Source: an uncultured Clostridia bacterium (GTDB lineage: Bacteria > Bacillota > Clostridia > Oscillospirales > Acutalibacteraceae). From it: a DNA stretch of 64,000 bases. Below the pieces are notes generated by a model, which did not search any database, was not told the origin of the DNA, and worked only from the letters and a program-made list of their open reading frames with translations. The DNA lies in contig CAMNST010000001.1 in assembly GCA_946555465.1 (NCBI GenBank), forward strand, positions 62,001 through 126,000, written 5' to 3'. Shown in pieces: positions 1-64,000 of this stretch. How positions within the stretch are numbered: the stretch's first letter is position 1; each line of letters opens with the position of its first letter. A program made the translations under genes and the position numbers.

Positions 1-1530
1 CTTGCAGGCCCTGCTATTGATGCGGTTAAAAATGATGAAACAAAATTTGTTCCTAAGAGATATGAAAAAACATATTTTCATTGGCTTGAAAATATTCGCG
101 ACTGGTGCATTTCCCGTCAACTTTGGTGGGGTCACAGAATTCCTGCATGGTATTGTGATGACTGCGGCGAAATTACAGTAAGCCGTGAAACACCATGCAA
201 GTGCGAAAAGTGCGGCAGTGAACACATTCATCAGGATCCGGATACGCTTGATACCTGGTTTTCATCGGCGCTTTGGCCTTTCTCAACAATGGGATGGCCT
301 GATAAAACATCTGATTATGCAAAATATTATCCGACCAATACGCTTGTAACCGGTTATGATATTATTCCGTTTTGGGTAATGAGAATGATGTTCTCAGGTA
401 TTGAGCAGACAGGCAAAGTTCCGTTTGATACAGTTCTTATTCACGGTCTTGTTCGTGACGAGCAGGGAAGAAAGATGAGCAAATCGCTCGGAAACGGTAT
501 CGACCCTCTTCTTATTATTGACGAGTACGGTGCAGATGCCCTCAGATTTACGCTTGCAACAGGAAACTCACCCGGTAACGATATGCGTTTTTCGGATGAT
601 AAGGTTAAGGCTTCAAGAAACTTTGCCAACAAACTCTGGAATGCTGCGCGTTTTGTTCTTATGTATCTTACCGATGACTTTAAGTATGACGGTTTGCCGA
701 ATGACCTTGCGATTGAGGACAAATGGATTGTTTCAAAGGTAAATACACTTGCAAAAGAAGTTACAGATAATCTTGAAAAATTTGAACTCGGCATTGCAAT
801 TCAGAAACTCTATGATTTTATATGGGATGTTTTCTGCGACTGGTATATTGAAATTGCAAAAATCAGACTTCAGGGCGAGGATGAAAATGCCAAGAATACG
901 GCAAAAGGTGTTCTTGTTTATGTTCTCACCGATATTCTTAAACTGCTTCATCCGTTTATGCCGTTTATTACAGAAGAAATTTATCAGGCAATCCCTCATG
1001 ATACACCGTCAATTATGATTTCTGAATGGGTTAAGTTTGATGATAATCTTTCCTTTGCTGCCGATGAGGCAGAAATGGAAAAGATTATGAAGGCTATCCG
1101 TGCAATCAGAAACAGAAGAAATGAAATGAATATCCCACCGAGCAGAAAAGCAACCGTTTACGTTGAAACTGCATGTGAAGATACTTTCAGAAACGGCGTT
1201 CAATTTATTCAGCGACTTGCATCTGCAAACGAAGTTGTTATCGGTGCAGATGTATCTGAACTGGGAAATACCGTAACAATCATTACTGATGATGCAAAAA
1301 TTTATATTCCTATGGGCGATCTTGTTGATTTTGAGGCGGAAAGAAAGCGTCTTGAAAAAGAACTTGCCCAGTGTCAGGATAAACTTGATTTTATTATGAA
1401 AAAACTTTCCAATCCGGGATTTGTTAATAAAGCACCTGAAAAAGTTGTTGAACAAAATAAGGCAGATGCTGCAAAACTTGAAGAAAAAATTGCAAATATT
1501 AAAAATTCTATTGAAACGCTCGGACAGTAA
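1..1530 (+). CDS. valS: valine--tRNA ligase, C-terminal part (5' end outside window)
   Basis: Class I aminoacyl-tRNA synthetase that charges tRNA-Val in the cytoplasm. The reading frame is open from the first base, so the start codon and the HIGH-containing half lie to the left; 509 codons are visible. Seen in order are the [16 protein letters not shown] block, a zinc-knuckle-like pair of CxxC motifs (about visible residues 52-75), the [10 protein letters not shown] block and the KMSKS loop (residues 158-162). The helical anticodon-binding domain follows. The last ~65 residues ([17 protein letters not shown] onward) form the C-terminal coiled coil typical of ValRS. The stop codon overlaps the folC start as TAATG, so the two genes are translationally coupled. 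No oddity seen in the visible part. Confidence 0.97.
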
Positions 1531-2645
1531 TGAAAACTATGAAATATGAAGATGCATTAAATTTCATACTCCAAAAGCAAAGCCTCGGCATTAAGCCGGG
1601 GCTTGAGCGTATTCTTAAACTGCTTGAAAAAATGGGAAATCCGCATAGCGGTTTAAAAATTATTCATATTGCAGGTACCAACGGCAAAGGTACGGTTGCA
1701 AAAACAATAAATGACACTTTGATCGAAAAAGGCTGCAAAGTGGGTCTTTTTACTTCACCGTGGGTAACCGATTACCGTGAGCAGATTCAGATCAATAACA
1801 AAATGATTTCAAAAGGCAGTTTTGCTGAATATATAAAACTCTACAAAGAAAATGACTGCAGCGAATTTGAATTTTTAACTGCGATTATGTATAAATATTT
1901 TGCAGATGAAAAAGTTGATTATGCGGTTGTTGAATGCGGTATGGGCGGAAAAGGTGATGCAACAAATGTTGAAAAAAAGAACCTTGCGGTTATAACCTCA
2001 ATCTCTCTTGACCATACTGATTTTCTCGGAAATACGATTGAAGAAATTGCCTGTGAAAAAGCAGGAATAATCAAAGAAAATTCAACTTGTATTCTGTTTC
2101 CGAATAAGGAGTGTGAGCATATATTTAAAAAGGTGTGCCGTGAAAAAAATGCAAAACTTGTTAAGGTTTGTAAAGATGATAATTTTATTTCGGATAATCT
2201 TAACACGGCAGCCGCCGCCATATACGAACTTGGTTTTAATACAGCCGTAAATTTGTCTCATCTGCCTGCACGGCATGAGGTGATTGGTATGAATATTCTT
2301 CTTGACGGCGGGCATAATGTTGCGGCGGCAAAGGCGCTTGTGCAAAATCCGCTTTTTGAAGATGATATTGCCGTGGCTGTTATAGGTATGATGAAGGATA
2401 AAGATGTTGAAGGCTACCTTTCTGTTGTTGCACCCAAATGCAGGAAAATTATTGCAGCAACTCCGTCAAATCCACGTTCAATGCCTGCAGATGAACTTGC
2501 AAAAATTGCAAAAAAATACTGCAATGATGTTATGGTAATTGATAATCCGATTGATGCTGTAAATGTTGCTGAAAAGAGTAAAAAACTTTTTCTTGTCTGT
2601 GGTTCTTTTTATTTGGCAAGAGAAGTCAGAAAAGAATTATTCTGA
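1530..2645 (+). CDS. folC: folylpolyglutamate synthase / dihydrofolate synthase (short form)
   Basis: Mur-ligase-fold enzyme that adds glutamate to (dihydro)folate using ATP. The P-loop HIAGTNGKGT lies near residues 45-55, FTSPW and the DHTDFLG block follow, and the C-terminal domain begins near LLDGGHN. At 371 residues it is shorter than the usual ~420-440. The missing part is in the central domain, between the KLVKVC strand and DNLNTAAAAI, where the usual GxHQxxNA loop is not recognisable. The start overlaps the valS stop (TAATG), a common clostridial valS-folC pairing. A strong hairpin with a T-run follows the stop. The assignment is firm; whether both activities are retained is uncertain. 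Confidence 0.92.
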   Translation: MKTMKYEDALNFILQKQSLGIKPGLERILKLLEKMGNPHSGLKIIHIAGTNGKGTVAKTINDTLIEKGCKVGLFTSPWVTDYREQIQINNKMISKGSFAEYIKLYKENDCSEFEFLTAIMYKYFADEKVDYAVVECGMGGKGDATNVEKKNLAVITSISLDHTDFLGNTIEEIACEKAGIIKENSTCILFPNKECEHIFKKVCREKNAKLVKVCKDDNFISDNLNTAAAAIYELGFNTAVNLSHLPARHEVIGMNILLDGGHNVAAAKALVQNPLFEDDIAVAVIGMMKDKDVEGYLSVVAPKCRKIIAATPSNPRSMPADELAKIAKKYCNDVMVIDNPIDAVNVAEKSKKLFLVCGSFYLAREVRKELF

Positions 2646-2668
2646 TACAAAATGTGATAAAATATTTG

Positions 2669-2708
2669 ATACCGGTGTGCTAACATGAATGCATATCGGT
2701 ATTTTTTT
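2669..2708 (+). terminator. intrinsic terminator after folC / leader hairpin of spoIIA
   Basis: A 12-bp stem (ATACCGGTGTGC with GCATATCGGTAT, including two G-U pairs) closes a 10-nt loop and is followed by seven Ts. It ends only a few bases before the GGAGTG ribosome binding site of spoIIAA, so there is almost no room for a spoIIA promoter downstream of it. Confidence 0.75.
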
Positions 2709-2723
2709 ATTGGAGTGAAAAAA

Positions 2724-3059
2724 ATGAATGTAACTATTGAGGCAAGCGGAAGTGTTGTTATTGCCTATCTTATCGGTGAAATTGACCACCATACCGCAGG
2801 CGCTGTCCGTGATAAAATTGATGATGTCATTTGCCTGAAAAAGCCAACGCATCTTATGCTTGATTTCAGAAACGTAACCTTTATGGATTCTTCGGGAATA
2901 GGTCTTGTTATGGGCAGATACAGATTGCTGCAGAGTATTACACCGACAGGCAGTCTTGAGGTAAAAAATGTTACACCGCAAGTGAAAAAAATAATGGAAC
3001 TTGCCGGACTTGGCAGAATTGCAATTATTAAGGAGATAAAAAATGAAGAAGTTAAATGA
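2724..3059 (+). CDS. spoIIAA: anti-sigma F factor antagonist SpoIIAA
   Basis: STAS-domain protein of 111 residues that, when unphosphorylated, binds SpoIIAB and frees sigma F in the forespore. The phosphorylatable serine sits in the conserved block NVTFMDSSGIGLVMGRY. I start it at the ATG preceded by GGAGTG with 6 nt spacing; the in-frame ATG 39 bases upstream lies inside the preceding hairpin loop and lacks a ribosome binding site. It overlaps spoIIAB by 17 bases, as in other spoIIA operons, so its product is made in fixed ratio to the anti-sigma factor. Confidence 0.95.
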   Translation: MNVTIEASGSVVIAYLIGEIDHHTAGAVRDKIDDVICLKKPTHLMLDFRNVTFMDSSGIGLVMGRYRLLQSITPTGSLEVKNVTPQVKKIMELAGLGRIAIIKEIKNEEVK

Positions 3060-3480
3060 ATTTCGATTGACAATCGACAGTAAAAGTGTAAATGAAGGAT
3101 TTGCAAGAGTGGTTGTATCTGCTTTCACATCTCCGCTTGATCCCACACTTGAGGAAATTGCAGATTTGAAAACAGCAGTCAGCGAAGCGGTGACCAACTG
3201 CATTGTTCACGCTTATAAAGATACATATGGAAAAATTTATATTACAGGAAGTATTGACGATAAAAATACCGTAAGGATTACCATACGGGACAAGGGCTGC
3301 GGAATAAGTGATGTGAGTCAGGCCATGACCCCGCTGTTTACAACAGGTGAAGGTGACCGCGCAGGTCTTGGGTTTACGGTTATGGAAAGTTTTTGCGACA
3401 GTATAAGAGTGCGCTCGGTACAGAATAAAGGGACAAGCGTAACGCTTATAAAAAAGATTGAAGGAAAATCAAAATGGTAA
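3043..3480 (+). CDS. spoIIAB: anti-sigma F factor / serine kinase SpoIIAB
   Basis: GHKL-fold protein of 145 residues that holds sigma F inactive and phosphorylates SpoIIAA. The N-box motif is EAVTNCIVHAY (about residues 46-56), the G1 box is DKGCGI, and the ATP-lid and G2 region are GDRAGLGFTVM. Its AAGGAG ribosome binding site lies inside the end of spoIIAA and its own end overlaps sigF by 7 bases. Length and motif order match the family. Confidence 0.96.
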   Translation: MKKLNEFRLTIDSKSVNEGFARVVVSAFTSPLDPTLEEIADLKTAVSEAVTNCIVHAYKDTYGKIYITGSIDDKNTVRITIRDKGCGISDVSQAMTPLFTTGEGDRAGLGFTVMESFCDSIRVRSVQNKGTSVTLIKKIEGKSKW

Positions 3481-4130
3481 CTGATACCAGAGATGAAATG
3501 ATAACGCAGAATATAGGTCTTGTTCATTCCATAGCAAACCGTTTCCGCGGCAGGGGAGTCGATTATGAAGACTTGTTTCAGAGCGGTTGTGTCGGTCTGA
3601 TAAAAGCAGTGGATAATTTTGACAAGTCAAAAGGATTTGCTTTTTCAACCTATGCCGTACCTGTTATTATGGGTGAAATACGCAGAATTTTCCGTGACGG
3701 AGGCGCAATAAAAGTAAGCCGTTCGCTAAAAGAAAAATCTATAAAGGCCCAGGCCATCAGGGATAAATTTATTTCAAAAGAACTGAGAGAGCCAACGGTC
3801 AGTGAAATGGCAGAGATGCTTGGCTGCACAAGTGAAGAAACTTCCGAAATTCTGAATGTTATCGCTCCTATGATATCGCTTAATTCCTGCGGTGAAGACG
3901 GAGAAGATACGATTGATGTTCCTATAGATGAAAGTGATCAACTTTTTGACCGTCTTTCTGTTCATCAACTGATGAAATATCTCAATGACACGGAAAAGGC
4001 AATAATAGATATGCGCTACTATAAAGGCTACACACAGTCAAAAACAGCGGCATCGCTTGGAATTTCTCAGGTACAGGTCTCAAGAAAAGAAAAAGCAATA
4101 CTTCTTAAACTCAGAAAACTTATGGAATAG
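3474..4130 (+). CDS. sigF: RNA polymerase sporulation sigma factor F
   Basis: First forespore-specific sigma factor (218 residues). Region 2 is seen as DYEDLFQSGCVGLIKAVDNFD followed by FAFSTYAVPVIMGEIRRIFRDGG. Region 3 is SLKEKSIKAQAIRD..., and region 4 ends with the helix-turn-helix KGYTQSKTAASLGISQVQVSR. Sigma G is the close alternative, but the gene directly follows spoIIAA-spoIIAB, which fixes it as sigF. The operon ends at a strong terminator right after the stop. Confidence 0.96.
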   Translation: MVTDTRDEMITQNIGLVHSIANRFRGRGVDYEDLFQSGCVGLIKAVDNFDKSKGFAFSTYAVPVIMGEIRRIFRDGGAIKVSRSLKEKSIKAQAIRDKFISKELREPTVSEMAEMLGCTSEETSEILNVIAPMISLNSCGEDGEDTIDVPIDESDQLFDRLSVHQLMKYLNDTEKAIIDMRYYKGYTQSKTAASLGISQVQVSRKEKAILLKLRKLME

Positions 4131-4172
4131 AAAAGCAGAGTTGCCTGTTTATCAGGAAAACTCTGCTTTTTT
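4131..4172 (+). terminator. terminator between sigF and the convergent kinase gene
   Basis: A 12-bp stem (AAAAGCAGAGTT with AACTCTGCTTTT) carries an inner CCTG/CAGG stem and loop TTTAT and ends in a T-run. The A-run on the other side lets it also serve the minus-strand gene that ends at 4183. Confidence 0.9.
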
Positions 4173-4182
4173 GCTGTTTTAT

Positions 4183-5091
4183 TTATTTATTTATTTTTGC
4201 CTTGTATTCAAGCAGTTCTTTTTCAGTTACAAAACCGCTTAAAGCGCCTACTTGCGTAACTGCCTTTCCGCCTGTTATATTTCCGTATTCAATACAGTCT
4301 TTAAGGGGATAATCGTAAAATACGCCGTACATAAAACCGGCAAGAAAAGCATCGCCTGCACCTGTTGAATCAACATTTTCAAACTCTTCTATACTCGGGC
4401 AGAAGAAATAATCATCTCCGTCAATTCCGATGCAACCGTCTGCATCCACCTTAACAACAACTTTGTCAAAATATTTTTTCAGTGCATATGCAGCATCCTT
4501 TTCGTTCTTTGCTCCCGTAATTTTTAAAGCCTCTTTGCGGTTAGGTGTGTAATAATCTGCAAGTGAAAGATATTCGTCATATTTTTCAAAACTCATTTCA
4601 TCGTCCCAACCGGTGTCCAAAACAAGTATGGTTCCTTCTTCTTTCAGTTTCTTGTAAACCGGAAGGAAACCGCCGAGTTGCATCATGCAGATTTTAGCAC
4701 CTTTTGAAACATTATAAAATGTTTCGAGTGCTTTATCATCGGGCTCGATAGAGCCTTTGCCGTATGTAAAAAAGGTTCTGTCTTTAGGCAGAATGATTGC
4801 CGAAGTGATGTTAAGCGGAATTTTATCTCCGTTGTAAAGATTTGTCGGTTCAACTCCGTTTTCGGTAAATTTTTCACGGGCAAAGTTTGAAAAAATGTCA
4901 TTCCCGAGTTCTGTTGCAATTTTTGTTTCTATACCGAGTCTGCCGAGATTTATAAGCGTTGCGGGGAGTCCCCCTCCAAGTTGAAGCGAAAAATCTTTGC
5001 AGTAAAGTTCTTCTCCCACATCGGGAATTCTTTCCATGCCCTGATACAGCAGGTCTACATTTGTTGCGCCTGCACCTGAAATAAATGCCAT
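4183..5091 (-). CDS. PfkB-family carbohydrate kinase
   Basis: Ribokinase-fold sugar or nucleoside kinase of about 302 residues. The N-terminal PfkB signature is seen as LGGGLPATLINLGRLG. The C-terminal signature DSTGAGDAFLAGFMYG contains the catalytic aspartate and anion hole. I start it at the ATG that overlaps the upstream stop (TAATG), because an AGGAG lies 10 bases before it; an ATG three codons earlier is only one base from that AGGAG. It is translated from the same message as the GH4 gene. Plausible substrates are a sugar or sugar phosphate released by that glycosidase, but the sequence does not tell which. Confidence 0.88.
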   Translation of the reverse strand: MAFISGAGATNVDLLYQGMERIPDVGEELYCKDFSLQLGGGLPATLINLGRLGIETKIATELGNDIFSNFAREKFTENGVEPTNLYNGDKIPLNITSAIILPKDRTFFTYGKGSIEPDDKALETFYNVSKGAKICMMQLGGFLPVYKKLKEEGTILVLDTGWDDEMSFEKYDEYLSLADYYTPNRKEALKITGAKNEKDAAYALKKYFDKVVVKVDADGCIGIDGDDYFFCPSIEEFENVDSTGAGDAFLAGFMYGVFYDYPLKDCIEYGNITGGKAVTQVGALSGFVTEKELLEYKAKINK

Positions 5092-6455
5092 TATTTCCAT
5101 TCTCCTGTATAATCTTTATTTAAATCTATATATTTCTCAGTCAGTTCTTTTGCCAGTGAGTAACTGTTTACAAGCGGATGCAGTGTCAGTGCATCAACAG
5201 CGTATTTTACTGACTTTTCTCTTATTGCTCTGCTTGCAAGACGCTCGTAATTTTTCACACGCCTGATAAGTTCAAGGTTCTGTTCGTCAACCTCACCGAA
5301 ACGGTGGGGGATTGCATCGCCGTTGGTTATATCACAGGTGATTTCAACAACATCATCATCTTTTAAACCGTTTATTGCGCCGTTGTTGGGTACGCAGAGT
5401 ATCATTGATCCGCTTTTTTCACTCTGAGCAATTTCCATGAATTTCAGTGCAACACCTGCATATCCGCCGCTGTCTTTCTGATATATATCAAAATGCCACG
5501 GCTTGGTTCTTTTTATGCCTGTTTCAGATGCCATATAGTTGTTTTCTCTGATGCCGTACCAGTATTCAAAAATCTGAAACGCCTTGTCAAAATCATTTTC
5601 AATATCAATCCTGCTTAACTCTTCGGTCATAGCCTTGTTGATTTCACATATCTGTTCACCGCGTGTTTTTTCGGCTTTCAGTATATTTTCAACCGCTTTT
5701 TCCCTATAGTAAAAATAATAGAGATATTCGTTGAGAATTTCACCTTTATCACGAAGCAAGTCTTTCTCAAAATAACGCATATCTGTTTGCGTATATGCTC
5801 TGTCATTATCAATAAGTTCTGATATCATTTCCTTATTATTAAGCGTAATTGACTTGAAATAAGACAGATGATTAAGTCCGTAAACTTCGCCTTTCATACT
5901 GCCTTCTTCGGCACCGCAGAGTTTCTCAAACGATCTGAGCATACCGCTCGGGGCATCGCATATGCCGTATGTAAAATGATATCCCATATCACGCAGAGTC
6001 TGGCTTACAACGCCTGCAGGATTTGTAAAATTAAATACTCTGCAGTTCGGTTTTGCAAGTTTTTTTACAAGTTCACAGTATTCGGCAAGGGCGCTTACAC
6101 TTCTCATTGCAAATGACAGACCGGCTGCACCCGTAGTTTCCTGACCGAGGATTCCCATATCAAGAGCAATTCTTTCGTCACGCACACGCATTTCGTCGCC
6201 GCCGACACGGATTGTTGTAATAACATAATCTGCATCTTTTATTGCTTCTACAGGATTGGTTGTAAGTGTAAATTTCATATCACCGCAGATAAGGGCGGCA
6301 ACTTTTTTTGCCATAGTGCCATAGATGTTAAGTTTTATTTCATCATTATCCATAAAAACAAGTTCATCTATTTTTAATTTATCTGCTTTCTGAGCAATGC
6401 TTTTTGCAAGAAACATTGAGCGGACTCCGCCTCCGCCGATAACGCTGAGTTTCAT
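5091..6455 (-). CDS. glycoside hydrolase family 4 protein (6-phospho-beta-glucosidase-like)
   Basis: GH4 enzymes cleave glycosides by an NAD+- and divalent-metal-dependent redox mechanism. The Rossmann motif is VIGGGGVRS at residues 5-13, with IRVGGDEMRVRDERIAL after it. NFTNPAGVV and GICDAPSG carry the metal-binding cysteine, and GLNHLSYF supplies the partner histidine. Length (454) fits the family, and closest in style are 6-phospho-beta-glucosidases. An AAGGAGG precedes the start. It forms a two-gene operon with the PfkB kinase. No PTS or sugar transporter gene is nearby, so the natural substrate is unclear. Confidence 0.9.
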   Translation of the reverse strand: MKLSVIGGGGVRSMFLAKSIAQKADKLKIDELVFMDNDEIKLNIYGTMAKKVAALICGDMKFTLTTNPVEAIKDADYVITTIRVGGDEMRVRDERIALDMGILGQETTGAAGLSFAMRSVSALAEYCELVKKLAKPNCRVFNFTNPAGVVSQTLRDMGYHFTYGICDAPSGMLRSFEKLCGAEEGSMKGEVYGLNHLSYFKSITLNNKEMISELIDNDRAYTQTDMRYFEKDLLRDKGEILNEYLYYFYYREKAVENILKAEKTRGEQICEINKAMTEELSRIDIENDFDKAFQIFEYWYGIRENNYMASETGIKRTKPWHFDIYQKDSGGYAGVALKFMEIAQSEKSGSMILCVPNNGAINGLKDDDVVEITCDITNGDAIPHRFGEVDEQNLELIRRVKNYERLASRAIREKSVKYAVDALTLHPLVNSYSLAKELTEKYIDLNKDYTGEWK

Positions 6456-6556
6456 AAATTCCTCCTTGCGGAAAACTATCGCAGAAATTGAAAAAATCTT
6501 CTATATTATATTATAAAAAATTTTAAAAGTAAATAGATATATCATATATTTTTTTA

Positions 6557-6586
6557 TTGACTTAAAGCATAGTGTTATATTATAAT
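6557..6586 (+). promoter_or_regulatory. promoter of the pyr operon
   Basis: TTGACT and TATAAT are separated by 18 bases, 60 bases before pyrC. The leader downstream carries a weak hairpin (CAGTC 6614-6618 with GACTG 6632-6636) whose 3' arm overlaps the GGAAAGGA ribosome binding site. No PyrR-binding anti-antiterminator or clear attenuator is visible. Confidence 0.75.
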
Positions 6587-6645
6587 ATATCAGATGAATA
6601 CGGGGGTCGGCGGCAGTCGATTTTCGGAAAGGACTGTGTGATTTT

Positions 6646-7923
6646 ATGACTTTGCTTATAAAAAACGCTTTGGTTTATAAAAGCGATAAATTTGAAAAGT
6701 CTGACGTGCTTATTAAAGACGGCATAATCCATAGCCTTGGTGTTTCTGTTTCGTTTGACGGTAATATTGACCGTGTTGTCGATGCATTGGGAAAGTATTT
6801 TTTAATTCCGGGTTTTGCAGATGTTCATACACATCTCCGAGAACCCGGTTTTTCTTATAAAGAAACGATAAAAACGGGAACTCTGGCAGGTGCGAGGGCC
6901 GGTTATAATGTGCTTTTAACTATGCCTAATCTTAATCCGGTACCTGATTGTGCTGAAAATTTAAAAGTGCAGACTGATATAATAAAAAAAGATGCTGTGA
7001 TTGATGTTATACCTTTTGCCTCCATTACAAAAGGCAGAAAAGGTGCCGGTGAGGTTGTTGATTTTAAATCAATGGCGGACAAGGCGGCGGGTTTTTCCGA
7101 TGACGGAACAGGTGTTCAGACGGAAGAACTTATGAAAAAAGCCATGACCAAATGTGCAAAAACAGGAAAAATTATTTCTGCACACTGCGAGGTTAATGAC
7201 CTTCTTCACGGCGGATATATTCATGATGGCGAATACTGTAAAAAACATAATCATAAAGGTATTTGTTCGGAAAGTGAGTGGGCACAGATAGAGCGTGACT
7301 GCAGGCTTGCAGAGGAAACAGGATGCAAATATCACGTTTGCCACATTTCAACGAAAGAAAGTGTTGAAATTATACGCCGCGCGAAGGCGAGAGGCGTTCA
7401 TGTGACCTGTGAAACAGGTCCTCACTATCTTACAATGTGTGATAAAGACCTGCAGGAAAACGGCAGATTTAAAATGAATCCGCCGCTCAGGGGCGAAGAT
7501 GATATGAAAGCGCTTATTGAAGGTGTTCTTGATGGCACGATAGATGTTATTGCTACAGATCACGCTCCGCATTCTGCAGAAGAAAAATCAAAAGGTCTTG
7601 AAAAATCCCTGATGGGTGTTGTCGGTCTTGAAACTGCATTTGCAGTGCTTAATACCAAACTCGTTAAAACAGGGGTAATAAGCCTTGAAAAACTGATTGA
7701 TATGATGTCTGTAAAACCGAGAGAGATTTTTGGTTTGTCGGGCGGTAAAATAGCCGAAGGTGAAAGTGCAGACCTTGCACTTATTGATGCAGATAAAGAA
7801 TGGATTGTTAATCCTGAAAAATTTGTAACAATGGGGCGTGCAACACCTTTTGAAGGCTGGAAACTTCAGGGTGACAACCTGATGACTATACTAAGAGGAG
7901 AGATTGTTTATGAAGCCATATAA
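6646..7923 (+). CDS. pyrC: dihydroorotase
   Basis: Amidohydrolase that cyclises carbamoyl-aspartate to dihydroorotate, step three of UMP synthesis. The metal-binding motif DVHTHLREPG is near residue 60. Later metal-ligand blocks are SAHCEV, KYHVCHIS and the catalytic IATDHAPH, where the aspartate lies. The length of 425 is typical of class I dihydroorotases of Gram-positives. It is the first gene of the nine-gene pyr operon, and its end overlaps carA. Confidence 0.96.
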   Translation: MTLLIKNALVYKSDKFEKSDVLIKDGIIHSLGVSVSFDGNIDRVVDALGKYFLIPGFADVHTHLREPGFSYKETIKTGTLAGARAGYNVLLTMPNLNPVPDCAENLKVQTDIIKKDAVIDVIPFASITKGRKGAGEVVDFKSMADKAAGFSDDGTGVQTEELMKKAMTKCAKTGKIISAHCEVNDLLHGGYIHDGEYCKKHNHKGICSESEWAQIERDCRLAEETGCKYHVCHISTKESVEIIRRAKARGVHVTCETGPHYLTMCDKDLQENGRFKMNPPLRGEDDMKALIEGVLDGTIDVIATDHAPHSAEEKSKGLEKSLMGVVGLETAFAVLNTKLVKTGVISLEKLIDMMSVKPREIFGLSGGKIAEGESADLALIDADKEWIVNPEKFVTMGRATPFEGWKLQGDNLMTILRGEIVYEAI

Positions 7924-8998
7924 TAAAAAAATTGTTCTTGAAAACGGCAAAGAATTTTACGGTTACGGTTTCGGCGCTGAAAAGGAAGCAATAAATGAAA
8001 TCGTTTTCAATACATCAATGGTTGGTTATCAGGAAATCATTTCCGACCCGAGTTATACCGACCAGATGGTATGTATGACTTATCCGCTTATCGGCAACTA
8101 CGGTGTTACCGATGAAGATTATGAAACAAAAATTCCGACTATGGGCGGTCTTATTGTAAGAGAATATAACGACCTGCCGTCAAACTTCCGCTATACCAAA
8201 ACACTTTCCGAAGTGCTTGATGAATATGATATTCCTGCAATCAGCGGTGTTGATACACGAATGATAACAAGAATTATACGTGATGAAGGATCTCAGAAAG
8301 TTATGATCTGCGATGCTGATTTGCCGCTTGACGAGGCACTTAAAAAGGTCAGAGAGTATGTTATTCCGACTGATATGGTATCACGCGTAAGTTGCAAAAA
8401 ACGCTGGTATTCAAGAACGCCTAATCATAAATATGATGTTGTTGCAATCGATTGCGGCATTAAGCATAACATTATCAGAAAACTAAATGAAAAAGGCTGC
8501 AATGTAACAGTTGTTCCTTATAATGTAACTTCTGAAGAAATACTTGCAATGAAGCCCGATGGACTGTTTCTTTCCAATGGTCCCGGAAACCCCGAGGATG
8601 TTCAGACCGTTATTCAGGTAGTGCGTGAACTTAAAGGCAAACTTCCTATTTTCGGTATCTGCCTTGGTCATCAGATGATTTCTCTTGCTCTTGGTGCAAA
8701 AACTTTCAAAATGAAATTCGGTCACCGCGGCGGCAACCATCCGGTTATGAATCTCGACAGCGGCAAAATTGAAATCACTTCTCAGAATCATTCCTATGCA
8801 GTTGATGTTCATTCTCTTGATGGAACACAACTTACTCTTACGCACAAAAATCTGCTTGATGATACCGCAGAGGGTGTAAAATCGGAAGAAAACAGATTGT
8901 TCTCTGTTCAGTATCATCCCGAAAGTGCACCGGGTCCGCAGGACAGTGCATATTTATTTGATGAATTTATTGATTTGATGGAAAAGGAGGTGGGTTAA
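7910..8998 (+). CDS. carA: carbamoyl-phosphate synthase small (glutaminase) chain
   Basis: Class I glutamine amidotransferase subunit (362 residues) that delivers ammonia to CarB. The nucleophile cysteine lies in FGICLGHQM and the catalytic His-Glu pair in [18 protein letters not shown] lies 9 bases before the ATG used here; a TTG six bases further upstream has worse spacing. It overlaps pyrC by 14 bases and is followed by AAGGAGG and carB after one base. Confidence 0.96.
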
Positions 8999-8999
8999 T

Positions 9000-11900
9000 A
9001 TGCCTAAAAGAACTGATATTCATAAAATACTCGTTATAGGCTCAGGCCCTATTGTTATCGGACAGGCTGCCGAATTTGACTATTCGGGAACACAGGCTTG
9101 CCTTGCTCTTCGTGAAGAAGGTTATGAAGTTGTGCTTATTAACTCAAATCCGGCAACAATTATGACCGATACCGATATTGCAGACAAGGTTTATATGGAA
9201 CCGCTGAATCTTGAGTATGTAGCAAGAATTATCCGCCATGAGAGACCGGATGCAATTCTTCCGTCACTCGGTGGTCAGACCGGTCTTAACCTCGCAGTTC
9301 AACTTGCCAAAAAAGGCATTTTAAAGGAATGTGATGTTGAAATACTCGGAACAAATTTTGAGGCTATTGAAAGAGCGGAAGACAGAGAACTTTTCAAAGA
9401 ACTCTGCGAAAGCCTCGGCGAACCCGTTCTTCCTTCAGAAATTGCCGAAACCCTTGAAGATGGTTTAGCGGCTGCAAAAAGAATCGGTTTTCCGGTTGTT
9501 CTTCGTCCTGCCTTTACGCTTGGCGGAACAGGCGGCGGTTTTGCCGATGATGAAGAAGAGTTTATGATTATGATGAAAAATGCTCTTGCGCTTTCTCCTG
9601 TTCATCAGGTTCTTGTTGAAAAGAGCATCAAAGGATACAAAGAAATAGAATACGAAGTAATGCGTGATGCAAACGATACGGCTATAACCATCTGTAATAT
9701 GGAAAATATTGACCCTGTCGGTGTTCATACAGGTGACTCTGTTGTTGTTGCTCCGTCGCAGACCCTTACAAATAAAGAGTATCATATGCTTCGTGATTCC
9801 GCTCTCAGAATTATCAGGGAACTTAAAATTGAAGGTGGCTGCAATGTTCAGTTTGCGCTCGACCCTCATTCATTCCAGTATTATCTTATTGAGGTAAACC
9901 CGAGAGTTTCGCGTTCATCTGCACTTGCGTCAAAGGCTTCAGGCTATCCTATCGCAAGAGTATCTGCAAAAATTTCCGTGGGTATGCACCTTGATGAAAT
10001 CCCGATTGCAAATACCCCGGCATCTTTCGAGCCGACTCTTGACTATGTTGTAACAAAAATTGCACGTTTCCCGTTTGATAAATTTGCTGATGCGAATAAC
10101 ACGCTTAACACGCAGATGAAAGCAACGGGTGAAGTTATGGCAATCGGCAGAACGATGGAAGAGAGTCTGCTTAAGGCAGTACGTTCTCTTGAAACAGGTG
10201 TATGCCATCTTTACGATAAAAAGTTTGATTCTTATAGTGAGGATGAACTTCTTAAATATATCCGAAACGGTACAGACGACCGTCTCTTTGCTATTGCGCA
10301 GTTAATCCGTCTCGGAAGCGACCTGCTTCATATTTATAATGCAACAAAAATTGATATGTTCTTCCTTGAAAAATTCAAGAACATTGTTGATTTTGAAAAT
10401 GTGCTCGGTTCAAATATCGGTGATATCGAAACGCTTAAAGATGCTAAAAAAATGGGTGTTTCAGATGAATATATCGGTAAACTCTGGAATATGACAGAGG
10501 CTGAAGTTTTCTATCTCAGAAAAAATAACGGTATAATGCCGGTTTATAAAATGATAGATACCTGTGCTTCTGAGTTTGATTCATATGTACCGTATTTCTA
10601 TTCAACATATGAAGAGGAAAATGAATCCATCGTATCAGATAAGAAAAAAATTATTGTTCTCGGTTCAGGTCCTATCCGTATCGGTCAGGGTGTTGAATTT
10701 GACTATTCAACCGTTCATGCAATCTGGTCAATACGCGATGCAGGATATGAGGCTATTATCATAAATAATAACCCCGAAACAGTTTCTACCGACTACACAA
10801 CATCCGATAAACTTTATTTTGAACCGCTTACGGTTGAGGATGTAATGAATATTATTACGCTTGAAAACCCTCTCGGTATAGTTGTGTCTCTCGGAGGACA
10901 GACCGCAATCAACCTTGCTCCTCCTCTTGATGCTCTCGGTGTTCCGATTATCGGCACAGATGTTCAGGCCATTGACAGAGCGGAAAACAGAGACAGTTTT
11001 GAAAAAGTTATGGAAGAACTCGGTATTCCGCAGCCTAAGGGGCTTGCTGTTACAGATATTGAAGAAGGCGTTCGTGTTGCTGCCGATATCGGTTATCCTG
11101 TTCTTGTAAGACCGTCATTTGTTCTCGGCGGACGTGCAATGCAGATTGTTGCAAATGAAGAATCTCTTCGTCACTATCTCCAGACTGCCGTTGAAATTAA
11201 CACGGAACAGCCTGTTCTGGTTGATAAATACATTATGGGCAGAGAACTTGAAGTTGATGCTATATGTGACGGTGAAGATGTATTTATCCCCGGTATTATG
11301 GAACACGTTGAAAGAACGGGTGTTCACTCCGGTGACTCCATTTCCGTTTACCCGGCTTTTTCTGCATCAGATGATGTTAAAAAGAAAATTCTTGATTACA
11401 CAGTAAGGCTTGGTAAGGCAATCGGCATCATTGGTCTTTATAACATTCAGTTTATCGCTGATGATAAGGATAATGTTTATGTTATCGAGGTTAATCCGCG
11501 TTCTTCAAGAACAGTTCCGTTCCTTTCAAAAGCAACTTCTGTTCCTATGGCGCATATTGCAACGCAGGTTATTCTCGGCCATTCTCTCAAAGAGCAGGGC
11601 ATAACAGAAGTTTATCCGAAAGAAAAAGCGCGCTGGTATGTTAAAGCACCTGCCTTCTCCTTCTCAAAACTGAAGGGTATGGACACATATCTTTCACCTG
11701 AGATGAAATCAACCGGTGAGGCAATCGGATATGATAAATCCCTTACAAGAGCACTCTATAAAGCAATTCAGGCATCCGGTCTCAATGTTGCAAACTATGG
11801 TACAGTTCTTGTTACCATTGCAGATCAGGACAAGCCTGCCGCTCTTCCGCTTATCAAGCGTTTTTATGACCTCGGTTTTAATATTGAGGCAACAGAGGGC

Positions 11901-12185
11901 ACGGCAAACTATCTTAAATCCCATGGCATCCGTACAAGAGTAAGGCAGAAACTCACGCTTGATGAAAGCGACGAAATTCTTATGGCACTTCGTCAGGGTC
12001 ATATTGCATATGTTATAAATACGATTGATATCAATGCCGGTGATTCTCATTCTGACGGATCTGAAATCAGACGTGCAGCAGTAGAAAACAATGTTACCAT
12101 GTTTACATCTCTTGATACTGTTAATGTACTTCTTGATGTTCTTGAAGAAATTACACTCGGTGTTTCAACAATAGATGCTGAATAA
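9000..12185 (+). CDS. carB: carbamoyl-phosphate synthase large chain
   Basis: Makes carbamoyl phosphate from bicarbonate, ammonia and two ATP. The protein shows the internal duplication of the family. The first ATP-grasp half starts at [20 protein letters not shown] and the second, near residue 555, at [20 protein letters not shown]. Each half carries an EVNPR metal-binding block. The C-terminal ~120 residues form the MGS-like allosteric domain. At 1061 residues it is full length. With carA in the pyr operon it serves pyrimidine synthesis; no second copy or arginine genes are in the window. Confidence 0.98.
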
Positions 12186-12198
12186 ACAGGAATGAATT

Positions 12199-12927
12199 AT
12201 GTATAAAGAAAATATTTATAAAATTATTCAAAACGAAAAAATAACAAAAGATGTCTGCAAAATGGTGCTTGAGGGTGATACGCAGTATATTACCGCTCCG
12301 GGTCAGTTTGTGAACATCAAACTCAGCGGCAAATATCTCAGAAGACCTATTTCTGTATGTGACTGTGATGAGAATACTATTACAATCATCTATAAAATTG
12401 TCGGCAGCGGAACGCAATATATGTCAACTCTTGCTGCCGGCGAAGAAGTTGATGTGCTTACGGGTCTCGGCAACGGGTATGATATTACAAAATCAAAAAA
12501 ACCGTTGCTTATCGGCGGCGGTGTAGGTGTTCCGCCTATGTATATGCTTGCAAAAAAACTGATTGCAGATAATCAGAAACCGTCTGTGATTTTGGGCTTT
12601 AACACGAAAGATGAAGTGTTTTATGAAGACGAGTTCAAAGCGCTCGGCATAGATGTAACAGTAACAACTGTCGATGGTTCTTACGGCGTAAAAGGCTTTG
12701 TAACAGATGCTTTTCCTGATGATTATGACTATTTTTACACCTGCGGACCTATGCCGATGTTCAAAGCGGTAAATGAAAAAGCAAAAACATCGGGTCAGTT
12801 TTCTTTTGAAGAAAGAATGGGATGCGGTTTCGGTGCTTGTATGGGTTGTTCCTGCAAAACAAAGTATGGTAATAAAAGAATCTGCAAAGACGGTCCGGTT
12901 CTTGTTAAGGAGGAGATTGTATGGTAG
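12199..12927 (+). CDS. pyrK: dihydroorotate dehydrogenase B, electron-transfer subunit
   Basis: FAD and 2Fe-2S protein of 242 residues that passes electrons from dihydroorotate oxidation to NAD+. It has a ferredoxin-reductase fold: the FAD-binding block is LRRPISVCD, the nucleotide-binding loop is LIGGGVGVPPMY, and the C-terminal cysteine cluster CGFGACMGCSC plus a later cysteine binds the 2Fe-2S centre. It overlaps pyrD by 7 bases, and the two products form the class IB heterotetramer. Confidence 0.96.
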   Translation: MYKENIYKIIQNEKITKDVCKMVLEGDTQYITAPGQFVNIKLSGKYLRRPISVCDCDENTITIIYKIVGSGTQYMSTLAAGEEVDVLTGLGNGYDITKSKKPLLIGGGVGVPPMYMLAKKLIADNQKPSVILGFNTKDEVFYEDEFKALGIDVTVTTVDGSYGVKGFVTDAFPDDYDYFYTCGPMPMFKAVNEKAKTSGQFSFEERMGCGFGACMGCSCKTKYGNKRICKDGPVLVKEEIVW

Positions 12928-13832
12928 ATTTATCAGTAAACCTTGCAGGAATGGAAATGGATAATCCCATTGTTCCTGCTTCTGGTACTTTCGGTTTCGG
13001 CAATGAATTCAAAGACTTTTATGATATAAATATTCTCGGTTCGTTCTCTTTTAAAGGAACAACAAAAGATGCCCGATTCGGCAATCCCACTCCGAGAATT
13101 GCAGAATGTACTTCAGGTATGATTAATGCAGTTGGGCTTCAGAATCCCGGTGTTCATCACGTAATTGAACACGAACTTCCCGAAATGAAAAAATATTTCG
13201 GCAAAAAAGTGATTGCAAATGTTTCGGGTTTCAGTGTGGAAGATTATGCCTATACCTGCCAACTGCTTGATAAGGAAGCACAGGTCGGTATTCTGGAGGT
13301 AAACGTTTCCTGCCCGAATGTTCACGGCGGAGGTATGAGTTTCGGAACTTCTCCCGAATGTGCAGCAGAGGTAACAAAGGCAGTTAAGGCTGTAACAACA
13401 AAGCCTGTTTTTATTAAACTTTCACCGAATGTTACAGATATTGTTTCCATAGCAAAAGCCTGTGAAGAGGCAGGAGCAGACGGTATCTGCCTTATAAACA
13501 CAATGCTCGGAATGAGAATTGATACGAAAAGGCGCAGACCTGTTATTGCCAATAAAATGGGTGGTTTCAGCGGAGATGCCATCTTTCCCGTTGCAGTAAG
13601 AATGGTGTATCAGGTTGCAAAAGCCTGCAATATTCCGGTAATGGGATGCGGCGGTGTTTCATCTGCAGAAAATGTCATTGAAATGATGATGGCGGGTGCA
13701 ACCGCTGTTCAGGTCGGTGCGGCAAATCTTGTCAATCCGTATGTGTGTAAGGATATAATCGAGTCACTTCCTGCGGAATGTGAAAAACTCGGTATAGATA
13801 AAATAAGTGATATAATAGGAGTGATTGATTAA
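12921..13832 (+). CDS. pyrD: dihydroorotate dehydrogenase, class IB catalytic subunit
   Basis: FMN-containing TIM-barrel enzyme (303 residues) that oxidises dihydroorotate to orotate. Seen are [13 protein letters not shown] at the start, the segment [12 protein letters not shown] with the active-site cysteine typical of class 1, and FMN phosphate-binding glycines in [19 protein letters not shown]. The neighbouring pyrK supports class IB, which uses NAD+. AAGGAGGAG lies just upstream of the ATG. Confidence 0.97.
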
Positions 13833-14530
13833 TGGGTAAAGACGTAATTATCGCCTGTGATTTTTCTTCTGCTCAGGCAACATTTGATTTCCTTGATAAA
13901 TTTACAGAGGAAAAACCTTTTGTAAAAATCGGTATGGAACTTTTTTATGCAGAAGGTCCGTCAATCGTTAAAGAGATCAAGAAGAGGGGACATAAGATTT
14001 TTCTTGATCTCAAACTTCATGATATTCCGAACACAGTAAAAAAATCCATGGCAGTGCTTTCAAAACTTGATGTTGATATGACCAATCTTCACGCAGCAGG
14101 AACGGTTGATATGATGAAGGCGGCACTTGAAGGCCTTACAAGAGAAGACGGAACAAGACCTCTTCTTATCGCTGTTACGCAACTTACTTCAACAAGTGAA
14201 GAAAGAATGCAGAATGAACTTCTCATTCATGCCTCAATCAACGATACCATTGTTAAGTATGCCCAAAATGCAAAAGAAGCAGGGCTTGACGGCGTTGTCT
14301 GCTCTCCGCTCGAGGCAGGTATGGTAAAGGAAAACTGCGGAAAAGCGTTTATGACAGTTACACCCGGTGTTCGCTTTGCAGATGGTGATATCGGCGACCA
14401 GGTAAGAGTAACAACTCCCGCTAAAGCAAAAGAAATCGGTTCTGATTATATTGTTGTAGGCAGACCTATAACCGCTGCCGAAGATCCTGTTGCAGCATAC
14501 AGACGCTGTGTTGAAGAATTTGTCGGATAA
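13832..14530 (+). CDS. pyrF: orotidine 5'-phosphate decarboxylase
   Basis: Converts OMP to UMP, the last step of the pathway. This is the short (232-residue, type 1) TIM barrel. The catalytic Lys/Asp array is in [13 protein letters not shown], and the phosphate-binding motif near the end is [14 protein letters not shown]. The start shares TAATG with the end of pyrD. Confidence 0.96.
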
Positions 14531-14544
14531 GGAGATATAAATAA

Positions 14545-15201
14545 ATGGAAAGTTATAAAAGAGAATTTATTGAATTTTTAGAGGGTGCCGGTGTATTAAA
14601 ATTTGGTGATTTTACTGCAAAAAGCGGCAGAAAAATACCTTATTTTATAAATGCCGGTGATATTAAAACAGGCGAGCAGATTCAGAAACTCGGTGAGTTT
14701 TATGCCAAAGCCTATTTTGAAAAAATCGGCAATAAAAAAACGGTTCTTTACGGTCCTGCTTACAAAGGAATCCCGATTGCGGTTTCTGTTTCTGTTGCAC
14801 TTGCAAAAAACGGTCTTGATGTTCCGTTCTTTTTTAACAGAAAAGAAGAAAAAGACCATGGCGAAGGCGGCGTTTTTGTTGGATATAAGCCAAATCAGGG
14901 TGATGAAATCGTTATTGTTGAAGATGTTATTACTGCCGGAACAGCAATAAGAGAAAGTATGTCTATCCTCTCAAAATTAGAAGGAACAAAGGTTGCCGCT
15001 GTTTTTGTTATGGTTGACCGTAAAGAAAAAGGTCAGACCGAAAAATCAGCAATGGCAGAAGTGGGTGAAGAATACGGTTTCCCTGTATATTCGGTTGTTG
15101 ATGTTTATGATATTATTGAATATCTTGAAGAAGACGAAAAAAATCGTGAAAATGTTGACCGCATAAAGAAATATCTTGAAATAAACGGCGCTAAGGACTA
15201 A
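14545..15201 (+). CDS. pyrE: orotate phosphoribosyltransferase
   Basis: Type I phosphoribosyltransferase (218 residues) joining orotate to PRPP. The PRPP-binding motif is VIVEDVITAGTAIRE near residue 120, and the flexible catalytic loop contains NRKEEKDHGEGG. The ending shows an acidic and basic tail. AAGGAG lies 10 bases before the start, and the gap to pyrF is 14 bases. Confidence 0.96.
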   Translation: MESYKREFIEFLEGAGVLKFGDFTAKSGRKIPYFINAGDIKTGEQIQKLGEFYAKAYFEKIGNKKTVLYGPAYKGIPIAVSVSVALAKNGLDVPFFFNRKEEKDHGEGGVFVGYKPNQGDEIVIVEDVITAGTAIRESMSILSKLEGTKVAAVFVMVDRKEKGQTEKSAMAEVGEEYGFPVYSVVDVYDIIEYLEEDEKNRENVDRIKKYLEINGAKD

Positions 15202-15219
15202 ACGGAAAGGATTCTTAAA

Positions 15220-16143
15220 ATGCGACATTTGCTTGATACAACAGACCTTTCACTTAAAGAAATTGATGATATGATTGCCACCGCAATGGACATAATTGAA
15301 AATAAAGAAAAATATGCCCATATATGTGACGGCAAAAAACTTGCAACACTTTTCTTTGAACCTTCAACAAGAACAAGATTGTCTTTTGAAGCGGCTATGA
15401 TGGAACTTGGCGGGAATGTTATCGGTTTTTCCGAGGCGGGTTCTTCTTCTGCATCCAAGGGCGAAAGTGTTGAAGATACCGCAATGATGGTTTCCTGCTA
15501 TGCAGATATTATTGCAATGCGTCATCCGCTTGAGGGCGCCCCGAGAGTGGCAAGTTTCCGCAGCACGGTGCCTATTATTAATGCAGGTGACGGCGGTCAC
15601 TCCCATCCGACCCAGACTCTTACCGACCTTTTAACAATTTACCGTGAAAAGGGAAGTTTTGATAATCTGACAATCGGCTTGTGCGGCGATTTGAAATTCG
15701 GCAGAACCGTTCATTCTCTTATAAAGGCAATGTGCCGCTATAACAATGTTAAATTTGTTCTGATTTCTCCGAAAGAACTTGCAGTTCCCGATTATATAAA
15801 AAGTGATGTTCTTGATAAGAACGGGAACGCCTATAAAGAAGTTGAGTCTATGGAAGAAGTTATGAGTGAACTTGATATTCTTTATATGACCCGTATTCAG
15901 CGTGAAAGATTTTTCTCGGAAGATGAATATTTAAAGCATAAAGATGCTTTTGTGCTGAATCTTGATAAACTTAAAGATGCAAAAAAAGATTTAACCATTA
16001 TGCATCCGCTGCCCAGAGTGAACGAAATTGCAACCGAGGTTGACGATGACCCGAGAGCAAAGTATTTTGTTCAGGCCCTTAACGGAAAATATATCCGAAT
16101 GGCGCTTATCAAAACCCTGCTTGAATGGGGAGGTGCACTTTAA
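15220..16143 (+). CDS. pyrB: aspartate carbamoyltransferase, catalytic subunit
   Basis: Joins carbamoyl phosphate and aspartate. The carbamoyl-phosphate loop [16 protein letters not shown] (near residues 45-60) is present, as are the SSASKGES 80s loop, MRHPLEGAP, and the HPLPRVNEI aspartate-binding loop. 307 residues is usual for this subunit. The stop overlaps the pyrI start as TAATG, which suits the fixed ratio of the PyrB6I6 holoenzyme. Confidence 0.97.
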
Positions 16144-16553
16144 TGAAAATTGATGAAATTGAAAACGGCATTGTTTTTGACCATATAACGGCAGGTAAGG
16201 GTATGCAGGTTTATAATACGCTTCACCTTGAAAAACTTAAATGCCAGGTTGCAATTATTCAGAATGCAAAAAGTGACAAAATGGGTGCAAAAGATATCAT
16301 AAAGATAAATGATGCCATTGATATCAATCTTAATGTGCTTTGTTATATTGATAAGGATATTACCGTTAATATAATTAAAGACGGAAAGTCGGTAGAGAAA
16401 AAAACGCTTTCTCTTCCCGAAAAACTCACCAATGTTATCAAATGTTCAAATCCAAGATGCATATCCAATAATGAAGATATTGACCATGTGTTTACACTGG
16501 TTGATGACAAAGGCACATACCGCTGCCTTTACTGCGAAACAAAAGCAAAATAA
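16143..16553 (+). CDS. pyrI: aspartate carbamoyltransferase, regulatory subunit
   Basis: Nucleotide-binding and zinc-binding partner of PyrB (136 residues). The N-terminal allosteric domain opens with KIDEIENGIVFDHITAGKG, and the C-terminal zinc domain has CSNPRC and CLYCE, giving four cysteines. GGGGAGGTG precedes the ATG that overlaps the pyrB stop. Its presence implies allosteric control of the pathway by CTP/ATP, as in enteric bacteria and unlike Bacillus subtilis. The last ~20 bases of the gene are complementary to part of the adjacent structured-RNA copy. Confidence 0.95.
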   Translation: MKIDEIENGIVFDHITAGKGMQVYNTLHLEKLKCQVAIIQNAKSDKMGAKDIIKINDAIDINLNVLCYIDKDITVNIIKDGKSVEKKTLSLPEKLTNVIKCSNPRCISNNEDIDHVFTLVDDKGTYRCLYCETKAK

Positions 16554-16660
16554 AATACATGCTCTTATTTCACGTGTTTTTTATAAGATGTGAGTTTGAT
16601 TTGTGTTGCAGCAAATAAAAGTCATGTGTTTTTATGCGCAGCCTTGGCTGCGCATTTTTT
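16534..16660 (+). ncRNA. structured RNA family, copy A (3' half, fused to pyrI end)
   Basis: This copy keeps the family's 3' part: the ACATGCTCTTA segment (16557-16567), its pairing partner around CATGT at 16623-16627, and the closing terminator. The 5' half with its own promoter is missing. Still, the end of pyrI (GCGAAACAAA, 16534-16543) can pair with TTTGTGTTGC (16600-16609) with one mismatch, where the closing stem should be. It may be a truncated copy that now acts as the 3' end of the pyr message, or a variant processed from it. The CACGT/ATGTG hairpin inside is unique to this copy. Confidence 0.55.
16634..16660 (+). terminator. terminator of the pyr operon / RNA copy A
   Basis: The stem ATGCGCAGC with GCTGCGCAT closes the loop CTTG and is followed by six Ts. 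The same hairpin, with compensated changes, ends the other three copies of the RNA family. Confidence 0.9.
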
Positions 16661-16673
16661 ATTTTGGAGTATA

Positions 16674-16703
16674 TTGACTAATAAAGTTAATTTATGGTAT
16701 AAT
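16674..16703 (+). promoter_or_regulatory. promoter of RNA copy B
   Basis: TTGACT and TATAAT lie 18 bases apart with an extended -10 (TGG before TATAAT). The expected start is near 16709-16710, exactly where the 5' arm of the closing stem begins. Confidence 0.85.
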
Positions 16704-16708
16704 GATTT

Positions 16709-16873
16709 TGCCAAATAATTAACATTTCAATATTACTACAGCAAGGTGGTCTGTTTTTTTGTAAAAAATGCAGGCTCTGTATATCGTACTGCTTTGTGTA
16801 GTATTTGATGTTAATTGTTTGGCGACAGTTGGAGCGTGCGTTTTTATGCGCGGCTTCGGCTGCGCATTTTTTT
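16709..16873 (+). ncRNA. structured RNA family, copy B
   Basis: Independent small RNA of about 165 nt. The closing stem pairs 16710-16725 (GCCAAATAATTAACAT) with 16808-16823, 16 bp with one G-U. Inside are a stem starting TACTACA/TGTAGTA and an A/U hairpin (six Ts 16754-16759 with six As 16763-16768). The single-stranded GCAGGCTC (16770-16777) can pair with GAGCGTGC (16832-16839) beyond the closing stem, making a pseudoknot. The RNA ends with the stem ATGCGCGGC/GCTGCGCAT on a TTCG loop and a T-run. No protein-coding capacity is apparent. Function unknown; the Rfam identity is open. Confidence 0.8.
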
Positions 16874-16898
16874 ATTTTTTAGGCAAAATTTTATTTTA

Positions 16899-16927
16899 TT
16901 GACTGATGAAAACAGTTGTGCTATAAT
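16899..16927 (+). promoter_or_regulatory. promoter of RNA copy C
   Basis: TTGACT and TATAAT lie 17 bases apart with TGC directly before the -10 (extended -10). The expected start near 16933 coincides with the closing stem of copy C. Confidence 0.85.
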
Positions 16928-16932
16928 AAATT

Positions 16933-17091
16933 TGCGACTCAACTAAATATAAATGCTAGTTTTGGTATGTTTTTTTTATTTTGATAAAAACACATGCTCT
17001 TATTTTCGCATATCAAAATAGCGTTTAGTTGTGTCGCAGCAATTCGAGAGTTATGTGTTTTTTATGCGTAGCCTCGGCTGCGCATTTTTTT
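16933..17091 (+). ncRNA. structured RNA family, copy C
   Basis: The closing stem pairs 16934-16948 with 17023-17037 (one T-T mismatch). The inner stem is GCTA plus TTTTGGTATG (16955-16969) against CATATCAAAA plus TAGC (17009-17022). Its hairpin is TTTTTAT-TTTG-ATAAAAA (16973-16990). The conserved segment CACATGCTCT (16991-17000) pairs with AGAGTtATGTG (17047-17057) with one bulged T. The terminator is ATGCGTAGC/GCTGCGCAT with loop CTCG. The arms differ entirely in sequence from copies B and D yet keep pairing, which is strong evidence that structure is selected. It sits between copy B and the TetR gene. Confidence 0.82.
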
Positions 17092-17170
17092 ATTTTCGGA
17101 GGTGAGAAAGTATGAGGTGAAATTCGTGCCGCAGGCTCCAATAACTGCCAAACAATTCAACATAATGTGA

Positions 17171-17204
17171 AACAGTCCCGGCAAAAGCAGGGGCTGTTTT
17201 CGTT
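17171..17204 (+). terminator. second terminator downstream of RNA copy C
   Basis: AACAGTCCC pairs with GGGGCTGTT around a 10-nt loop and a T-rich tail follows. Between the copy C terminator and this one are GGAGGTGA (17098-17105), ATG AGG TGA (17112-17120) and a 17-codon GTG frame (17117-17170). Any read-through message from copy C ends here. Confidence 0.75.
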
Positions 17205-17295
17205 TTATCTCTTTATGTGCTATTGAAAAAAATCTGTTTTCGTTGTATAATAATTTTATTATATTAAAAATGTGCTGTTAAGAAAGGATATAATA

Positions 17296-17883
17296 ATGCC
17301 GAGAAACAGTAAATTATCCTGTTCATTTGAAACGCAGGAAAAAATCGCTGATTCACTTAAAGAACTTATGATGGTAAAACAGTTTGAAAAAATATCTGTT
17401 CATGATATTGCCGAAAACTGTAATATCCACCGCCAGACTTTTTATTATCATTTTAATGATAAATACGAACTTCTTGACTGGATTGTTGACCGTGAGTTGG
17501 TTGAACCTTTTCTGAAAGGGTTTTCACTTGATGATGTGTATGACAGAATAGAATGCATCTTTGCTTCAATGAAAAAGAATCATTTGTTTTATCAGAATGC
17601 TTTAAAGATAAATGTTTCGGATTTGTCGCGTTATATCAATAAACTTGCCAATGTTCAGATGTTTTCTTTAATCAACAATTTAAGAGAACAGCGCGGAATG
17701 AACCGTGAAGATACAAATGACATTCTGCTTTCTTCAGGCTTTATCTGCTATGGTATGGCGGGCATTGTTCTGACCTGGGTGGAAAGCGGCATGAAAGATG
17801 CTCCGGCAGTTATGGCACAGCGAATAAGAGATGTTATTCAGTCGGTTAAAAAAATCGCAGAAGAAAGAAAAGATAAAGAATAA
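17296..17883 (+). CDS. TetR/AcrR-family transcriptional regulator
   Basis: DNA-binding protein of 195 residues. The N-terminal helix-turn-helix is clear: FEKISVHDIAENCNIHRQTFYYHFNDKYELLDWI (about residues 32-65). The style, with FYYHFNDKYELL and a C-terminal all-helical domain, resembles the DhaS-like subgroup. AAGAAAGGA is 7 bases before the ATG used. It stands alone between two terminators, so its targets are not evident. The neighbouring minus-strand membrane protein gene is convergent, so control of it by this protein is not suggested by layout. Confidence 0.88.
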   Translation: MPRNSKLSCSFETQEKIADSLKELMMVKQFEKISVHDIAENCNIHRQTFYYHFNDKYELLDWIVDRELVEPFLKGFSLDDVYDRIECIFASMKKNHLFYQNALKINVSDLSRYINKLANVQMFSLINNLREQRGMNREDTNDILLSSGFICYGMAGIVLTWVESGMKDAPAVMAQRIRDVIQSVKKIAEERKDKE

Positions 17884-17926
17884 AAACAGTCAGTGTATTT
17901 TAATAATACACTGACTGTTTTTTATA
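17882..17926 (+). terminator. bidirectional terminator between the TetR gene and the O-antigen ligase gene
   Basis: A perfect 18-bp stem (17882-17899 with 17905-17922) carries an A-run at one end and a T-run at the other, so it can terminate both convergent genes. Confidence 0.92.
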
Positions 17927-19286
17927 TCATATGGCTTTTTATTTTTTTATTTTCTTCTGCAGCATTTTTGCCAAACGTCAGAATATTGATATTGCTTGAC
18001 TGATGAGTATGTGTTGCAATTCTGTATGTTGCCTCAATAAATCCGAGAAGCAAAAAGAAAATCATCAGTTCTTTCGGGCTCTGCAGAGTAAATTCAAATA
18101 ACGACATTGTTAAAAATCCAAGCAGAGAAGAATTATATAATACGGCGTAACTTTTGAATACTTTGTTCTGATTTTTCATCATAACATAAATATTTCTTAC
18201 AATCACAGCAGTAATGACAGCAATGAATATTATGCCGAAAATTCCGCCTTCAACCAGCATTTCTATTAACAAATTATGAGCATGTGTTCTGTCTATTGCG
18301 TAATTATCTCTGAGCATTGTATGTACATTGTCTGTTCCTGCGCCATATCCTACCAGCGGTTTTTTGCCGAACATATCAAAACAACTTTTCCATATTTCAA
18401 ATCGTCTTTCGGTTGATTTTGCAAATGCCCCGGCAGATGAATTTTTATATCTCAAAAACAGACCGAATGGGTAGGCTGTAACAAGGATAAACACAAATGG
18501 TATAATTTTATTAAATACTTTTTTACTGCCTGTGCTTATAAGAATTACAATTATTGAAATTGCAACAGCAGCATAAGCACTTCTTGATGATGTGCTTATA
18601 ATTCCGCCGATTGCAAGCGCAAGGCAGATGCGGCTTATCTTTCTGTTTCGTGAGTGTTTAAAATAAACCGAGCCAAATGCACAGAAAGGTGTTGTAACAA
18701 CAAGATACGTTGCAAGAATAAGCGGGTTGTCAAAGGTTGAAGATGCCCTTGAACTGTATTTGTTATTAACGATTTCAACAGGAATTGCATCATAAATAAT
18801 ATCGTTGATATTATAATAGAAAGGATTCGGAAACGTAAAATTAAACCATTCAAATTGTTTTGTCAGATTATATGTTGCAATTTCAAGCAGTGCAATCAGA
18901 CCGATTATTCCTGCGGAAATATTAACAAGTGTTATTGCGTTTTTCAGTTTTTCTTTTGTGTTTACCGTATTTGCTATGTAAACATAAATCAGAAAACATC
19001 CCATCCATAGCAATCCTATAAGAGATGAAAGCAGATGGGTTTTGCTCCATATTCCGGATATGACCATATATCCCATATATATAAGAAATATTTTTCCGGT
19101 ATTTCCAAGCAGAGCCTTATTTCCGATTTTCTTCCAGTTTATTATAAAAACAATAAACCCTGCAAATAAAATAAAAGGGCTTAAATATTCCGGAAGAAGC
19201 GGAAACAAAAATATTACAGTCAGCAGCCAGTACCATTCAGGATTAGTCTGAAAGTGCTGCTTTAAGACTTTGATTTTTTCTGTCAT
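17922..19286 (-). CDS. O-antigen ligase-like (Wzy_C family) membrane protein
   Basis: Polytopic membrane protein of 454 residues with about ten to twelve hydrophobic segments. The family hallmark is the large outside loop followed by THAHNLLIEMLVEGGIFGI near residue 330. In Gram-positives such proteins polymerise or ligate surface polysaccharide or teichuronic-like polymers. GAGGT precedes the start. There are no glycosyltransferase genes next to it, so it is an orphan and its glycan substrate cannot be inferred. It ends on the bidirectional terminator it shares with the TetR gene. Confidence 0.85.
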   Translation of the reverse strand: MTEKIKVLKQHFQTNPEWYWLLTVIFLFPLLPEYLSPFILFAGFIVFIINWKKIGNKALLGNTGKIFLIYMGYMVISGIWSKTHLLSSLIGLLWMGCFLIYVYIANTVNTKEKLKNAITLVNISAGIIGLIALLEIATYNLTKQFEWFNFTFPNPFYYNINDIIYDAIPVEIVNNKYSSRASSTFDNPLILATYLVVTTPFCAFGSVYFKHSRNRKISRICLALAIGGIISTSSRSAYAAVAISIIVILISTGSKKVFNKIIPFVFILVTAYPFGLFLRYKNSSAGAFAKSTERRFEIWKSCFDMFGKKPLVGYGAGTDNVHTMLRDNYAIDRTHAHNLLIEMLVEGGIFGIIFIAVITAVIVRNIYVMMKNQNKVFKSYAVLYNSSLLGFLTMSLFEFTLQSPKELMIFFLLLGFIEATYRIATHTHQSSNINILTFGKNAAEENKKIKSHMI

Positions 19287-19472
19287 ATCATAACCTCAAA
19301 TGCAATATGCATTTTTACCATACATTATTATATAGAACAAGATTAGGGAAAACTATCATCATAATACTACATACTGTGCGTTTTTTCAAGTGTAAATAAA
19401 TTGGAAGCAATAATGTCTCTGCTGTCTGTTATGATTAAATTTACAGAAAATTAATACTATAATTAAATTTAG

Positions 19473-19501
19473 TTGAAAAGATTTTGTTAATATAGTATAA
19501 T
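19473..19501 (+). promoter_or_regulatory. promoter of the first parvulin gene
   Basis: TTGAAA and TATAAT are separated by 17 bases, 32 bases before the start codon. The rest of the 250-base gap between the divergent genes holds A/T-rich sequence in which I see nothing else. Confidence 0.75.
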
Positions 19502-19533
19502 CATATAGTATTTATATTTATAGGAGTGTCAAT

Positions 19534-21405
19534 ATGGACGAAAAAGATTTAATCCCCGAGGAAATTGAGAAAGATATTTCTGCGGACGAACAAACAGCCG
19601 AAACCCGGAATGATGCCGGTCTGAAAACAGATTCTGTTAATTATGAAAATAATGACAACTGGCAGTTTGAGGCAGAGGCACCTACTCTCAGTGATGATTT
19701 GTTTGACGGAAATGTGCCGCTTTCAGATAACAACTCAGATACTCAGAATTATTATTATAATCCTCAGCAGGAAACTCCGCAAAAAGATAATAACAGCGTT
19801 GTTATAAAAAAATCAGTGCTTATCGGCATTCCTGTCGGCATTATTGCTGCTGCTTTGGTTGCTGTTATTGTTTTTTTTGCAGTACGTTATTTTACAACGC
19901 CGAAGGCCGGTGAAAAGAATCTTAATCCTGCAGCAGTTATTATGACAGTTGATGATCAGAAAGTAAGCATGGGTATGTTTGAATATTATTATTCAAGTGT
20001 TACGAGTTATTATGAACAGTATGCTGCGTATGGTTATTATACGCTTGATACAACTGCTGATTATGCAACCCAGTATACAACCGATGATGACGGCAATGAA
20101 ATTTCATGGCAGGATTTCTTTAAAAATGAAGCACTTAAAGAAATCGAAAGCATAACAGCAAACTACAAACTCGGTCTGGATAATGATTTAACCGTTCTTG
20201 AGTCTCAGCAAAAGGCGATTGACGAACAGGTTGAAACACTTAAAACAAGTGCCTCCGAAGAGGGAATTTCTCTTGATGCATATATTGCCAAAAGTTTTGG
20301 CCCTCACTGTGATGAAAGCACAATCAGATTAATGCTTGAGCAGTATTATATTGCCGCGAATTACAAAGGTATGTTCACTGCTCAGACACAGATTACCGAT
20401 GAGGAAATCAATGCTTATTATTCTGAGCATAAATCTGATATTGACCAGATTAATTTCAGTTATATTGCAGTTCCTTATGACTCTTCATCGGATGAAACAA
20501 TTTCAAAATGCGATGCTTTGGTTAAGGAATATGAAAGTCAGATTACAGACAGAGATTCTCTTGTTGATTTGGTTCCTGTTGTTTATGCCGATTATATTGA
20601 GCAAGATAAGGTTTCAATGATGGATTCCGATTCTTCCATTTCGGAAGAGGATGCTGTTAAATCCGCAACTGAAAATTATATCAGCAGTCTGGATTATACG
20701 ATAACTGCATCTTCAAGTCCGTTTGATAAGGAAGTTACAGACTGGCTTTTCAGCGCAGACACCAAGATTGGTTCCGTAAATCACTATATCAATGCCGAAA
20801 GCGGTTATGCATATATCATTCTTAAAACAGAAGATACTTCTCTTGACGAGAGTGAGACTTATGCTGTAAGGCATATTCTTGTAACTCCTGAAAGCGACAG
20901 CGAAGACGCGGCATCGGAAACCGGTGAAGTTACTTATACAGACGAGCAGTGGAAGGCTGCTAAAGATAAAACAGACGAAATTCTTGATGAATATAACAAC
21001 GGCAGCAAAGATGAGTATGCGTTTGCTCTTCTCGCTGAAAAATATTCGGCAGATACCGGTTCAACTTCAGCAGGTTCAAGCGGTATGTTCGGCGGTCTTT
21101 ACGAGGGTACGGCTTTAGGAACAATGGTTCCTCAGTTTGAAGGCTGGGCAACGGATGATGCCCGCAAATACGGCGATGTTGAAATTGTTCAATCTGATTA
21201 TGGTTATCATATTATGTTCTTTGTAAATGATTGTTCAAGTTACAAGGCCAATATAATTTCAGAAGTTCGCGATGTAAAAATCGAAGAAAAAATTGACTCC
21301 TATGAAAAAGAAACAAAAGATAAAAATATAGATAAAGCAATAGAATTATTCAAAGAATTTAAAAAAGAACAGTCTGCAAACACCACGAATAAATCTGCTG
21401 AATAA
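19534..21405 (+). CDS. membrane-anchored peptidyl-prolyl isomerase, PrsA/SurA type (1)
   Basis: Predicted extracytoplasmic folding catalyst of 623 residues. The acidic N-terminal ~85 residues are cytoplasmic, followed by one membrane segment (VLIGIPVGIIAAALVAVIVFF, about residues 92-112). A SurA_N-like helical region comes next, and the parvulin domain begins at YAVRHILVTPES (about 450) and ends at QSDYGYHIMFF. It lacks the lipobox of typical PrsA and is held by the membrane helix instead. The parvulin domain has a 60-residue acidic insertion after the HILV strand. A paralogue of similar length and order follows immediately. Confidence 0.88.
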   Translation: MDEKDLIPEEIEKDISADEQTAETRNDAGLKTDSVNYENNDNWQFEAEAPTLSDDLFDGNVPLSDNNSDTQNYYYNPQQETPQKDNNSVVIKKSVLIGIPVGIIAAALVAVIVFFAVRYFTTPKAGEKNLNPAAVIMTVDDQKVSMGMFEYYYSSVTSYYEQYAAYGYYTLDTTADYATQYTTDDDGNEISWQDFFKNEALKEIESITANYKLGLDNDLTVLESQQKAIDEQVETLKTSASEEGISLDAYIAKSFGPHCDESTIRLMLEQYYIAANYKGMFTAQTQITDEEINAYYSEHKSDIDQINFSYIAVPYDSSSDETISKCDALVKEYESQITDRDSLVDLVPVVYADYIEQDKVSMMDSDSSISEEDAVKSATENYISSLDYTITASSSPFDKEVTDWLFSADTKIGSVNHYINAESGYAYIILKTEDTSLDESETYAVRHILVTPESDSEDAASETGEVTYTDEQWKAAKDKTDEILDEYNNGSKDEYAFALLAEKYSADTGSTSAGSSGMFGGLYEGTALGTMVPQFEGWATDDARKYGDVEIVQSDYGYHIMFFVNDCSSYKANIISEVRDVKIEEKIDSYEKETKDKNIDKAIELFKEFKKEQSANTTNKSAE

Positions 21406-21496
21406 TATTGTATAAAAATAACTCTTGTAATATTTGACATAATAGTGTAGAATATTCATTGTATTATAACTATTTTTAATTTAGAGGATGAAAAAA

Positions 21497-23368
21497 ATGG
21501 CAAAGAAACAATTTGATGACGACTTGCTCACCGGCAGCAGTATTAAAGGTGCTGATGACAAAAAAGCGAGCAAGGAACAGAAAAAAGCATTAAAAGCAAA
21601 AAAAGTTAAAGAGAAGAATGATGCCAAAAGAGCAGAAATCAAAAAAGAAATGGATGCTCTTAAGGAAAAGAAATCTTCAACTGATAATGCAGCAGAAATT
21701 GAAGCACTTGACAAAAAGATTAAGGCTCTTTCCGCTAAGTATTCTGCTGTAGGCAGTGATGCAGGTGTAAGCATTGCCCCGAGAACAAAGAAAATTATCA
21801 CTTCTGTAATTTGCGTTGTTCTTGTTGTGGCACTTCTTGTTACATACGTTGCAACGGGTGCCGTAAGAAAAGGTTTTGTTTCTTCACTCAATCTTCCTGC
21901 TAAGTGCTTTACAGGTTTAACCGTTACAAATGGTGAGCAAAAAGCGAAAGTTAAGGTTGCAACATATAATTTCTATTTTGCATCTCAGTATAATACTCTT
22001 AAAAACACCAAGAGCCAGTACGAACAGTATGGTCTTGACGCAAAAGAAATGGGCTTGGATGTTGATTTTGAAAAGCCTCTTTCAAAGCAGACTTATACAG
22101 ACAGTGAAACGAATGAAACAATGACATGGGCAGAACATATGCATGATCTTACTGTGGATGCTATTGAAAACACATACACTTATTATCTTGCCGCTGTTGC
22201 TGCTAATGATGGTGAAGAACCTGAAATTACAGAAGATCAGAAAACTGAACTTGAAGAAACTGTCACATCATATACCGAAACTGCAAACAAAAACGGTTAT
22301 ACCCTCAGCGGTTATCTTACACTTGCAATGGGAAATGGTGTAACAGAAGAAGTTTTCAGAACAGAAAGCACCCGTCAGTATATCGCGTCAAACTATCAGA
22401 GCGACCTCAGCAGCGGTCTCGGCGGTGCTGAATATACCGATGAACAGATTAATGCATACAAAGATGAACATCTTGCTGAACTTCAGACAGTTGATTTGAA
22501 AGTCTTTGAATGTGAAAGTGAAGACGATGCGGTTGCATTTAAAAATGCGCTTAATGATGATGGTTCAAACTTTGCTGAACTCTGCACGGAATATGCAACA
22601 ACAGATTTTAATAAGAGAGCATATGCTGACGAAAGTTATTCAACTGAAATCGGTGTAACAAGAGCAACCCTTCAGAATAAAGGTTATGCAATTTCAAGTG
22701 CTGCCGAACATACTCATGAAGAAGGCGAAGAGCATTCTGAAGATGAAGAACTTGAATATCCGGGTCTTGACTGGGTATTCAGCACCGACAGACAGGCCGG
22801 CGATGTTTATCAGTACAGCACATCAGTTGTTTACGTTATAAATCCTGTTTCTCTTACTGACAGAAAAACAGTTAATGTTCGTCACATTCTCATTAGTCCT
22901 ATTACAGATGAAGACGATACAACCGCTGCTACAGATGCAACAGAAGAACAGTGGACAACTGCTCACGAAACCGCAACAAAAATTCTTGCAGAATGGTCAG
23001 AGGGTGAAAAGACTGCTGATTCATTCGGCAAACTTGCAACGCAGTACACTGCTGATACAGGTTCTGCATCAACAGGCGGACTTTATGAAAATGTAATTAC
23101 CGGTCAGATGGTTAATCCTTTCTCTGTTTGGTGTTTTGATGCTTCAAGAAATGCCGGTGATACAGCCATTGTAAGATCTGATTTCGGTTATCACATTATG
23201 TACTTTGTCGGCGAAAATGATCAGACTGTATGGCAGTATTCAGCCCAGCAGGCACTTGCTTCAACCGACGGAACTGCCGCTATTGAAGATCTTGAAGAGG
23301 AATATACCGTAAAAGAAAACTGGTTTGGTTCACGCTACTTTGAAAAAGACGTTGATATCGACAGTTAA
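21497..23368 (+). CDS. membrane-anchored peptidyl-prolyl isomerase, PrsA/SurA type (2)
   Basis: Paralogue of the preceding gene (623 residues). The cytoplasmic N-terminus differs: it is very lysine-rich and probably coiled coil (residues 15-80, KEQKKALKAKKVKEKND...). A membrane segment IITSVICVVLVVALLVTYVA follows, then a large outer part with the parvulin domain from VRHILISPITDED to RSDFGYHIMYFVGE. The start is the ATG 9 bases after AGAGG; another ATG three codons upstream touches that site. A His/Glu-rich loop (HTHEEGEEHSEDEE, about residue 410) could bind metal. A terminator follows. Confidence 0.88.
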   Translation: MAKKQFDDDLLTGSSIKGADDKKASKEQKKALKAKKVKEKNDAKRAEIKKEMDALKEKKSSTDNAAEIEALDKKIKALSAKYSAVGSDAGVSIAPRTKKIITSVICVVLVVALLVTYVATGAVRKGFVSSLNLPAKCFTGLTVTNGEQKAKVKVATYNFYFASQYNTLKNTKSQYEQYGLDAKEMGLDVDFEKPLSKQTYTDSETNETMTWAEHMHDLTVDAIENTYTYYLAAVAANDGEEPEITEDQKTELEETVTSYTETANKNGYTLSGYLTLAMGNGVTEEVFRTESTRQYIASNYQSDLSSGLGGAEYTDEQINAYKDEHLAELQTVDLKVFECESEDDAVAFKNALNDDGSNFAELCTEYATTDFNKRAYADESYSTEIGVTRATLQNKGYAISSAAEHTHEEGEEHSEDEELEYPGLDWVFSTDRQAGDVYQYSTSVVYVINPVSLTDRKTVNVRHILISPITDEDDTTAATDATEEQWTTAHETATKILAEWSEGEKTADSFGKLATQYTADTGSASTGGLYENVITGQMVNPFSVWCFDASRNAGDTAIVRSDFGYHIMYFVGENDQTVWQYSAQQALASTDGTAAIEDLEEEYTVKENWFGSRYFEKDVDIDS

Positions 23369-23381
23369 TTATTGATAAAAT

Positions 23382-23418
23382 AAAAGAGGGTGTAGAATAA
23401 CTACAACCTCTTTTGTTC
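23382..23418 (+). terminator. terminator after the second parvulin gene
   Basis: AAAAGAGG and TGTAG pair with CTACA and CCTCTTTT with one mismatch between them, around the loop AATAA. The downstream arm ends in Ts. Confidence 0.85.
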
Positions 23419-23443
23419 TTTAAATTTTAAGATGGGGGATAGT

Positions 23444-23692
23444 ATGACTAAAAAATCGGATGTTCAAAAACTGACTGATGAAATATCGCGTCTTATGGCA
23501 GCGCTTGAAGATGTTAATTTTGATTGTCAGCGGCTTGAAATAATCAATTCAAATCTTGATTTTCAACTAAAATCGGTAAGCCGTGAATTAAAACAAAATA
23601 TAGTTGTACTCGAAGCCCTTGAAGAAGAGAATAAAAGGCTTAAAGAACAGTTGGCTGAATTAAATTCCAAAAACAGCCATCAGTCAACCTGA
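23444..23692 (+). CDS. small coiled-coil protein of unknown function
   Basis: 82 residues, almost wholly helical heptads (KKSDVQKLTDEISRLMAAL... to EEENKRLKEQLAELNSK), with no membrane segment and one cysteine. The start is the ATG 4 bases after GGGGGA; an ATG inside that G-run lacks its own site. It lies behind the terminator of the parvulin gene and overlaps the end of the convergent sigK by 13 bases. It resembles short structural or division-type coiled coils, but I do not recognise a family. Confidence 0.65.
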   Translation: MTKKSDVQKLTDEISRLMAALEDVNFDCQRLEIINSNLDFQLKSVSRELKQNIVVLEALEEENKRLKEQLAELNSKNSHQST

Positions 23693-24369
23693 CGTTTTAT
23701 TTCGTTTAAAACCTTTTTTTCAATTCTTGAAACATAACTTCTACTGATATTTAACCTCTGCGCAACCTCGCGTTGTGTCAGGGGTTTTTTATTGTCAAGA
23801 CCATATCTCAGAATTATTATTTCTTTCTCTCTTTCATTAGGCATATTTTTTATGATTTCAGAAACTTTCTCCCATCGAATTTTCACTTCCAAATCCTCTG
23901 CCATATCAACATCGCTGCTTATTGTGTCTTCAATGGTTAATGGATTTCCGTCTTTATCAACCTCAAGTGTGTCGCCGAGATAAACGTCATTAGCCATTTT
24001 TCTGTTTGCCCTGAAATGCATCAGTATTTCGTTTTCAATGCATCTCGAGGCATATGTTGCAAGTCTTGTGCCTTTATCGGGTTTAAAAGAATCTATTGCT
24101 TTTATAAGTCCTATTGTGCCGATATTTATCAAATCTTCGGTGTCATTTGTTTTTGAATAGTACTTTTTTACAATATGGCTTACAAGTCTCAAATTCCTTT
24201 CAATTAAAATTCCTCTGGCATTCTTGTCTCCCTGTTCTTTTTTCTCAAGCATTTCCGCTTCTTCTTTTGATGAAAGCGGTTTCGGAAAACTTGATGTATT
24301 CTGAATATGCAGAATAAAATAGAGCAGATGAGCGCTGATTGCCGACAGCAAAGCACTGAACATTTTCAT
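23680..24369 (-). CDS. sigK: RNA polymerase sporulation sigma factor K (with pro-sequence)
   Basis: Late mother-cell sigma factor, about 229 residues. The first ~20 residues (MFSALLSAISAHLLYFILHI) are hydrophobic, like the membrane-binding pro-sequence that SpoIVFB removes in Bacillus. Then come the SigK-typical FPKPLSSKEEAEML, region 2 (TEDLINIGTIGLIKAIDSFK, RLATYASRCIENEILMHFR) and the region 4 helix-turn-helix TQREVAQRLNISRSYVSRIEKK. The frame is intact, so no skin-type insertion splits it. The start could be GTG 24372, ATG 24369 or ATG 24363; the ribosome binding site is weak for all three. Confidence 0.94.
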   Translation of the reverse strand: MKMFSALLSAISAHLLYFILHIQNTSSFPKPLSSKEEAEMLEKKEQGDKNARGILIERNLRLVSHIVKKYYSKTNDTEDLINIGTIGLIKAIDSFKPDKGTRLATYASRCIENEILMHFRANRKMANDVYLGDTLEVDKDGNPLTIEDTISSDVDMAEDLEVKIRWEKVSEIIKNMPNEREKEIIILRYGLDNKKPLTQREVAQRLNISRSYVSRIEKKVLNEIKRQVD

Positions 24370-24507
24370 CACCGCTATATTAATATGCTCAACATTTTTG
24401 TGTAATACTTTCCCTGTTGTTTTTTTATAAAAATTTGTGTTGCAAAACAGATTGTTTTAACTTAAAATGAAAACTGTAATGATAATGCTGCAAAGCAGGT
24501 GATAATG

Positions 24508-25422
24508 ATGATTGAAACTGTGATTAAATGGCTTTCTGATAATACTGATTTCAGAATATCGGGTTATTTTGAATTGGGCAGAGGTGCAAGCGGTGTTGTT
24601 TATAAAGTCGTTTTAGAAAATGAACCTTACGTGGCTGCTGTTAAAATAAGTAAATTTCCGAATCTGTTAAAAAAAGAATACCTGCAGATTAAATATATTA
24701 ACGACAGAATTGACTGCAAACTTCCTGAAATATATGATTTTTATGAAATGAATGATAATCTTTCATTTATGCTTATGGAGTATTTTGACGGTATTAGTGC
24801 AGATAAAATTAAATTCCGCCGGGTCAAAAGAAAAAATAAAAAACTTGCTGAGCAGATAACGGATAATCTTCTGAAACTTCATAGTGTACATAATTGCAAA
24901 TTTGGGCCTGTTGATCACGCGGTTTATGATTCATGGTATGATTATTATTCTGAATTTGCAAAAGAAATATATGACTTTGCAAAACAGGCTTATAATGACG
25001 GAAAAATAAAGAAAAAAGTTTTTTGTGCAGTTGAGGCTTCCTATTTGAAACTTGATAAAATTCTTTGCGGCAGTACGGGAGAACCTACACTTATTCATGG
25101 TGATTACTGGCTCCCGAATTTTATTGTAAATGATGATACTTATGATTTTATGGGCTGCATTGATTCATTCAATATAATGTGGGCCGAACCTGAGTATGAA
25201 CTTTTTACCCTTACTGTCGGCAGACTCTCGGAAAAATTAAATTTGTATAAAATATATAAATGCAAAATCTCACCTACAGAACTTTGTGATCTGAAAAGTG
25301 AAATGTATGCACTGTATAATGAACTTTTGTGGCATAAAAATTTAGGCTTATTTAATAATAATTACCTAATGTTTCGTTCAAAAAGATTGCTAAAACAGAT
25401 GAAAGTGAATGGATTGCTATGA
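24508..25422 (+). CDS. APH-fold phosphotransferase (1 of tandem pair)
   Basis: Kinase of the aminoglycoside/choline kinase superfamily, 304 residues. The N-lobe has GRGASGVVYKV (glycine loop) and AAVKISKF (lysine). The catalytic loop is LIHGDYWLPNFIV (His-Gly-Asp...Asn). The usual metal-binding IDxE is replaced by IDSFN. The start is the ATG 6 bases after AGGTGA; two upstream in-frame starts overlap that site. It overlaps the next, related gene by 4 bases (ATGA). The substrate is unknown: sugars, aminoglycosides or choline-like alcohols are all possible, and no drug-resistance claim is warranted. Confidence 0.82.
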   Translation: MIETVIKWLSDNTDFRISGYFELGRGASGVVYKVVLENEPYVAAVKISKFPNLLKKEYLQIKYINDRIDCKLPEIYDFYEMNDNLSFMLMEYFDGISADKIKFRRVKRKNKKLAEQITDNLLKLHSVHNCKFGPVDHAVYDSWYDYYSEFAKEIYDFAKQAYNDGKIKKKVFCAVEASYLKLDKILCGSTGEPTLIHGDYWLPNFIVNDDTYDFMGCIDSFNIMWAEPEYELFTLTVGRLSEKLNLYKIYKCKISPTELCDLKSEMYALYNELLWHKNLGLFNNNYLMFRSKRLLKQMKVNGLL

Positions 25423-26369
25423 AAAAGCGAGAAAAGAAAAAATATAATGTTGCCGCTGTTATGAAATATGCTGAAAATGTTTTAGCATGTCACTATAATT
25501 GTTTCGTGAAAAAAATCAATTATGTCGGCGGTGGTTATTTCGGATATGTTTATTATGCTGAGATTGATAAATACCCGTACAGACTTATTATGAAAGCATG
25601 TCTTTCTCCCGGAATGCATATAAATGAATCACGTGATTTGTCATTGCTTAGAAATGACTGCCCTGTTCCTGTACCTGAAGTCTATTTTACATATGATGAA
25701 ACAGACGAAATACCGGTTGATTTTATATGTATGGAATTTATGCAGGGAAGAGATGTTCTGTCACTTTTTTCACCGATAAAACTTGCTTTTACTTCCTCGG
25801 CAAAAAAGCAAAGGTTTGCAGATACTGTTATTGACGCTATGGGTGTATGGCACGATAAAACAAATGACAAATTCGGTACTACCGATAATGCGGTGTATAA
25901 CAACTGGTTTGACTATTATAAACCATTTGCAGAAGATATTCTTGAAACTGCTGAGTTGAATAAAACATTATTTTCGCAAGATGTTATTGATGTTATGGTA
26001 AATGCATGGAACAACTTTGATGTAATTTTTTCTGAACCTATTGAAAAACCTGCTCTTGTTCATGGGGATCTTAATGTTGTAAACATAATGAGTGATTCCG
26101 ATTTAAATGTAACCGCTTTTATTGATCCTCTTGAAAGCAAATGGGCAGATAAAGAATTTGATTTGTTTCAGTTAAGAAATTTTACAGGTGATAAATTCAA
26201 TCTGTATGAAACATATAAAAAGAAATTTCCTGTTTCAAAAATGGTTGATTCGAAATGTGCATTTTATGGCTTATTCAATGAGGCTTATTGCAGTATATTG
26301 GCAGATATAAAGATGAATAAATTCAATATTTATGTAAAATGGATGCAAAAGGAACTTCAAAAATTATAA
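25419..26369 (+). CDS. APH-fold phosphotransferase (2 of tandem pair)
   Basis: 316 residues and clearly related to the upstream gene: shared layout GGGYFGYVYYAEI glycine loop, ICMEFMQGRDVLSLF hinge, then LVHGDLNVVNIMSDS catalytic loop and FIDPLESKWADKEFDLF. Here the metal-binding segment is IDPLES, close to the standard form. The two genes are translationally coupled, so they are probably a duplication that diverged, and the products may act together. The strong terminator after it ends the unit. Confidence 0.82.
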   Translation: MKKREKKKYNVAAVMKYAENVLACHYNCFVKKINYVGGGYFGYVYYAEIDKYPYRLIMKACLSPGMHINESRDLSLLRNDCPVPVPEVYFTYDETDEIPVDFICMEFMQGRDVLSLFSPIKLAFTSSAKKQRFADTVIDAMGVWHDKTNDKFGTTDNAVYNNWFDYYKPFAEDILETAELNKTLFSQDVIDVMVNAWNNFDVIFSEPIEKPALVHGDLNVVNIMSDSDLNVTAFIDPLESKWADKEFDLFQLRNFTGDKFNLYETYKKKFPVSKMVDSKCAFYGLFNEAYCSILADIKMNKFNIYVKWMQKELQKL

Positions 26370-26373
26370 AAAT

Positions 26374-26420
26374 AAACAAAAAATTCCACCAGGACTGAAT
26401 TCCGGCGGAATTTTTTGTTT
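26374..26420 (+). terminator. terminator between the kinase pair and the DUF378 gene
   Basis: AAACAAAAAATTCC pairs perfectly with GGAATTTTTTGTTT over 14 bp around a 19-nt loop. A- and T-runs on both sides make it usable in both directions for the convergent genes. Confidence 0.88.
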
Positions 26421-26432
26421 GCGGTAATCAAT

Positions 26433-26639
26433 TTAGTTTTCGGCAGTTTTGCCGTTAAAGAGAAGACTGATGCACCAAATAGCAGCAAGACCGACAAGGC
26501 TGTAAATTATTCTTGAAAATACAGCGTCCTGTCCTCCGCATATCCATGCAACTAAATCGAATTGGAATAATCCGATAAGTCCCCAGTTTATTCCTCCGAT
26601 AATTGAAAGAATAAGTGCTATGTTATTTACTATTTTCAT
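26433..26639 (-). CDS. DUF378 small membrane protein
   Basis: 68 residues with two membrane segments. The family pattern is seen as IALILSIIGGINWGLIGLFQFDLVAWICGG followed by RIIYSLVGLAAIW. DUF378 proteins are widespread and of unknown function. It stands alone between the kinase pair and manA; manA upstream is also on the minus strand but 80 bases away. Confidence 0.88.
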   Translation of the reverse strand: MKIVNNIALILSIIGGINWGLIGLFQFDLVAWICGGQDAVFSRIIYSLVGLAAIWCISLLFNGKTAEN

Positions 26640-26720
26640 TTCTTATCACTCCATAAAATAAAGTCATAGTTATTATGGCACAAGACACAACTTTTATTCA
26701 TAAAGTGAAGATTTTTTATT

Positions 26721-27674
26721 TTAAATATTTGTAACTATAATTTCACAGCAGCCGCTGATTTCGTATTTGCCGAAATTTGCAGGAACAAAAAAACTATCGC
26801 CTTTTTTGAATTGCGTATCATTTATCTGTCCTTTTCCGTCAACAACAAGAACATGGTTAAAACTGTTTTCATCCGTATCAAGAGTTATGTTTTCGGCTAC
26901 TTCATAATGATTTACCGTGAATAAATCGCATTTGGTTAAAAGTGTGGATTTATATTTTCCGCAGTCTTTTGTTTCTCCCATTGGTTTAATATCATATTTC
27001 GGAGGCTCGGTTTTTGAAACATCAACGGCTTTGTCGATATGAAGTTCTCTCGGCTTTCCGTCAGCACCTACACGGCCATAGTCATATACTCTGTATGTTG
27101 AATTGGAATTTTGCTGAATTTCAGCAATAAGCGTTCCTTTTCCGATTGCGTGAACAGTTCCTGCCTCAATAAAGAAAAGATCGCCCTTTTTTACTTTAAC
27201 ACTGTTAAGAACATCTGTAAGCGTATTTTCTTCAATAGCCTTTCTGAATTCTTCTGAAGTGATTTTTTCTTTGAAACCATAAACGAGTTCTGCATCATCA
27301 GCAGCATCAAGAACATACCATATCTCTGTTTTGCCAAATTCGTTTTCAACTCTTTTGGCGTATTCATTATCCGGATGCACCTGAATAGACAGATTGTCTT
27401 TAGCATCTATAAGTTTGATAAGAACGGGGAAATAGGGAAAGTCCAGACTTCTTTTGCCGGCAATTTTCTCCTTTGTGTTTTCATCAATTACCTTGTCAAG
27501 GCTTTCTCCGTCATACTCTCCGCCGTCAATAAGATTTTTACCATCCTTGTGGCATGAAAGCATCCAGCCTTCTGCAATTTTTTCCAAATCGCTTTCAAAG
27601 CCAAAATCATTTTTGAGTCTTTCTCCGCCCCAGATGTAATCTTTAAATACCGGTTTTAATTTTAAAATATCCAT
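26721..27674 (-). CDS. manA: mannose-6-phosphate isomerase, class I
   Basis: Cupin-fold zinc enzyme interconverting mannose 6-phosphate and fructose 6-phosphate, 317 residues (short, Firmicutes type). It opens MDILKLKPVFKDYIWGG. Zinc ligands are in LSIQVHPDNEYA (Gln, His), EIWYVLDA (Glu) and EAGTVHAIGKG (His), and the active-site arginine is in NSTYRVYDYGR. An AAAGGA lies 14 bases before this ATG; a TTG four codons upstream is only 2 bases from it. The enzyme links sugar use to GDP-mannose for surface polymers. Confidence 0.92.
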   Translation of the reverse strand: MDILKLKPVFKDYIWGGERLKNDFGFESDLEKIAEGWMLSCHKDGKNLIDGGEYDGESLDKVIDENTKEKIAGKRSLDFPYFPVLIKLIDAKDNLSIQVHPDNEYAKRVENEFGKTEIWYVLDAADDAELVYGFKEKITSEEFRKAIEENTLTDVLNSVKVKKGDLFFIEAGTVHAIGKGTLIAEIQQNSNSTYRVYDYGRVGADGKPRELHIDKAVDVSKTEPPKYDIKPMGETKDCGKYKSTLLTKCDLFTVNHYEVAENITLDTDENSFNHVLVVDGKGQINDTQFKKGDSFFVPANFGKYEISGCCEIIVTNI

Positions 27675-27792
27675 AATATACGCCAAAATCCTTTTAAAAA
27701 TTTTTATTTCTTTTATATAATATCAAATTTTAACTATACTTTCAATGAAAAATAGTGTAAAATATATTCATTAATTTTGGAGATGTCTTGTT

Positions 27793-29685
27793 ATGAACGT
27801 ACTGGATGTGCAAAATTTAACATTGTCTTTCGGTGAAAACAGCCTTTTTGAAAATATTTCATTTGATATTAAAGATAATGAAAAGGTTGGTTTTGTCGGA
27901 GTAAACGGTGTTGGCAAAACTTCACTGTTTAAAGTGATTACAGGTGAATATACAGCAGACAGCGGAAACTGTTTCATTTCAAAAAATGTTCGTATAGGCT
28001 ATATGCAGCAGCATACCTGTTCGGATAATAAAACCATATGGAATGAACTTATCTCTGTTTTTGATGATTTAATTGAAATTGAAAAGGAACTTGATGCCAT
28101 TTCTTCTGCTTTGTCAGAAAAAACATCTGAAGGTCTTATTGAACGCCAGGATTATCTGACGGATGTGTTTACGCAAAACGGCGGTCTTACATATAAATCA
28201 ATTACTCGTTCTGCACTTCTCGGACTCGGCTTTACAGAGGAGGATTTTGATAAATCAACTTCCAAATTATCGGGAGGTCAGAAATCAAAACTCATTCTTG
28301 CAAAACTCCTTTTGTCAAAGGCTGATTTTCTTTTGCTTGACGAGCCTACCAATCATCTTGATATAAATGCAATATCATGGCTTGAAGATTTTTTGAAAAA
28401 TTTCAGCGGCGCGTGTCTGATAATCAGCCACGACCGATATTTTCTTGATAAAATTACCAATAAAACCATTGAACTTGACTGCAGAAAAATTCGCTCTTAT
28501 AAAGGAAACTATACAGAATTTCTGAAGAAAAAAGAGGCAGAGCAAAAAGCGATTGAAGAAAAATATAATAATGATATAAAAGAAATAGAGCGCCTTGAGG
28601 GAATAATTGCCCAGCAGCGTCAGTGGAACAGAGAAAAGAATATCAAAACAGCCGAAAGCAAAGAAAAAGTTATTGAAAGAATTAAGGCGCAACTTGTTTT
28701 GCCCGACAGCAAAGCAGAAAAAATCAGATTTGACTTCACACCTAAGTGTGTCTCCGGTGAGGATGTTCTTGATATTTATGATTTAAAGAAAAGTTTTGGC
28801 TCAAATACTGTGTTTGAGAATGTTTCATTTAATGTGAAAAGAGGAGAAAGAGTCTTTCTTTTAGGTGATAATGGCTGCGGCAAAACGACTCTTCTTAAAA
28901 TATTAATGGGCGATTTAACCCGTGATGATGGAACTTTTAAATTCGGTTCAAGTCTTATGACAGGTTATTTTGACCAGGTGCAGGCAAAACTTGACTTGTC
29001 AAAAACGGTTATTGACGAGGTGTGGACAAGTTTTCCGTTTATGACAGAAACAAAAGTCAGAAATGCTCTTGCGGCTTTTCTTTTTAAAGGAGAAGAGGTT
29101 TACAGAAAACTTGATGTCTGTTCCGGCGGCGAAAGAGCAAGAGTTGCTCTTTTAAAACTGATGCTCGGCGGATTTAATTTCCTGCTTCTTGACGAACCTA
29201 CCAATCATCTCGATGCTTTTTCGCGTGAAGAACTTGAAAATACGCTTTCAGATTATCAGGGAACTATGCTTATTGTTTCGCATGACAGATATTTTATAAA
29301 TAAACTTGCCACAAGAATTGTTGAATTGACGCCTGAAGGTTGCAATAATTTTCTCGGAAATTATGACGATTATTATGAAAACCGTTACATTGGAGAAACT
29401 GAGAAAAAAGAAAAGCAGAAACCGAAAATTAATGATTATAAATTAAAAAAAGAACGGCAGAGCAATCTCAGAAAACTTAAAACCAAAAGCAAAAAACTTG
29501 AAGATGAAATTGAAATTGCCGAAAATGAAATTTCTGTTGTGCAGGAAAAACTGGCAGTATCTTCTTATGAAGAACTAATGCAACTTACCAAAGAACTCGA
29601 CGATTTGACGAAAAGAAGAGATGCTCTTTTTGATGAATGGACAGAAGTTTCTTTTATGCTTGAGGAACTTGAAGAACAAGACTAA
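27793..29685 (+). CDS. ABC-F family ATP-binding protein
   Basis: Soluble duplicated ABC ATPase of 630 residues that acts on the ribosome rather than in transport. Domain 1 has Walker A GVNGVGKTS, signature LSGGQKSK and DEPTNHLD. The interdomain linker (RQWNREKNIKTAESKEKV) is the ribosomal P-site-facing element. Domain 2 has GDNGCGKTT, CSGGERAR and DEPTNHLDAF. The C-terminal ~90 residues form a coiled coil (KKERQSNLRKLKTKSKKLEDE). There are no membrane segments. It may be a housekeeping factor or an antibiotic-protection factor; the sequence alone does not decide. Confidence 0.93.
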   Translation: MNVLDVQNLTLSFGENSLFENISFDIKDNEKVGFVGVNGVGKTSLFKVITGEYTADSGNCFISKNVRIGYMQQHTCSDNKTIWNELISVFDDLIEIEKELDAISSALSEKTSEGLIERQDYLTDVFTQNGGLTYKSITRSALLGLGFTEEDFDKSTSKLSGGQKSKLILAKLLLSKADFLLLDEPTNHLDINAISWLEDFLKNFSGACLIISHDRYFLDKITNKTIELDCRKIRSYKGNYTEFLKKKEAEQKAIEEKYNNDIKEIERLEGIIAQQRQWNREKNIKTAESKEKVIERIKAQLVLPDSKAEKIRFDFTPKCVSGEDVLDIYDLKKSFGSNTVFENVSFNVKRGERVFLLGDNGCGKTTLLKILMGDLTRDDGTFKFGSSLMTGYFDQVQAKLDLSKTVIDEVWTSFPFMTETKVRNALAAFLFKGEEVYRKLDVCSGGERARVALLKLMLGGFNFLLLDEPTNHLDAFSREELENTLSDYQGTMLIVSHDRYFINKLATRIVELTPEGCNNFLGNYDDYYENRYIGETEKKEKQKPKINDYKLKKERQSNLRKLKTKSKKLEDEIEIAENEISVVQEKLAVSSYEELMQLTKELDDLTKRRDALFDEWTEVSFMLEELEEQD

Positions 29686-29716
29686 TTAGATTATTACGAA
29701 TAAAAGGAGGCGCAAT

Positions 29717-30940
29717 ATGGCAGAAATCGTAATTATCGGCGGCGGTGCAGCCGGTCTTATGTGTGCAGGCAGGTCTGCATCTCTCGGCAACAGTGTTACC
29801 GTAATTGAAAAAATGCCGCGTCCTGCCAGAAAAGTAATGATAACAGGCAAAGGCAGATGCAATGTTACAAACGCCTCTTTTGAACTTGAAGATTTAATAT
29901 CAAATGTGCCTACCAATCCGCGTTTTATGTATTCAGCCTTTTCCTCTTTTATGCCTTATGATACGATGGCTTTTTTTGAAGAAATGGGTGTTTCACTTAA
30001 AATAGAGAGGGGAAACCGTGTTTTTCCCGTCAGTGATAAAGCAGTTGATATTGTTGATGCGCTTGTAAAATTCTGCAAAAACAACAACGTTAATTTTGTT
30101 CATGGTAATGCTGTGGCTTTTGAATTTGCAGATAAGATGATTTCTTCGGTTATTCTTGATGACAAAACGAAAATTCCGTGTGATAAAGTTGTGCTTTGTA
30201 CAGGCGGAAAAAGTTATCCTCTTACAGGTTCAACAGGTGAAGGTTATGCGCTTGCGAAATCAGTTGGTCATACCGTAACCGAACTTAAACCCAGTCTTGT
30301 TCCGCTTGTATGTTCAAATCATTTTGTGCCTAAACTTCAGGGGTTGTCGCTCAAAAACATTTCGGTAACGCTTTATGAAAATGAAAATGAAATATTCAGC
30401 GATTTCGGAGAGATGATTTTTACCCATTACGGTGTATCGGGCCCGGTTATTCTGTCTGCATCAAGCCATATCAGAAGTATGCATAAAAAGAAATACAGAA
30501 TTGCCATTGACCTTAAACCTGCTCTGGACGAAACAGCACTTGATAAAAGGCTTCAGCGTGATTTTATTGAATTTTCAAATAAAGATTTTATTAATTCGTT
30601 AAGCAAATTGTTGCCTAAAAAACTTATTCCTGTTATAGTTTCATTAAGCGGAATTGAGCCTTCTGCTAAAGTTAACCAAATAACAAAGAATCAAAGGCTC
30701 TGTTTCGCTCGCCTGATTAAGAATTTTTATGTTGACATATGTGATTTCAGACCGATTGAAGAGGCAATCATTACTTCCGGCGGAATTAATGTTAAAGAAA
30801 TAAATCCTAAAACCATGCAATCAAAACTTGTTGATAATCTTTATTTTGCAGGGGAAATTATAGATGTTGATGCATATACAGGCGGATTTAATTTGCAGAT
30901 TGCGTTTTCAACAGCAAATCTCTGTGCTGAAAATATGTAA
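29717..30940 (+). CDS. NAD(P)/FAD-dependent oxidoreductase, BaiN/YhiN (HI0933) family
   Basis: Flavoprotein of 407 residues. The dinucleotide fold is IIGGGAAGLMCAGR at residues 5-18, then the family block RPARKVMITGKGRCNVTN, and near the end YFAGEIIDVDAYTGGFNLQIAFSTA. Members reduce diverse substrates, and one (BaiN) was assigned to bile-acid dehydroxylation. Here it heads a cmk-plsC-ispH/rpsA cluster, an order common in Clostridia, which argues for a housekeeping role. AAGGAGG precedes the start. Confidence 0.88.
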   Translation: MAEIVIIGGGAAGLMCAGRSASLGNSVTVIEKMPRPARKVMITGKGRCNVTNASFELEDLISNVPTNPRFMYSAFSSFMPYDTMAFFEEMGVSLKIERGNRVFPVSDKAVDIVDALVKFCKNNNVNFVHGNAVAFEFADKMISSVILDDKTKIPCDKVVLCTGGKSYPLTGSTGEGYALAKSVGHTVTELKPSLVPLVCSNHFVPKLQGLSLKNISVTLYENENEIFSDFGEMIFTHYGVSGPVILSASSHIRSMHKKKYRIAIDLKPALDETALDKRLQRDFIEFSNKDFINSLSKLLPKKLIPVIVSLSGIEPSAKVNQITKNQRLCFARLIKNFYVDICDFRPIEEAIITSGGINVKEINPKTMQSKLVDNLYFAGEIIDVDAYTGGFNLQIAFSTANLCAENM

Positions 30941-30970
30941 TTATTATTTTATTTATAAGGAGTCAGTTTT

Positions 30971-31633
30971 ATGATTAATGTTGCTATTGACGGTCCTGCA
31001 GGTGCCGGCAAGTCTACTATTGCCAAGGCTGCGGCAAAAGAACTTGGATATATTTATGTTGATACCGGTGCTCTTTACAGAACCATTGCTTTAAGTGCAG
31101 TGAGACTCGGTGTAATCAACAGTACTGAAGATACCGTAAAAATGCTTGATACCATTTCAGTTAAACTCGGTTTTTCGCAGGAGGGTACGCAGTGCGTATA
31201 TCTTAACGGTGAAGATGTTTCCGATTTAATCAGAACACCTGAAATTTCAATGGGTGCTTCAAAAGTTTCTGCAATACCTCAGGTGAGAACCTTTCTTCTT
31301 GATCTGCAAAGAAATATTGCTGAAGAAAATAATGTTATTATGGATGGCAGAGATATTGCAACTGTTGTTCTGCCTGATGCAATATGCAAAATTTTTCTTT
31401 TTGCCTCTCCTGAATGCAGAGCCAAGAGAAGATATGATGAACTTATTGCTAAGGGGGAGCAGGTAAATTATGAGGATGTTCTTGACGATGTAAATCAGCG
31501 CGATTACCAGGATTCACACCGTGAAATTGCACCACTCAGACCAACAGATGAATCTGTTATGGCTGATACTTCGTCACTTACTCTTAAGCAGTCAATTAAC
31601 TTGGTTGTAAATATTATAAAGGAGAAAATCTGA
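30971..31633 (+). CDS. cmk: (d)CMP kinase
   Basis: Cytidylate kinase of 220 residues, phosphorylating CMP and dCMP with ATP. The P-loop is DGPAGAGKSTIAKA near residue 6, the NMP-binding YVDTGALYRTIAL follows, and the MDGRDIATVVLPDA block and lid RRYDEL... are standard. The stop overlaps the next start (TGATG), coupling it to plsC. Confidence 0.96.
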   Translation: MINVAIDGPAGAGKSTIAKAAAKELGYIYVDTGALYRTIALSAVRLGVINSTEDTVKMLDTISVKLGFSQEGTQCVYLNGEDVSDLIRTPEISMGASKVSAIPQVRTFLLDLQRNIAEENNVIMDGRDIATVVLPDAICKIFLFASPECRAKRRYDELIAKGEQVNYEDVLDDVNQRDYQDSHREIAPLRPTDESVMADTSSLTLKQSINLVVNIIKEKI

Positions 31634-32289
31634 TGAAAGAATTCGATTACACCCAGATTAAACACTACAAATTATATGGATTTGTAAAAAAAGTTTTCGG
31701 ACCGATATTTAAAAAGGTCTATAAAATGGAGTTTAAAGGTCTTGAAAATGTTCCGAAAGATAAGTCTAACTACATAGTTGCTATAAATCATACAAGTGCA
31801 ATGGATCCTGTTTTTGTTGCAATGCCGAAATGTGTTCCGTCTCTTCATTTTATGGCTAAGGTTGAATTATTCAAAAATCCTGTTGTGGGCTGGTTTATTA
31901 CACATATGTACGGATTTCCTGTTAAGAGAGGAAAAGGCGATACCTCTGCAATAGATTACGGTGTAAAGATTGTTGAAGAAGGCCATGTAATGGCAATATG
32001 CCCCGAAGGAAAAAGAATTAAAGATAAAGACGGTGTTCCGCAGAGAGCCAAGTCGGGTGTTGCAATTATTGCAAAAGCAACCGGTGCCGATGTTCTTCCT
32101 GTTGCAATTTATTGCGATGGTAAAATCAAACCGGGCAAAAAAGTTGTTGTTTCATATGGCAAATTAATTAAAAACAGCGATATGGGTCTTGATAAAGAAA
32201 ATGTAGGAGCGCACGATATCAAAGATGCAGCAAAAATGGTAATGGCAAATATTTTTGCTCTCTGGGAGGCAGAAAAAAATAATGGCTGA
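31633..32289 (+). CDS. plsC: 1-acyl-sn-glycerol-3-phosphate acyltransferase
   Basis: Membrane-associated enzyme (218 residues) that makes phosphatidic acid. The catalytic NHTSAMDP (HX4D motif) is at about residue 51, the FPVKRGKGD block follows, and the substrate-binding CPEGKR is near residue 120. The gene overlaps ispH-rpsA by 8 bases. cmk-plsC-ispH/rpsA order is typical for Clostridia. Confidence 0.94.
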   Translation: MKEFDYTQIKHYKLYGFVKKVFGPIFKKVYKMEFKGLENVPKDKSNYIVAINHTSAMDPVFVAMPKCVPSLHFMAKVELFKNPVVGWFITHMYGFPVKRGKGDTSAIDYGVKIVEEGHVMAICPEGKRIKDKDGVPQRAKSGVAIIAKATGADVLPVAIYCDGKIKPGKKVVVSYGKLIKNSDMGLDKENVGAHDIKDAAKMVMANIFALWEAEKNNG

Positions 32290-34375
32290 TCATGGTTCTT
32301 TTAACAGCGAGCGTATCAGGCTTGCGAAAACAGCAGGATTTTGTTTTGGTGTTGACCGTGCTGTTAATCTTGTTTATGAACTTGTTGAAAAAGGCGAAAA
32401 GGTCTGTACGCTCGGGCCGATAATTCATAACAGTCAACTTGTATCTGACCTTGAACAAAAAGGCGTTAAAATTATTGAAAATATTTCAGATTGTCCTGAC
32501 AGATATAAAGTTATTATAAGAACGCATGGTGTTGAAAAGTCGGTAATTGATGATGCGGATTCGGGAAATGTAGATTATGTCAATGCCACCTGTCCTTTTG
32601 TTCTTAAGATACATAAAATCGTTTCCGAGCAGGAATCCGGTACAGTCACCCTCATTGCAGGGGATGAAAATCATCCCGAAGTGCGCGGCATACGTTCATA
32701 CTGCAAAGGTGAAAGTTTTGTCTTTAAAAATGAGGAAGAATTGAACAAAATACTTGTAGATAACAAATTAGGTGAAAAAAAATCACTGATTTGCGTTTCT
32801 CAAACAACATTTTCATTAAAAGAATGGAAAAAATGCGAGAAAATTTTAAAAAAAGTATATACAAATTGCAGAATTTATAGTACAATATGTAATGCTACTG
32901 CAGATAGACAGGAAGAAGCAGCCGCTCTTTCAAAGGAAACGGATGCTATGATTGTCATCGGCGGCAGACATTCATCAAATACCTGTAAACTTAAAGATGT
33001 TTGTTCTCTGAATGCTGATACATATTTAATTGAAACAGCAGACGAATTGAAAAATATCAATTTAACAAATTACAGAGTTATTGGTGTCACAGCCGGGGCT
33101 TCGACACCCTCGGTTATTATCAAGGAGGTACTAAAAACCATGTCCGAAGAAATTATTGAAAAGGAAGTTGAAACAACTTCAGCCGAAACTGAAGAAGTTG
33201 TGGAGACAGCAGAAACCGCTGATAAAGCCGCTAAGGCTGCTGTCAAAGCATCTGCTGATGGTGAGGCAACCTTCGAAGAAATGCTTGAAGAATCATTCAG
33301 AGCAGATGAAACCAGTAAGGAAGTTGTCGGTACAGTTGTTAACATTACTCCAACAGAAGTTTTTGTTGACGTTGCCGGCAGAAAACAAACAGGCGTTATC
33401 GCTTTTGAGGACTTGTCCTCAGCACCTATCAGCGACCCGAATGAAGTTGTTGCAATCGGCGATGAACTTACTTTGCTCATTATGAAAACTGATGACAGCG
33501 AAGGTGTGCTCAAGCTTTCAAAGAAGAAGGTTGATGAGTATAAGGGATTCAAAGATATTGTTGCTGCTAAAGAAGAGGATGCAATTCTTGAAGGTAAGGT
33601 TGCTTCTATCGTAAAAGGCGGCGTAATCGTTGTTGCAAAAGGCAGCCGTGTATTTGTTCCTGCTTCACTCACAGGTGTTCCGAGAGGTCAGGAACTTGAC
33701 GTTCTTAAAGATACAACTGTACGCTTTAAGGTTATCGAAGTAAATCCTGACAGACGCAGTGCTAAAGGTTCAATCAAGGTTGTTGCCAACGAAGAAAGAA
33801 AGGCTCAGAGAGAAGCACTTTGGGCAACTCTTGAAGAGGGTCAGAAAATTACAGGTACAGTTAAATCATTAACAAGTTACGGTGCATTTGTTGATATCGG
33901 CGGTATGGACGGTATGGTTCATATCAGCGAACTTTCATGGAACCGTATCAAGCATCCGTCAGAAGTTGTAAATGTCGGTGATGCTGTTGAGGTTACAATC
34001 AAAAAACTTGACGATGAAAACAAGAAAATTTCTCTTGGCTTCAAGAAGATTGAGGACAACCCATGGGAAATCCTTAAGAGAGATTATCCTGTAGGAACAG
34101 TTTGCAACGCAAAAATCGTAAGCATTGCTTCATTTGGTGCTTTTGCAAATATTCTTCCGGGTATCGACGGTCTTATTCATATCAGCCAGATTGCTTGGGA
34201 AAGAATTAAAACTCCTGCTGATGTATTTGAAATCGGTGATGAAGTTGAAGTTAAGATTATTGATATCGACTTTGACAAGAAGAGAGTTTCTCTTTCAAGA
34301 AAAGAAGTTCTTGAAAAGCCTGAAGAAACAATCGCTATCTATGAAGATGACGACGAAGCAGAAGATGCTGAGTAA
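32282..34375 (+). CDS. ispH-rpsA: bifunctional HMBPP reductase (IspH) / ribosomal protein S1 homologue
   Basis: Fusion of 697 residues. Residues 1-285 are IspH, the 4Fe-4S enzyme that makes IPP and DMAPP. Cluster cysteines are in AGFCFGVD (C21), NATCPFV and STICNAT, and the active-site histidine is in DENHPEV. An acidic linker follows, then four S1 RNA-binding domains starting near EVVGTVVNITPTEVFVD; the last two, with YGAFVDIGG and FGAFANILPG, are the best conserved. The ATG is 12 bases after GGGAGG. An AAGGAGG 11 bases before an in-frame ATG at 33140, at the domain junction, could give a separate S1 protein. Confidence 0.93.
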   Translation: MADHGSFNSERIRLAKTAGFCFGVDRAVNLVYELVEKGEKVCTLGPIIHNSQLVSDLEQKGVKIIENISDCPDRYKVIIRTHGVEKSVIDDADSGNVDYVNATCPFVLKIHKIVSEQESGTVTLIAGDENHPEVRGIRSYCKGESFVFKNEEELNKILVDNKLGEKKSLICVSQTTFSLKEWKKCEKILKKVYTNCRIYSTICNATADRQEEAAALSKETDAMIVIGGRHSSNTCKLKDVCSLNADTYLIETADELKNINLTNYRVIGVTAGASTPSVIIKEVLKTMSEEIIEKEVETTSAETEEVVETAETADKAAKAAVKASADGEATFEEMLEESFRADETSKEVVGTVVNITPTEVFVDVAGRKQTGVIAFEDLSSAPISDPNEVVAIGDELTLLIMKTDDSEGVLKLSKKKVDEYKGFKDIVAAKEEDAILEGKVASIVKGGVIVVAKGSRVFVPASLTGVPRGQELDVLKDTTVRFKVIEVNPDRRSAKGSIKVVANEERKAQREALWATLEEGQKITGTVKSLTSYGAFVDIGGMDGMVHISELSWNRIKHPSEVVNVGDAVEVTIKKLDDENKKISLGFKKIEDNPWEILKRDYPVGTVCNAKIVSIASFGAFANILPGIDGLIHISQIAWERIKTPADVFEIGDEVEVKIIDIDFDKKRVSLSRKEVLEKPEETIAIYEDDDEAEDAE
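33122..33142 (+). promoter_or_regulatory. possible internal ribosome binding site for stand-alone S1
   Basis: AAGGAGG (33122-33128) lies 11 bases before an in-frame ATG (33140) that opens MSEEIIEKEVETT, the first residues after the IspH domain. This would yield a 411-residue protein with linker and four S1 domains. Confidence 0.5.
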
Positions 34376-34390
34376 TTAAATACATAAATT

Positions 34391-34422
34391 AAAATCCAAG
34401 TCGTAAGGCTTGGATTTTTTTT
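34391..34422 (+). terminator. terminator after ispH-rpsA
   Basis: AAAATCCAAG pairs with CTTGGATTTT around an 8-nt loop, followed by more Ts. Confidence 0.9.
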
Positions 34423-34424
34423 AT

Positions 34425-34464
34425 GCAAAAAAGCAGCCTGCACCAAATTATTAGTGCAGACTGT
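34425..34464 (-). terminator. terminator of the DUF4364 gene
   Basis: On the minus strand, CAG and GTGCAG-type arms (34434-34443 with 34454-34463) form a stem with one mismatch, and the T-run is supplied by the A-run at 34427-34432. Confidence 0.75.
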
Positions 34465-34468
34465 TTTA

Positions 34469-35035
34469 TTATCCGAATATTGAATCCATAAGTTTTTCAT
34501 AAACTTTTGCAGGGTTTTTTAAAAACTTTTCTTTAATATATTCCGCCTGTGTCTTTGTCGGAACATAAAGCGAAAGAACCATAAAATCACTGTTTACATC
34601 GCTTACGTGCAGCGTTACTTTAAATCTTCCGTTTTCTTCTTCTATATATGTCTTGTTCTCTTTTTTGTAGATATCTTGCACCGCAAGTTTTCTGACAAGT
34701 TCAATGCTTTTTTCTCTGATTGTAATAGGTAAATCATTTTCAACTATATCTATGGCAAATTTGCAGTCTTCGGTAATTGTAAGATAACCCTTTTCATTTT
34801 CAACAAAATGACCTTTTTTAATCATTTTTGAAATTGCATTCTGAATTTCAAAATAATTTGCAATTTTTCCTTCAACAAGTCCTTCTACCATATTTTGTAT
34901 TGTTATTTTTTCTTTGCAATTTGCAAGAATGTAACATACTATTAAAGCAACAGTTGAACTTGATCGAAGACCTCCGTCTTCAACACCTTCAGTGAAAGCG
35001 TCAAATTCAAGGGCAGGATTATATTCTTTTTCCAT
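34469..35035 (-). CDS. DUF4364 family protein
   Basis: 188-residue cytoplasmic protein. The N-terminal half looks like a winged helix (LIVCYILANCKEKITIQNMVEGLVEGKIANYFEIQNAISKMIKKGHF), typical of DUF4364, a family found mainly in Clostridia and of unproven function. The start is the ATG after GGTGAAAAGA; an upstream in-frame start adds 13 basic residues without a ribosome binding site. It stands alone, convergent with ispH-rpsA and divergent from the DUF1858 gene. Confidence 0.85.
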   Translation of the reverse strand: MEKEYNPALEFDAFTEGVEDGGLRSSSTVALIVCYILANCKEKITIQNMVEGLVEGKIANYFEIQNAISKMIKKGHFVENEKGYLTITEDCKFAIDIVENDLPITIREKSIELVRKLAVQDIYKKENKTYIEEENGRFKVTLHVSDVNSDFMVLSLYVPTKTQAEYIKEKFLKNPAKVYEKLMDSIFG

Positions 35036-35148
35036 TCTTTTCACCAACCTTTTTCGCAAATAGTATAATATCACATCTTACTTCTTCTTGCAATCAAATA
35101 TTATTTGTGTTATAAATATTATTAGAAAAATTAAAGGAGAATTGTAAA

Positions 35149-35349
35149 ATGAAAGAAGTTACAAAAGAAACAATTATCGGAGATATTCTTGATGTTTGCC
35201 CTGATGCAGCACCGTTTTTTCTTGAAATAGGTATGCATTGTCTCGGCTGTCCTGCATCACGCGGTGAAACGATTGAACAGGCTTGTATGGTTCACGGAAC
35301 AGATGCAAATGAACTCATTGATAAAATCAATGGATTCCTCGCAAAATAA
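35149..35349 (+). CDS. DUF1858 domain protein
   Basis: 66 residues, soluble. The hallmark is MHCLGCPAS (two cysteines spaced CxxC) after VCPDAAPFFLEIG. Such proteins are small putative redox or metal-cluster-associated factors; their role is not established. AAAGGAG lies upstream. It heads a set of genes (trmK, nif3-like, rqcH, ispD, ispF) with overlaps or short gaps, and shares its stop region with the trmK start (TAATG). Confidence 0.9.
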   Translation: MKEVTKETIIGDILDVCPDAAPFFLEIGMHCLGCPASRGETIEQACMVHGTDANELIDKINGFLAK

Positions 35350-35981
35350 TGCAGTCTTTATCTGAAAGATTATCCGCTGTTGCCTTTCTTGTTAAGAAGG
35401 GCAGCATTGTTGCGGATATCGGAACCGATCATGGTTATATCCCCGTATATCTTGTTAAAAATAATATTGCTCAAAGAGCACTGGCATCTGATGTGAATAA
35501 AGGGCCTTTGTCATCATGCCGCCGCCTTGTTGAGGAAGAAAATCTCGGTGATAAAATAAAGGTCATTCTTTCTGACGGTTTAGATAATATACCTTCAGAA
35601 GAATATGATACTTTGATTATTGCAGGAATGGGCGGAGAACTTATCTGCACCATTCTTTCAAAGGCAGGTAATCTGAAAGATAAGCATATTATTGTAAATC
35701 CGATGACGCATCCTGAACTTGTAAGAGAATATCTTTATTCAAATGGTTTTAAAATTGATAATGATTTGATAGTAAAAGAGTCAAAACATTACTACAGTGT
35801 ATTTGATGCAATTTTTACGGGAGATATTCAAAATAAAAATAAGATTGATTTTTATCTTGGCAATATAAAGGATTTTACGCATAAAGAATACTTTGTTCAT
35901 CTTATTCATTATCTTAGAAATAAAGAAAAATCAGGTGAAGATTTTTCTGATATCATTCATGCGCTGGAGGAAAAGATATGA
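35349..35981 (+). CDS. trmK: tRNA (adenine(22)-N1)-methyltransferase
   Basis: SAM-dependent enzyme of 210 residues that methylates A22 of tRNA. The SAM-binding motif VADIGTDHGYIPVYL is near residue 24, IIAGMGGELI near 90 and the NPMTHPELVREYL block after it; all are hallmarks of the TrmK (YqfN) family. The stop overlaps the nif3-like gene by 4 bases (ATGA), a coupling widespread in Firmicutes. Confidence 0.93.
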   Translation: MQSLSERLSAVAFLVKKGSIVADIGTDHGYIPVYLVKNNIAQRALASDVNKGPLSSCRRLVEEENLGDKIKVILSDGLDNIPSEEYDTLIIAGMGGELICTILSKAGNLKDKHIIVNPMTHPELVREYLYSNGFKIDNDLIVKESKHYYSVFDAIFTGDIQNKNKIDFYLGNIKDFTHKEYFVHLIHYLRNKEKSGEDFSDIIHALEEKI

Positions 35982-36724
35982 CAACAGTAAAAAATATTTA
36001 TGACTACATAAATTCTTTTGCGCCTTTTGATTTGCAGGAAGAGTGGGATAATTCCGGTTTTTTAATCGGTGATTTCCGTAAGGAAGTAAAAACTGTTGTA
36101 TTAAGTCTTGATGCAACAAAAGGAGCAGCCCGTTTTGCAGAAAGTGTCAATGCCGATTTGCTTCTGACTCATCACCCTGTTATATTCAAAGGTATTCATA
36201 ATATAAAGAAAGATTCGGCAGTTTATACACTGGTAAATAATGATATTGCAGTTATTTGCGCGCATACCTCATTTGACAGAGCCATCGGCGGAATTAATGA
36301 TAATCTCTGTAAAATTCTCGGGCTTAAAAATGTTCAGCATATTGATGATACATTTATTGTTACCGCCCAACTCGATAATGAAATGAGTATTGATGATTTT
36401 GCACAATTTGTCAGCGAAACACTCGGTACGAACGGTATCAGATACACGGATACCGAAAAAACTATAAAAACGGTTGCTGTGGGCGGCGGTGCCTGCAGCG
36501 AATATATTGATACAGCAATGAAAATTTCCGATTGTTTTCTTACCGGAGATTTGAAATATCATGAAATGCTTGATGCTGCAGAACAGGGTTATGCAGTAAT
36601 TTCATCAGGTCATTTTGAAAGTGAAAACAAACCTTTTCTTATGCTTAAAGAAAAACTTGAGAAATTATTTACAGATGTAAATTTTATAATTGCTCCCACT
36701 GAAAATCCTGTATTGACAGTATAA
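35978..36724 (+). CDS. Nif3-like dinuclear metal centre protein (YqfO type, short)
   Basis: 248 residues. Metal ligands are in LLLTHHPVIFKG (His-His near residue 66), CAHTSFD (His, Asp) and, near the end, SSGHFESE (His, Glu). It lacks the central PII-like insertion of longer YqfO proteins. It was once annotated as GTP cyclohydrolase type 2; the true role is unclear. It is translationally coupled to trmK. Confidence 0.9.
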   Translation: MTTVKNIYDYINSFAPFDLQEEWDNSGFLIGDFRKEVKTVVLSLDATKGAARFAESVNADLLLTHHPVIFKGIHNIKKDSAVYTLVNNDIAVICAHTSFDRAIGGINDNLCKILGLKNVQHIDDTFIVTAQLDNEMSIDDFAQFVSETLGTNGIRYTDTEKTIKTVAVGGGACSEYIDTAMKISDCFLTGDLKYHEMLDAAEQGYAVISSGHFESENKPFLMLKEKLEKLFTDVNFIIAPTENPVLTV

Positions 36725-36777
36725 ATTATATTAACACAAATTTTATTATCATTATTTATTATAAGTTAGGAAATGCA

Positions 36778-38454
36778 ATGGCACTTGACGGAATATTTTT
36801 ATACCATCTGAAAAACGAAATAGCCGACTTTGCACTTGACAGCAGAGTTGATAAAATACATCAGCCGTCGCGTGATGAAATTATTATAAATCTTCGCTCA
36901 AGACAGGGCAGCAGAAAGTTGCTCCTTTCCTGCAATGCCGACTCGGCAAGAATACATTTTACGGAATTTCCACCCGAAAATCCGCCTAAACCGCCCATGT
37001 TCTGTTTGCTTTTAAGGAAAAGGCTTACAGGCGCATGGATTACTTCACTCGAACAGGAAAATCTTGAAAGAGTTTTGAGAATTAATTTCAGTGCAACAGA
37101 TGAACTCGGCGATAAAACAAGTTATTCACTCATTATTGAAATAATGGGCAGATATTCCAATATTATTTTTGTTGATAAAAATAATAAAATCATTGATTCT
37201 ATGAAAAGAATTGATGAAAGTAAATCACAGGTCAGAGAAATTCTTCCGGGTGTTACTTATACTGCTGTTCCGCCTCAGAATAAACTGAATATTTTTAGTG
37301 ATGATATTGATGTTATAAAAGAAAAGATAAAAAACAGCAGTAAAGGCATTTACAGGGCTTCTCTTGATACGCTCAAAGGTGTATCGCCGATTATATGCCG
37401 TGAAATTGAAAATGGTCTTTCGATAGATAACTTTAAAACACAGGCACTTAACCCTGTGCCGACTGCAGTGATAGTTGAAACACCGAAAGACTATGCTTTT
37501 ATAAATATTAAGCAGTACGATAATCTTGCTGAAGTAAAAACTTATCCGTCTTTCAGCCAACTTCTGGATTTCTTTTATTATGAACGCGTTCGCCTTATGC
37601 GTATTAAAGCCAGAAGTGCAGATTTGTTTAAAAAAATTTCTGTACTGCAGGAAAGAGCCGTAAGAAAAGCAGTGAACAGAACACAGGAACTTGAAGACTG
37701 CAAAGATAAAGATAAGTTTAAACTGTTTGGTGATTTGATAAATTCAAATCAGTACAGGCTTGAAAAAGGTATGCCGTATTACGATTTGGAAAATTATTAT
37801 GATAACAATAATCTTGTTCGCATACCTGCCGATATCATGCTTACTCCGTCTGAAAATGCACAGAAATATTATAAAGAATACCGTAAAAAACAAGTGGCAG
37901 AAAGCAAACTGATTGATTTTATCAATGATGCAAAAGCCGAGGCAGATTATTTTGAAACTGTATCGGATGCTCTTTCAAGGGCGCAAACAGACAGTGAAAT
38001 ATCCGAAATCAGAGAAGAACTTATGCTTGGGGGCTATATCAAAAAATTTTCAGAAAAAAGAAAAAATCAAAAACCGCTTAAGCCTTTGCACTTCAAAACA
38101 CGTGACGGTTTCAATGTTCTTGTCGGCAGAAACAATTTAATGAATGACAGACTTACAATGAAAACTGCCAAGAATTATGATACATGGTTTCATGTTCAGG
38201 ATTCTGCAGGCAGCCATGTTATATGCGAAACAAGCGGAACGCAGATAACCGATGCGGCTATTCATGACTGTGCAGTCATTGCAGCGTATTACAGTAAGGC
38301 GAGAGCGTCATCAAATGTTGCTGTTGACTATACGATTGTAAAAAATATCAGAAAGCCGAATGGTGCAAAAGCAGGCTTTGTGGTTTATGATACTTATAAA
38401 ACAGAGTTTGCCACACCTACCTTTGAAGAAACGGAGGCGCTTAGAGTTGAGTAA
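36778..38454 (+). CDS. rqcH: RqcH / NFACT family protein
   Basis: Ribosome-associated quality-control factor (558 residues) that directs C-terminal alanine tailing of stalled chains on the 50S subunit. The NFACT-N part opens ALDGIFLYHLKNEI and includes DKIHQPSRDEI. A helix-hairpin-helix and a coiled coil follow (about residues 270-420). The C-terminal NFACT-R domain has TWFHVQDSAGSHVI. Older databases call it fibronectin-binding protein. It overlaps ispD by 8 bases. Confidence 0.93.
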   Translation: MALDGIFLYHLKNEIADFALDSRVDKIHQPSRDEIIINLRSRQGSRKLLLSCNADSARIHFTEFPPENPPKPPMFCLLLRKRLTGAWITSLEQENLERVLRINFSATDELGDKTSYSLIIEIMGRYSNIIFVDKNNKIIDSMKRIDESKSQVREILPGVTYTAVPPQNKLNIFSDDIDVIKEKIKNSSKGIYRASLDTLKGVSPIICREIENGLSIDNFKTQALNPVPTAVIVETPKDYAFINIKQYDNLAEVKTYPSFSQLLDFFYYERVRLMRIKARSADLFKKISVLQERAVRKAVNRTQELEDCKDKDKFKLFGDLINSNQYRLEKGMPYYDLENYYDNNNLVRIPADIMLTPSENAQKYYKEYRKKQVAESKLIDFINDAKAEADYFETVSDALSRAQTDSEISEIREELMLGGYIKKFSEKRKNQKPLKPLHFKTRDGFNVLVGRNNLMNDRLTMKTAKNYDTWFHVQDSAGSHVICETSGTQITDAAIHDCAVIAAYYSKARASSNVAVDYTIVKNIRKPNGAKAGFVVYDTYKTEFATPTFEETEALRVE

Positions 38455-39127
38455 TATTGCAGTTATACTTGCTGCGGGTTCAGGTACAAGAATGAATAGC
38501 GAAAAAAACAAACTTCTGCTTGAAATTCTCGGAAAAACAGTTATTGAAAGAACAGTGGAAACCTTTTCAAAAATCGAAGAGATTGATGAAATCATTGTTG
38601 TTTGCAAAGAAAGTGATTTAAACAGTTTTGAAGAGGTTTTGGCAGGATATGATATAAGTTATTGCTTTGGCGGAGAAACCCGTCAGCAGAGTGTTATGAA
38701 TGCTGTTGAAACGATAGATGAATGCGATATGATTATAATTCATGACGGCGCAAGACCGCTTATCAGGCAGGCAGATATCAGAAATACAATAAATCTTGCC
38801 GCCGAAAAAGGTGCAGCCGCTGTCGGCGTACCTGTAAAAGATACTATAAAAGTTGTAAGCGCTGAACTGCAAATTCTTGATACTCCGGACCGATCAAAAC
38901 TGATTGCAATACAAACCCCTCAGATTTTTGATTTTGCCTCTTATATTAAAGCAATGAATCTTGCGAAAGAACAGGGTAAAGATTTTACGGATGACTGTAA
39001 ACTTCTTGAAAATGCCGGGGAAAAGGTTTATGTTTGTATCGGAGATTACGGCAATATAAAAATTACTACTCCTGATGATATTCCTATGGCAGAGGGGATA
39101 CTCAGAATGCGAGGTGACGCTTTATGA
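38447..39127 (+). CDS. ispD: 2-C-methyl-D-erythritol 4-phosphate cytidylyltransferase
   Basis: Third enzyme of the MEP isoprenoid pathway, 226 residues. The CTP-binding loop is [18 protein letters not shown] at the start, then [10 protein letters not shown] and [10 protein letters not shown]. The start is a TTG 9 bases after GGAGG, inside the end of rqcH; the next usable ATG would cut off the nucleotide-binding glycines. Its end overlaps ispF by 4 bases (ATGA). Confidence 0.94.
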
Positions 39128-39591
39128 GAATAGGGCATGGTTATGATGTTCACAAACTTGTTGAAGGAAGAAAATGTATAATCGGCGGAGTGGATATTCC
39201 TCATGATAAAGGTCTTCTCGGTCACAGTGATGCGGATGTTCTGCTGCACGCAATTTCTGATGCTGTTCTGGGCGCCGCAGCAATGGGCGATATCGGTCAT
39301 CTTTTTCCCGATACCGATGAAAAATGGAAAGGTGCCGACAGCCTCAAACTTCTTGAGGAAGTGGTGAGACGGGTTAATTTAAAAGGGTATAAAATTGTTA
39401 ATATAGATTCAACAATCCTTGCACAGGCACCTAAAATTGCTCCTTATATTTCTGATATGAGAAAAAATATTGCCAAAGCCTGCTGTGTGGATTGCGACTG
39501 TATATCAGTTAAGGCAACTACCGAAGAAGGGCTCGGTTTCACAGGCGCAAAAGAAGGAATAGCCGCTCACGCGGTATGCATTATAGAATAA
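39124..39591 (+). CDS. ispF: 2-C-methyl-D-erythritol 2,4-cyclodiphosphate synthase
   Basis: Fifth MEP-pathway enzyme, 155 residues, a homotrimer with zinc. The zinc ligands are in GHGYDVHKL (Asp, His) and the later histidine in [22 protein letters not shown] and the C-terminal [16 protein letters not shown] are standard. With ispD and ispH it places three MEP steps in this window. A terminator follows. Confidence 0.96.
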
Positions 39592-39604
39592 AATGTATTT
39601 AATC

Positions 39605-39647
39605 AGCCTTTTGATGCTTAATTTATGCATCAGAAGGCTATAATTTT
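39605..39647 (+). terminator. terminator after ispF
   Basis: AGCCTTTTGATGC pairs with GCATCAGAAGGCT (one T-G pair) around a 9-nt loop and a T-run follows after ATAA. Confidence 0.85.
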
Positions 39648-39667
39648 TAAAATATTTGTTAATACTC

Positions 39668-39695
39668 TTGACAAATGGAAAAATATTGCTAAAAT
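39668..39695 (+). promoter_or_regulatory. groESL promoter
   Basis: TTGACA and TAAAAT are separated by 16 bases with TGC before the -10. The start is expected near 39702, just at the CIRCE element. Confidence 0.85.
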
Positions 39696-39703
39696 AGTAT
39701 TTG

Positions 39704-39730
39704 TTAGCACTCGACAACAAAGAGTGCTAA
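39704..39730 (+). promoter_or_regulatory. CIRCE operator (HrcA site)
   Basis: A perfect match to TTAGCACTC-N9-GAGTGCTAA. HrcA bound here blocks groESL transcription until heat or misfolded protein titrates GroEL. The hrcA gene itself is not in the window, and no second CIRCE is seen. Confidence 0.97.
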
Positions 39731-39758
39731 TTTATGACAACAAATTAATTAGAGGTGA

Positions 39759-40037
<279 letters not shown>

Positions 40038-40061
40038 TTATTTTTACTCGGAAAGGATTGA

Positions 40062-41708
<1,647 letters not shown>

Positions 41709-41728
41709 TAAAAAACATATGGAATTTT

Positions 41729-41768
41729 TCGGCAATGTGTGTTTGCACATTGCCGATTTTCCTTTTTT
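41729..41768 (+). terminator. terminator after groEL
   Basis: TCGGCAATGTG pairs perfectly with CACATTGCCGA, followed by T-rich sequence. Confidence 0.9.
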
Positions 41769-41817
41769 ATGCTAAAATAAGTATGTTATTTTTAGTTTAT
41801 ATTGTTAGGTGATATGT

Positions 41818-43527
41818 ATGGCGGTTATTGGTATTGATTTGGGAACAACAAACAGCCTCGCTTCTGTCTGGAAAGACGGAAAATCTGTTTTAATTCCAAA
41901 TTCTTTTGGTGAATTTTTAACTCCGTCGGTTGTCGGTGTTGATGATGAGGGAAATATACTTGTCGGAAAAATTGCAAAAGAAAGGCTCATTTCACATCCC
42001 GATAAAACAGCGGCTTCATTTAAGTCTTTTATGGGCAGCCGTATGCAGATTAAACTTGGGGATAAAGAATATGCACCGGAAGAACTTTCTTCCTTTGTTT
42101 TGAGAAAACTTAAAGAGGATGCAGAAGCATATCTTGGTGAAACTGTTGACGAGGCAGTTATCAGTGTTCCTGCTTATTTTAATGATAACGGCAGAAATGC
42201 CACAAAACTTGCGGGTGAACTTGCCGGGCTCAATGTTGAAAGAATAATTAATGAACCGAGTGCTGCGGCGCTTGCATATGGCATTTCAAAAGACAGTGAG
42301 GACACTTATCTTGTTTTTGATTTCGGCGGCGGTACGCTTGATATTTCAATAGTTGATATATTTGACAGTGTTGTTGAAATCGTTTCTGTTTCGGGTGATA
42401 ACCATCTGGGCGGTGATGATTTTAATCTTGCCATAGCAAATTATTTCTGCAGTGAAAACGGTATGGATTATGATATGCTTCCTAATGAAGTTAAAGCAAT
42501 TCTTATCAAACAGGCAGAACAGTGCAAAATTTCTTTGTCGACACAGGAAAAAGCTGCTGTAATGCTTAATTACAACGAGAAAGATTACACGCTTATTCTT
42601 GATAACAATAAACTTTTAAGTATAACAGCCAATCTTTTTGAACGCATCAAAAAGCCGATTTTAAAAGCACTTGGCGATGCTTCGCTTTATGCAGATGATA
42701 TTTCGGATGTTATACTTGTCGGCGGTTCTTCGCATATGCTTCTTGTGCAGAAATTTCTTGAAAGCCTCTTTGACCGCGATGTAACTGTTTCTGTTTCACC
42801 TGATACTGCCGTTGCAGTCGGTGTGGGTGTGGCAGTCGGAATTAAAGAGAGAAATGAAGATATTAAAGATGTTATTCTGACAGATATCTGCCCGTTTACG
42901 CTTGGCGTTAATATTCATAATGAAAATGATCCGGATAATTGTTTTTTCAGCCCGCTTATTGAGCGTAATACGACGCTGCCGGCAAGTTATGAAACGGTTT
43001 TGTGCACTGTATGCGACAACCAGCGTGAATTATGTGTAAAAATTGCGCAGGGCGAAAAAATGTATTTTAACAACAACCTTTATCTCGGCGAAGTAACAAT
43101 GAATGTTCCGCCGCGTCCGGCAGGAAAAGAAAAAATACTCGTCAGACTTACATATGATATTAACGGCATACTTCAGATTGATGTAAAAAGTATGACTTCC
43201 GGAAAAAGCAAAAGCAAAACCATCATCAATAATTCAAGGCTCAGCGAAAAAGAAGTTCAGAAAAAAATAAAAGAACTTGAAAAAATAAAAGTTCATCCGC
43301 GTGAACTGGATAAAAATAAATTTCTTGTTGCCCGTGCCGAAAGATTATATGAAGAGGCAAGGGGAGATGAAAGAGAATATATTCTACGCGGAATTGATTA
43401 TTTCAATTCTGCACTTGCATCACAGGATAAAAGAAAAATCCGTGCTGCAGGCGAAAGTTTCAAAAAATTTCTTGACGGCATTGAAAATAATCTGAACAAT
43501 CCGTTTGGTAATTTCTATGAGGAGTGA
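41818..43527 (+). CDS. Hsp70-family chaperone, HscC type
   Basis: 569 residues, clearly DnaK-like but short. The ATPase domain shows GIDLGTTNSLASVW at the N-terminus, VFDFGGGTLDISIVD, and the adenosine motif VILVGGSSHMLLVQ. The substrate-binding part begins near TDICPFTLGVNIH. The C-terminal lid is reduced compared with DnaK. The ATG used lies 6 bases after AGGTG; a GTG three codons earlier overlaps that site. The next gene encodes a degenerate J-protein and is almost certainly its partner. It is not in a grpE-dnaK-dnaJ operon. Confidence 0.9.
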   Translation: MAVIGIDLGTTNSLASVWKDGKSVLIPNSFGEFLTPSVVGVDDEGNILVGKIAKERLISHPDKTAASFKSFMGSRMQIKLGDKEYAPEELSSFVLRKLKEDAEAYLGETVDEAVISVPAYFNDNGRNATKLAGELAGLNVERIINEPSAAALAYGISKDSEDTYLVFDFGGGTLDISIVDIFDSVVEIVSVSGDNHLGGDDFNLAIANYFCSENGMDYDMLPNEVKAILIKQAEQCKISLSTQEKAAVMLNYNEKDYTLILDNNKLLSITANLFERIKKPILKALGDASLYADDISDVILVGGSSHMLLVQKFLESLFDRDVTVSVSPDTAVAVGVGVAVGIKERNEDIKDVILTDICPFTLGVNIHNENDPDNCFFSPLIERNTTLPASYETVLCTVCDNQRELCVKIAQGEKMYFNNNLYLGEVTMNVPPRPAGKEKILVRLTYDINGILQIDVKSMTSGKSKSKTIINNSRLSEKEVQKKIKELEKIKVHPRELDKNKFLVARAERLYEEARGDEREYILRGIDYFNSALASQDKRKIRAAGESFKKFLDGIENNLNNPFGNFYEE

Positions 43528-43531
43528 ACCT

Positions 43532-44317
43532 ATGATAGATTGGAATATACTGGGCATTGATCCGACCGATAATATAAAAGAAATAAAAAAAGCATATGCA
43601 TCCAAAGCAAAAGAATATCATCCTGAAGATTGTCCCGAAGAATTTGAAAGACTTCATTCATCTTATAAAGAAGCACTGGCGTTTGCAAAATCTGCCGGAA
43701 AATCTTCTGTACCCGGCAAAAATGCACCGCTTGAATCTTTAGTTACTGAAGAAGAAAATGAAGTATCAGAAAATGAGAACAGTTTTGATTTTTCGCAAAT
43801 TAAGGTTAGTGATGAGCAACCTGCCGATTATGCAGAAGCAAAAAAAGATGACGAAGTTTCATTTGATTTTAAAGATGAGATGGACAATTATCACCGTGAA
43901 CACGATGGTGCTGTTATTGAAAAAACGCAGAAAATTATTGAATCGGCTGATAAAATTATCTGTGATAATTCCGGTGTTGATAAATATGATTTATGGAAAT
44001 CTCTTTTTGACACCGAGGATTTCAAATCAGTGAAGAATGAAAAAATATTTGTAGATATTTTCAGTCAATCACTGATAAACCGCCGTCTCGGGGACGACAG
44101 TATAAAGGCGATTGACGAAGAGTTTTCTTTGGAGCGGATAACGGCTGAAGTTGACAGAGGTATATATGACCCGCTTTGCGATGTTATGTTTGAACACCGT
44201 TCCCGAATTCAGAAAATTAAAAATGACCGTAAAAGAAAAATCACACAGGCCATTTTGAGTATCGCTGCTGCTGCGGTTTTTGTTTTAAAAATTCTTCACC
44301 GGTCCGGTCTGTTCTGA
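43532..44317 (+). CDS. membrane-anchored degenerate J-domain protein
   Basis: 261 residues. The N-terminal ~60 resemble a J domain (WNILGIDPTDNIKEIKKAYASKAKEYHPEDCPEEFERLHSSYKEAL), but the HPD tripeptide is HPE. A long acidic middle (about 65-120) and a helical part follow, then one membrane segment near the end (AILSIAAAAVFVLKIL). This layout matches J-like partners (DjlB/DjlC style) encoded beside HscC. AGGAGTG is 7 bases before the ATG. The gap to the Hsp70 gene is 4 bases. Confidence 0.82.
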   Translation: MIDWNILGIDPTDNIKEIKKAYASKAKEYHPEDCPEEFERLHSSYKEALAFAKSAGKSSVPGKNAPLESLVTEEENEVSENENSFDFSQIKVSDEQPADYAEAKKDDEVSFDFKDEMDNYHREHDGAVIEKTQKIIESADKIICDNSGVDKYDLWKSLFDTEDFKSVKNEKIFVDIFSQSLINRRLGDDSIKAIDEEFSLERITAEVDRGIYDPLCDVMFEHRSRIQKIKNDRKRKITQAILSIAAAAVFVLKILHRSGLF

Positions 44318-44345
44318 TTTCAATATTTTTCCTGTGAAAAATATG

Positions 44346-44374
44346 TTGACTTTTATAAAATATTGTATTATAAT
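44346..44374 (+). promoter_or_regulatory. promoter of the T-box leader
   Basis: TTGACT and TATAAT are separated by 17 bases; transcription should start near 44381. Confidence 0.85.
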
Positions 44375-44380
44375 TATTGC

Positions 44381-44645
44381 AATAAATTGATAAACGCGTT
44401 GATGAGAATACGTTTTATTTATTCAACTGTTTAAGAGAGCCGCCGTTTGGTGTGAGGCGGTACAGCGGTAAATAAAATATCCTCTCTGAGTGGCTGTGCC
44501 GAAACGATAAGTAAGCACAGACGGCTTCCACCGTTATCGGGATAGTGTATTTTAGTACATAAAGTGCGTTATTTATTAACGAAAAAGAGTGGTACCACGG
44601 TAATTTGCCGCCTCTTTGTCCTTTCGGGCAGAGAGGCGTTTTTAT
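44381..44645 (+). promoter_or_regulatory. T-box leader (tRNA-sensing riboswitch)
   Basis: Features seen in order: GATGAGA near the base of stem I (about 44400), a stem-I helix GTTTTATTTA/TAAATAAAA, AGAGAGCCGCC...TTGGTGTGAGGCGG (distal AG bulge and GGTG loop), CTCTGAGTGG closing stem I, and the T-box GAGTGGTACCACGG at 44587-44600. The terminator is CGCCTCT/AGAGGCG (44609-44615 with 44632-44638) and five Ts. AAAGAG upstream of the T-box can pair with CTCTTT of the terminator to form the antiterminator. The specifier lies in the TATCCTCTCTGAG stretch; AUC (Ile) and CUC (Leu) are candidates, and I cannot fix it by eye. Confidence 0.92.
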
Positions 44646-44685
44646 TTGTCCAAAATTTTTTCGGCGCACGGAAAGAGGTAATTTT

Positions 44686-45261
44686 ATGACTGATTTAGTA
44701 GAAATTCGCTGGCATGGCAGAGGCGGTCAGGGTGCAAAAACAGCGGCACTCCTGCTTGCCGATGTAGCATTTAAAACAGGCAGATATGTGCAGGGTTTTC
44801 CTGAATACGGTCCTGAAAGAATGGGTGCACCCATTACTGCATATAACCGCATCAGTACAAAAGAAATCAGAGTTCATTCCAATATTTATGATCCTGATTT
44901 TGTTGTAGTTGTTGATGAAGGTCTTCTTGAAACAGTTGATGTTACCGAAGGAATTAAAGAAAACGGTGCGATCGTTGTCAACACTGCAAAATCACCTTCG
45001 GAAATTTCTGAAAAACTCAAAGAATATAACGGCAGAGTTTACACGATTGATGCAAGAAAAGTGTCAAAAACCTGCCTCGGAAAATACTTTCCGAACACAC
45101 CCATGCTTGCCGCTATCGTAAAAGTATCAGGTGTAATGGAAAAGGAAACTTTCTTTGCAGAAATGCAGAACTCGTTCTCACATAAATTTGCTTCAAAGCC
45201 TGAAGTTATTGAGGGTAATATGAATGCCCTTAAAATGGCTTTTGATGAAGTGAAAGAATAA
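44686..45261 (+). CDS. 2-oxoacid:ferredoxin oxidoreductase, gamma subunit
   Basis: 191 residues. IRWHGRGGQGAKTAALLLADVAF at the start, then GFPEYGPERMGAPITAYNRIS, are the hallmarks of the gamma domain of pyruvate/2-oxoisovalerate ferredoxin oxidoreductases. The true start is the ATG after AGAGG; an open frame upstream runs through the T-box terminator and is not translated. It is the first gene of a four-gene operon (gamma, delta, alpha, beta) under T-box control. Confidence 0.93.
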   Translation: MTDLVEIRWHGRGGQGAKTAALLLADVAFKTGRYVQGFPEYGPERMGAPITAYNRISTKEIRVHSNIYDPDFVVVVDEGLLETVDVTEGIKENGAIVVNTAKSPSEISEKLKEYNGRVYTIDARKVSKTCLGKYFPNTPMLAAIVKVSGVMEKETFFAEMQNSFSHKFASKPEVIEGNMNALKMAFDEVKE

Positions 45262-45273
45262 GGAGGTTATATA

Positions 45274-45576
45274 ATGAAATCTGATGTAAATAAACTCCAT
45301 CTTGATTGTTCATGGAAAGATTTAACAGAAGGTATGCAGATTTACGGCGAAATGACTTCTGTTGATTTTAAAACAGGCGAGTGGACTTCTGTTCAGCCTG
45401 AAATTGACGAAGCAAAGTGTATACACTGTCTTATGTGTGTTCCTGTATGCCCGGATAGTTGTATTCCTGTAATTGACGGCAAACGCGGACCTTTTGATTA
45501 TGACCACTGCAAAGGCTGCGGCATTTGTGTAAAAAACTGCCATGTTGGTGCAATAACAATGGAGGGGGTAAAATAG
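45274..45576 (+). CDS. 2-oxoacid:ferredoxin oxidoreductase, delta (2x4Fe-4S) subunit
   Basis: 100 residues. Two ferredoxin-type motifs, CIHCLMCVPVCPDSC and CKGCGICVKNCHVGA, carry two 4Fe-4S clusters that pass electrons from the TPP site to ferredoxin. AAGGAGG precedes the start; a GGAGGGGGT at its end serves the alpha gene one base away. Confidence 0.95.
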   Translation: MKSDVNKLHLDCSWKDLTEGMQIYGEMTSVDFKTGEWTSVQPEIDEAKCIHCLMCVPVCPDSCIPVIDGKRGPFDYDHCKGCGICVKNCHVGAITMEGVK

Positions 45577-45577
45577 T

Positions 45578-46759
45578 ATGGCAAGAAAAGACAGATTAAG
45601 CGGTAATGAAGCAGTTGCCGAAGCACTCCGTCAGATTAATCCTGATGTTATGGCTGCTTTCCCGATTACTCCTTCAACCGAAATTCCTCAGTATTTTTCA
45701 AAGTTAGTTGCAAACGGTCAGGTAGACAGTGAATTTATTCCTGTTGAGTCTGAACACTCGGCAATGTCGGCAGTTATCGGCGCCGAGGCTGCCGGTGCAA
45801 GAAGTGTTACAGCAACATCTTCCGCAGGTATGGCTCTTATGTGGGAGGAACTTTATCTTGCTGCCTCTAACCGCCTGCCTTGTGTTCTTACACTTGTAAA
45901 CAGAGCGCTTTCCGGTCCTATCAATATCAACTGTGATCATAGTGATTCCATGGGCGCAAGAGATTCAGGATGGATTCAGATATATGCCGAAAACAATCAG
46001 GAGGTTTATGATAACCTCTGCATGGCTTACAGAATAGCCGAGCATAAAGATGTTATGCTTCCCGTTATGATTTGTCAGGATGGTTTCATAACTTCTCATG
46101 CTGTTGAAAATATTACTCTTAATGAAGATGAAGAAGTTAAAAACTTTGTAGGCGAATATGAACCTGAAAATTATCTTCTTAATCCCGAATGTCCAATGGC
46201 TGTGGGCCCTTACAGCGTTACAAATTATTATTTTGAGGCTAAGAGAGCACAGGCTGAAGCACTTAAAAATGCAAAGCAGGTAACACTTGATGTTTCAAAA
46301 GAATATGGCAAATTAACTGGCAGGGAATATGGACTTTTTGAAGAATATAAAATGGATGATGCAGAATATGCCGTTGTAATTATCGGTTCTGCTGCCGGAA
46401 CAACAAAAGATGCGGTTGATGCCTTAAGAGAAAAAGGCGTAAAAGCAGGTCTTATAAAAATCAGACTTTTCCGTCCTTTCCCGGAAGAAGAAATCGCAGA
46501 GGCGCTTAAGGGTGTTAAGGCAGTTGCTCTTATGGACAGAACAGAGTCTTACAACAATTCATGCGGTCCTATCGGTGCAGAGGTAACAACTGCACTTTAC
46601 AGAGCAAAGTCAGATACACTTGCTGTTAACTACGTTTACGGTCTTGGCGGCCGTGACGTTAAGGTTTCAGATATGATTCATATTTATAATGAACTTGAAA
46701 AAATTGCACAGGCCGGAAAGGTTGAAGAACCTTACCGCTATATGGGCGTAAGAGAATAA
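45578..46759 (+). CDS. 2-oxoacid:ferredoxin oxidoreductase, alpha subunit
   Basis: 393 residues. Conserved blocks are LSGNEAVAEALRQINPDVMAAFPITPSTEIPQ, ESEHSAMSAVIGAEAAGAR and TATSSAGMALMWEELYLAA; the C-terminal domain contains IRLFRPFPEEEI and DRTESYNNSCGPIG. It binds pyrophosphate together with beta. Pyruvate and branched-chain 2-oxoacids are the likely substrates; the subunit alone does not tell which. Confidence 0.93.
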   Translation: MARKDRLSGNEAVAEALRQINPDVMAAFPITPSTEIPQYFSKLVANGQVDSEFIPVESEHSAMSAVIGAEAAGARSVTATSSAGMALMWEELYLAASNRLPCVLTLVNRALSGPININCDHSDSMGARDSGWIQIYAENNQEVYDNLCMAYRIAEHKDVMLPVMICQDGFITSHAVENITLNEDEEVKNFVGEYEPENYLLNPECPMAVGPYSVTNYYFEAKRAQAEALKNAKQVTLDVSKEYGKLTGREYGLFEEYKMDDAEYAVVIIGSAAGTTKDAVDALREKGVKAGLIKIRLFRPFPEEEIAEALKGVKAVALMDRTESYNNSCGPIGAEVTTALYRAKSDTLAVNYVYGLGGRDVKVSDMIHIYNELEKIAQAGKVEEPYRYMGVRE

Positions 46760-46771
46760 GGAGGCGGTTTT

Positions 46772-47713
46772 ATGTATAATTTTAAAGAATATGTTTCAAG
46801 AGAAGACCGTCTTGCAGGCGGTCACAGAATGTGTGCCGGCTGCGGTGGTACTATTGCAGTAAGAAATGTGCTTAAAGCAATTAAACCCGGTGACAAGGCT
46901 GTTATAGGCAATGCAACAGGCTGTCTTGAAGTTTCATCATTTATGTATCCTTATACTGCATATAAAGACAGTTATATACATAATGCATTTGAAAATGCCG
47001 GCGCAACGCTTTCGGGTGTTGAGGGTGCTTATAATGCGCTCAGAAGAAAAGGAAAACTGGACGACACTTTCAAATTTATAACATTCGGCGGCGACGGCGG
47101 TACATATGATATCGGTTTCCAGTCACTCAGCGGTGCCATGGAAAGAAATCATGATATGGTTTATGTATGCTACGATAACGGTGCTTATATGAATACCGGT
47201 ATTCAGCGTTCATCTGCAACTCCTATGTTTGCAGATACAACAACAACACCTGTAGGCAGAGAATCAACAGGTAAACCGCAGTACAGAAAAGACCTTGCTG
47301 CAATTATTGCAGAACATCAGGTTCCTTATGTTGCACAGACAACTTTTGTTCAGAATTTCCGTGATTTATACAGAAAGTCTGAAACGGCAATTTATACAAA
47401 AGGTGCTGCATTCCTTAATATAATGGCGCCTTGCCCGAGAGGCTGGAGATATAATACTCCTGACATTATCGAAATCTGCAAACTTGCTGTTGAAACCCGT
47501 TATTGGCCTTTATTTGAAGTTGTTGACGGCAAATGGATTCTGAACTACGAGCCGAGAAATTATGTTCCGATTGAGGAATGGCTTGTTAAGCAGGGCAGAT
47601 TTAAACATGTGTTTAAACCTGAAAACGAATGGATGATTGAAGCCTTCCAGAAAGAAGTTGACCGCAGATGGTATGAACTTCTTGACCGCTGCTCTGAAGT
47701 TCGCGGTGCGTAA
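46772..47713 (+). CDS. 2-oxoacid:ferredoxin oxidoreductase, beta (TPP) subunit
   Basis: 313 residues. HRMCAGCGGTIAVRNVL and NATGCLEVSS supply cluster cysteines. The TPP-binding motif is GGDGGTYDIGFQSLSGAMERNHDMVYVCYDNGAYMNTG (GDG...N). TTPVGRESTGK is the beta-subunit loop typical of pyruvate-type enzymes. Given the T-box, it may be a branched-chain (VOR-like) oxidoreductase, either degrading branched-chain oxoacids or making amino-acid precursors reductively. A terminator follows. Confidence 0.93.
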   Translation: MYNFKEYVSREDRLAGGHRMCAGCGGTIAVRNVLKAIKPGDKAVIGNATGCLEVSSFMYPYTAYKDSYIHNAFENAGATLSGVEGAYNALRRKGKLDDTFKFITFGGDGGTYDIGFQSLSGAMERNHDMVYVCYDNGAYMNTGIQRSSATPMFADTTTTPVGRESTGKPQYRKDLAAIIAEHQVPYVAQTTFVQNFRDLYRKSETAIYTKGAAFLNIMAPCPRGWRYNTPDIIEICKLAVETRYWPLFEVVDGKWILNYEPRNYVPIEEWLVKQGRFKHVFKPENEWMIEAFQKEVDRRWYELLDRCSEVRGA

Positions 47714-47724
47714 GTAAATAACAT

Positions 47725-47763
47725 AAAAAAATCCCTATCGGTACTCGATAGGGATTTTTTGTG
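47725..47763 (+). terminator. terminator after the oxidoreductase operon
   Basis: AAAAAATCCCTATCG pairs with CGATAGGGATTTTTT around a 5-nt loop. A- and T-runs flank it, so it can also terminate the convergent lipoprotein gene. Confidence 0.92.
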
Positions 47764-47773
47764 TTATTTATTT

Positions 47774-48781
47774 TTATGACCATTTAAGTGCTTTGATAGA
47801 AAAGCCTAATGTGGCATCAAGTCTGTTTTTCTGAATTATGGCAACAACTTTTTTCTTGTTGCATCCTGATACGGATGCCGTTACCTTGTAATAATTGTTA
47901 TTGCCCATATCTTCAATTTTTTCTATGGAAACAGTTTGTTTTTTTGATGTAAAACCGCTTATTTCAAATGTATCGTCGGCCTTGTTCCATGTGATTGGTG
48001 CGCCGGCATCGCTTGCAAATTCATTGCATTTTGTTTTGAAATCAACAACGGTTTGTCCGTAATATTTGAACAGGTTAAGAACTACCGGGCTTGACGGATA
48101 AACATTCTGAACACCGCCTTCGTGTTCAATCATCCATACTGCTGTGTGTGCCGCAATGTCAAGCGGAACACCGTCACTGTTTTCATAACTTGAAAGATAG
48201 AGATAAGGAACTTCAAGCATTGACTTTATAATGGATTGGTCTTCAGGCGAAAAGTTTACTTGCTTGCCCTTATCAGACGTTTTCGGAACAATATCTTCGT
48301 CTTTTGTATCATCAAATTTTGTTGTGTTTTTTTCCTGCGTCATAGGAACTTTCTCGTTGGTTGTTCCTGTAGGGTCGGGTGCTTGAGTTACTGTTAATTC
48401 AGCGTCTTCCGTGGTCATATTATGATTTTTGGTAGGAGTTTTTTCATCATCTTTAACTTTTACCGTTACATCTTTACCTTTATTGTCTTTAACGGGATTG
48501 CCGTTTGCATCAAGAACTTTGCCGATGGTTTTGCCCTTTTTGTCTTTAGAATACTGAACAGCAACCTGTGTTGTTACCTTATTGCCGTTTGCATCTGTAA
48601 CGGCTTTTCCGTTTTCATCGGTAACTTCAACTTCTTCAATACCAAATTCAGTGTCGGCATCATTAAGACCTTCACTTGAACTGGTGTTTTCATCATCATT
48701 GTTTTTTTTGTTATTGCATGCTGCAAAAACACATGAAACAAGAATGATGCATACTAATAAAAGTACAAATGACTTTTTCAA
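47774..48781 (-). CDS. lipoprotein with low-complexity stalk, unknown function
   Basis: 335 residues. A signal peptide with lipobox (LVSCVFAAC, cysteine near residue 22) predicts membrane-anchored export. Residues ~25-165 are low complexity, rich in Asp, Asn, Lys and Thr, with imperfect repeats of the type VTDENGKAVTDANGNKVT and VLDANGNPVKDNKGKDVT, like a stalk. The C-terminal ~150 residues form a compact domain (SMLEVPYLYLSSYENSDG... to FSIKALKWS) that I do not recognise. The start is TTG, 7 bases after GAGGGG. It is a single-gene unit divergent from the next membrane gene. Confidence 0.8.
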   Translation of the reverse strand: MKKSFVLLLVCIILVSCVFAACNNKKNNDDENTSSSEGLNDADTEFGIEEVEVTDENGKAVTDANGNKVTTQVAVQYSKDKKGKTIGKVLDANGNPVKDNKGKDVTVKVKDDEKTPTKNHNMTTEDAELTVTQAPDPTGTTNEKVPMTQEKNTTKFDDTKDEDIVPKTSDKGKQVNFSPEDQSIIKSMLEVPYLYLSSYENSDGVPLDIAAHTAVWMIEHEGGVQNVYPSSPVVLNLFKYYGQTVVDFKTKCNEFASDAGAPITWNKADDTFEISGFTSKKQTVSIEKIEDMGNNNYYKVTASVSGCNKKKVVAIIQKNRLDATLGFSIKALKWS

Positions 48782-48938
48782 TATAATTACCCCTCTGTCA
48801 TTGATTTGTCAGTTAAAATTATATAATTATTATTGTAAAAAGTAAATAGTTTTAATTAAAAATGAACAAATAATTAACTCATTATTCATACTATTTACAT
48901 AATTTGTTTTTAGTGGTATTCTTCTAAACGGTGATAAA

Positions 48939-49469
48939 ATGAAAAAAGCAGTTTCTCTTGCCGTATGTTCTGTTGTTACGGCTCTCTCGGTAATCCTTCT
49001 TTTTCTCGGCGGGATAACCTATATTCTTGCATATGCCATGCCTATGTTTGTCGGGTTCTTTATGATTATGCTTAAACGCACATTCGGCACATCCAGTGCG
49101 TGGATAACCTATGCGGCAACAAGTGCACTCTCTTTTATGCTGATATCCGATAAAGAATGTATGCTTATGTACGTGCTCTTTTTCGGCTTTTATCCTATCA
49201 TTAAATCAGGCTTTAACAAAATAAGCAGCAATATTTTAAGACTGATTGTTAAACTGCTGCTATTCAATGTTTTGTTTGCGGCAGTTCAGGTTTTACTTGT
49301 TTATGTTTTCGGTATACCGTTTCTTGAAGAAGGTGAGGCAGTATATCTTGCAGTTGTTTTTATGTTGCTTATGAATTTTGTTTTTCTTATTTATGACAGA
49401 CTGATCAATAAAATCGAAAAACTATATATTCTGAAAATTGAAAAAAGAATAAAGAAACTCCTCAAATAG
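48939..49469 (+). CDS. multi-pass membrane protein, unknown function
   Basis: 176 residues with about five membrane segments (AVCSVVTALSVILLFLGGI, ILAYAMPMFVGFFMIML, and three more) and a basic C-terminal tail (YILKIEKRIKKLLK). Its compact all-helical layout recalls ECF-transporter S components, but no ECF ATPase or substrate-binding motif is nearby, so this is only a resemblance. A GGTGAT site is upstream. The stop lies just before the promoter of the structured RNA copy D. Confidence 0.7.
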   Translation: MKKAVSLAVCSVVTALSVILLFLGGITYILAYAMPMFVGFFMIMLKRTFGTSSAWITYAATSALSFMLISDKECMLMYVLFFGFYPIIKSGFNKISSNILRLIVKLLLFNVLFAAVQVLLVYVFGIPFLEEGEAVYLAVVFMLLMNFVFLIYDRLINKIEKLYILKIEKRIKKLLK

Positions 49470-49477
49470 ATTAAATA

Positions 49478-49506
49478 TTGACTTGTATTGCTCTGTATGA
49501 TATACT
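49478..49506 (+). promoter_or_regulatory. promoter of RNA copy D
   Basis: TTGACT and TATACT are separated by 17 bases with TGA before the -10, the same extended -10 layout as copies B and C. The start is expected at about 49512. Confidence 0.82.
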
Positions 49507-49511
49507 ATATT

Positions 49512-49682
49512 TACCACACAAACTTAATATATTAGTCCAAAACGAGGTATGTCTTTTTTTATCTTCTGATAAAAATGCATGCTCTGTTAATCATACTTTG
49601 TTTTGGAAACAAGTATTGAGTTTGTGTGGTGGCAAGCGGAGCAATGCGTTTTTTATGCACGGCTTCGGCTGTGCATTTTTTG
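49512..49682 (+). ncRNA. structured RNA family, copy D
   Basis: The closing stem is ACCACACAAACTTAATA (49513-49529) with 49614-49630, 17 bp with one G-U. The inner stem 49537-49551 pairs with 49592-49606 (15 bp, two G-U). The hairpin is TTTTTATC-TTCT-GATAAAAA (49556-49575). The conserved TGCATGCTCTG (49576-49586) pairs with CGGAGCaATGCG (49637-49648), with one bulged A. The terminator ATGCACGGC-TTCG-GCTGTGCAT differs from the other copies by a compensated pair change (CAC/GTG). Same order and promoter layout as copies B and C, 32 kb away, so it is a dispersed family and not just a local tandem duplication. Confidence 0.82.
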
Positions 49683-49699
49683 TTTTCGGAGGTGAAAAT

Positions 49700-49747
49700 T
49701 TGAGCAAAATTATTATGCGCATGTCTTCAACTGTTGCCAATAAATAG
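49700..49747 (+). CDS. possible 15-codon leader peptide after RNA copy D
   Basis: A TTG, 5 bases after GGAGGTG, opens a 15-residue frame (MSKIIMRMSSTVANK) between the copy D terminator and the next hairpin terminator. It is very short, has no known homologue to me, and would need read-through of the RNA's terminator. It is listed because a GGAGGTGA also follows copy C in the same place. Confidence 0.2.
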   Translation: MSKIIMRMSSTVANK

Positions 49748-49761
49748 ACAAATAAAAGAAT

Positions 49762-49790
49762 TGCCCCGATTTGTTTTCGGGGCAGTTTTT
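49762..49790 (+). terminator. terminator between RNA copy D and murC
   Basis: TGCCCCGA pairs with TCGGGGCA around a 7-nt loop, followed by GTTTTT. On the minus strand it also ends the convergent murC with a weaker T-run. Confidence 0.88.
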
Positions 49791-49793
49791 ATA

Positions 49794-51164
49794 TTATTTC
49801 AGTTTATTTATCATCATTCTTGCAACTTTATAAACATCTCCGCAGCCAAGGGTAATAACCAAATCTCCTTCGCCGGCGTTTTCTGTTACATAATCACAAA
49901 TTTCTTCAAATGTATCCAGTTGAACCGAACCCGGAACTTTGTCTGCAAGGTCTTTTGCTTTTATTCCGATTGTGTTGATTTCGCGGCTGCCCATAATTTC
50001 CGATATAACGCATTTGTCAGCAATTTTCAGAACTTCGGCAAAGTCATCAAGTAAAAGGGAAGTTCTGGTAAATGTAAACGGCTGATGAACAGCCCAGACA
50101 TTTTTATAACCCATTTTCATTGCGGCTTCAAGTGTAACTTTAATTTCGGCAGGGTGGTGGGCGTAATCGTCCGCAAAGGTTATTCCTTTATATTTTCCAA
50201 GAAGTTCAAATCTTCTTGCAGCACCTCCGAAAGCCTTTAAACCTCTGCAGATGCTTTCGGTGTCAGCACCGCTTTCAAATGCAGCAGCAAATGCACAAAG
50301 AGAGTTGAGAATATTATGCTCGCCGGGAACAGAAAGTTCAACCTTTGCAATATATTCATTGTTATGATAAATATCATAGGATGAATGGAAACCGCCGGGA
50401 ACGGAAACGTTTTTAGCAACCCATTCGTTGCCTTCATTTTTTCCCACGGAAATAAGTTTTTTACCCGTAATTCCTTTAAGCGTGTCAACCGTATTTTCGT
50501 CATCACCGTTATAAATAATTGTTTTTGTTGTTTTTTCTGCAAATTCTCTGAAAGATTTTTTTATGTTATCAAGATTTTTGAAAAAATCAAGATGATCTTC
50601 GTCAATATTAAGAATAACGGCAATATCAGGATTCATTTTCAGAAAAGTATTGTTGAATTCACAACTTTCGCAAACAAAATTCTGGCTGTTGCCGTATCTT
50701 CCGTACGCGTCAATAACAGGCAGTTTTCCGCCGATAACGGCACTCGGGTCAAGACCTGCTTCAAGCAGAACCTGTGTTATCATGGACGATGTAGTGGTTT
50801 TTCCGTGCGTTCCGCAAACACCTATGCAGTTTGAAAAAATTCTGCTTATTGCACCAAGAAGTTCTGCTCTTTCATAGCAGGGAAAGTTTTCTTTTGCATA
50901 TTCAAGTTCTTCGTTGCCTTTTAATATTGCATTTGTGTAAACAACAAGTTCAACGTCATCGGTTATATTTTCTTTTACCTGACCGAGATATACCTTTGCA
51001 CCCTCTTTTTCAATTCTTCTGAACGTTTCCGTATCATTATTATCAGAACCTGATACTTCATATCCAAGAGATAAAAGAATTTCCGCAATAGGACACATTC
51101 CGGCACCGCCTATGCCGATAAAGTGAACGCGTTTTGATTTTTTTAACATTTCATCTATATTCAT
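49794..51164 (-). CDS. murC: UDP-N-acetylmuramate--L-alanine ligase
   Basis: First amino-acid ligase of peptidoglycan synthesis, 456 residues. The N-terminal UDP-MurNAc-binding loop is FIGIGGAGMCPIAEILLSLG, the P-loop is GVCGTHGKTTTSSM (about residue 108), the central motif is NIDEDHLDFF, and the C-terminal domain has TFADDYAHHPAEI and QPFTFTRT. GGAGG lies 10 bases upstream. It stands away from other mur genes, as often in Clostridia. Confidence 0.97.
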   Translation of the reverse strand: MNIDEMLKKSKRVHFIGIGGAGMCPIAEILLSLGYEVSGSDNNDTETFRRIEKEGAKVYLGQVKENITDDVELVVYTNAILKGNEELEYAKENFPCYERAELLGAISRIFSNCIGVCGTHGKTTTSSMITQVLLEAGLDPSAVIGGKLPVIDAYGRYGNSQNFVCESCEFNNTFLKMNPDIAVILNIDEDHLDFFKNLDNIKKSFREFAEKTTKTIIYNGDDENTVDTLKGITGKKLISVGKNEGNEWVAKNVSVPGGFHSSYDIYHNNEYIAKVELSVPGEHNILNSLCAFAAAFESGADTESICRGLKAFGGAARRFELLGKYKGITFADDYAHHPAEIKVTLEAAMKMGYKNVWAVHQPFTFTRTSLLLDDFAEVLKIADKCVISEIMGSREINTIGIKAKDLADKVPGSVQLDTFEEICDYVTENAGEGDLVITLGCGDVYKVARMMINKLK

Positions 51165-51274
51165 ATCTGATGATTCCTCCGGGTAAAATCTATATATTAA
51201 AATACTGTATTTAAATGATTCATCTAAGTTATTATACTACCGATTTGAAAAAAAATAAATACCCTTTGCCCATT

Positions 51275-51302
51275 AACTATTATTTTTTTGTTTCATAGTA
51301 TA
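51275..51302 (+). promoter_or_regulatory. candidate sigma-K promoter of dpaAB
   Basis: The sequence reads AAC, 16 bases, then CATAGTATA, which fits the SigK pattern (-35 AC, -10 CATAnnnTA). dpaAB (spoVF) is a sigma-K operon in Bacillus, and sigK itself is in this window. The start would be about 20 bases before the dpaA ATG. Confidence 0.6.
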
Positions 51303-51328
51303 TAAAAAGACTGTAACGGGGTGTTTTT

Positions 51329-52054
51329 ATGAAATTCAATACTTTTTCAGTGCCGTACTTATCGGATGAAAGAATGCTGTTTGCAAAAGAGTATCTTGAA
51401 AATAAAGGATATACATTTACAGATAACATAGAAAAAAGTGATTTTGTTCTTCTGCCCATACCGGCTAAAAAATATATGTTTGATGGTATTGAAAACAAAA
51501 CTGTTTTCTACGGCGCAGGAGATTTTGATGGTTATGATTATAATAAGAAAGAAACTTTTTTAACAGAAAATGCTTATCTTACATCAGAAGGTGCAGTTGC
51601 ACTTTATAAAGAAAATTCGGATACATCCATTTATGGCTCCAAAGTTTTAATAGCAGGATACGGAAGAATTGGCAAAGCACTTCACCGTGTTCTGAATTCT
51701 ATGGGTGCTGACGTAACAGTCTGCTCAAGAAGTGAAGAAAGCAAAATCAAGGCACTGTTTAACGGTGCAAATCACATTGAATTTGAAGAACTGAAAAATA
51801 AAAATGACTACGATATTGTTTTCAATACCGTTCCTCATATTATATTTACAAAAAATGAACTTGACGCACTTAATACTAATACCGTTTTAATTGACCTTGC
51901 CTCTTTTCCCGGCGGTGCAGATACGCTTTATGCAAAATCAAAGGGTATAAAACTGATTGACGGAAAAAGACTTCCTTCAATTTATTCAAAAAAGACCGCC
52001 GGAGAACTTATAGGAAAAACGGTTTGTCAGATAATAAAGGAGGAATTAACTTGA
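51329..52054 (+). CDS. dpaA: dipicolinate synthase subunit A (short form)
   Basis: NAD(P)-dependent subunit that, with DpaB, makes dipicolinic acid in the mother cell for the spore core. The nucleotide fold is VLIAGYGRIGKALHRVL near residue 107, then IVFNTVPHIIF, LIDLASFPGG and, at the end, KTAGELIG. At 241 residues it is shorter than Bacillus DpaA (~297). The missing part is in the N-terminal domain: GYGRIG starts at residue 110 instead of about 155. GGGGTG lies upstream. It overlaps dpaB by 4 bases. Confidence 0.9.
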   Translation: MKFNTFSVPYLSDERMLFAKEYLENKGYTFTDNIEKSDFVLLPIPAKKYMFDGIENKTVFYGAGDFDGYDYNKKETFLTENAYLTSEGAVALYKENSDTSIYGSKVLIAGYGRIGKALHRVLNSMGADVTVCSRSEESKIKALFNGANHIEFEELKNKNDYDIVFNTVPHIIFTKNELDALNTNTVLIDLASFPGGADTLYAKSKGIKLIDGKRLPSIYSKKTAGELIGKTVCQIIKEELT

Positions 52055-52614
52055 ATATAGGTTACTGTTTTACGGGTTCATTCTGCACATTTTCAAAATC
52101 TATTGATGTGCTTGAAGAACTTGTTAAATCAGGAAACAGCGTAACACCGATTATGAGCGAAAATGCCTATTCAATAGATACCCGTTTCGGAAAAGCCGTT
52201 GATATACAGAACAGACTGATTCAGATTACGGGAAACAGCATTATTCATACAATAGAACAGGCGGAGCCGATAGGTCCTAAGAAAATGTTTGATATTCTTG
52301 TTGTTGCGCCGTGCACGGGAAACACACTTGCAAAACTTGCAAACGGTGTAACGGATACTGCGGTCACAATGGCGGTTAAAAGCCATCTGAGAAATAACAA
52401 ACCGGTTGTAATAGGTTTATCAACCAATGATGCCCTTGGTGCTGCTGCGAAAAATATAGGGATGCTTCTTAACTATAAAAACTATTATTTTGTGCCTTTT
52501 GGTATGGATAACTGCTTACTTAAACCAAAATCAATGGTGTGTGATTTTTCAAAAGTACGTGAGACGATTGAACTTGCAGAAAAAGGAGAAGAAATAAAAC
52601 AAAAAATATATTGA
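52051..52614 (+). CDS. dpaB: dipicolinate synthase subunit B
   Basis: Flavoprotein-like subunit, 187 residues. The start block NIGYCFTGSFCTFSKSIDVLEELVKSG and the middle DILVVAPCTGNTLAKLANGVTDTAVTMAVKSHLRN are typical. The start is TTG, 7 bases after AAAGGAGG, overlapping the dpaA stop (TTGA); the next ATG is over 30 codons inside and would remove the binding loop. The dpaAB pair marks a spore former. Confidence 0.94.
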   Translation: MNIGYCFTGSFCTFSKSIDVLEELVKSGNSVTPIMSENAYSIDTRFGKAVDIQNRLIQITGNSIIHTIEQAEPIGPKKMFDILVVAPCTGNTLAKLANGVTDTAVTMAVKSHLRNNKPVVIGLSTNDALGAAAKNIGMLLNYKNYYFVPFGMDNCLLKPKSMVCDFSKVRETIELAEKGEEIKQKIY

Positions 52615-52639
52615 CTTTTTAATATGTTTTTTATATAGT
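52611..52639 (+). promoter_or_regulatory. promoter of the polyamine transport operon
   Basis: TTGACT and TATAGT are separated by 17 bases. The -35 overlaps the dpaB stop codon. The ~60-base leader has a GGCA/TGCC inverted repeat but no structure I can name. Confidence 0.75.
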
Positions 52640-52703
52640 AAGACTATGGCATTTTGTCGAAACGGATGTTTTGCCAAATCGGGTTAAAATGAGGATGTGT
52701 ATA

Positions 52704-53837
52704 TTGGAAAAGATAATAGATCTTAAAAACATCACTGTTAAATACGGTGATAATGTAGTGCTTGATAAATTGAATTTGTATATAAACAAGAAAGAGTTTA
52801 TAACGCTGTTAGGTCCCTCGGGTTGCGGAAAGACAACAACTCTTCGCTGTATTGCAGGTTTTATTGAACCTGATGAAGGCGAGATTATTTTTGAGGGCGA
52901 AAAAATAAATGATGTTCCGCCTCATAAGAGAAAGGTGAACACCATTTTTCAGCGTTATGCTCTTTTTTCTCATTTAAATGTGTATGAGAATATTGCCTTT
53001 GGTCCCAAACTTCAGAAAAAGCCGAAAGATGAGATAAGGAAAACCGTTGCACAGATGCTCGAACTTGTAAATCTCAAAGGTTTTGAAAAGCGAAGTATTG
53101 ACTCTCTTTCAGGCGGTCAGCAGCAGCGTGTTGCCATTGCAAGGGCGCTTGCCAATAATCCGCATGTTCTGCTTCTTGATGAGCCGCTCGGTGCACTTGA
53201 TCTTAAACTGCGCAAAGATATGCAGACTGAACTTAAGGCAATTCAGAAAAGGCTCGGTATAACATTTATTTATGTTACACATGATCAGGAAGAAGCCCTT
53301 TCCATGTCTGATACCGTTGTTGTAATGGATAAAGGCAAAATACAGCAGATCGGCTCACCCGAAGACATATATAATGAGCCTGTAAATGCTTTTGTTGCTG
53401 ATTTTATCGGCGAATCCAATATTGTTGATGCGGTTATGCTTAAAGATTACCTTGTATCTTTCGGCGGTGTAACATTTGAATGCCTTGATGCAGGATTCGG
53501 CGAAAACGCATTTGTTGAGGCTGTTGTAAGACCGGAAGATATAAAAATTGTTGAAAAAGGTGCAAAAGCATCTTTAACAGGCAAAATAACAAGCGTTACT
53601 TTCAAGGGTGTTCATTTTGAAATTCTTGTTGATGTCGGCGGCTTTATCTGGATGATTCAGACAACACAGCACCATAAAGTCGGTGAAGTAATCGGAATGT
53701 ATATTGAGCCTGACGCAATTCATATTATGAACAGAAGTGAATACAGCGGTGAATTCGGAGATTACTCTTATTTTTCTGATGAGTACGACCATATTTCCGA
53801 TGCATCGTATAACTGGGAGGACGGAGATGAAGCGTAA
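52704..53837 (+). CDS. potA: spermidine/putrescine ABC transporter, ATP-binding subunit
   Basis: 377 residues. Walker A is [18 protein letters not shown], the Q-loop FQRYALF, the signature [15 protein letters not shown], and Walker [13 protein letters not shown]; the C-terminal ~130 residues are the TOBE-type regulatory domain. The start is a TTG 9 bases after GAGG ([15 protein letters not shown]); upstream ATGs overlap the site or lie before it. It is the first gene of potABCD. Confidence 0.93.
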
Positions 53838-54654
53838 ATTTTCGTCAAAACTGCTTGATAAACCCTATTTCGTCTGGTCGTTTCTGTTTATAATTGCACC
53901 TCTTATTATGGTTGCATATTATGCTTTTACCGATAAAACAGGTGCATTTTCTCTTGACAGCGTATCGCAGATACCTGCTTATATTCCAACCATTCTTTTA
54001 TCTGTTCTTTACGGTCTTGCCGCTACGGTTATCTGTCTTATTATCGGTTATCCGTTTGCGTATATTTTTTCAAAGTTCAGCATAAGAAGGCAGCAGATGA
54101 TGGTTCTTCTTGTTATGCTTCCTATGTGGATGAATTTTCTTATAAGAACATACAGTTGGATGACCATTCTCGGTGACAGCGGAATCATAAACACTTTTCT
54201 TACTTCCGTAGGTCTTGAACCTGCCAAACTGATAAACACAGGCGGTGCAGTAATTCTTGGTATGGTTTATAATTTCTTGCCTTATATGATACTGCCTATT
54301 TATTCAATTCTTTCAAAAATGGACAATTCTCTGATTGAAGCGGCCCAGGATCTCGGTTCTGACAAGTTTACCGTTATGAGAAGGGTAATTATGCCTCTTT
54401 CAATGCCCGGTGTTCTGAGCGGAGTAACAATGGTTTTTGTTCCTTGTGTTTCAACTTTTTATATTACCCAGAAACTCGGCGGCGGTCAGATCGTTTTAAT
54501 CGGTGATGTTATTGAAACCCAATTTCAGAGTGCCAATAATTATAATCTTGGTGCATCACTTTCATTTGTGCTTATGATTATGATTTTAATTTGCCTTGGT
54601 GTAATGAATTATTTCGGCGATGATGACAAAAATGACGGAGGTGTTGTTATATGA
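53827..54654 (+). CDS. potB: spermidine/putrescine ABC transporter, permease PotB
   Basis: 275 residues with six membrane helices. The EAA loop that docks on PotA is [25 protein letters not shown]. The start is the ATG 6 bases after GGGAGG and 11 bases inside the end of potA; the frame extends upstream without a site. It overlaps potC by 4 bases. Confidence 0.93.
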
Positions 54655-55472
54655 AAAAGAAAACCTCTTTCATTTCTAAAATATATATTTCGCTTATATT
54701 CATTTTTCTTTATGCACCTATTGCGGTGATGACTCTTTTTTCCTTTAATTCCACAACAAGCACTTATACTTACGGCGGGTTTTCACTTCATTGGTATAGA
54801 GAAATGTTTTCGGATGCTATGGCTATGAAAGCACTCCAGAATTCTGTTTTGCTTGCTGTGTGCACTGCATTTGCAGCATCTGTAATCGGAATTATGGCAG
54901 CGATCGGATTTTTTAATTCTAAAAATAAACTTTATAAAAAATCAATGATGGCAGTAACAAATATTCCCATGATGAATCCTGAAATTGTTACCGGTATTGC
55001 GATGATGCTGCTTTTTGTTTTTGCAGGAACGCTTATTAACAGAAGCAGTGTTCTTGGCTTTACAACGCTTTTGATTGCCCATATAACATTTGCACTGCCT
55101 TATGTTATTTTGAATGTTCTTCCGAAACTCAGGCAGTTTGATATGCATGTTTACGAGGCTGCTGTTGATTTGGGCTGTAAACCCGTTAAAGCGTTTTTTA
55201 AAGTTGTTTTTCCCGAAATTATGTCGGGAATTATAACAGGCTGCGTTATGAGTTTTACACTGTCTCTTGATGATTTCATTATCAGTTATTTTACAAACGG
55301 TCCGAGTTTTCAGACTCTGCCTATCTATATTTTTTCTATGACTAAAAAAAGAGTAAAGCCTGATATGTTTGCCCTTTCAACATTGATGTTTGCGGTAATA
55401 CTTATTCTGCTTGTATTTATGAACTTGGCCCAGAACAGGGCAGAACGCAAGGGTAAGAGTGAAGCAAAATGA
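54651..55472 (+). CDS. potC: spermidine/putrescine ABC transporter, permease PotC
   Basis: 273 residues with six membrane helices; the EAA loop is EAAVDLGCKPVKAFFKVVFPEIMSG. SLDDFIISYFTNGP near residue 205 is typical of PotC. The start overlaps the potB stop (ATGA), and its own end overlaps potD (ATGA), so all four products are made from coupled frames. Confidence 0.94.
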   Translation: MKKKTSFISKIYISLIFIFLYAPIAVMTLFSFNSTTSTYTYGGFSLHWYREMFSDAMAMKALQNSVLLAVCTAFAASVIGIMAAIGFFNSKNKLYKKSMMAVTNIPMMNPEIVTGIAMMLLFVFAGTLINRSSVLGFTTLLIAHITFALPYVILNVLPKLRQFDMHVYEAAVDLGCKPVKAFFKVVFPEIMSGIITGCVMSFTLSLDDFIISYFTNGPSFQTLPIYIFSMTKKRVKPDMFALSTLMFAVILILLVFMNLAQNRAERKGKSEAK

Positions 55473-56737
55473 AAAAATGTATTTTGTTTTTTGTAATGTT
55501 TTGTGTTCTTCTGTGTTCTTTCCCGGTGTCTGTACTTGCAGATGATGCGTATTTTACCGATGAGCAGATAGAATATTATAAAAATTTAGGGCTTCAGGGA
55601 ACAACCGTTAATGTTTATAACTGGGGTGAATATATTTCAGACGGCAGCGAAGATTCAATGGATGTTGTATCTGAATTTGAACGTCTTACAGGTGCAAAAG
55701 TCAATTATACAAATTTTGAATCAAATGAAAATATGTATTCAAAATTATCAGGCGGCGGTGTATCGTATGACGTTATTGTTCCAAGTGATTATATGATAGA
55801 TAAACTCATTGAAGAAGATATGCTTCTGCCGCTTGATTATGATAATATTCCTAATATGAAGTATATTTCGGAAGATGCCTTGAATCTTCCTTTTGATCCG
55901 CAGCAGATTTATTCTGTATGCTATAATATCGGCACAACAGTATTGATTTATAATACTGCTCTGGTTGATGAAAAGCCCGACAGTTGGTCTGTTATATGGG
56001 ATGAGCAGTACAGAGGCAAAGTTCTTATGTTCAACAACCCGCGTGACTCATTTGCCATTGCTCAGGCTCTGCTTGGTTATGATTTTAATACAACCAATGA
56101 GCAGGAATGGGCAGATTGTGCAAAACTGCTTGCCCGGCAAAAGGATAATGTTAATCCCGTATACGTTATGGATGAAGTTTTCAACCTTATGGAAAGCGGT
56201 GAGTATGCTTTTGCAACTTACTATGCAGGCGACTATCTGCTTATGGTAGAAAATAATGAAGATTTGGATTACTGTTTTCCGCAAGAGGGTGTTAACTTTT
56301 TTTATGATGCATTTTGTGTTCCGACATGTTCACAGAATAAACGGGGCGGAGAGGCTTTCATAAACTTTATGCACGAGCCGCAGGTTGCATTTGAAAATGC
56401 AGAGTTTATATTTTACCGTTCTCCTAATATTACTGTAGAAGAAAACGAGGAAAGTTCTCTGTATCAAAGTGAAGTTATTTACCCGAATGATATTAAATCT
56501 CAGACTTTTATCAATCTTCCGCAGAATATAACCGAACTCGAAAATAATTTATGGACTCAGGTCAAAAGCGGAAAACTTTCTGCAGCAAATGAACAGGATA
56601 ATATCAAAATTTATACCGAGTGCGGGGTAATCGGTGCTGTTGCTGTTGTTATAATAATTATTAAAATGGTTTCAAATTCACAAAAGAAAAAAGAACAGGA
56701 TTTAAGTGATATATATGGAAATCAGCAGTTGCTTTGA
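55469..56737 (+). CDS. potD: spermidine/putrescine-binding protein with C-terminal membrane anchor
   Basis: 422 residues. An N-terminal signal peptide (ILFFVMFCVLLCSFPVSVLA) precedes a mature PotD domain that opens TVNVYNWGEYISDG. Ligand-box acidic residues are seen around DVIVPSDYMIDKL and MDEVFNLMESGEYAFATYYAGDY. There is no lipobox where one would expect it; instead a second hydrophobic stretch near the end (VIGAVAVVIIIIKMV) followed by a basic tail would anchor it. GH25-like or kinase fusions are absent. The gene runs 32 bases into the HAD gene. Confidence 0.9.
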   Translation: MKKCILFFVMFCVLLCSFPVSVLADDAYFTDEQIEYYKNLGLQGTTVNVYNWGEYISDGSEDSMDVVSEFERLTGAKVNYTNFESNENMYSKLSGGGVSYDVIVPSDYMIDKLIEEDMLLPLDYDNIPNMKYISEDALNLPFDPQQIYSVCYNIGTTVLIYNTALVDEKPDSWSVIWDEQYRGKVLMFNNPRDSFAIAQALLGYDFNTTNEQEWADCAKLLARQKDNVNPVYVMDEVFNLMESGEYAFATYYAGDYLLMVENNEDLDYCFPQEGVNFFYDAFCVPTCSQNKRGGEAFINFMHEPQVAFENAEFIFYRSPNITVEENEESSLYQSEVIYPNDIKSQTFINLPQNITELENNLWTQVKSGKLSAANEQDNIKIYTECGVIGAVAVVIIIIKMVSNSQKKKEQDLSDIYGNQQLL

Positions 56738-57407
56738 TTATGATAAATTAAAATTCAAAAATAAGAAATGTGCATTGTTTGATCTTGACGGTACGCTTGT
56801 TGATACTGCTGATGATTTAAGTGCGGCGACGGAGTATGTTCTTAAACAGTTTGGAAGAAAAGTGCTGTGGAGCAAAGAGGATTACAGGTCTTTTGTGGGC
56901 AATGGTGCAATGAAACTCCTTGAAAGAGCCTTTGAATATACGCTGAGCGAGTCTGAACTGAATAAAGCCTTTGCGTTGTTTAAGGAAAAATACAATGTTA
57001 TTCTGAATGATAATGCTTATGTTTATGATGGTATCAGAGATGCGCTTGACTATTTAAAAAGTCAGGGAATGAAACTTGCCGTTGTCACAAACAAACCGCA
57101 TAAATCGGCTGTAATTATGGTGAAACATTTTTTCGGAGAAGATTATTTCGATTTTATAATCGGCGCAAAAGAGGATAGGCCTAAAAAACCTGATCCTTAT
57201 TCAGTCAATATTGCACTTGATAAATTGCAATGCAGACCATGTGATGCCGTATTTTTAGGTGACAGTGATGTAGATGTGCTTACAGGAAAAAATTCCGGCA
57301 TGGAAACAGTAGGTTGTTCCTGGGGATTCAGAGCCGCAGAAGTACTCGAATCTGCGGCTCCGACAGTAATAATTGATACGCCAAAAAAAATATTGAAACT
57401 TTTTTAA
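56706..57407 (+). CDS. HAD-family phosphatase (phosphoglycolate phosphatase-like)
   Basis: 233 residues. The nucleophile motif is CALFDLDGTLVDTADDL, motif II VVTNKPHKS and the motif IV region FLGDSDVDVLTGKNSGM; the cap is helical (subclass I). The start is uncertain: GTG used here has AGGA 5 bases upstream, and ATG 56715 is also possible. It overlaps potD by 32 bases, which suggests co-transcription with the transporter. A specific substrate is not evident. Confidence 0.88.
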   Translation: MIYMEISSCFDYDKLKFKNKKCALFDLDGTLVDTADDLSAATEYVLKQFGRKVLWSKEDYRSFVGNGAMKLLERAFEYTLSESELNKAFALFKEKYNVILNDNAYVYDGIRDALDYLKSQGMKLAVVTNKPHKSAVIMVKHFFGEDYFDFIIGAKEDRPKKPDPYSVNIALDKLQCRPCDAVFLGDSDVDVLTGKNSGMETVGCSWGFRAAEVLESAAPTVIIDTPKKILKLF

Positions 57408-57415
57408 AAAAAGTG

Positions 57416-57444
57416 TTGACAAATGGCATATGTTCTGATATAAT
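57416..57444 (+). promoter_or_regulatory. consensus promoter of tRNA-Leu
   Basis: TTGACA and TATAAT with 17-base spacing and TGA before the -10; the tRNA 5' end is 14 bases downstream. Confidence 0.92.
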
Positions 57445-57457
57445 TCATATCGTTGAC

Positions 57458-57542
57458 GCGAGAGTGGCGGAATCGGCAGACGCGCACGTTTGAGGGGCGT
57501 GTGGGGCGACTCGTACGGGTTCAAGTCCCGTCTCTCGCACCA
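57458..57542 (+). tRNA. tRNA-Leu (anticodon GAG)
   Basis: Acceptor GCGAGAG/CTCTCGC, anticodon stem CACGT/GCGTG with loop TTGAGGG (anticodon GAG), long variable arm (class II) and T-arm ACGGG-TTCAAGT-CCCGT. Discriminator A and an encoded CCA end it. Confidence 0.96.
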
Positions 57543-57545
57543 AAA
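57523..57545 (+). repeat. direct repeat, copy 1 (tRNA-Leu 3' end)
   Basis: The 23 bases from AAGTCCCG through CTCTCGC to CCAAAA of the tRNA 3' end are repeated at 57683-57705. A tRNA 3' end repeated downstream is the typical trace of an integrase att site. Confidence 0.85.
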
Positions 57546-57582
57546 ATAACCAGTTTCCATTGGGATGCTGGTTATTTTTTAT
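57543..57582 (+). terminator. terminator after tRNA-Leu
   Basis: AAAATAACCAG pairs with CTGGTTATTTT around a 14-nt loop, followed by Ts. Confidence 0.88.
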
Positions 57583-57605
57583 GTAAAAAAACAAGGACTT
57601 GAAGA

Positions 57606-57682
57606 CGTGGCTCTGAATTTTGAGCTTTGTTGGCGATAAAATTCAGGAGGAAGGTCCGGTGGACCTTTCGATAGCAAGAAGA
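57606..57682 (+). other. short structured segment between the direct repeats
   Basis: Two hairpins are seen: TGAATTTT/AAAATTCA (57615-57622 with 57638-57645) and AAGGTCC/GGACCTT around GGT (about 57652-57668). No ORF with a credible start is present. It could be a degenerate remnant of an element or a small RNA gene; nothing more can be said. Confidence 0.45.
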
Positions 57683-57705
57683 AAGTCCCGTCTCTCGCAC
57701 CAAAA
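57683..57705 (+). repeat. direct repeat, copy 2 (duplicated tRNA 3' end)
   Basis: Identical 23-base copy of the tRNA-Leu 3' end, without the rest of a tRNA. It is followed at once by a second hairpin terminator (CAGCAATTACACA with TGTGTAGTTGCTG, 57707-57734) and seven Ts. Confidence 0.85.
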
Positions 57706-57706
57706 G

Positions 57707-57741
57707 CAGCAATTACACATTTGTGTAGTTGCTGTTTTTTT
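57707..57741 (+). terminator. terminator after the duplicated tRNA end
   Basis: A 12- to 13-bp stem with one G-U pair and a minimal loop is followed by seven Ts. It suggests that transcription once ended, or still ends, behind the second repeat. The 150 bases after it are A/T-rich with a TCACTA/TAGTGA inverted repeat (around 57832-57866) before the next ORF. Confidence 0.85.
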
Positions 57742-57896
57742 ATGTCTAAAAATAAAAAGCAGATTTTGCAGATGAATTAAAGGTTTCTCTATTAATTTAA
57801 AAAAATTTTGAAAAAAAACAAAATAAGTATGTCACTACAAAGCAATATTTTTATCCTTTTATAGTGAGCAGTCACAATAAAAGAAAGGAGAAGAGT

Positions 57897-58058
57897 ATGT
57901 TTGATTTTATAGAAGCAAACGATTTGTTTGAAAATGAATTTATTGTTCTTGTAGAAACATCGTTTAAAACAGAAAACGGCATTAAAACTGTGCTTGAAGT
58001 TGCAGTTAAAAATGGCAAAGATGATATTTCAACTTTCATTCCTGTAATTGTTTTCTAA
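57897..58058 (+). CDS. small protein of unknown function
   Basis: 53 residues (MFDFIEANDLFENEFIVLVETS...). AAAGGAG lies 9 bases before the ATG and a perfect terminator follows the stop. These are good signs of a real gene despite the length. The protein is acidic, has no membrane segment or cysteine, and ends in a hydrophobic FIPVIVF. I do not recognise a family. It stands alone next to the tRNA repeat region. Confidence 0.6.
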   Translation: MFDFIEANDLFENEFIVLVETSFKTENGIKTVLEVAVKNGKDDISTFIPVIVF

Positions 58059-58062
58059 TCGC

Positions 58063-58099
58063 AAAAAGTAACCGTGGGGCAGCCTGCGGTTACTTTTTT
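58063..58099 (+). terminator. terminator after the 53-residue ORF
   Basis: AAAAAGTAACCG pairs perfectly with CGGTTACTTTTT around a 12-nt loop. Confidence 0.9.
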
Positions 58100-58220
58100 C
58101 TTTTATTAAACTGATAGAATTTGCACTTTACATATCAAAAAATGCATCTTACTTTGAATTTATTGAAAACAATCAGCCTAAATGTTAAGGTTGAGTTATC
58201 AAATATCAGAGGGAAAGAAA

Positions 58221-59135
58221 ATGAATATCATTAATGTTAAAAATCTTACTAAAAAATATGGTGATTTTGCAGCGGTAAAAGATTTGTCTTTTTCAGTTGC
58301 TGAGGGCGATTTTGTTGGATTTTTAGGAATAAACGGAGCAGGAAAATCTACAACAATCAATATTATGTCAACTCTTCTGCAGCCAAGTGAAGGGAATATT
58401 GAAATCTGCGGTTTTGATATCAGTCAGAGCAAAAGAATAAGAGAACGTATCGGTTTGGTATATCAGAATAATGTTCTTGATGATTTGCTTACCGTAAAAG
58501 AGAATCTTGTTTGCAGGGCAATACTTCACGGTGTGCCAAGGGTAAAAATTAAAGAAAAAATTTATGAATTATGCAAAGTGTTTGATTTGGAAGAGATTCT
58601 TTCTAAAAAATATAAAATTTTATCCGGCGGTCAGAAAAGAAAATGTGAAATAGTTGCCGCACTTATGCATACGCCTAAAATTTTATTTCTTGATGAACCG
58701 ACCACCGGTCTCGACCCTGCCGCACGTATTGAAGTGTGGAATACGATAAATAAACTAAGAAAAAGCACAGATATGACTGTTTTTCTGACTACTCACTATA
58801 TGGAGGAGGCAGAAAAGGCAGACGAAATCATAATTATAGATAAAGGAAGAAAAATTATTCAGGGAACTCCGGGTGAATTAAAAAATAAATACGCATCGGA
58901 TTATTTGAAATTATATTGTGAAGAAAAAAATATTTGTGACATAGAAAAAGTTTTAATAAAGTATAATTTTTCATATTCAATAGAAAATTTCGGCTTAAAG
59001 GTTGTTTTAAACAGTGTATTTGATGCAGTATCTTTAATTGGTAATATAAAAGAAAAAATTATCAGTTTTGAAGTTATACAGGGGAATATGGATGATGTTT
59101 TTATAAATGCAACAAGAGAGGTTAAAATAGTATGA
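58221..59135 (+). CDS. ABC transporter ATP-binding protein (multidrug/DrrA-NatA type)
   Basis: 304 residues. Walker A LGINGAGKSTTINIM, signature LSGGQKRKCEI, Walker B ILFLDEPTTGLDP, switch His in TTHYMEEAEKA. The C-terminal ~90 residues form the typical DrrA tail. GAGGGAAAG precedes the ATG. It overlaps the permease by 4 bases. With LytTR and DUF3021 genes it forms a four-gene unit that probably exports a drug, peptide or lipid. Confidence 0.92.
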   Translation: MNIINVKNLTKKYGDFAAVKDLSFSVAEGDFVGFLGINGAGKSTTINIMSTLLQPSEGNIEICGFDISQSKRIRERIGLVYQNNVLDDLLTVKENLVCRAILHGVPRVKIKEKIYELCKVFDLEEILSKKYKILSGGQKRKCEIVAALMHTPKILFLDEPTTGLDPAARIEVWNTINKLRKSTDMTVFLTTHYMEEAEKADEIIIIDKGRKIIQGTPGELKNKYASDYLKLYCEEKNICDIEKVLIKYNFSYSIENFGLKVVLNSVFDAVSLIGNIKEKIISFEVIQGNMDDVFINATREVKIV

Positions 59136-60040
59136 TGCAGTTTGTTTGTTTTGTAAATCGAAATGTTAAAATCTTTTTGAGAGATAAGGGTGCGGTATTT
59201 TTTTCACTTATTTCAATGTTTGTTGTAATATGTCTTATGCTTTTCTTTCTTGAAGATGTAAACGTAAGTTTTCTTACAGAAAATCTTGCTCTTATTCCCG
59301 GACGCGATTTTGCAGAAGATGAAAAAAACAGCAAATTATTGGTTTTGTTATGGGCGGCTGCAGGAATCATTCCTGTCAATGCTGTTATGGTAACGTTATC
59401 AAACCTTTCAGCAATGATTAAGGATAAGGCAAATGATAAAAGTAAAGCCATTTATTCATCGCCGGTAAACAGATTTTCTGTTGCATTTTCATATATAATT
59501 GCTGCCTGTATATCTTCGGTAATAATCTGTGAACTTACTTTCTTATTGTCAGAGGTTTATATTTGTTTTAAAGGCGGAGATATTTTTTCTTTTAAAACAC
59601 ATATTGCAATTTTTATAATTATTCTTGTGAATTCATTGGTCTATTCTGCTATAATGTACTTGTTCGCTGTTTTGATTAAAAGTGAGGGTGCCTGGAGCGG
59701 TATGGGAACTGTGTTGGGTGCGCTGGTGGGTTTCCTCGGCGGAATATATATGCCTATAGGTTCACTTGCAAAATCACTTCAGACAGTGCTTAAATGTACC
59801 CCTGTAATTTACAGCACATCACTGTTCAGGCAGATTATGACAGAAGAAATGATAGGAAAAGTATTCAGAGGTGCAGATGCTGAAATCGTATCGGCTTATA
59901 AAAATGAAATGGGTATAACCATAGATTTGTTCAATGAAAATGTATCTGCCGCTGCCTGTCTTGGAATTCTTATAATTTGCGGTATGCTATTCTTAATTGC
60001 AGGAACAATTTTTACAAACAGAAAGACGGGTGCAAAGTGA
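59132..60040 (+). CDS. ABC-2 type transporter permease
   Basis: 302 residues with six membrane helices and a large outside loop between the first and second (about residues 45-65). The block GMGTVLGALVGFLGGIYMPIGSL is typical of ABC-2 permeases of the DrrB type. It is translationally coupled at both ends: ATGA with the ATPase gene, GTGA with the LytTR gene. Confidence 0.9.
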   Translation: MMQFVCFVNRNVKIFLRDKGAVFFSLISMFVVICLMLFFLEDVNVSFLTENLALIPGRDFAEDEKNSKLLVLLWAAAGIIPVNAVMVTLSNLSAMIKDKANDKSKAIYSSPVNRFSVAFSYIIAACISSVIICELTFLLSEVYICFKGGDIFSFKTHIAIFIIILVNSLVYSAIMYLFAVLIKSEGAWSGMGTVLGALVGFLGGIYMPIGSLAKSLQTVLKCTPVIYSTSLFRQIMTEEMIGKVFRGADAEIVSAYKNEMGITIDLFNENVSAAACLGILIICGMLFLIAGTIFTNRKTGAK

Positions 60041-60483
60041 AAATAACAATAGAAATGCCGGCAAAAGGCGATGAAGATGAAATAATTATAAGATGTCGCA
60101 ATGTAAGTGATGAACTTCTTTCTGTTATTAATGTTATCAAACAGGAACAGTTACATGTTATCGGTTATGATGCAAAGGATATTGTGTCTCTCAGTCCTGC
60201 CGAAATATATTATTTTGAGTCGGTTGATAATAAAGTTTTTGCATATTGTGATAAAAAAGTTTATGAAATAAAATCAAAACTTTATGAAATTGAGGAAACC
60301 TATAACTATTTTGGTTTCTTCAGAATTTCAAAATCAGCAGTTGTTAATATAAAGAAAATATCTTCAATATCACCGCTTTTTAACGGAAAATTAACAGCCA
60401 ATCTGGCTAACGGTGAAAAAATTGTAATTTCAAGGCAATATGTTGCCGATTTAAAAAGAAAACTCGGCATAAAAGGGAGGTAA
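60037..60483 (+). CDS. LytTR-domain transcriptional regulator
   Basis: 148 residues without a receiver domain. The C-terminal ~100 residues are the LytTR DNA-binding domain: SPAEIYYFESVDNKVFAYC, FFRISKSAVVNIKKISSISPLFNGKL and VISRQYVADLKRKLG. Start is GTG overlapping the permease stop. Stand-alone LytTR proteins next to DUF3021 membrane proteins form small regulatory pairs in which the membrane protein controls the regulator. Direct or inverted repeats for it were not found by eye. Confidence 0.92.
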   Translation: MKITIEMPAKGDEDEIIIRCRNVSDELLSVINVIKQEQLHVIGYDAKDIVSLSPAEIYYFESVDNKVFAYCDKKVYEIKSKLYEIEETYNYFGFFRISKSAVVNIKKISSISPLFNGKLTANLANGEKIVISRQYVADLKRKLGIKGR

Positions 60484-60488
60484 AGTAA

Positions 60489-60902
60489 ATGAAGTTTTTA
60501 GTTGAATTAATTAAATATTTTACGTATATTACAACAGGAATCGTTTTTGCATTTATTATTAATACGGCTATAGCAGGTGTTGAAAGTGTGCCGGTTGCTA
60601 TGATAGCCGAAATACCTGCAGCAGGATTTGTTACCGCATTAATAACTGTAATTATTTTTGAAAAAGATGTAAAAACAAAAAAAGGAATGTTTTTGCTTAC
60701 AACCGTTCATTTCATTCTTCTTAGCATTGTGATGATTGTTATGGGTCTGATGTTCAAATGGATTAATACAAATCCGACAAGCATTATCCTGATGCTTCTG
60801 TGCGTTGCTTTTGTTTACGGCTTTACTTCAGCGGTATCCTATTTCACATCAAAAAAAGAGGCTGATGAAATAAATGCTGCTCTGAAAAATAAAAATAACT
60901 GA
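60489..60902 (+). CDS. DUF3021 membrane protein
   Basis: 137 residues with four membrane helices (YFTYITTGIVFAFIINTAIAG and three more). DUF3021 proteins usually follow a LytTR gene and restrain it in the membrane. AAGGGAGG lies just upstream. A terminator follows. Confidence 0.88.
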   Translation: MKFLVELIKYFTYITTGIVFAFIINTAIAGVESVPVAMIAEIPAAGFVTALITVIIFEKDVKTKKGMFLLTTVHFILLSIVMIVMGLMFKWINTNPTSIILMLLCVAFVYGFTSAVSYFTSKKEADEINAALKNKNN

Positions 60903-60920
60903 GATATAAATTATATTTTT

Positions 60921-60948
60921 CGCCTGAAGTTAATTTTCAGGCGTTTTT
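60921..60948 (+). terminator. terminator after the DUF3021 gene
   Basis: CGCCTGAA pairs with TTCAGGCG around a short loop, followed by five Ts. Confidence 0.9.
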
Positions 60949-60973
60949 CCATGAAAAGAGTTTCAATTTTTTA

Positions 60974-61002
60974 TTGACAAATGTGGTTTATTGTTATAAA
61001 CT
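60974..61002 (+). promoter_or_regulatory. promoter of the blaI-M56 operon
   Basis: TTGACA is followed at 17 bases by TAAACT (or TATAAA at 15). The -10 lies inside the palindromic operator, so a bound repressor would block polymerase. Confidence 0.65.
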
Positions 61003-61024
61003 TATATTGAGGTTTATAACAATA
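60989..61024 (+). promoter_or_regulatory. perfect palindromic operator (BlaI/MecI-type)
   Basis: TATTGTTATAAAC and GTTTATAACAATA are exact 13-base inverted repeats 10 bases apart, between the -35 and the blaI start. BlaI/MecI repressors bind such dyads. Confidence 0.85.
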
Positions 61025-61046
61025 GACTGTTTTGAGGTAGAATAAG

Positions 61047-61406
61047 ATGAAAGAGTTAAAATTATGCGAGAGTGATTTCAGATTTATGTGTGTTGTTTGG
61101 GAAAATGAACCATTGAATTCTGGAAGGCTTGTTGATCTGTGCAATCAGAAGTTGGGCTGGAAAAAGTCTACAACGTATACCACTCTCAGAAAACTTTGCG
61201 AAAAAGGCTTTGCACAAAATGTTGATACCGTTGTATCTTCTTTAGTTGCAAAGGGTGATGTTCAGGCATATGCAGGCAATCGCTTTATTGAAAATACTTT
61301 TGCCGGCTCTCTGCCTAATTTTCTTGTGTCATTTTTAGGCGGCAAAAAAATATCTGACAAAGAGGCTGAGGAGTTAAAAAAACTTATTGACGATTATAAG
61401 GAGTAG
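61047..61406 (+). CDS. BlaI/MecI/CopY-family repressor
   Basis: 119 residues. The winged helix is seen as LCESDFRFMCVVWENEPLNSGRLVDLCNQKLGWKKSTTYTTLRKLCEKGFAQN; the C-terminal half is the dimer and cleavage region. It sits directly behind its likely operator and 3 bases before the M56 sensor. In known systems the membrane sensor cleaves the repressor on a signal. The C-terminal part is standard length. Confidence 0.92.
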   Translation: MKELKLCESDFRFMCVVWENEPLNSGRLVDLCNQKLGWKKSTTYTTLRKLCEKGFAQNVDTVVSSLVAKGDVQAYAGNRFIENTFAGSLPNFLVSFLGGKKISDKEAEELKKLIDDYKE

Positions 61407-61409
61407 CCT

Positions 61410-63434
61410 ATGATGAATGACATTTTTATTCATATTTTTAATATGAGTATCACATCAAGTTACGTAATTATTGCTGTTGTATTCATCCGCTTTCTGATGC
61501 AGAAAGCACCAAAAAAGTATTCATATCTTCTTTGGAGTGCAGTTGGTTTCCGTCTTGCTGTTCCGATATCATTCAAATCCGTTTTCAGTATGTTTTCAAT
61601 AAAAACATTCAATATGGAAAGTGCACAGGCACTTAATGAAAATACACTTTCATATGTTCCGTATTTTTATGATTCGTCCTTGTCAAAAGTTCCTCATACC
61701 GATATCGGGCTGGCCCAGACAAAGTCGGAGGTAATTAATCACGCAGCATTCGGAATAAATGATTTTTTTGATAAACTTCTTATTGAAAACTGCAGCATTT
61801 TTAAATGCATTTGGCTTGCCGGTTTAATTCTTATTTTAACTTACGGGATTATTTCTTATATTGTTTTATTGGTAAGAATGAAAACTGCTGTTTTAAAAAA
61901 AGATAACATTTATGAGTCAGACAGAATTGCGTCTCCGTTTATATTCGGACTTATTTTTCCTAAAATATATATACCGTTTGCTTTGGATGATAAAACATAT
62001 CACTATGTTGTTTCTCACGAAAAATGCCATCTGGAACGTCTTGATTATTATGTTAAAACATTTGCGTTTATTCTTCTTGCTGTTCATTGGTTTAATCCGC
62101 TGTGCTGGGCAGCATTTTCCCTTATGACAAAAGATATGGAAATGAGTTGCGATGAAAAGGTTTTGTCTGATAATTCTGATATAAAAAGAGATTACAGTTT
62201 AACGCTTTTATCCTTCGCATCAGGAAAAAGCATTTATTCCGTTACACCCCTTTGTTTTAGTGAAAAGCGTGTAAGGCAGAGAATAACAAATGCACTTGAA
62301 TTTAAAAAGCCAAAAGTTGCAGTATCGGTTATTCTTGCCGTTTTATGTGTCGGTGTGATAATTTTCTGTATTGCCAATCCGCTTGTAAAAGAAGATGAAC
62401 CATTGGAAGATATCATGCCTGATAACTCGGCAATAGATAATGCTTACAGTGGTGTTTTAACTTTCGGTGAAATAGAGAATCTCCTTGATACGATTATAAG
62501 TTCGCCTGCTTACTCTTCTGCACCGGGTGATTATATAAATGCTCATGCCTCGGAATATAATACACTTTTAAATAATCCCACAACGATTGATTATATTTTT
62601 ACGGAGTTTCTTAAAGGCGGAAATGATGATTTAAAAGGGCTGATAATGCGAAGTCTGCTTGAGGGCATCGTTGTTGAGGAACGCATAGACGGTATTTATA
62701 ATACAGGGCAGGATTATTTTGATGCTTTTTATAATTATAACCTTGAACTTTATAAAAAAGAAGGTTATGAATTTATGCAGAATAACTGTTATTTTGGTTT
62801 TAAACTTTTAAATATGCGCGGAGACCTTTCTTACCATAATGATGTAGCAGACAGTGATTATCTGCCAATCCTTGAAAGCACATTAAAATTTTCTGCGGAT
62901 TCGGCACTTAAATCCGGAAATTTCGCGGAATCTCTTCAGTCGCTCACCGGATGTGTTTTTGAGGGTGATATCGGTTCGGGTATGTATATTTACAAATTCA
63001 CTTATGATAAAGACGTCTATTTTACATATACTCCGAATCTTGATTCTTTTACTATTTATTATAATGATAAGGTTTATACTTCGTTTTCAATTATGAGAGA
63101 GATTTCTGATTATAATAATCTTGATGTAATTGATATGCAGGAGGCAATAAATATTGCATATAAGGAAATTCAGAATCCAAAGTATAGACAGTATATTGCA
63201 TTTCCTGAGGGCGATGATGAATTTAGTAATTATGGTATTAATGATCAATATAAACCCGTTCTTTATAAAAACCATTATATGCCCGAAGGCGAATTTGTTT
63301 ATGAAAAAAATCCCGAATATGTCTGGGATATTGTTCTTACGGATAAAGAGTTTCCAAGCAGATATTTTGTATATGTCTATGTTAATGCAGTTACAGGTGC
63401 GGTATCATATGTTAATGTTCAGTTCAATGATTGA
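61410..63434 (+). CDS. BlaR1-like M56 membrane metallopeptidase with C-terminal sensor region
   Basis: 674 residues. The N-terminal half has four membrane helices and the zinc motif HEKCH (residues 203-207) in the M56 domain, with MSCDEKVL after it. A further membrane helix (VAVSVILAVLCVGVIIFCIA, ~300-320) precedes a ~350-residue outside part. This is not a penicillin-binding-protein-like domain as in BlaR1; its last ~100 residues resemble PepSY (DMQEAINIAYKEI... YVNAVTGAVSYVNV). AAGGAG is 7 bases upstream. The signal is unknown and no beta-lactamase gene is adjacent. Confidence 0.9.
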   Translation: MMNDIFIHIFNMSITSSYVIIAVVFIRFLMQKAPKKYSYLLWSAVGFRLAVPISFKSVFSMFSIKTFNMESAQALNENTLSYVPYFYDSSLSKVPHTDIGLAQTKSEVINHAAFGINDFFDKLLIENCSIFKCIWLAGLILILTYGIISYIVLLVRMKTAVLKKDNIYESDRIASPFIFGLIFPKIYIPFALDDKTYHYVVSHEKCHLERLDYYVKTFAFILLAVHWFNPLCWAAFSLMTKDMEMSCDEKVLSDNSDIKRDYSLTLLSFASGKSIYSVTPLCFSEKRVRQRITNALEFKKPKVAVSVILAVLCVGVIIFCIANPLVKEDEPLEDIMPDNSAIDNAYSGVLTFGEIENLLDTIISSPAYSSAPGDYINAHASEYNTLLNNPTTIDYIFTEFLKGGNDDLKGLIMRSLLEGIVVEERIDGIYNTGQDYFDAFYNYNLELYKKEGYEFMQNNCYFGFKLLNMRGDLSYHNDVADSDYLPILESTLKFSADSALKSGNFAESLQSLTGCVFEGDIGSGMYIYKFTYDKDVYFTYTPNLDSFTIYYNDKVYTSFSIMREISDYNNLDVIDMQEAINIAYKEIQNPKYRQYIAFPEGDDEFSNYGINDQYKPVLYKNHYMPEGEFVYEKNPEYVWDIVLTDKEFPSRYFVYVYVNAVTGAVSYVNVQFND

Positions 63435-63454
63435 TAAACAAATTTCTTAATAAT

Positions 63455-63496
63455 AAACGGCTGTCTCATCCTATTAACCGAGACAGCCGTTTTTAT
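63455..63496 (+). terminator. bidirectional terminator between the M56 and PAP2 genes
   Basis: A perfect stem AAACGGCTGTCTC/GAGACAGCCGTTT is followed by Ts; an A-run on the other side serves the convergent PAP2 gene. Confidence 0.9.
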
Positions 63497-63504
63497 ATAT
63501 TTTA

Positions 63505-64000
63505 TCAAATTGATTTTTTATGTTTGCTTTTTTCATAAATATGAATAAATATCAGAACGATTGAAAAACTTACAATTCCGCCGGCTGTAACATCGCTCAG
63601 ATAGTGCGCACCCATAACAAGTCTTGTAAAAGCAACTATTGACGTATAGATGCAGGGAATAATAAAACACAGCGGATATTTTTTGTTCCATTTTTCAGAT
63701 AGAAAAGGGAAGAACATCATCATATAACTCATACCTGCACCAGCCGTGTGACCGCTTGGAAAGGATTTATTTCCGTTGATTCCGTTGATTTGGTACCAGG
63801 GCGTAAACTGCTCGTAACTTCCTGCGGCAAGTAAATCTCTGAATCTTACTCTGCCCCAAAGATATTTCAAACCTTCTATTGCTGATATCTGAACAAACAT
63901 AATTATAATTCCCCAAAATGCAATTTTTCTGATGATAGGGATGATGTTTTCGGGAATTTTGATAAAACTTATTGCATACAGAATGCAAATTCCGATGCCG
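63505..64000 (-). CDS. PAP2-family phosphatase, partial (start outside window)
   Basis: About 165 residues are visible and the frame is open to the window edge, so the start and first helices are to the right. Phosphatase motifs are KYLWGRVRFRD (degenerate first motif), FPSGHTAGAGMSYM and RLVMGAHYLSDV. Three or four membrane helices are seen. Such enzymes dephosphorylate lipid phosphates such as undecaprenyl diphosphate or phosphatidic acid. The C-terminus ends KSKHKKSI. Confidence 0.88.
   Translation of the reverse strand, partial: GIGICILYAISFIKIPENIIPIIRKIAFWGIIIMFVQISAIEGLKYLWGRVRFRDLLAAGSYEQFTPWYQINGINGNKSFPSGHTAGAGMSYMMMFFPFLSEKWNKKYPLCFIIPCIYTSIVAFTRLVMGAHYLSDVTAGGIVSFSIVLIFIHIYEKSKHKKSI

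Follow-up and report, generated by a model that had tools for sequence, protein, structure and literature searches.

A putative transcription-attenuation leader with its own promoter, repeated before unlike genes in Clostridia

6S RNA combines a long closing stem and a length like that of the units described below with a promoter of its own, type III toxin-antitoxin RNAs are made of short tandem pseudoknot repeats directly 5' of a ToxN-type gene, and tandem riboswitches are generally transcribed from a single promoter that serves the whole tandem. Clusters of mobile attenuators are described, in the accessible part of PMC2965389, as strongly conserved and as descendants of transposable elements or repeats. 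The locus analysed here lies in a 64,000-nucleotide stretch (the window) of the 2.23-Mb genome of an uncultured Clostridia bacterium, where a first-pass annotation had pointed to two adjacent units, B and C, as tandem copies of a functional structured RNA with its own promoter. The covarying stem and pseudoknot reported below back that reading, and comparison of these sequences with their relatives makes it very likely that every unit forms an autonomous leader for transcription attenuation, able to take either of two mutually exclusive folds, OFF and ON.

The units of the window and their distribution

Units B and C occupy a region bounded by what we take, from the translations, to be pyrI and a gene for a TetR-like regulator (Table 1). 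A promoter scan found TTGACT and an extended -10 where the first-pass annotation had placed them in each unit, with 11 of 12 consensus bases in both promoters; the 901 bases scanned hold 7 promoter-like sites, compared with 3.4 +- 1.4 in shuffles. The closing stem that had been proposed to begin at the predicted start site is located in both units as P1 (its arms are 94% complementary in unit B) and covaries in homologues. An inner stem, an A/U-rich hairpin, a CATGCTCT-like segment and a terminator are present in both as well, and the proposed pseudoknot pairings can be read as written in C and, by eye with one G-G mismatch, in B, and covary across homologues. Both units fold far better than expected (z-score -7.3 for B and -5.9 for C), with none of 200 shuffles folding equally well. 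Beyond what had been noticed before, the window contains a truncated unit A, a further full unit at 49511-49648 that is the top covariance-model (CM) match within the window, an element D behind unit C, and an antiterminator pairing. Transcripts of what are presumably the pyr operon and a malic-enzyme-like gene appear to end in 5'-truncated units (unit A and positions 1482-1611 of locus L002, respectively).

Table 1. Positions of the units and associated features in the window.
Feature	Position	Strand	Parts and remarks	Basis
Unit A, 5'-truncated copy at the end of pyrI, where the pyr operon ends	16557..16665 (approx.)	+	J3/2-like 16557-16565; P1-3'-like 16600-16612; tail 16617-16628; terminator 16634-16655	weak CM match, 30.2 bits, E 0.0082; repeats D1, D2
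Promoter of unit B	16674..16703	+	TTGACT 16674-16679; 18 nt; TATAAT 16698-16703; extended -10	promoter scan
Unit B RNA	16708..16840	+	P1 16710-16725/16808-16823; P2a 16745-16754; J3/2 16770-16777; tail 16824-16840	CM match, 85.5 bits (unit B itself in the model's input); fold
Unit B terminator	16846..16877	+	hairpin 16846-16867; 5' part and loop able to pair with the tail (antiterminator)	
Promoter of unit C	16899..16927	+	-35 16899-16904; -10 16922-16927; extended -10	promoter scan
Unit C RNA	16932..17057	+	P1 16934-16947/17024-17037; P2 16957-16969/17009-17020; P3 16972-16989; J3/2 16990-17000; tail 17038-17057	CM match, 78.9 bits (unit C itself in the model's input); fold
Unit C terminator	17064..17095	+	hairpin 17064-17085	
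Shine-Dalgarno GGAGGTGA and start codon after unit C	17098..17120	+	family-typical spacing; stop after two codons (ATG AGG TGA)	
Element D behind unit C	17128..17157	+	antisense to the family-consensus P1-3'/tail segment	inverted repeat I1 with unit B, 79% over 28 nt
Second terminator, 3' of element D of unit C	17172..17206	+		fold, -18.6 kcal/mol
Promoter of the further full unit	49478..49506	+		
Further full unit	49511..49648	+	J3/2 49576-49585; tail 49631-49648	CM match, 120.3 bits, E 2.9e-20; sequence (L026) in the model
Elements behind the further full unit	49655..49799	+	terminator 49655-49686; Shine-Dalgarno 49688-49695; element D 49717-49741; second terminator 49758-49799	

In keeping with the description of the RNA as unidentified, none of 4227 Rfam 15 families reached its gathering threshold at the units of the window or at 20 loci of relatives. 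It is far-fetched that a known Rfam RNA (6S, T-box, Clostridiales-1, raiA and others) merely scores too low here, given that lack of gathering-level matches and given that the sub-threshold matches, at three places, fall far under the gathering scores of their families. 6S RNA (RF00013) was rejected because it has no match at the units of this genome; a 6S-like sequence below the Rfam cut-off lies elsewhere, at C1:55910-56103 (L126; 33.5 bits, E 3.7e-5). A T-box (RF00230) was rejected as well, the only one in the window being a leader at 44390-44618 (135 bits), away from the units.

A DNA search of the own genome with the region as query gave 27 places at E < 1e-8, the query counted in; the others share 67-94% identity over partial lengths. 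A covariance model built from 29 own-genome units (R1, matches taken at E up to 0.01) has 33 matches in this genome; of 80 genomes sampled from the genus, 62 contain matches (43 of the 51 good-quality ones), with 0 to 33 per genome. A second model from 108 genus units (R2, E up to 0.001) had matches in 124 of the 398 genomes of a family sample (51 of 135 genera) and in 81 of the 391 of a class sample (48 of 223 genera); in the family, class and phylum searches up to 8 candidates per genome were scored, and copy numbers per genome are to be read as "at least". Only one of 398 genomes in the phylum sample (whose share from outside the class is not stated) was matched, namely the own genome, suggesting that the model is specific and that the RNA family is confined to the class. 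The family is larger than first noted, with covariance-model matches in genus, family and class, and tandem copies with separate promoters, as in B and C, are real and recur in relatives. Longer arrays comprise four units in L137, the last of which precedes an ORF that by eye resembles PIN7 proteins elsewhere in the set, and three in L156. By pyrB, most relatives, at ~90% identity, bear the label Eubacterium or uncultured Clostridia, and the Eubacterium coprostanoligenes type strain is 82% identical; it is from these labels that we take the class to be Clostridia.

Leader arrangement and pairings of the predicted switch

For the comparison outside the own genome we used the best-scoring loci (29 + 80) among the matches listed rather than a random sample. 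They yielded 117 units (35 of 41 matches in the first loci, six weak opposite-strand matches being left out, and 82 in the further ones), 108 of which, from 100 of the 109 loci searched, entered alignment A4. In the own genome, three promoterless units were set aside and 30 others were selected by a script that required a promoter, so that promoters of own-genome units are not independent evidence. One seemingly truncated unit (L022) was excluded from alignment A1 and from the promoter count of 141 units, and was included in the promoter count of own units, in the counts of element D and in the fold counts over 165 units.

In relatives, the order of elements is promoter, RNA, terminator, Shine-Dalgarno sequence and ORF. 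All 141 units examined from other genomes have a promoter at a fixed position, with at least 9 of 12 consensus bases in 131 of them (about 10-12 of 141 in shuffles) and an extended -10 in 134. A Shine-Dalgarno-led ORF follows within 420 nt of 101 of the 117 units outside the own genome, and its start codon lies 45-59 nt past the end of the RNA model in 71 of these 101 cases; no ORF was found for the remaining 16 units, some of which are upstream members of tandems or stand at contig ends. The terminator thus lies between promoter and downstream ORF, as in an attenuator. These results refine the first-pass annotation in that, among the relatives examined, the unit usually serves as a cis-regulatory element, an attenuator leader before diverse ORFs. 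The genes behind the units are unlike one another: a Pfam search of 99 distinct downstream proteins found BspA-type leucine-rich repeats in 11 and PIN7 domains in 9 (among 25 of 48 families listed), and fewer proteins with zinc ribbons, AMP-binding enzymes, Ig-like domains, subtilases, CHAP, M23 peptidases and others. A crude heuristic assigns a hydrophobic N-terminus to 49 of 101 downstream proteins. The RNA switch probably controls the expression of surface, secreted and other accessory genes. Tested against the layout of type III toxin-antitoxin RNAs, the units repeat with a period of 212-218 nt from terminator to terminator with one promoter each, and no ToxN-type family is among the 25 of 48 Pfam families listed for the downstream proteins. 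In one congener (G021), the same 28-base sequence adjoins the terminator loop of a unit in four of its six occurrences (L277, L278, L279 and L282, all at contig ends), and a fifth (L280) resembles, by eye, the distal half of one of these terminators, followed by a PIN7-like start; the terminator loops of units in this genome may thus be insertion sites of a mobile element.

The stems of the RNA are well supported by covariation. In alignments that were fitted to P1, P2 and P3, 94.0% of cells are paired across the 108 genus units (at most 54.0% when slid), with a covariation score of 0.380 compared with 0.154 +- 0.006 in shuffles and 278 cells in which both sides have changed, and the same holds for 33 family and class units (96.8% paired, score 0.405 compared with 0.170 +- 0.011). 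RNAalifold, applied to the first MAFFT alignment, had given a consensus with P1 alone, because the arms differ in length; P2 and P3 were supplied by hand for model R1. The pseudoknot between J3/2 and the tail, which is absent from the model, is paired in 94.2% of cells (at most 58.7% when slid) with 46 double changes compared with 13.5 +- 3.0 and a score of 0.252 compared with 0.182 +- 0.008, while two of five covariation measures are not unusual (171 and 108 of 500 shuffles). Cognate partners also pair better than shuffled ones, in tests that ignore relatedness among copies: z -9.6 for J3/2 with the tail (0 of 2000 shuffles as good; 108 genus units), z -6.5 for the tail with the terminator, i.e., the antiterminator (0 of 2000; 107 genus units), and z -5.6 for P2a with J3/2 (0 of 2000). 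As controls, J3/2 with the terminator (genus units), P2b with the tail and P2a with the tail do no better than shuffled partners, and two reversed-sequence controls come out slightly low (80 and 109 of 2000). J3/2 paired with itself gives z -9.0 (0 of 2000), and since J3/2 is palindromic (GCATGC) such z-scores can arise without a partner, making P2a:J3/2 the weakest link. Among the 29 own-genome units, 0, 6 and 2 of 1000 shuffles are as good for J3/2:tail, tail:terminator and P2a:J3/2, respectively.

When folded alone, the tail-terminator segment adopts the antiterminator in 131 of 165 units and does not in the other 34; the antiterminator excludes the terminator, again as in an attenuator. 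Between tail and terminator, 160 of 165 units carry a stretch of 4-6 U, and the P3 region of 155 of 165 has five A as its longest A-run; the two could extend the pseudoknot helix, but are so nearly invariant that covariation cannot test this. Conserved in sequence are the base of P1 (GCCAAA/TTTGGC) and P3-J3/2. The units join a conserved aptamer-like domain to an expression platform and are common to unrelated genes, the arrangement expected of a riboswitch.

Since P1, P2, the pseudoknot and the antiterminator all covary, these data argue for a transcription attenuator with two exclusive folds, and since the pairings exclude one another in a chain, the OFF and ON states can be proposed directly. 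A housekeeping-type promoter would start the RNA at the base of P1. In the OFF state, pairing of P2a with P2b would leave J3/2 (GCATGCTCT-like) free to form the pseudoknot with the 3' tail (GGAGC.ATGCG-like), the terminator would form and transcription would end, releasing an RNA of about 165 nt. In the ON state, J3/2, whose sequence resembles P2b, would instead pair with P2a and set the tail free, the tail would pair with the 5' part and loop of the terminator as antiterminator, and polymerase would continue into the ORF, whose start codon lies ~50 nt further on. It is the pairing of the tail both with the loop and with the terminator, a point missed by the first-pass annotation, that suggests this mechanism. 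In the window, read-through of unit C would lead into an ORF-less locus with element D and read-through of unit B into the promoter of C. Sequence comparison supports promoter position, P1, P2, pseudoknot, antiterminator and leader context and, more weakly, the alternative P2a:J3/2 pairing; we infer the occurrence of both folds in the cell, a signal that tips the balance between them, the two ends of the RNA and the direction of its response.

The separate promoters of tandem copies are unaccounted for by the attenuator reading. Together with the terminator of every unit, the tandem arrays of L137 and L156, a unit B without a gene of its own and the ORF-less units with element D, they would suit independent trans-acting small RNAs whose proximity to ORFs is incidental. 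Such RNAs are nonetheless an unlikely explanation, as the spacing of 45-59 nt to the ORF in 71 of 101 cases, the covarying antiterminator and the identical leader arrangement in other genera all speak against them.

ORF-less copies, a 91-residue ORFan and element D

Thirteen units of the own genome precede copies of an ORFan protein of 91 amino acids, twelve complete and one cut by a contig end. This protein has no match in Pfam, PHROG or NCBIfam above curated cut-offs or at E < 0.01, and its predicted fold is a helical hairpin. It was found in one of 200 family genomes, the own genome itself; as the genomes listed include only two other congeners, related species are hardly sampled for it. 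Behind another own-genome unit lies a DUF6809 protein (L023:881-1441), which is similar to the 91-residue protein in its C-terminal part (23% identity). Among the copies compared (L004, L007, L009, L014 and L020), three pairs of the 91-codon ORFs exceed 93% nucleotide identity (mean 93.6%, 87.6% at third positions), and their units share only 58%. This gap may reflect block exchange or fast, paired divergence of the stems.

The same gap between genes and their upstream units would be expected if the units were a mobile or selfish promoter-terminator cassette (MITE- or BIME-like, a "mobile attenuator") with stems as by-products, and so would ~30 dispersed copies in one genome, the range of 0 to 33 matches per genome among 80 congeners and the truncated copies at the ends of pyrI and the malic-enzyme-like gene. 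We consider such a cassette very improbable in view of strong compensatory change at low identity, the preferred spacing to unrelated ORFs and the lack of any match to a 221-base query in phage and plasmid collections. With that one query, an origin from phages or plasmids was likewise rejected; two pattern matches on viral contigs are without a model match and look like chance.

Eleven terminal units of the own genome, including unit C and the unit at 49511-49648, have a Shine-Dalgarno-like sequence and no Shine-Dalgarno-led ORF of 45 codons within 130 nt; longer frames without Shine-Dalgarno sequence follow some of them. Behind seven of these eleven we find element D. Counted over the 165 of 171 units with at least 120 nt downstream and allowing up to four mismatches in a 15-mer, element D follows 10 of 39 ORF-less units (seven in the own genome and three in the family and class sets) and is otherwise seen at 1 of 115 ORF-bearing units, 0 of 11 tandem ones and 1 of 168 upstream controls. 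The D of unit C is weaker: its 15-mer has five mismatches, which places it outside these ten. A genome-wide pattern search for isolated copies gave 42 matches with up to two mismatches, compared with 53 for the reversed-pattern control. By eye, reading frames seem to differ between D loci, which speaks against D as a coding stretch.

At 13 hand-picked loci, the best duplex of D with the consensus tail ranges from -19.7 to -36.0 kcal/mol, and the shuffled background, sampled at every fourth position only, is -15.5 +- 2.8 with a lowest value of -24.2 kcal/mol; an ORF-bearing unit (L262) reaches -29.5 kcal/mol with the consensus tail. The D of unit C matches the consensus and the 3' part of unit B better than its own tail (-31.0 kcal/mol with the consensus, -20.3 with its own tail). 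A role of D as a cis partner of its own tail is not supported, 1040 of 5000 shuffles being as good. Since D fits its own tail no better than the tails of others, it would, if active, act in trans.

As the trigger of the switch, we rank a small molecule (that is, a riboswitch) first, at somewhat short of an even chance, an RNA-binding protein second, as a tentative candidate, and a trans-acting RNA third, as a more doubtful one. Taken together, the latter two, i.e., the same attenuator triggered by a protein or by an RNA such as a D-type transcript, describe a reading that overlaps our preferred one and to which we give about equal chances of being right or wrong: the conserved sequence at the P1 base and at P3-J3/2 and the complementarity of D to the family-consensus tail speak for it, against the sporadic presence of D (10 of 39 ORF-less units, seven of them in the own genome). 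A more far-reaching proposal, which we regard as speculative and rather unlikely, is an undescribed riboswitch class, widespread in Clostridia, that responds to a cell-wide signal and controls a large regulon of surface, secreted and other accessory genes, and whose switched-on ORF-less copies emit D in some genomes and so damp the whole regulon in trans. If true, this would be an attenuator network with its own RNA feedback via D.

Significance and described counterparts

As far as our searches show, this RNA switch family is undescribed: we found no description in the open-access literature, supplementary tables of large RNA surveys aside, where an unnamed entry is possible. The accessible parts of PMC11109978 and of the text of PMC8040213, a human-microbiome survey of candidate structured RNAs, do not describe such a family, and the latter survey might contain it as an unnamed candidate. 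An attenuator family without Rfam match would expose a regulon of surface and secreted proteins, and its signal, in gut bacteria. Covariation reveals both folds, which opens mechanism and trigger to direct tests. Separate puzzles are posed by the D elements and by stems that are far more divergent between loci than the genes downstream.

6S RNA (RF00013) differs from the units in that these carry a pseudoknot, an antiterminator and a downstream ORF and have no 6S match, the genome having its separate 6S-like sequence. Unlike tandem riboswitches with their single promoter, the tandem units found here have one promoter each. The likeness to that group is that several regulatory units stand in series before a gene, as described in the accessible part of PMC9481103. 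Like the "mobile attenuators" or BIME-based attenuators of Enterobacteria and bacilli, as far as the accessible part of PMC2965389 describes them, the units are related terminator-bearing sequences before unrelated genes, but in their stems divergence is accompanied by compensatory change, and the unit itself includes the promoter, the pseudoknot and the antiterminator. Second-messenger riboswitch regulons, such as the c-di-GMP riboswitches of Clostridioides difficile (PMC6200980), resemble the units as one leader class before many unlike genes, several of them surface-related, yet are a different RNA (the units being without Rfam match), whereas here every copy, even in tandem, has its own promoter and terminator.
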